DNA of 11,745 nt. Source: Hyphomicrobiales bacterium (GTDB taxonomy: Bacteria > Pseudomonadota > Alphaproteobacteria > Rhizobiales > Xanthobacteraceae). The notes under the pieces were generated by a model. It saw only the letters and a list, made by a program, of their open reading frames with translations, ran no database searches and was not told the origin of the DNA. The position numbers and the translations under genes are program-made. Positions 1-11,745 of the stretch are shown here, in pieces. Numbering within the stretch: the first letter of the stretch is position 1; every line of letters starts with the position of its first letter. The stretch spans positions 4,655-16,399 of the forward strand of contig JACQDO010000492.1 in NCBI GenBank assembly GCA_016201085.1. The letters are read 5' to 3'.

Positions 1-30
1 TCCCAGGTTCGAGCCCTGGTGCGCCCACCA
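1..30 (+). tRNA. tRNA gene, 3' end only (isotype not determined)
   Basis: The first 30 bases read as the end of a tRNA. There is a 5-bp T stem (3-7 with 15-19) closing a 7-base loop TTCGAGC, then the 3' acceptor strand TGCGCCC (20-26), an A discriminator (27) and an encoded CCA (28-30). The acceptor strand implies a mature 5' end of GGGCGCA. The anticodon lies outside the window, so the amino acid cannot be read. The overall look resembles a lysine tRNA, but that is only an impression. Confidence 0.9.
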
Positions 31-61
31 AATTCCGCTGAAAAATCATAAATTATCCGGC

Positions 62-88
62 CGGCTCAGGCGCTGGGTCGCCTGGCCG
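62..88 (-). terminator. Candidate terminator hairpin after the exonuclease-CBS-DUF294 gene
   Basis: CAGGCG (67-72) pairs with CGCCTG (79-84) around a 6-base loop. The stem is extended by CGGC (62-65) with GCCG (85-88) across one bulged T at 66. The hairpin begins directly beyond the stop codon (89-91) of the leftward gene. On the minus strand it is followed by an AT-rich stretch that contains TTTTT about 15 bases later, so the U-tract is weak. It may end transcription of that gene and insulate it from the tRNA. Confidence 0.45.
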
Positions 89-2224
89 TCAATCTTTGAA
101 CAAGTGATCGCGCGTGAATTCCTCGATCTGCTCGACCGCCCGCAACGAGGTTCGCAGGCGAGTCTGGTCGCTTTTCGACAACCGTTTGACCGCCACGGAG
201 TTCATGGCCGGTGTGCCATGCTCGACGTCTTCGATTTGCTGCGCGAGAATCAGGTCGAGGAAGACGCTCTGTGCCTCGATCATTGCATCGAGATCTGCCT
301 CGCCGCCGATGCCCAGGCCCTTGAGGCTGGCTAGACGTTCGCTGGTGGAGCGCTGGACCACATGATGACAGATCGCCAAGGCGCGCGCGGCGGTGACAAT
401 GCCGAACAACCCCGCCTTCTTCAAATTGATGCGGCCGCGCTCTGTACGGAAGCCGCGCATGAAGTTGAGACCCGGTTCTATTTTGCCCGCGGATTCGGAG
501 AGTAATTTGGCGAAGGCGGCCTGTCCTTTGGCGGCGTTGAGGGCATACTCGCGCAGGCGAGTGGCAAGATCGACCTCGCCGTGCACGGCCCGCAAGTCGA
601 AGAAGATGTCGACCGACAGCAGATCCTGCGGGTTCGACCGCCCGATCCAGTCGTCGACCCGCGTCTGCCAGGTTGAAAGCGATCCGCGCCACGGGGCGTT
701 CTTCGCCATGACGCCGCCCGGACAATACGGTACGCCCGCTTCGTGCAATATATCGGCGATATAGCCGCCGAACGCCTCGAACCATAAATCCTCGCCGCCG
801 CCCGGCTCGCCCTGCGCGAAGACCAGCGCATTATCCTGGTCCATGGCGAGCAGGCTCTCGCCGCGTCCAGCCGAGCCGAGCACGGCGACGGCGTAGCGAC
901 ACGGCGGATCGCCTTTGCCATCGTCCCGCATGCGTCTTTCCGCCAGCACACCGGCCTGGCGGGTCAGCGCGCCCACTTCGCGCGAGATGACCGACGCAAT
1001 ATCGCGCGCGGCCAGTCCTTCGCCCAGCAAGGCCGCCGCGACGTGCGGTAATTTCGCCCAGGCAACGGCAAGCGCGTGCGCATCCTCGGCCTGATCGATC
1101 TCGTCGCCGAGCGAAATTGCCTCGCCTGCCCGCAACCGAAGCAGGTCGCGCGCGGACAAGGCGCCGACGACCACTCCCGCCTCGTCGATCGCGCCCAGGT
1201 GGCGAATCCTCACCCGGCTCATGCGACCGATGGCGCGATAGACAAACGCGTCGGCCGGAACCGTGATCAGCGGCTTGCTCATGAACCGGTCGATCGGCAT
1301 GTCCAACGCAGCCGCGCCGTGCGTCGCAACCGCGCGGAGCAGGTCGCGTTCGGTGACGATACCGGTATTCTGCGCCAGCACTTCCTGTTCGCTGTGCGTC
1401 ACGGTGCGTACGAAAAACGACGAAATACGCTCTTTCATCAGGCGGGCCAGCGTATCGCGCACCGGGTTATCGGCCGCGACGAAGCGCGGCGGCGAGCGCA
1501 TGATGTCGCGAACACGGTGGCGATAAGGATAGCTGTCGAAGCGCCGCAATGTGCGCTCGGTGTCGATCCGGCTCGGTGCTCCGACCGTTTCGACCCAGCC
1601 GGCGCGATGCTGCTGGTCGAGCACATCGGTCAGCGCCCGACAGGCTCGTTCGGCTTCCGCCAGCGTGCGGATTCCACCTTCGCGCAGCTTCGGCAGCAGC
1701 GCGAGGAAAATACGTGCGCAAGCCAGCGCATCGCCGAGCGCTGAATGACGATCGGTGATTTCGACGCCGAGCCAGGCGGCCAGGCTGTCGAGCGAATAGC
1801 CGGCGAGATACGGCTCCGCCACTTCGGCAAGAAGCCGCGTGTCGAGCGTGTGCGGACGCGTCCATTCGATGCCGGCCCGTTCGCACTCGCGCTTGAGCAC
1901 GGCGAGATCGAAGCCGAGGGCGTGCCCTATGACCACGGCGTCGCCGATAAAGGAGGAAAGCTCGGGCCAGATGTCGGCGAAGGGGGGAGCATCCGCGACC
2001 GCCGCATCGTTAATGCCATGGACCCCGCTGGCCAGTGCCGGGATCGGTTCGCCGGGGCAAACCAGCCGCCGAAATGCGTCCTTCGGCTGCAGGCGGCCGC
2101 CAGCAAGCCGAACCGCGGCAATCTCCACGATCAAAGCCTTGCGCGGGTCGAGACCGGTGGTCTCGGTATCGATTACGACCGCGTCAAGGGCGATCAGAGG
2201 AGTGACGCTGCGCTTTCCCGCCAT
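89..2224 (-). CDS. Exonuclease-CBS-DUF294 nucleotidyltransferase-like fusion protein
   Basis: A 711-residue soluble protein with three modules. Residues 12-180 are a DnaQ-like DEDDh 3'-5' exonuclease: the DTET motif gives D19 and E21, HALGFD gives D106, and DRHSALGD gives H160 and D165, so all five catalytic positions are present. Residues 239-303 and 311-368 form a CBS pair (IMRSPPRFVAADNPV, TERDLL, FMSKPLITVPADAFV, SARDLL), which in other proteins binds adenine nucleotides. Residues 385-710 match DUF294 with its C-terminal partner; the GlnD-like core is GSAGRGES (450-457) followed by DQDNA (D462, D464). The substrate of the transferase is unknown. In Pseudomonas, separate exonuclease and CBS-DUF294 genes sit next to a similar symporter, so the fusion supports a shared role, perhaps nucleotide-dependent control of uptake (inference). 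The ATG at 2224 lies 24 bp after the upstream stop, suggesting an operon. Confidence 0.93.
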   Translation of the reverse strand: MAGKRSVTPLIALDAVVIDTETTGLDPRKALIVEIAAVRLAGGRLQPKDAFRRLVCPGEPIPALASGVHGINDAAVADAPPFADIWPELSSFIGDAVVIGHALGFDLAVLKRECERAGIEWTRPHTLDTRLLAEVAEPYLAGYSLDSLAAWLGVEITDRHSALGDALACARIFLALLPKLREGGIRTLAEAERACRALTDVLDQQHRAGWVETVGAPSRIDTERTLRRFDSYPYRHRVRDIMRSPPRFVAADNPVRDTLARLMKERISSFFVRTVTHSEQEVLAQNTGIVTERDLLRAVATHGAAALDMPIDRFMSKPLITVPADAFVYRAIGRMSRVRIRHLGAIDEAGVVVGALSARDLLRLRAGEAISLGDEIDQAEDAHALAVAWAKLPHVAAALLGEGLAARDIASVISREVGALTRQAGVLAERRMRDDGKGDPPCRYAVAVLGSAGRGESLLAMDQDNALVFAQGEPGGGEDLWFEAFGGYIADILHEAGVPYCPGGVMAKNAPWRGSLSTWQTRVDDWIGRSNPQDLLSVDIFFDLRAVHGEVDLATRLREYALNAAKGQAAFAKLLSESAGKIEPGLNFMRGFRTERGRINLKKAGLFGIVTAARALAICHHVVQRSTSERLASLKGLGIGGEADLDAMIEAQSVFLDLILAQQIEDVEHGTPAMNSVAVKRLSKSDQTRLRTSLRAVEQIEEFTRDHLFKD

Positions 2225-2248
2225 CTATTTTTCCGCCGCAAATGGCGC

Positions 2249-2887
2249 TCAATCGGCGCTCGCTTGTTCGGGATTGGCCCTGACGCCCAATAACGCCGCC
2301 ACGGCGCCGGCGTCCATGCGCCTGGTCAATTCATCATGGATGTTACAAAGCGTGACCTTGAGATAATTGTGCGTGGTGGGGAAATCCCGCCCCCGCAGTT
2401 TTTCGTGAATCGGCATCAGGTCGAAATAGAGCTTGGCGTAGGGCTCGGGTACATCCATGGCGCGTTTGGGTGGATGCAGGCCGATGAGCAGCAGGCGACG
2501 CTCCAGATCGGTGCGCAACTCGCGCCAGACCGTCTCCCCGAGCAAGTCGGGAACGGGATAGCGGTCGAATACCGAGAGAACGACCGCCACGAGCGAATTC
2601 AATTCGTGACGTCGGTCGTCGCCGCGGTGCGCATACAGCACGCTGTCGGCGACTTCCGCCACCATAGCGAGTCCCAGCGGATAGGCGCGCCAGCGCGATT
2701 GCTCGACCGCCGCATGAAACTCGGGCTCGGCGAACAGCACTTTGGAATAATGCCCGGCGCGCGCGCGCGAATATTCGTAGATCGCCTTCTGCACCAGGAA
2801 GGCCGAGTTCTCGTCGATGAAATCGGCGAGCGCACCGGTATCGCGGATTGGACGCGAGCGGCGAAAGATATCGAACAAAGCCATCAT
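2249..2887 (-). CDS. Conserved hypothetical protein, unknown function
   Basis: A 212-residue protein that I do not recognise as a characterised family. It has no signal peptide or membrane span. It looks largely helical, with an aromatic- and His-containing centre (YEYSRARAGHYSKVLF) and a hydrophobic segment near LNSLVAVVLSVFDRYPVPDL. There are two adjacent ATG codons. The purine-rich AGGAAG lies 1 base before the first (2887) and 4 before the second (2884), so the true start may be one codon downstream. It is the first gene of the leftward pair and is divergent from the symporter genes. Its stop is 24 bp before the exonuclease-CBS-DUF294 start, so the two are probably co-transcribed and may act together. 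No function is proposed. Confidence 0.85.
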   Translation of the reverse strand: MMALFDIFRRSRPIRDTGALADFIDENSAFLVQKAIYEYSRARAGHYSKVLFAEPEFHAAVEQSRWRAYPLGLAMVAEVADSVLYAHRGDDRRHELNSLVAVVLSVFDRYPVPDLLGETVWRELRTDLERRLLLIGLHPPKRAMDVPEPYAKLYFDLMPIHEKLRGRDFPTTHNYLKVTLCNIHDELTRRMDAGAVAALLGVRANPEQASAD

Positions 2888-2920
2888 GCTTCCTTCGTCA
2901 CGATCTTGTTTCGGAGCGCC

Positions 2921-2934
2921 TTCGCAACTGCGAA
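2921..2934. repeat. Perfect inverted repeat TTCGCA-N2-TGCGAA, possible operator
   Basis: A 6-bp perfect inverted repeat with a 2-base centre (AC), 34-47 bases upstream of the first ATG of the leftward hypothetical gene. The position suits an operator for that gene, but no cognate regulator is identified. Confidence 0.35.
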
Positions 2935-3072
2935 AGAACTACGTCGAAAAAAGCTAATTGAGTCAAAGCCAAGATGCGCACAGCTAGACGAAAGTCGTAT
3001 AAGTCTCTTCTAAGTCGCGATGTTACTTTAATTATTGCTTTTTGACCCGTCGACAAGAAACGGACTGAAGCA

Positions 3073-3094
3073 GCAGCATCGGGGGGAGTGCTGC
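3073..3094 (+). repeat. Small stem-loop in the symporter leader
   Basis: GCAGCA (3073-3078) can pair with TGCTGC (3089-3094) around a 10-base G-rich loop containing six consecutive G. It lies about 80 bases before the DUF4212 start and has no T-run after it, so it is not a terminator. It may be chance structure or an untranslated-leader element. Confidence 0.25.
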
Positions 3095-3174
3095 AATAGC
3101 CGGTCAGCGCCCCCTCTCAAGTTCACAGCCGGTCCGCATCAAGCGGCCCGGTACTTTTAGGGAAGGTGGCGACC

Positions 3175-3450
3175 ATGGCTCCAGCACCCAGTCAATCCAA
3201 TACCGATGAGCACTGGAAGAAAACAACGAGGTTGATGTTCATCCATCTCGGTGTGTGGTTCTTCTTCGGTTACGTCATCCACATGTTCGTCAACCAACTC
3301 AACGCCATTAAGATTCCGATCTTGGGCTTCCCGCTCGGCTTCTACATGGCCGCACAGGGCTCGCTGATCGTGTTCGTGGTCATGCTGTTCATGTTTGCGC
3401 GGCAGCAAGACAAGATCGACCGCGAATTCGGCATGGCCGAAGACGACTGA
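3175..3450 (+). CDS. DUF4212 protein, small subunit of sodium/substrate symporter
   Basis: A 91-residue membrane protein of the DUF4212 (symporter small subunit) family. A charged N-terminus (DEHWKKTTRL) is followed by two membrane spans at about 20-40 and 52-74, then a charged tail RQQDKIDREFG. The family is nearly always encoded directly before a VC_2705-type sodium:solute symporter, as here with 13 bp between them, and is thought to assist it much as DUF485 proteins accompany ActP. The ATG at 3175 is preferred because GGAAGG ends 8 bases before it. A GTG at 3166 would add three residues but overlaps that ribosome binding site. It is the first gene of the rightward operon. Confidence 0.9.
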   Translation: MAPAPSQSNTDEHWKKTTRLMFIHLGVWFFFGYVIHMFVNQLNAIKIPILGFPLGFYMAAQGSLIVFVVMLFMFARQQDKIDREFGMAEDD

Positions 3451-3463
3451 GGGGGACACAATC

Positions 3464-5440
3464 ATGACAACTCAAACCACTACCGGCTCAGATGCCTTTT
3501 ATAAACAGCTCGGCCGGATGTATGGCATGTACACCGGCGGCTTCGTCGCGTTCATCATTCTGCTCGCGATTCTCGAACAGGTCGGCGTGCCGAACAAGAT
3601 CCTCGGCTACCTGTTCGTCTTCTTCACCCTCGCGGTCTACGCCATCATCGGCGTCGCGACGCGGACGGCGCAGCTATCCGAGTATTATGTCGCCGGCCGG
3701 CGCGTGCCGGCCTTCTATAACGGCATGGCGACCGGCGCCGACTGGATGTCGGCGGCTTCGTTCGTCGGTATGGCGGGCACCCTGTTCCTGCTCGGCTATG
3801 ACGGCATCGCCTGGGTGCTCGGCTGGACCGGGGGCTTCGTGCTGGTGTCGATCCTGATCGGACCGTATCTGCGCAAGTTCGGCGCCTATACCGTGCCCGA
3901 CTTCATGGCGTTCCGCTTCGGCGGCAACTTCGCGCGCTTCATCGCGGTGATCGTTCTGGTGTGCTGCTCCTTCACTTATGTGACGGCGCAGATCTACGGC
4001 ACCGGCCTGATCGCCTCGCGCTTCCTCGGCATGCAGTTCGAGGTCGCGGTGTTCGCCGGTCTCGTCGGCATTCTGCTGTGCGCGATGCTCGGCGGCATGC
4101 GGGCGGTGACCTGGACGCAGATCGCCCAGTACATCGTGCTGATCGTGGCCTATCTGACGCCGATCGTGATCCTGTCCACCAAGCATTACGGAATTCCGAT
4201 ACCGGAACTCACCTACGGAACCGCGATCGCGGAAATCACCGCGCGTGAGGGCCAGATGTTGACGAGTGGCCTGGCGACGGCGGCGACCCTCAAGCCGCAT
4301 ATCCAGCCGTTCATCAATTACAGCCCGCTTAACTTCTTCGGCATCATCTTCTGTATGATGGTCGGCACGGCGTCACTGCCGCACATCCTGATGCGTTATT
4401 TCACCACGCCAAGCGTGCGTGAGGCGCGGCAGTCGGTGGCGTGGTCGTTGCTGTTCATCTTCCTGCTGTACTTCTCGGCGCCGGCCTATGCGGCGTTCTC
4501 GAAGCTGGAAGTCTACACCAACATCATCGGCAGAGATCTGACGCAGGTTAGACCCTGGCTGTTTAGTTGGGGCGAACTGGGCCTGATCCAGATCTGCGGC
4601 AAGAATGCCGCCAGCATCGATGCGATCGTGGCCGCCTGTAAAGCCATCGCCGGTCATCCCGGTGTGGTGCGGCTGCAGGACTTCGTGATCAATACGGATG
4701 TGATCGTGCTCTCTACCCCGGAGATCGCGGGCCTTCCCTATGTGATCTCGGGTCTGGTGGCCGCGGGCGGTCTGGCGGCGGCGCTTTCCACCGCCGATGG
4801 CCTGCTGCTGGCCATCGCCAACGCACTCAGCCACGACATCTATTACAAGATGCTCGATCCCAATGCGCCGACCATCCGCCGGCTCACCGTGGCTCGCGTG
4901 CTCTTGTTCTTCGTCGCCGTGGCTTCCGCTTCGCTCGCTGCGACCAAACCGGGCGACATCCTGGCGATGGTGGGCTGGGCATTCTCGCTTGCCATGGCCG
5001 GCAACTTCCCGGCGCTCATCATGGGCGTCTGGTGGAAGCGGACCACGGCGACGGGTGCCGTTGCCGGTATGATCGCCGGCTTCGGGCTCTGCCTGTTCTA
5101 TCTCGTCTGCAGCCGGTACTTCCCCGGCTACGGCGTGAAGTACTTCGGCATGACCTCGCTGCTGAACCCGCTCTCGGGCGCGCCGCTGGTCGACATCGCC
5201 AAGGCCATGGCGCTACCGAATGCCATGGAAGTGATGCCGACGCTCGCCCATCCGATGGCCAACAAAGTCGGCTGGTTCGACCTCAACAACATCAACTGCG
5301 GATTGCTGGGCATGCCGCTCGGCTTCCTGGTGATCTACGTGGTGAGCCTTATGGGCAAGGAGCCGTCGAAGGAAATGCAGGCCTACGTCGACGAGATCCG
5401 CAAGCCGCGTGGGCGAACGGTGCTCGAGGAAAAGACCTGA
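3464..5440 (+). CDS. Sodium:solute symporter, acetate/organic-acid type (ActP-like, VC_2705 subfamily)
   Basis: A 658-residue polytopic inner-membrane transporter of the SLC5/SSF family, about 13 membrane spans. Family marks include SEYYVAGRRVP and MATGADWMSAASFVGMAG near the N-terminus, LGGMRAVTWTQIAQYIVL in the middle, and GLAAALSTADGLLLAIANAL followed by ALSHDIYYKML. The protein is longer than classical ActP (about 550), which is typical of the subfamily partnered with DUF4212. It is expected to import acetate or a related short-chain carboxylate with Na+; the exact substrate cannot be read from sequence. GAGGGGGA precedes the ATG at 3464 with good spacing, so earlier in-frame starts inside DUF4212 are rejected. 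The gene ends 23 bp before a strong intrinsic terminator. The symbol actP is withheld because substrate is unproven. Confidence 0.94.
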   Translation: MTTQTTTGSDAFYKQLGRMYGMYTGGFVAFIILLAILEQVGVPNKILGYLFVFFTLAVYAIIGVATRTAQLSEYYVAGRRVPAFYNGMATGADWMSAASFVGMAGTLFLLGYDGIAWVLGWTGGFVLVSILIGPYLRKFGAYTVPDFMAFRFGGNFARFIAVIVLVCCSFTYVTAQIYGTGLIASRFLGMQFEVAVFAGLVGILLCAMLGGMRAVTWTQIAQYIVLIVAYLTPIVILSTKHYGIPIPELTYGTAIAEITAREGQMLTSGLATAATLKPHIQPFINYSPLNFFGIIFCMMVGTASLPHILMRYFTTPSVREARQSVAWSLLFIFLLYFSAPAYAAFSKLEVYTNIIGRDLTQVRPWLFSWGELGLIQICGKNAASIDAIVAACKAIAGHPGVVRLQDFVINTDVIVLSTPEIAGLPYVISGLVAAGGLAAALSTADGLLLAIANALSHDIYYKMLDPNAPTIRRLTVARVLLFFVAVASASLAATKPGDILAMVGWAFSLAMAGNFPALIMGVWWKRTTATGAVAGMIAGFGLCLFYLVCSRYFPGYGVKYFGMTSLLNPLSGAPLVDIAKAMALPNAMEVMPTLAHPMANKVGWFDLNNINCGLLGMPLGFLVIYVVSLMGKEPSKEMQAYVDEIRKPRGRTVLEEKT

Positions 5441-5463
5441 TCGCCGCTGGCTAAAAGCTCTCG

Positions 5464-5493
5464 AGCGGGGCCCTGCGGGGCCCCGCTTTTTTT
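5464..5493 (+). terminator. Strong rho-independent terminator after the symporter gene
   Basis: A perfect 10-bp GC-rich stem (AGCGGGGCCC at 5464-5473 with GGGCCCCGCT at 5478-5487), a TGCG loop, and a run of seven T (5487-5493). It should end the DUF4212-symporter transcript and separate it from the small membrane-protein genes. It also argues against any start for the next gene as early as the TTG at 5497. Confidence 0.95.
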
Positions 5494-5550
5494 CGGTTGC
5501 CGAAGCAGCCGGCAGCGGCCATTGTGCGGCCGCACGAGGATTTGCCTATT

Positions 5551-5856
5551 GTGACCGCTGGTTCGTTCCTCAGTTATTGGTACTTCCATCTGCCGAACTT
5601 CGTTCTGGCGGCGCTGATGTACACGCTACTGGGTCGTGTCATTCTCGGGCTGTTCGTCGATCCCGACTCGCCGAATTACATCTGGCGATTTTTTTGCCGG
5701 TTCACCGATCCGGTCGTTGCCGCCGTTGCCCTGGTGACGCCGAAAGCGGCGGTACCGGTCGTGCTTTGGCTGTTCGGCTTCGTCTGGCTGTTCTGGCTGC
5801 GCGTGGCGGTGCTCTATCTGTTCCTCTCGATGGGAGCAGTCCCGCAGGGGAACTGA
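5551..5856 (+). CDS. Small integral membrane protein, YggT-like
   Basis: About 101 residues with two hydrophobic hairpins: VLAALMYTLLGRVILGLF and, after the soluble turn RFFCRFTDPVVAAV, a C-terminal span rich in W and L (PVVLWLFGFVWLFWLRVAV). The layout of a membrane span, an (R/F)-TDPV motif and a second span resembles the YggT family, small membrane proteins of uncertain role. The match is by eye only. The GTG at 5551 is chosen because GAGGA sits 10 bases upstream. A GTG at 5524 and a TTG at 5497 are also in frame, but the latter touches the terminator. The next gene starts 7 bp after its stop, so the two are probably co-transcribed. Confidence 0.75.
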   Translation: MTAGSFLSYWYFHLPNFVLAALMYTLLGRVILGLFVDPDSPNYIWRFFCRFTDPVVAAVALVTPKAAVPVVLWLFGFVWLFWLRVAVLYLFLSMGAVPQGN

Positions 5857-5863
5857 ACGCGCC

Positions 5864-6190
5864 ATGGAACGAAATTTCTACTTCATCGGTATCGCGTTCT
5901 TCGGGATGGTCAACGGCCTGTTCAACCAGGTGGCGCTGTTGTTCGCCTTGATCCATGTGCAGGTGCTGGCGCCATCGCTGCTGTTCGGCAGCACCTCGCT
6001 CACCTTGATGTTCTCCTCACTGATGGTCTCGACCGCGACGATCGTTCTCGCCGGCATACCAGCCGCCATCTATGAACGGGTCATCGGCGCCAAGGACGAT
6101 TCAACCGTGACATCGCTTTGGATCTGGTTGGCTGGCACTGCGATCCTGACGCTGCCGGCAATCGGTGGTTTTCTTCGCATTGGCCTGTAA
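5864..6190 (+). CDS. Small integral membrane protein, unknown function
   Basis: A 108-residue, almost wholly hydrophobic protein. There are three predicted membrane spans at about 5-33, 38-65 and 84-105, with a short charged loop (YERVIGAKDDS) between the second and third. I do not recognise the family. The start ATG at 5864 has AGGGGA about 12 bases upstream, at the end of the preceding gene. Tight spacing to the YggT-like gene suggests one transcript and perhaps a shared membrane complex, possibly linked to the transporter upstream (inference from position only). Confidence 0.8.
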   Translation: MERNFYFIGIAFFGMVNGLFNQVALLFALIHVQVLAPSLLFGSTSLTLMFSSLMVSTATIVLAGIPAAIYERVIGAKDDSTVTSLWIWLAGTAILTLPAIGGFLRIGL

Positions 6191-6346
6191 GCGGCGGGTT
6201 GTCCGCGTTCAAGCTTTCGTCATCGCTGGCCGACCGGCTTGAGGACGTCACCGGGAGCATCTAACCTGTTTGTCGCTGACCGGGTCATGTTTTCGATTCG
6301 TGTGTAAGCCTGCAGGGCGGGCGCACAAGGGATCAGACGGTTGATC

Positions 6347-6715
6347 ATGGAAGACATCCGCCGGATCGCCTACGAGACGGTGCTGCGCGCGTGCGGATTC
6401 GGCTCGCTCGCCATCTTCTGCGTCATGATCGGCATGTCGTTCGAACCGCGTCTGGCGTTTCAAGCCGGCGGTTTCTTGACCTTGCTGATGACGGTCATCC
6501 TCATCCTGAAAGCCTACGAAGCGCGCAGGAAGGATCATCGCCACACCGAGTTGTGGCTCTATCTGCCCAAGGAGCGCCGGCCGGCGAAAGTCGATGCGCA
6601 GTGGGCGGTCTCAACGGCGATGCGCGAAACCTATTTCCAGTTCGCCCGCTGGACGGCGATCATTTCCATCGTGATGTGGATCATCGCGTTGTTTTTTTCG
6701 CTCATTGGGCTGTAA
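6347..6715 (+). CDS. Small integral membrane protein, unknown function
   Basis: A 122-residue protein with hydrophobic segments at about 18-32, 40-57 and 100-121. A basic and acidic cytoplasmic-looking loop (KAYEARRKDHRHTELW, then LPKERRPAKVDAQ) lies between the second and third. I do not recognise a family. The ATG at 6347 is preferred for its codon; an in-frame TTG at 6341 has better spacing (8 bases) to AAGGGA at 6327-6332, so the start is uncertain by two codons. It is separated from the previous gene by 156 bp in which I see no clear terminator or promoter. Confidence 0.8.
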   Translation: MEDIRRIAYETVLRACGFGSLAIFCVMIGMSFEPRLAFQAGGFLTLLMTVILILKAYEARRKDHRHTELWLYLPKERRPAKVDAQWAVSTAMRETYFQFARWTAIISIVMWIIALFFSLIGL

Positions 6716-7029
6716 CCCGGCAACCGAAAATGATCCGTCGGTTATTCAAGGCATTCGCTCTCGGCGTCTACGACTTTAGTAGCTATCGCTTAGGCTGGAT
6801 CGCGCGCGTGACATCGGCTGACCTTTAGTCCGGCAGTCGCCGCCGATATTGCCGCGATTAGCGGGCATTATTCGACGCTGGGCGCCATTTGATACGTATC
6901 AATGGCCGTTACGGCGATAACGGATAGTCCATCGCTGGCGGGTTCGGGGCGCGAGGGAACTTTCGGCGGTGTCGCCGCTGTTGACAGGCTGCGGCCCTTA
7001 CCGTCGCTGGAAGGGAATTGACGACGCTG
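6716..7029 (+). other. Intergenic region upstream of the sensor kinase operon
   Basis: This is the longest gene-free stretch (314 bp). It holds the FNR/FixK-type palindrome at 6889-6902 and weak -10-like hexamers GATAAC (6916-6921) and GATAGT (6923-6928). A 32-codon open frame (6730-6828) lacks a ribosome binding site. I see no strong intrinsic terminator for the preceding gene; CGGCG-GTGT-CGCCG near 6964-6977 is only a 5-bp stem with no T-run. Confidence 0.6.
6889..6902. promoter_or_regulatory. FNR/FixK-type binding site (perfect TTGAT-N4-ATCAA)
   Basis: TTGATACGTATCAA is a perfect 14-bp palindrome and matches the consensus TTGAT-N4-ATCAA of FNR, Anr and FixK regulators exactly. GCCA (6884-6887) and TGGC (6903-6906) extend the symmetry, with one extra T at 6888. 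A -10-like hexamer GATAGT (6923-6928) lies about 30 bp from the centre of the box. That is close to the class II activator layout, in which the box centre sits near -41.5. The site is 128 bp upstream of the kinase ATG, with no other gene between, so the kinase-regulator operon is the likely target, induced at low oxygen. Confidence 0.78.
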
Positions 7030-8664
7030 ATGCAGCCGCGAACCCTTAAGTTCAAGGTCGTTCTTTACCTGTCGATCGCGCTGTCGGTGGCCATGCTGTT
7101 GTTCACCGGGCTGGTCGCCTGGTTCCTGTACACCGAAATCCTCGGCAAGGTGTCCGATCACGTCAGCCAGCTTTCCGAGGTGATCACCAAGAGCACCCGC
7201 TTCGCCATGCTGCAGAACCAGCCGGCCTATGTCGACCGGATCATCCATGACGTGGCCGATCAGGAAAAAATCGATCGCATCAGAATCCTCAGCCGGGACG
7301 GAAAGATTATCCATTCGACCTACGCGTCCGAAATAGGGCAGTGGGTGGACCGCAAAGCCGAGGCCTGTTCGCATTGCCATCAGAGCGATCAGCCGCTCCA
7401 GCAAGTGCCCAAGGGCCAGCGGACCTGGACGTTCAAGGGACCGAATGGCCAGTCGCTGCTCGGCAGCATGGAGGTCATCCGCAACGAACCGTCCTGCTAC
7501 AACGCCGCCTGCCATCAGCACTCCAAGGAGACGTCCGTCCTCGGCGTGCTCGACATCATCTATTCGCTCGACGAATTCGACCGCAAGCTGCGTGCCAGCA
7601 CGCTCGGGATCGCCGGCGTGTCCCTGGCCTTCATCGTGATCGCGTCGCTGTCGGTCGGCTTCTTCGTGCACCGTCTGGTCTATCTGCCGCTGCGCGACCT
7701 CGAAAGCGGCGCGCGCCGCCTGTCCGCCGGCAACCTCGACCAGCCGATCCCGGTGCGCGGCAGCGACGAATTCGGCAAGCTTGCCACCTCGTTCAATGTC
7801 ATGACCGACGCCTTGCGCAATTCGCGCGCGGAGCTGCGCGACTGGGCCTATACGCTCGAGCAGAAGGTGGAAAAACGAACGCAGGAGCTGCGCCGCGCGC
7901 AGGCCGAAACCGTGCGCGGGGAGAAGCTTGCTTCGGTCGGATTGCTGGCCTCGGGCGTCGCCCATGAACTGAACAATCCGCTGACCGGCATTCTCACGTT
8001 CTCGCATCTGTTGCGGCAGAAAATGCCGGACAAGAGCCCGGATGCCGAGGATATGGACCTGGTGATCCGCGAAACCAAGCGTTGCGCCGCGATCATCAAG
8101 CGGCTCTTGGATTTTGCCCGGGAAAAACATCCGGAAAAGAAATTCAACGACATCAATCAGGTGATCGACGACACTGTACGCATCGTCGAGCGGCCCGCGC
8201 ATTTGCGCGATATCGAGATCAACCTGAACCTCGACCGCACGCTGCCGCCGATCTGGATCGACGCCGATCAGATCAAACAGGTGGTCATGAACATGGTCGT
8301 CAATGCCCAGCATGCGGTGGAGGAGAAGGGCAGCATCGCCATCTCGACCCGCCGCGCCATGCAATCGCCGCCCGGCACGCAGGGCGCCGAGCCGGTGCCG
8401 ATGGTGGAGATCGCGATTGCCGACACCGGCTGCGGCATTCCGGAAAAGAATTTGCGGCGGATTTTCGATCCGTTTTTCACCTCCAAGGACGTGGGCAAGG
8501 GTACCGGATTGGGATTGTCGGTCAGTCACGGTATCGTGGAGGCCCATGGCGGCATGATCGATGTGCAGAGCCAAGTCGGCGAGGGCTCGACCTTCCGGGT
8601 CTTACTGCCATTGACCCCGCCCGCCGCCGCGATTGAGAATAAAGTGAGCGAGGCCGTTCAATGA
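7030..8664 (+). CDS. Membrane sensor histidine kinase with periplasmic haem-c-type motifs
   Basis: A 544-residue sensor. TM1 (about 7-33) is followed by a periplasmic domain (34-190), TM2 (about 192-216), HAMP (217-270), a coiled linker, HisKA with ASGVAHELNNP (phospho-acceptor H312), and HATPase_c. The HATPase has an N box (N425), DTGCGI (465-470), FDPFFTSK (479-486) and GKGTGLGL (489-496). The sensor region looks like a single-Cache-type fold (DRIRILSRDGKIIHS). It carries CSHCH (113-117), a canonical CXXCH haem-c site, and CYNAACH (156-162), a CX4CH spacing known in some multihaem cytochromes. One or two covalent haems exposed to the periplasm are therefore plausible. The ATG at 7030 is 13 bases from AAGGGA; a TTG at 7018 is also in frame, so the start is uncertain by four codons. 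It overlaps the regulator gene by ATGA. Confidence 0.93.
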   Translation: MQPRTLKFKVVLYLSIALSVAMLLFTGLVAWFLYTEILGKVSDHVSQLSEVITKSTRFAMLQNQPAYVDRIIHDVADQEKIDRIRILSRDGKIIHSTYASEIGQWVDRKAEACSHCHQSDQPLQQVPKGQRTWTFKGPNGQSLLGSMEVIRNEPSCYNAACHQHSKETSVLGVLDIIYSLDEFDRKLRASTLGIAGVSLAFIVIASLSVGFFVHRLVYLPLRDLESGARRLSAGNLDQPIPVRGSDEFGKLATSFNVMTDALRNSRAELRDWAYTLEQKVEKRTQELRRAQAETVRGEKLASVGLLASGVAHELNNPLTGILTFSHLLRQKMPDKSPDAEDMDLVIRETKRCAAIIKRLLDFAREKHPEKKFNDINQVIDDTVRIVERPAHLRDIEINLNLDRTLPPIWIDADQIKQVVMNMVVNAQHAVEEKGSIAISTRRAMQSPPGTQGAEPVPMVEIAIADTGCGIPEKNLRRIFDPFFTSKDVGKGTGLGLSVSHGIVEAHGGMIDVQSQVGEGSTFRVLLPLTPPAAAIENKVSEAVQ

Positions 8665-10094
8665 GCGCGCGAATTCTTGTCGTCGACGACGAGGACATCG
8701 TCATCAAGAGCTGCATGCGTATTCTCGATGGTGGCGGCTACCAGATCGAGTCCGCGCATGACGGCCGCGAGGCGCTGCAAAAGGTCGAGGACGGTTCTTA
8801 CGACATCATGATCGTCGATATCATGATGCCTAACATCGGCGGCCTGGAAGTGCTGCGCCGGGTCAAGGAGGCCTATCCCAACGTCGACGTCATCATGATC
8901 ACCGGCCTGTCGCAGATCGACACCGCGGTGCAAGCGATGAAGCTCGGCGCCTTCGACTATATCTCCAAGCCATTCGAGCCGGACGAGCTCAAGCTGGTGG
9001 TGCAGCGCGCGCTGGAGCGGCGGCAACTATTGCAGGAAAACCTCAGCCTGAAGAGCGAGGTCTCGTCGAAATACCGTTTCGAGAACATCATCGGTTCGAG
9101 CCCGCAGATGCAGGCGGTCTACCGGCTGGTCGCGCAGTGCGCGCCGACCAATTCCACCGTCCTGCTGACCGGCGAAAGCGGCACCGGCAAGGAAGTGATC
9201 GCGCGCGCCATCCACTACAACAGCCTGCGCAAGGACAAGCCGTTTTGTGCCGTCGACTGCAACTCGCTCAGCGAAAATCTGCTGGAAAGCGAGTTGTTCG
9301 GCCATGCCAAGGGCGCTTTCACCGGCGCCATCGCCAACAAGAAGGGCATGTTCGAGGTCGCCGGCAGTGGCAGCCTGTTTCTCGACGAGATCGGCAACTT
9401 CTCCCTTGGCATCCAGGCCAAGATGCTGCGCGTCTTGCAGGAGCGGGAATACCGGCCGGTCGGCGATACCCGCACGCTCACCGCCAATTTCCGGCTGATC
9501 ACCGCCACCAACAAGGATCTCAAGGCCATGGTGGCGGCCGGCACGTTCCGCGACGACCTGTTCTATCGGATCAATATCTTCCCCATTCACGTTCCGGCGC
9601 TGCGCGAACGCAAGGACGACATCCCGGCGCTCGCCTACCACTTCCTCAAGGTATTCAGCGCCGACCTCGGCAAGAAGGTCACCGATATTTCCGAAGGCGC
9701 GATCAGCGCGCTGGTCAACTACGACTGGCCGGGCAATGTGCGCGAACTCGAAAACGCCATGCATCGGGCGGCGATCCTGACCGGCGATCATGTGATCCGG
9801 CAGGCCCATTTGGTCACCATCATCGATCCCGCGCATGCGCATGCCGATTTGGCGGTGCCGCGCACCGGCGATGAACTCAAGCGCGTCAAGAAGGCGGCGC
9901 GCGAGAAGTCGGTGGAGGAGATCGAGAAGCAGTTCGTGCTCGAGGCGCTCAAGCGCAACGAGTGGAACGTCACCAAGAGCGCCGAGGACACCGGCATGCA
10001 GCGGCCGAATTTCCAGGCGCTGATGAAGAAATACACCATCCGGGTGCGCGACACCCAGCACGATGGCGGCGACGAGGCTCCCGACGCCTCCTGA
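8661..10094 (+). CDS. Sigma-54-dependent response regulator, NtrC type
   Basis: A 477-residue regulator with the full NtrC layout. The receiver domain (1-120) has acidic D9/D10, phospho-acceptor D53, T81 and K103. The AAA+ sigma-54 activation domain (about 140-375) has Walker A GESGTGKE (171-178), the sigma-54-contacting loop GAFTGA (218-223), Walker B LFLDEIG (239-245) and the YDWPGNVREL segment (354-363). A Fis-type helix-turn-helix lies near the C-terminus (about 420-458, WNVTKSAEDTGMQRPNFQAL). All key residues are intact, so it should open sigma-54 promoters when phosphorylated by the kinase. Its ATG overlaps the kinase stop (ATGA), implying translational coupling. Its stop directly abuts the stop of the convergent cytochrome b gene. 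No sigma-54 promoter is visible inside the window; the cytochrome operon promoter beyond the right edge is the obvious candidate. Confidence 0.95.
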   Translation: MSARILVVDDEDIVIKSCMRILDGGGYQIESAHDGREALQKVEDGSYDIMIVDIMMPNIGGLEVLRRVKEAYPNVDVIMITGLSQIDTAVQAMKLGAFDYISKPFEPDELKLVVQRALERRQLLQENLSLKSEVSSKYRFENIIGSSPQMQAVYRLVAQCAPTNSTVLLTGESGTGKEVIARAIHYNSLRKDKPFCAVDCNSLSENLLESELFGHAKGAFTGAIANKKGMFEVAGSGSLFLDEIGNFSLGIQAKMLRVLQEREYRPVGDTRTLTANFRLITATNKDLKAMVAAGTFRDDLFYRINIFPIHVPALRERKDDIPALAYHFLKVFSADLGKKVTDISEGAISALVNYDWPGNVRELENAMHRAAILTGDHVIRQAHLVTIIDPAHAHADLAVPRTGDELKRVKKAAREKSVEEIEKQFVLEALKRNEWNVTKSAEDTGMQRPNFQALMKKYTIRVRDTQHDGGDEAPDAS

Positions 10095-10733
10095 TCAAGC
10101 CTTCGCTTCCGGCTCGTCCTCGAGGTCCTCGTAACCGGTGATCATCGCCTTGTAGTGCGTCGTGCGGGTATGGCCGAGCGAGCCCAGATAGACGTGCACG
10201 AAAAGATAGAACACGAAGACGATAAAGATCAGCACGTGAACCGTGTCGATCACCCGCACGCCGCCGAAGAAATCGACTTGCGCCGAGAATCGCTTCACAT
10301 CCCATAGCAGGATGCCGGTATAAATCTGCACTGGCAGGCACAGCATCATGATGATCTGGTAGATCATGCTCTGCAATGGATTGAATTTATTGTAGATGCT
10401 GACCTGAAACGGATTGGGGTCGCCGCGGAATACGCCGAAGGCGTAGTAATAGATCTGCCGCATGCTGCCGATGAAGTGCTTCTTCGGATTCAGCTCCGAA
10501 TGATAGGCCCTGATCCGATCGGAAGTCAGGTAAAACACCAGCCAGACGCAGAAATTGGCGATCAGCACGAAGCCGACCGCGTTGTGCACGTTGACAGCCA
10601 TCTTGAACGAAATAACGTCGATCAGTCCGACATAACGGATTTGTATCCCCGTCAGGATCATGAGGATGAAACCGACGGCATTGGTCCAGTGCCAGATCCT
10701 GACCGGCAGCGGGTGGATATAGAGTCTTGTCAT
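10095..10733 (-). CDS. Cytochrome b561-type membrane subunit (hydrogenase/thiosulfate reductase b-subunit family)
   Basis: A 212-residue, four-helix membrane cytochrome b. The hallmark N-terminus is HPLPVRIWHWTNAVGF. Candidate haem ligands are H15, H50 (NVHNAVGF), H166 (TVHVLIF) and H180 (LFVHVYLG), enough for two b haems. FNPLQSMIYQ (117-126) matches the conserved segment of Ni/Fe-hydrogenase and thiosulfate-reductase b subunits. Such subunits pass electrons between the quinone pool and a periplasmic partner, here most likely the multihaem cytochrome encoded 10 bp upstream. The ATG at 10733 is chosen because AGGAA lies 7 bases before it. A longer version from 10787 would overlap the upstream gene by 44 bp and add an Arg/Ala-rich extension, so it is rejected. 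Direction of electron flow is not known. Confidence 0.92.
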   Translation of the reverse strand: MTRLYIHPLPVRIWHWTNAVGFILMILTGIQIRYVGLIDVISFKMAVNVHNAVGFVLIANFCVWLVFYLTSDRIRAYHSELNPKKHFIGSMRQIYYYAFGVFRGDPNPFQVSIYNKFNPLQSMIYQIIMMLCLPVQIYTGILLWDVKRFSAQVDFFGGVRVIDTVHVLIFIVFVFYLFVHVYLGSLGHTRTTHYKAMITGYEDLEDEPEAKA

Positions 10734-10743
10734 GGTTTGGTTC

Positions 10744-11745
10744 CTATGCCGCCTTCGGGCCATCGCCGCCTTGCGGGCCGGCGCCATGGCCGTTGTGCGG
10801 GTGGTAATAGCCGAAGCGCTTGAAAAACCAGCCTAAGAACACGTGCCCAACGGCGATGCCAGCGCCGCCGAGAATGGCCAGGATCAGCAGGATATCGAGC
10901 AGGATGATGCGGGTGCCGCCGATCGCGTAGAAGCCGCGCACCGAGTCGAGCGAGATCGGCGAACTCAGTACATCGGCACTGGCGCCATAGCCCACGCGCC
11001 GTCCGTCCGGTCCGACCAGCGAGATTGTCACGCTCTCGAACGCCTCCGAGCCCTGGCGATGACAGATGTGGCAGTCGCTAATTGCCTTGCTCTTGTCGGC
11101 GAGCTGATGGGCCTGTGGACCCGTGCTGACCTTCAGGCGGCCACGCACGATTGTCCTGCCGGCCAAGTCGTCGCGATTGAACGTTTGCAGCAGGTTCCAC
11201 AGCGTCAGCGCGTCGATGCCCTTGCCGCCGGACCGGGTGCTGGCATCGAACAGTGGCACGCCGATTTGTTCGGTTCCTCTAGCGTGCGCCTGGCCATCCA
11301 TCACCATGAGGAGCATAAGATCGACTTTGCGGTGTGCCGTTGGTGCATGGCAGGCCGGGCAGGACACCGCCTCGAAATGCAAGCCCGCGTTGGGCAGCCA
11401 CACCTTGTGCTTTTCGAGCACGCCAGCGTGGCAGCCGGAGCATGCCGCCGACGGGCCTTCGCCGAGCGAAGTGGGTTTTACCTCATGTGCGTTGTGGCAG
11501 CCCGAGCAGACGGGTGCATAACTATCGGAAGAACTGTTCCGCGATTTTCCATGTACGCTGCCGAGATAGGCCGTGAAAATGTCCTTGTGGCAATTCTGGC
11601 AGGGCGTCTCATCGATTTTCGTGCCAGCGCCTTTGATCACCGCATGCGGGTTATGACAATCCGCGCAGATCGGTGCCGCCGGATTGCCTTGGCGCGCCAG
11701 CGCGGCATGAATGCTGCGGTTCCATTGCTCGACCTTGTCGGCATG
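10744..11745 (-). CDS. Multihaem cytochrome c with C-terminal membrane anchor, 5' end outside window
   Basis: The reading frame stays open to the right edge, so the visible 333 residues lack the true N-terminus and any signal peptide. Six CXXCH sites are visible, in edge-based numbering: CADCH (27-31), CQNCH (49-53), CSGCH (80-84), CSGCH (102-106), CPACH (129-133) and CHICH (225-229). More are likely upstream. HG and AHEV after the haem sites resemble the cytochrome c3/tetrahaem-like family. A haem-free stretch of about 90 residues (134-224) precedes the last site. Near the end a single hydrophobic helix (IILLDILLILAILGGAGIAV) is followed by a His/Gly-rich tail (YYHPHNGHGAG). It should be a periplasmic, membrane-anchored electron carrier working with the cytochrome b encoded next. 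A GTG at 11640 is not the start, because haem motif CADCH lies before it in frame. Confidence 0.9.
   Translation of the reverse strand, partial: HADKVEQWNRSIHAALARQGNPAAPICADCHNPHAVIKGAGTKIDETPCQNCHKDIFTAYLGSVHGKSRNSSSDSYAPVCSGCHNAHEVKPTSLGEGPSAACSGCHAGVLEKHKVWLPNAGLHFEAVSCPACHAPTAHRKVDLMLLMVMDGQAHARGTEQIGVPLFDASTRSGGKGIDALTLWNLLQTFNRDDLAGRTIVRGRLKVSTGPQAHQLADKSKAISDCHICHRQGSEAFESVTISLVGPDGRRVGYGASADVLSSPISLDSVRGFYAIGGTRIILLDILLILAILGGAGIAVGHVFLGWFFKRFGYYHPHNGHGAGPQGGDGPKAA

Follow-up and report, generated by a model that had tools for sequence, protein, structure and literature searches.

The nearest described counterparts of the protein analysed here are GSU0935 and GSU0582 of Geobacter sulfurreducens (sensor structures 3b42 and 3b47; PMC8396549, in the passages used here), which are likewise HAMP-linked membrane receptors with a Cache/PAS-like fold. 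In the crystal, Met60 of GSU0935 is seen as the distal haem ligand, and for both proteins the same review proposes that oxidation frees the Met and activates the sensor (PMC8396549, in part). According to these passages, one or two CX2-4CH motifs occur in each of 12 signal transducers of G. sulfurreducens, and GSU0599 has two of them (PMC8396549). Haem-c Cache domains occur in kinases and in other receptors, as described in parts of a 2026 preprint (PMC12889525). The sCache_heme/DUF3365/Tll0287-like domains (PF11845) treated there also carry covalent haem c on an insertion of the Cache fold, and some are fused to kinases; they have one CXXCH per domain in the passages used, whereas the protein studied here has two motifs, and no passage on two-haem domains was found in the excerpted main text (PMC12889525). 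Haem-c sensor domains, those of kinases included, and two-motif proteins are already known (PMC8396549, PMC3831638, both in excerpt).

Here we analyse a stretch of 11,745 nucleotides (the window), in which a sensor histidine kinase with two such motifs is followed by an NtrC-family response regulator and by cytochrome genes. Our analysis suggests, with a probability of about 65%, a di-haem-c Cache kinase whose haems sense redox and which acts through the NtrC-type regulator on a sigma-54 cytochrome operon.

Kinase gene, sensor domain and conservation of the two motifs

Alignment of homologues identifies the ATG at 7030, and not the TTG at 7018, as the start of the kinase gene (Table 1). The protein belongs to the histidine kinases of two-component systems by its HisKA domain with the phospho-accepting His, its HATPase_c domain and the adjoining response regulator. 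No Pfam family exceeded its cut-off over the sensor part, which the predicted structure assigns to the Cache superfamily by a long N-terminal helix and a Cache beta-sheet fold. The two motifs had been read from the window's translation in an earlier note on this DNA, and their positions, with 43 residues from start to start, are correct. From the hydrophobic stretches on either side of the sensor domain, an extracytoplasmic position is predicted for the two motifs.

Table 1. Features of the window; positions are counted from its first nucleotide
Feature	Position	Strand	Basis
Sensor histidine kinase, 544 aa: TM1, Cache-like sensor with two haem-c motifs, TM2, HAMP, HisKA, HATPase_c	7030..8664	+	ORF, Pfam, homologues
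First hydrophobic (transmembrane) helix, residues ~10-35	7057..7134	+	Kyte-Doolittle windows; long helix 6-61 in model
Extracytoplasmic single Cache-type sensor domain, residues ~36-187	7135..7590	+	
Met60, N-terminal helix, candidate distal haem ligand	7207..7209	+	300/301 homologues; weak 3b42 alignment
CSHCH, CX2CH haem-c motif (site 1), beta2-beta3 loop, residues 113-117	7366..7380	+	301/301 homologues
CYNAACH, CX4CH haem-c motif (site 2), beta4-beta5 insertion, residues 156-162	7495..7515	+	301/301 homologues; 3b42 CQSCH alignment
His164, candidate distal ligand of the other haem (inferred role)	7519..7521	+	296/301 homologues
Second transmembrane helix, residues ~190-212	7597..7665	+	Hydrophobicity, model
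HAMP domain	7684..7818	+	PF00672
HisKA; HELNNP box from residue 312 (nt 7963)	7942..8127	+	PF00512
HATPase_c	8260..8616	+	PF02518
NtrC-family response regulator: receiver, sigma-54 AAA+ with GAFTGA, Fis-type HTH	8661..10094	+	Pfam, motif
Cytochrome b561-type membrane subunit	10095..10787	-	PF01292; conserved in relatives
Multihaem c-type cytochrome, C-terminal hydrophobic stretch; incomplete, runs off the contig end	10744..11745	-	

Homologous sensor domains were collected from 240 proteins and 61 loci. The proteins comprised the best 120 of 1683 matches to residues 1-200 of the kinase and the best 120 of 3388 matches to its Acidobacteriota relative L059. The loci were obtained by scanning genome contigs with six peptide patterns, two of which overlap the haem motifs; this resulted in 63 loci, nearly all from metagenome assemblies, and L062 and L063 were excluded from the alignment as too short. 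Within this set, which is ranked by similarity and may retain near-duplicates, all 301 aligned domains show exactly a CX2CH followed by a CX4CH, at identities to the window domain (residues 33-186) of 33-100% and below 50% in 128 cases. Eleven positions between residues 33 and 186 never vary (G91, E111, C113, C116, H117, C156, C161, H162, L171, G172 and D175), and six of them are the Cys and His of the motifs. The spacers vary, with at least 40 different X2 pairs and 66 X4 variants among the 301 homologues, no other Cys is conserved, and additional Cys residues occur in ten. Fixed Cys and His with variable spacers is the pattern of haem-c motifs, and their presence in every aligned homologue rules out chance motifs. 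The homologue alignment proposed in the earlier note as a check on the Cys and His has thus been carried out, with no loss among the 301.

Relation to solved haem-c sensors and to single-motif relatives

A Foldseek search with the predicted model placed 3b42_B at rank 6 (E 1e-4) but with an rmsd of 12 Å, and the motif loops of this haem-free model are of low confidence (pLDDT about 57-60). When a profile of 62 di-motif domains was searched against the PDB, the first match was 3b42 (GSU0935), at a weak E of 0.082; an unrelated replication factor came next at 0.091, and the match is thus not separated from chance. In this weak alignment chain Met26 stands opposite Met60, and CQSCH opposite the CX4CH site. 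Cys140 of GSU0935 is chain residue 106, so that by offset arithmetic chain Met26 is Met60 of GSU0935. By alignment the window domain possesses the features of the GSU0935/GSU0582 type, namely a C-Xn-CH motif at the beta4-beta5 insertion and a Met in the N-terminal helix; the 3b42 alignment is weak and one supporting alignment took in nine chosen sequences only. A distant single-motif relative, L077, matches 3b47 (5.1e-5) and 3b42 (0.0014) in the PDB. The window domain scores 14.2 bits, against a cut-off of 27, with PF21563, which we take to be the family of GSU0935/GSU0582-type haem-c sensor domains, and falls outside it; among the best 120 of 3388 matches, seven of the 120 two-motif relatives carry a precomputed PF21563 assignment. 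Membership in PF11845 (sCache_heme/Tll0287-like) was rejected by profile, as the window domain gave no match at E up to 10; the relative L049 scores 7.2 bits against a cut-off of 24.1.

A search of 200 sampled genomes of the phylum gave a match in 20 of them, the window's own genome included. Nineteen of the 23 distant matches outside that genome were examined (four were left out), and each of the 19 proteins has one CXXCH near its N-terminal part, aligned to the CX4CH site. At the position of the CX2CH none of the 19 shows a CXXCH, L075 having a CXXC without His there; the Met60 position, in the 17 proteins where the alignment covers it, is always Met. As the CXXCH of these distant relatives and of 3b42 aligns to the CX4CH site, the latter looks like the older haem-c site with a lengthened spacer, and the CX2CH like a later addition; this order is read from the alignment and not from a tree. 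The di-motif kinase suggests in this way how a haem site joined an existing haem-c sensor fold.

A Pfam scan of seven distant relatives identified one MCP (chemoreceptor), five GGDEF proteins and one kinase. The single-CXXCH receptors L066, L067, L070, L071, L076, L077 and L081, with MCP, GGDEF and kinase outputs, are probably haem-c sensors too; most of these seven have no sensor family over cut-off, while L066 and L077 reach PF21563.

Regulator, cytochrome genes and the facing operon

The response regulator is a member of the NtrC family of sigma-54 regulators, with a receiver, a Sigma54_activat domain containing GAFTGA and a Fis-type HTH. A regulator-like ORF directly follows the kinase in 59 of the 63 loci (56 of them at 80 bits or more); in the remaining four the contig stops with or just past the kinase ORF. 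The b561 and multihaem cytochrome genes of the window face the regulator gene, and a full-length relative of the multihaem cytochrome in L003 has nine CXXCH. Counterparts of the window's cytochrome b and multihaem genes were present in 33 of the 38 loci with at least 4.5 kb downstream and absent in five. Where at least 6.5 kb could be followed (33 loci), 23 loci contain two stand-alone receiver genes, RecDomB and RecDomA, and eight a second kinase gene, of which the six examined copies with a sensor part show CYACH plus CX4CH. Genes for MtrA/PioA lie beside nine of the 63 loci and genes for MtrB/PioB beside six (families named by TIGR03508 and TIGR03509 in L033), a fused multihaem-b cytochrome occurs at 13 and Hmc-type genes at eight.

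Some of these neighbours deserve separate mention. The second kinase of L033 (13261-15183, minus strand) has the same two-motif sensor and a Cys-rich, zinc-ribbon-like insert in its ATPase region; second two-motif kinases (CYACH plus CX4CH) were also seen in L007, L012, L022, L034 and L048. RecDomA of L055 (13076-13735, minus strand) looks like a stand-alone receiver with a hydrophobic C-terminal stretch and may be anchored in the membrane.

In the relatives the facing operon consists of RecDomB, RecDomA, the nonahaem cytochrome and the b-type cytochrome. A predicted sigma-54 site (matching the 12-position consensus at 10 or more positions, GG and GC being required) heads the RecDomB-RecDomA-cytochrome operon at 24 of 25 RecDomB loci, the 25th scoring 9, compared with a background of 3.2% of random windows of equal size. 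Upstream of it a palindrome, TGTAYA-N7-TRTACA with up to two mismatches, is present in 20 of 24 regions and absent from four, where mononucleotide shuffles predict 0.8; it lies at -105 to -130 from the -24 element and at some loci also at -185 to -208. With at most one mismatch, 18 of the 22 palindromes found across the loci precede RecDomB. Because the palindrome had first been spotted by eye in the very sequences in which it was counted, a whole-genome test of the exact composite of palindrome and promoter was made.

The genome sets for this and the other genome-wide comparisons comprised 49 kinase genomes, or 50 with the window's own, after exclusion of 13 of the 63 loci (L024, L031, L043, L044, L047, L051, L052, L054, L056 and L060-L063). 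Eleven composite sites were found in 10 of the 50 kinase genomes and none in the 200 sampled phylum genomes, the window's own genome, which lacks the site, being counted in both sets; 40 of the 50 kinase genomes have no exact composite, and a reversed control had no match. All 11 sites lie at the facing operon or its cytochrome part, ten of them before RecDomB. The composite of L100 precedes a short ORF with weak similarity to RecDomA and then a multihaem gene, and three composites (L096, L098 and L100) come from outside the set of loci that had yielded the palindrome. The earlier note had linked the kinase to cytochromes by gene adjacency; that link now extends to a conserved sigma-54 promoter and palindromes heading the neighbouring cytochrome operon in relatives.

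The cytochrome gene is cut by the end of the contig, so that the window does not reach the promoter predicted as its regulator's target, and in the window's own assembly neither an orthologue of RecDomB nor a composite site was found. Sigma-54 sites within the window at 4437 (plus strand) and 7597 (minus strand) lie inside genes and were taken as chance; the best match to the palindrome, with three mismatches at 3515, lies inside the symporter gene and was likewise rejected. Further sites were seen in other genomes. At L004:13811 (minus strand), in close relatives of the window, two palindromes upstream suggest that the multihaem cytochrome may have a second sigma-54/palindrome promoter; a palindrome alone stands at L005:13911, and two more (L064:15063 and 15140) are distant from any annotated target gene.

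Genes for cytochrome c maturation were detected in all 50 kinase genomes, as CcmE in 42 (the window's own included) and as PF01578 assembly proteins in the other eight; they are a necessary condition for haem c only. Of the 49 kinase genomes, 30 have an MtrB/PioB match over cut-off; of the 200 genomes sampled from the phylum, 15 do, one of them being the window's own. This enrichment (Fisher p 1.5e-15 with the window's own genome dropped from the 200) is uncorrected for lineage, and the other 19 kinase genomes have no MtrB/PioB over cut-off. In the window's own genome an MtrB/PioB porin gene (L088) is located at a contig end (G000:C434:13056-15167, minus strand). A decahaem gene adjoins the porin gene in the relatives G202 and G203, so the partner gene of the window genome may be lost in an assembly gap.

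The remaining genes of the window include a DUF4212 protein and a VC_2705-family sodium/solute symporter (3166-5437) and, on the opposite strand to the symporter, a long ORF (89-2224) and a further one (2249-2887) that to the eye resemble a nuclease/CBS nucleotidyltransferase pair. Three small ORFs at 5497-6715 have no family over cut-off and probably encode membrane proteins. None of the 63 loci (up to about 8 kb on each side, many shorter) showed SSF, DUF4212 or any of the three small ORFs. A role of the symporter cluster was rejected, as it was not detected beside the kinase in other genomes and is probably unrelated.

Proposed circuit, alternatives and known systems

The domain, the motifs, the homology and the regulator type are supported at the sequence level, as are, in relatives only, the promoter and the palindromes; haem attachment, the redox signal, the direction of the response and binding of the regulator to the palindromes are what we infer. 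In the proposed circuit the periplasmic single-Cache domain would hold two covalent haems c, one at the CX4CH, the haem position of GSU0935/GSU0582, and an additional one at the CX2CH. Electrons would pass between these haems and the periplasmic cytochrome pool or quinol-linked cytochromes, and a change in redox state would alter the ligation of iron, with Met60, on the helix coming from TM1, being released or bound. The movement of the ligand would pass via TM2 and HAMP to the kinase, and the phosphorylated NtrC-type regulator would bind the TGTAYA-N7-TRTACA palindromes and activate the sigma-54 promoter. The operon so activated (two receivers, the nonahaem cytochrome c and the b-type cytochrome) would be an inner-membrane electron-transfer module. 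The result is a concrete predicted circuit that names ligand candidates in the sensor and joins it, by way of a regulator, to a predicted operator and promoter.

The main rival is a gas sensor of the haem-c Cache kind, in which NO (or CO) would bind at one haem while the second holds or relays electrons. In excerpts of the 2026 preprint a signalling haem-c Cache protein is reported to have the properties of an NO sensor and not those of a redox sensor, and a HAMP-linked one to release NO slowly (PMC12889525); GSU0582 and GSU0935 bind NO and CO and lose Met60 in doing so (PMC8396549, in part). The domains of the preprint, however, have one CXXCH each in the passages used (PMC12889525), the window kinase has no match to PF11845, and the conserved neighbours of the kinase are multihaem electron-transfer genes. 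We consider a gas sensor unlikely. Somewhat less probable still is a kinase that binds haem c and serves another regulon, the adjoining sigma-54 operon being under a different regulator, such as a partner of the two small receivers. The assignment of the regulator to its site does rest on neighbourhood and co-occurrence, some loci have another kinase carrying both motifs, and most kinase genomes have no exact composite; against this stands the composite itself, which is confined in our test to kinase genomes and always lies at the facing operon or its cytochrome part. A zinc or iron-sulphur site, or disulphides, in place of haem could be formed by four Cys and two His, and motifs by themselves do not prove haem; this reading is very improbable and was rejected as the likeliest one on two grounds, the variation of the spacers in sequence and, at site 2, in length (2 or 4) and the CXXCH of distant relatives at site 2, in weak to moderate alignment with a crystallographic haem-c site; the complete C-Xn-C-H order at each site and the predicted extracytoplasmic position of the Cys also argue against it.

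The redox-sensing di-haem kinase remains our preferred reading. The covalent haem suggested by the earlier note has gained support from the 301 homologues, from the maturation genes and from a similarity to crystallised haem-c sensors that is weak or runs via a distant relative. A much wider reading, in which di-haem Cache kinases are a widespread two-centre redox gauge wired into the periplasmic cytochrome network, is one we hold tentatively and would sooner doubt than accept. If it were true, the kinase could gauge, through two haems of different potential, the electron pressure at the quinone-to-cytochrome junction, and the sigma-54 regulator would set the level of a cytochrome b/nonahaem c module feeding extracellular electron transfer or iron oxidation, in short a feedback controller of electron wiring. 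To our knowledge, little is understood of how extracellular electron transfer is regulated in bacteria.

Among known systems, GSU0591, GSU0599, Adeh_2011 and Adeh_3383 (the latter two from Anaeromyxobacter) also have two reported c-type haem motifs, and GSU0599 is listed as a two-component protein like the window kinase (PMC8396549, PMC3831638, in excerpt); both likenesses are by description. No functional study of these four was found in the literature searched. The original paper on them is reportedly Londer 2006. The neighbour of GSU0599 may be the cbcBA regulator BccR, and GSU0599 may be an orthologue of the window kinase; no passage to this effect was found in the literature searched. The earlier note knew of no characterised kinase of exactly this form; the kind does have precedents, in the Geobacter proteins and the haem-c Cache kinases, but in the literature searched no characterised kinase with two covalent haems c was found. 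DcrA of Desulfovibrio vulgaris is a c-type-haem receptor that probably senses oxygen or redox; unlike the window kinase it is a chemotaxis transducer.

The genes which the window's regulator is predicted to control are of the kind that encodes CbcL and CbcBA of Geobacter, inner-membrane bc-type cytochromes at the quinone pool (partly after PMC12307469, in excerpt). The likeness is one of architecture only, and the c and b parts of the window are separate genes. The iron-responsive cluster ircABCD of Gallionellaceae differs from the window in gene content, by description (PMC12442390, in excerpt). In GSU0935 and GSU0582, by alignment, the haem motif lies at the place of the window's CX4CH and the distal Met at Met60. 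They are chemoreceptors with one CXXCH, one haem and no CX2CH at site 1, whereas the window protein is a histidine kinase with a CX4CH at site 2.
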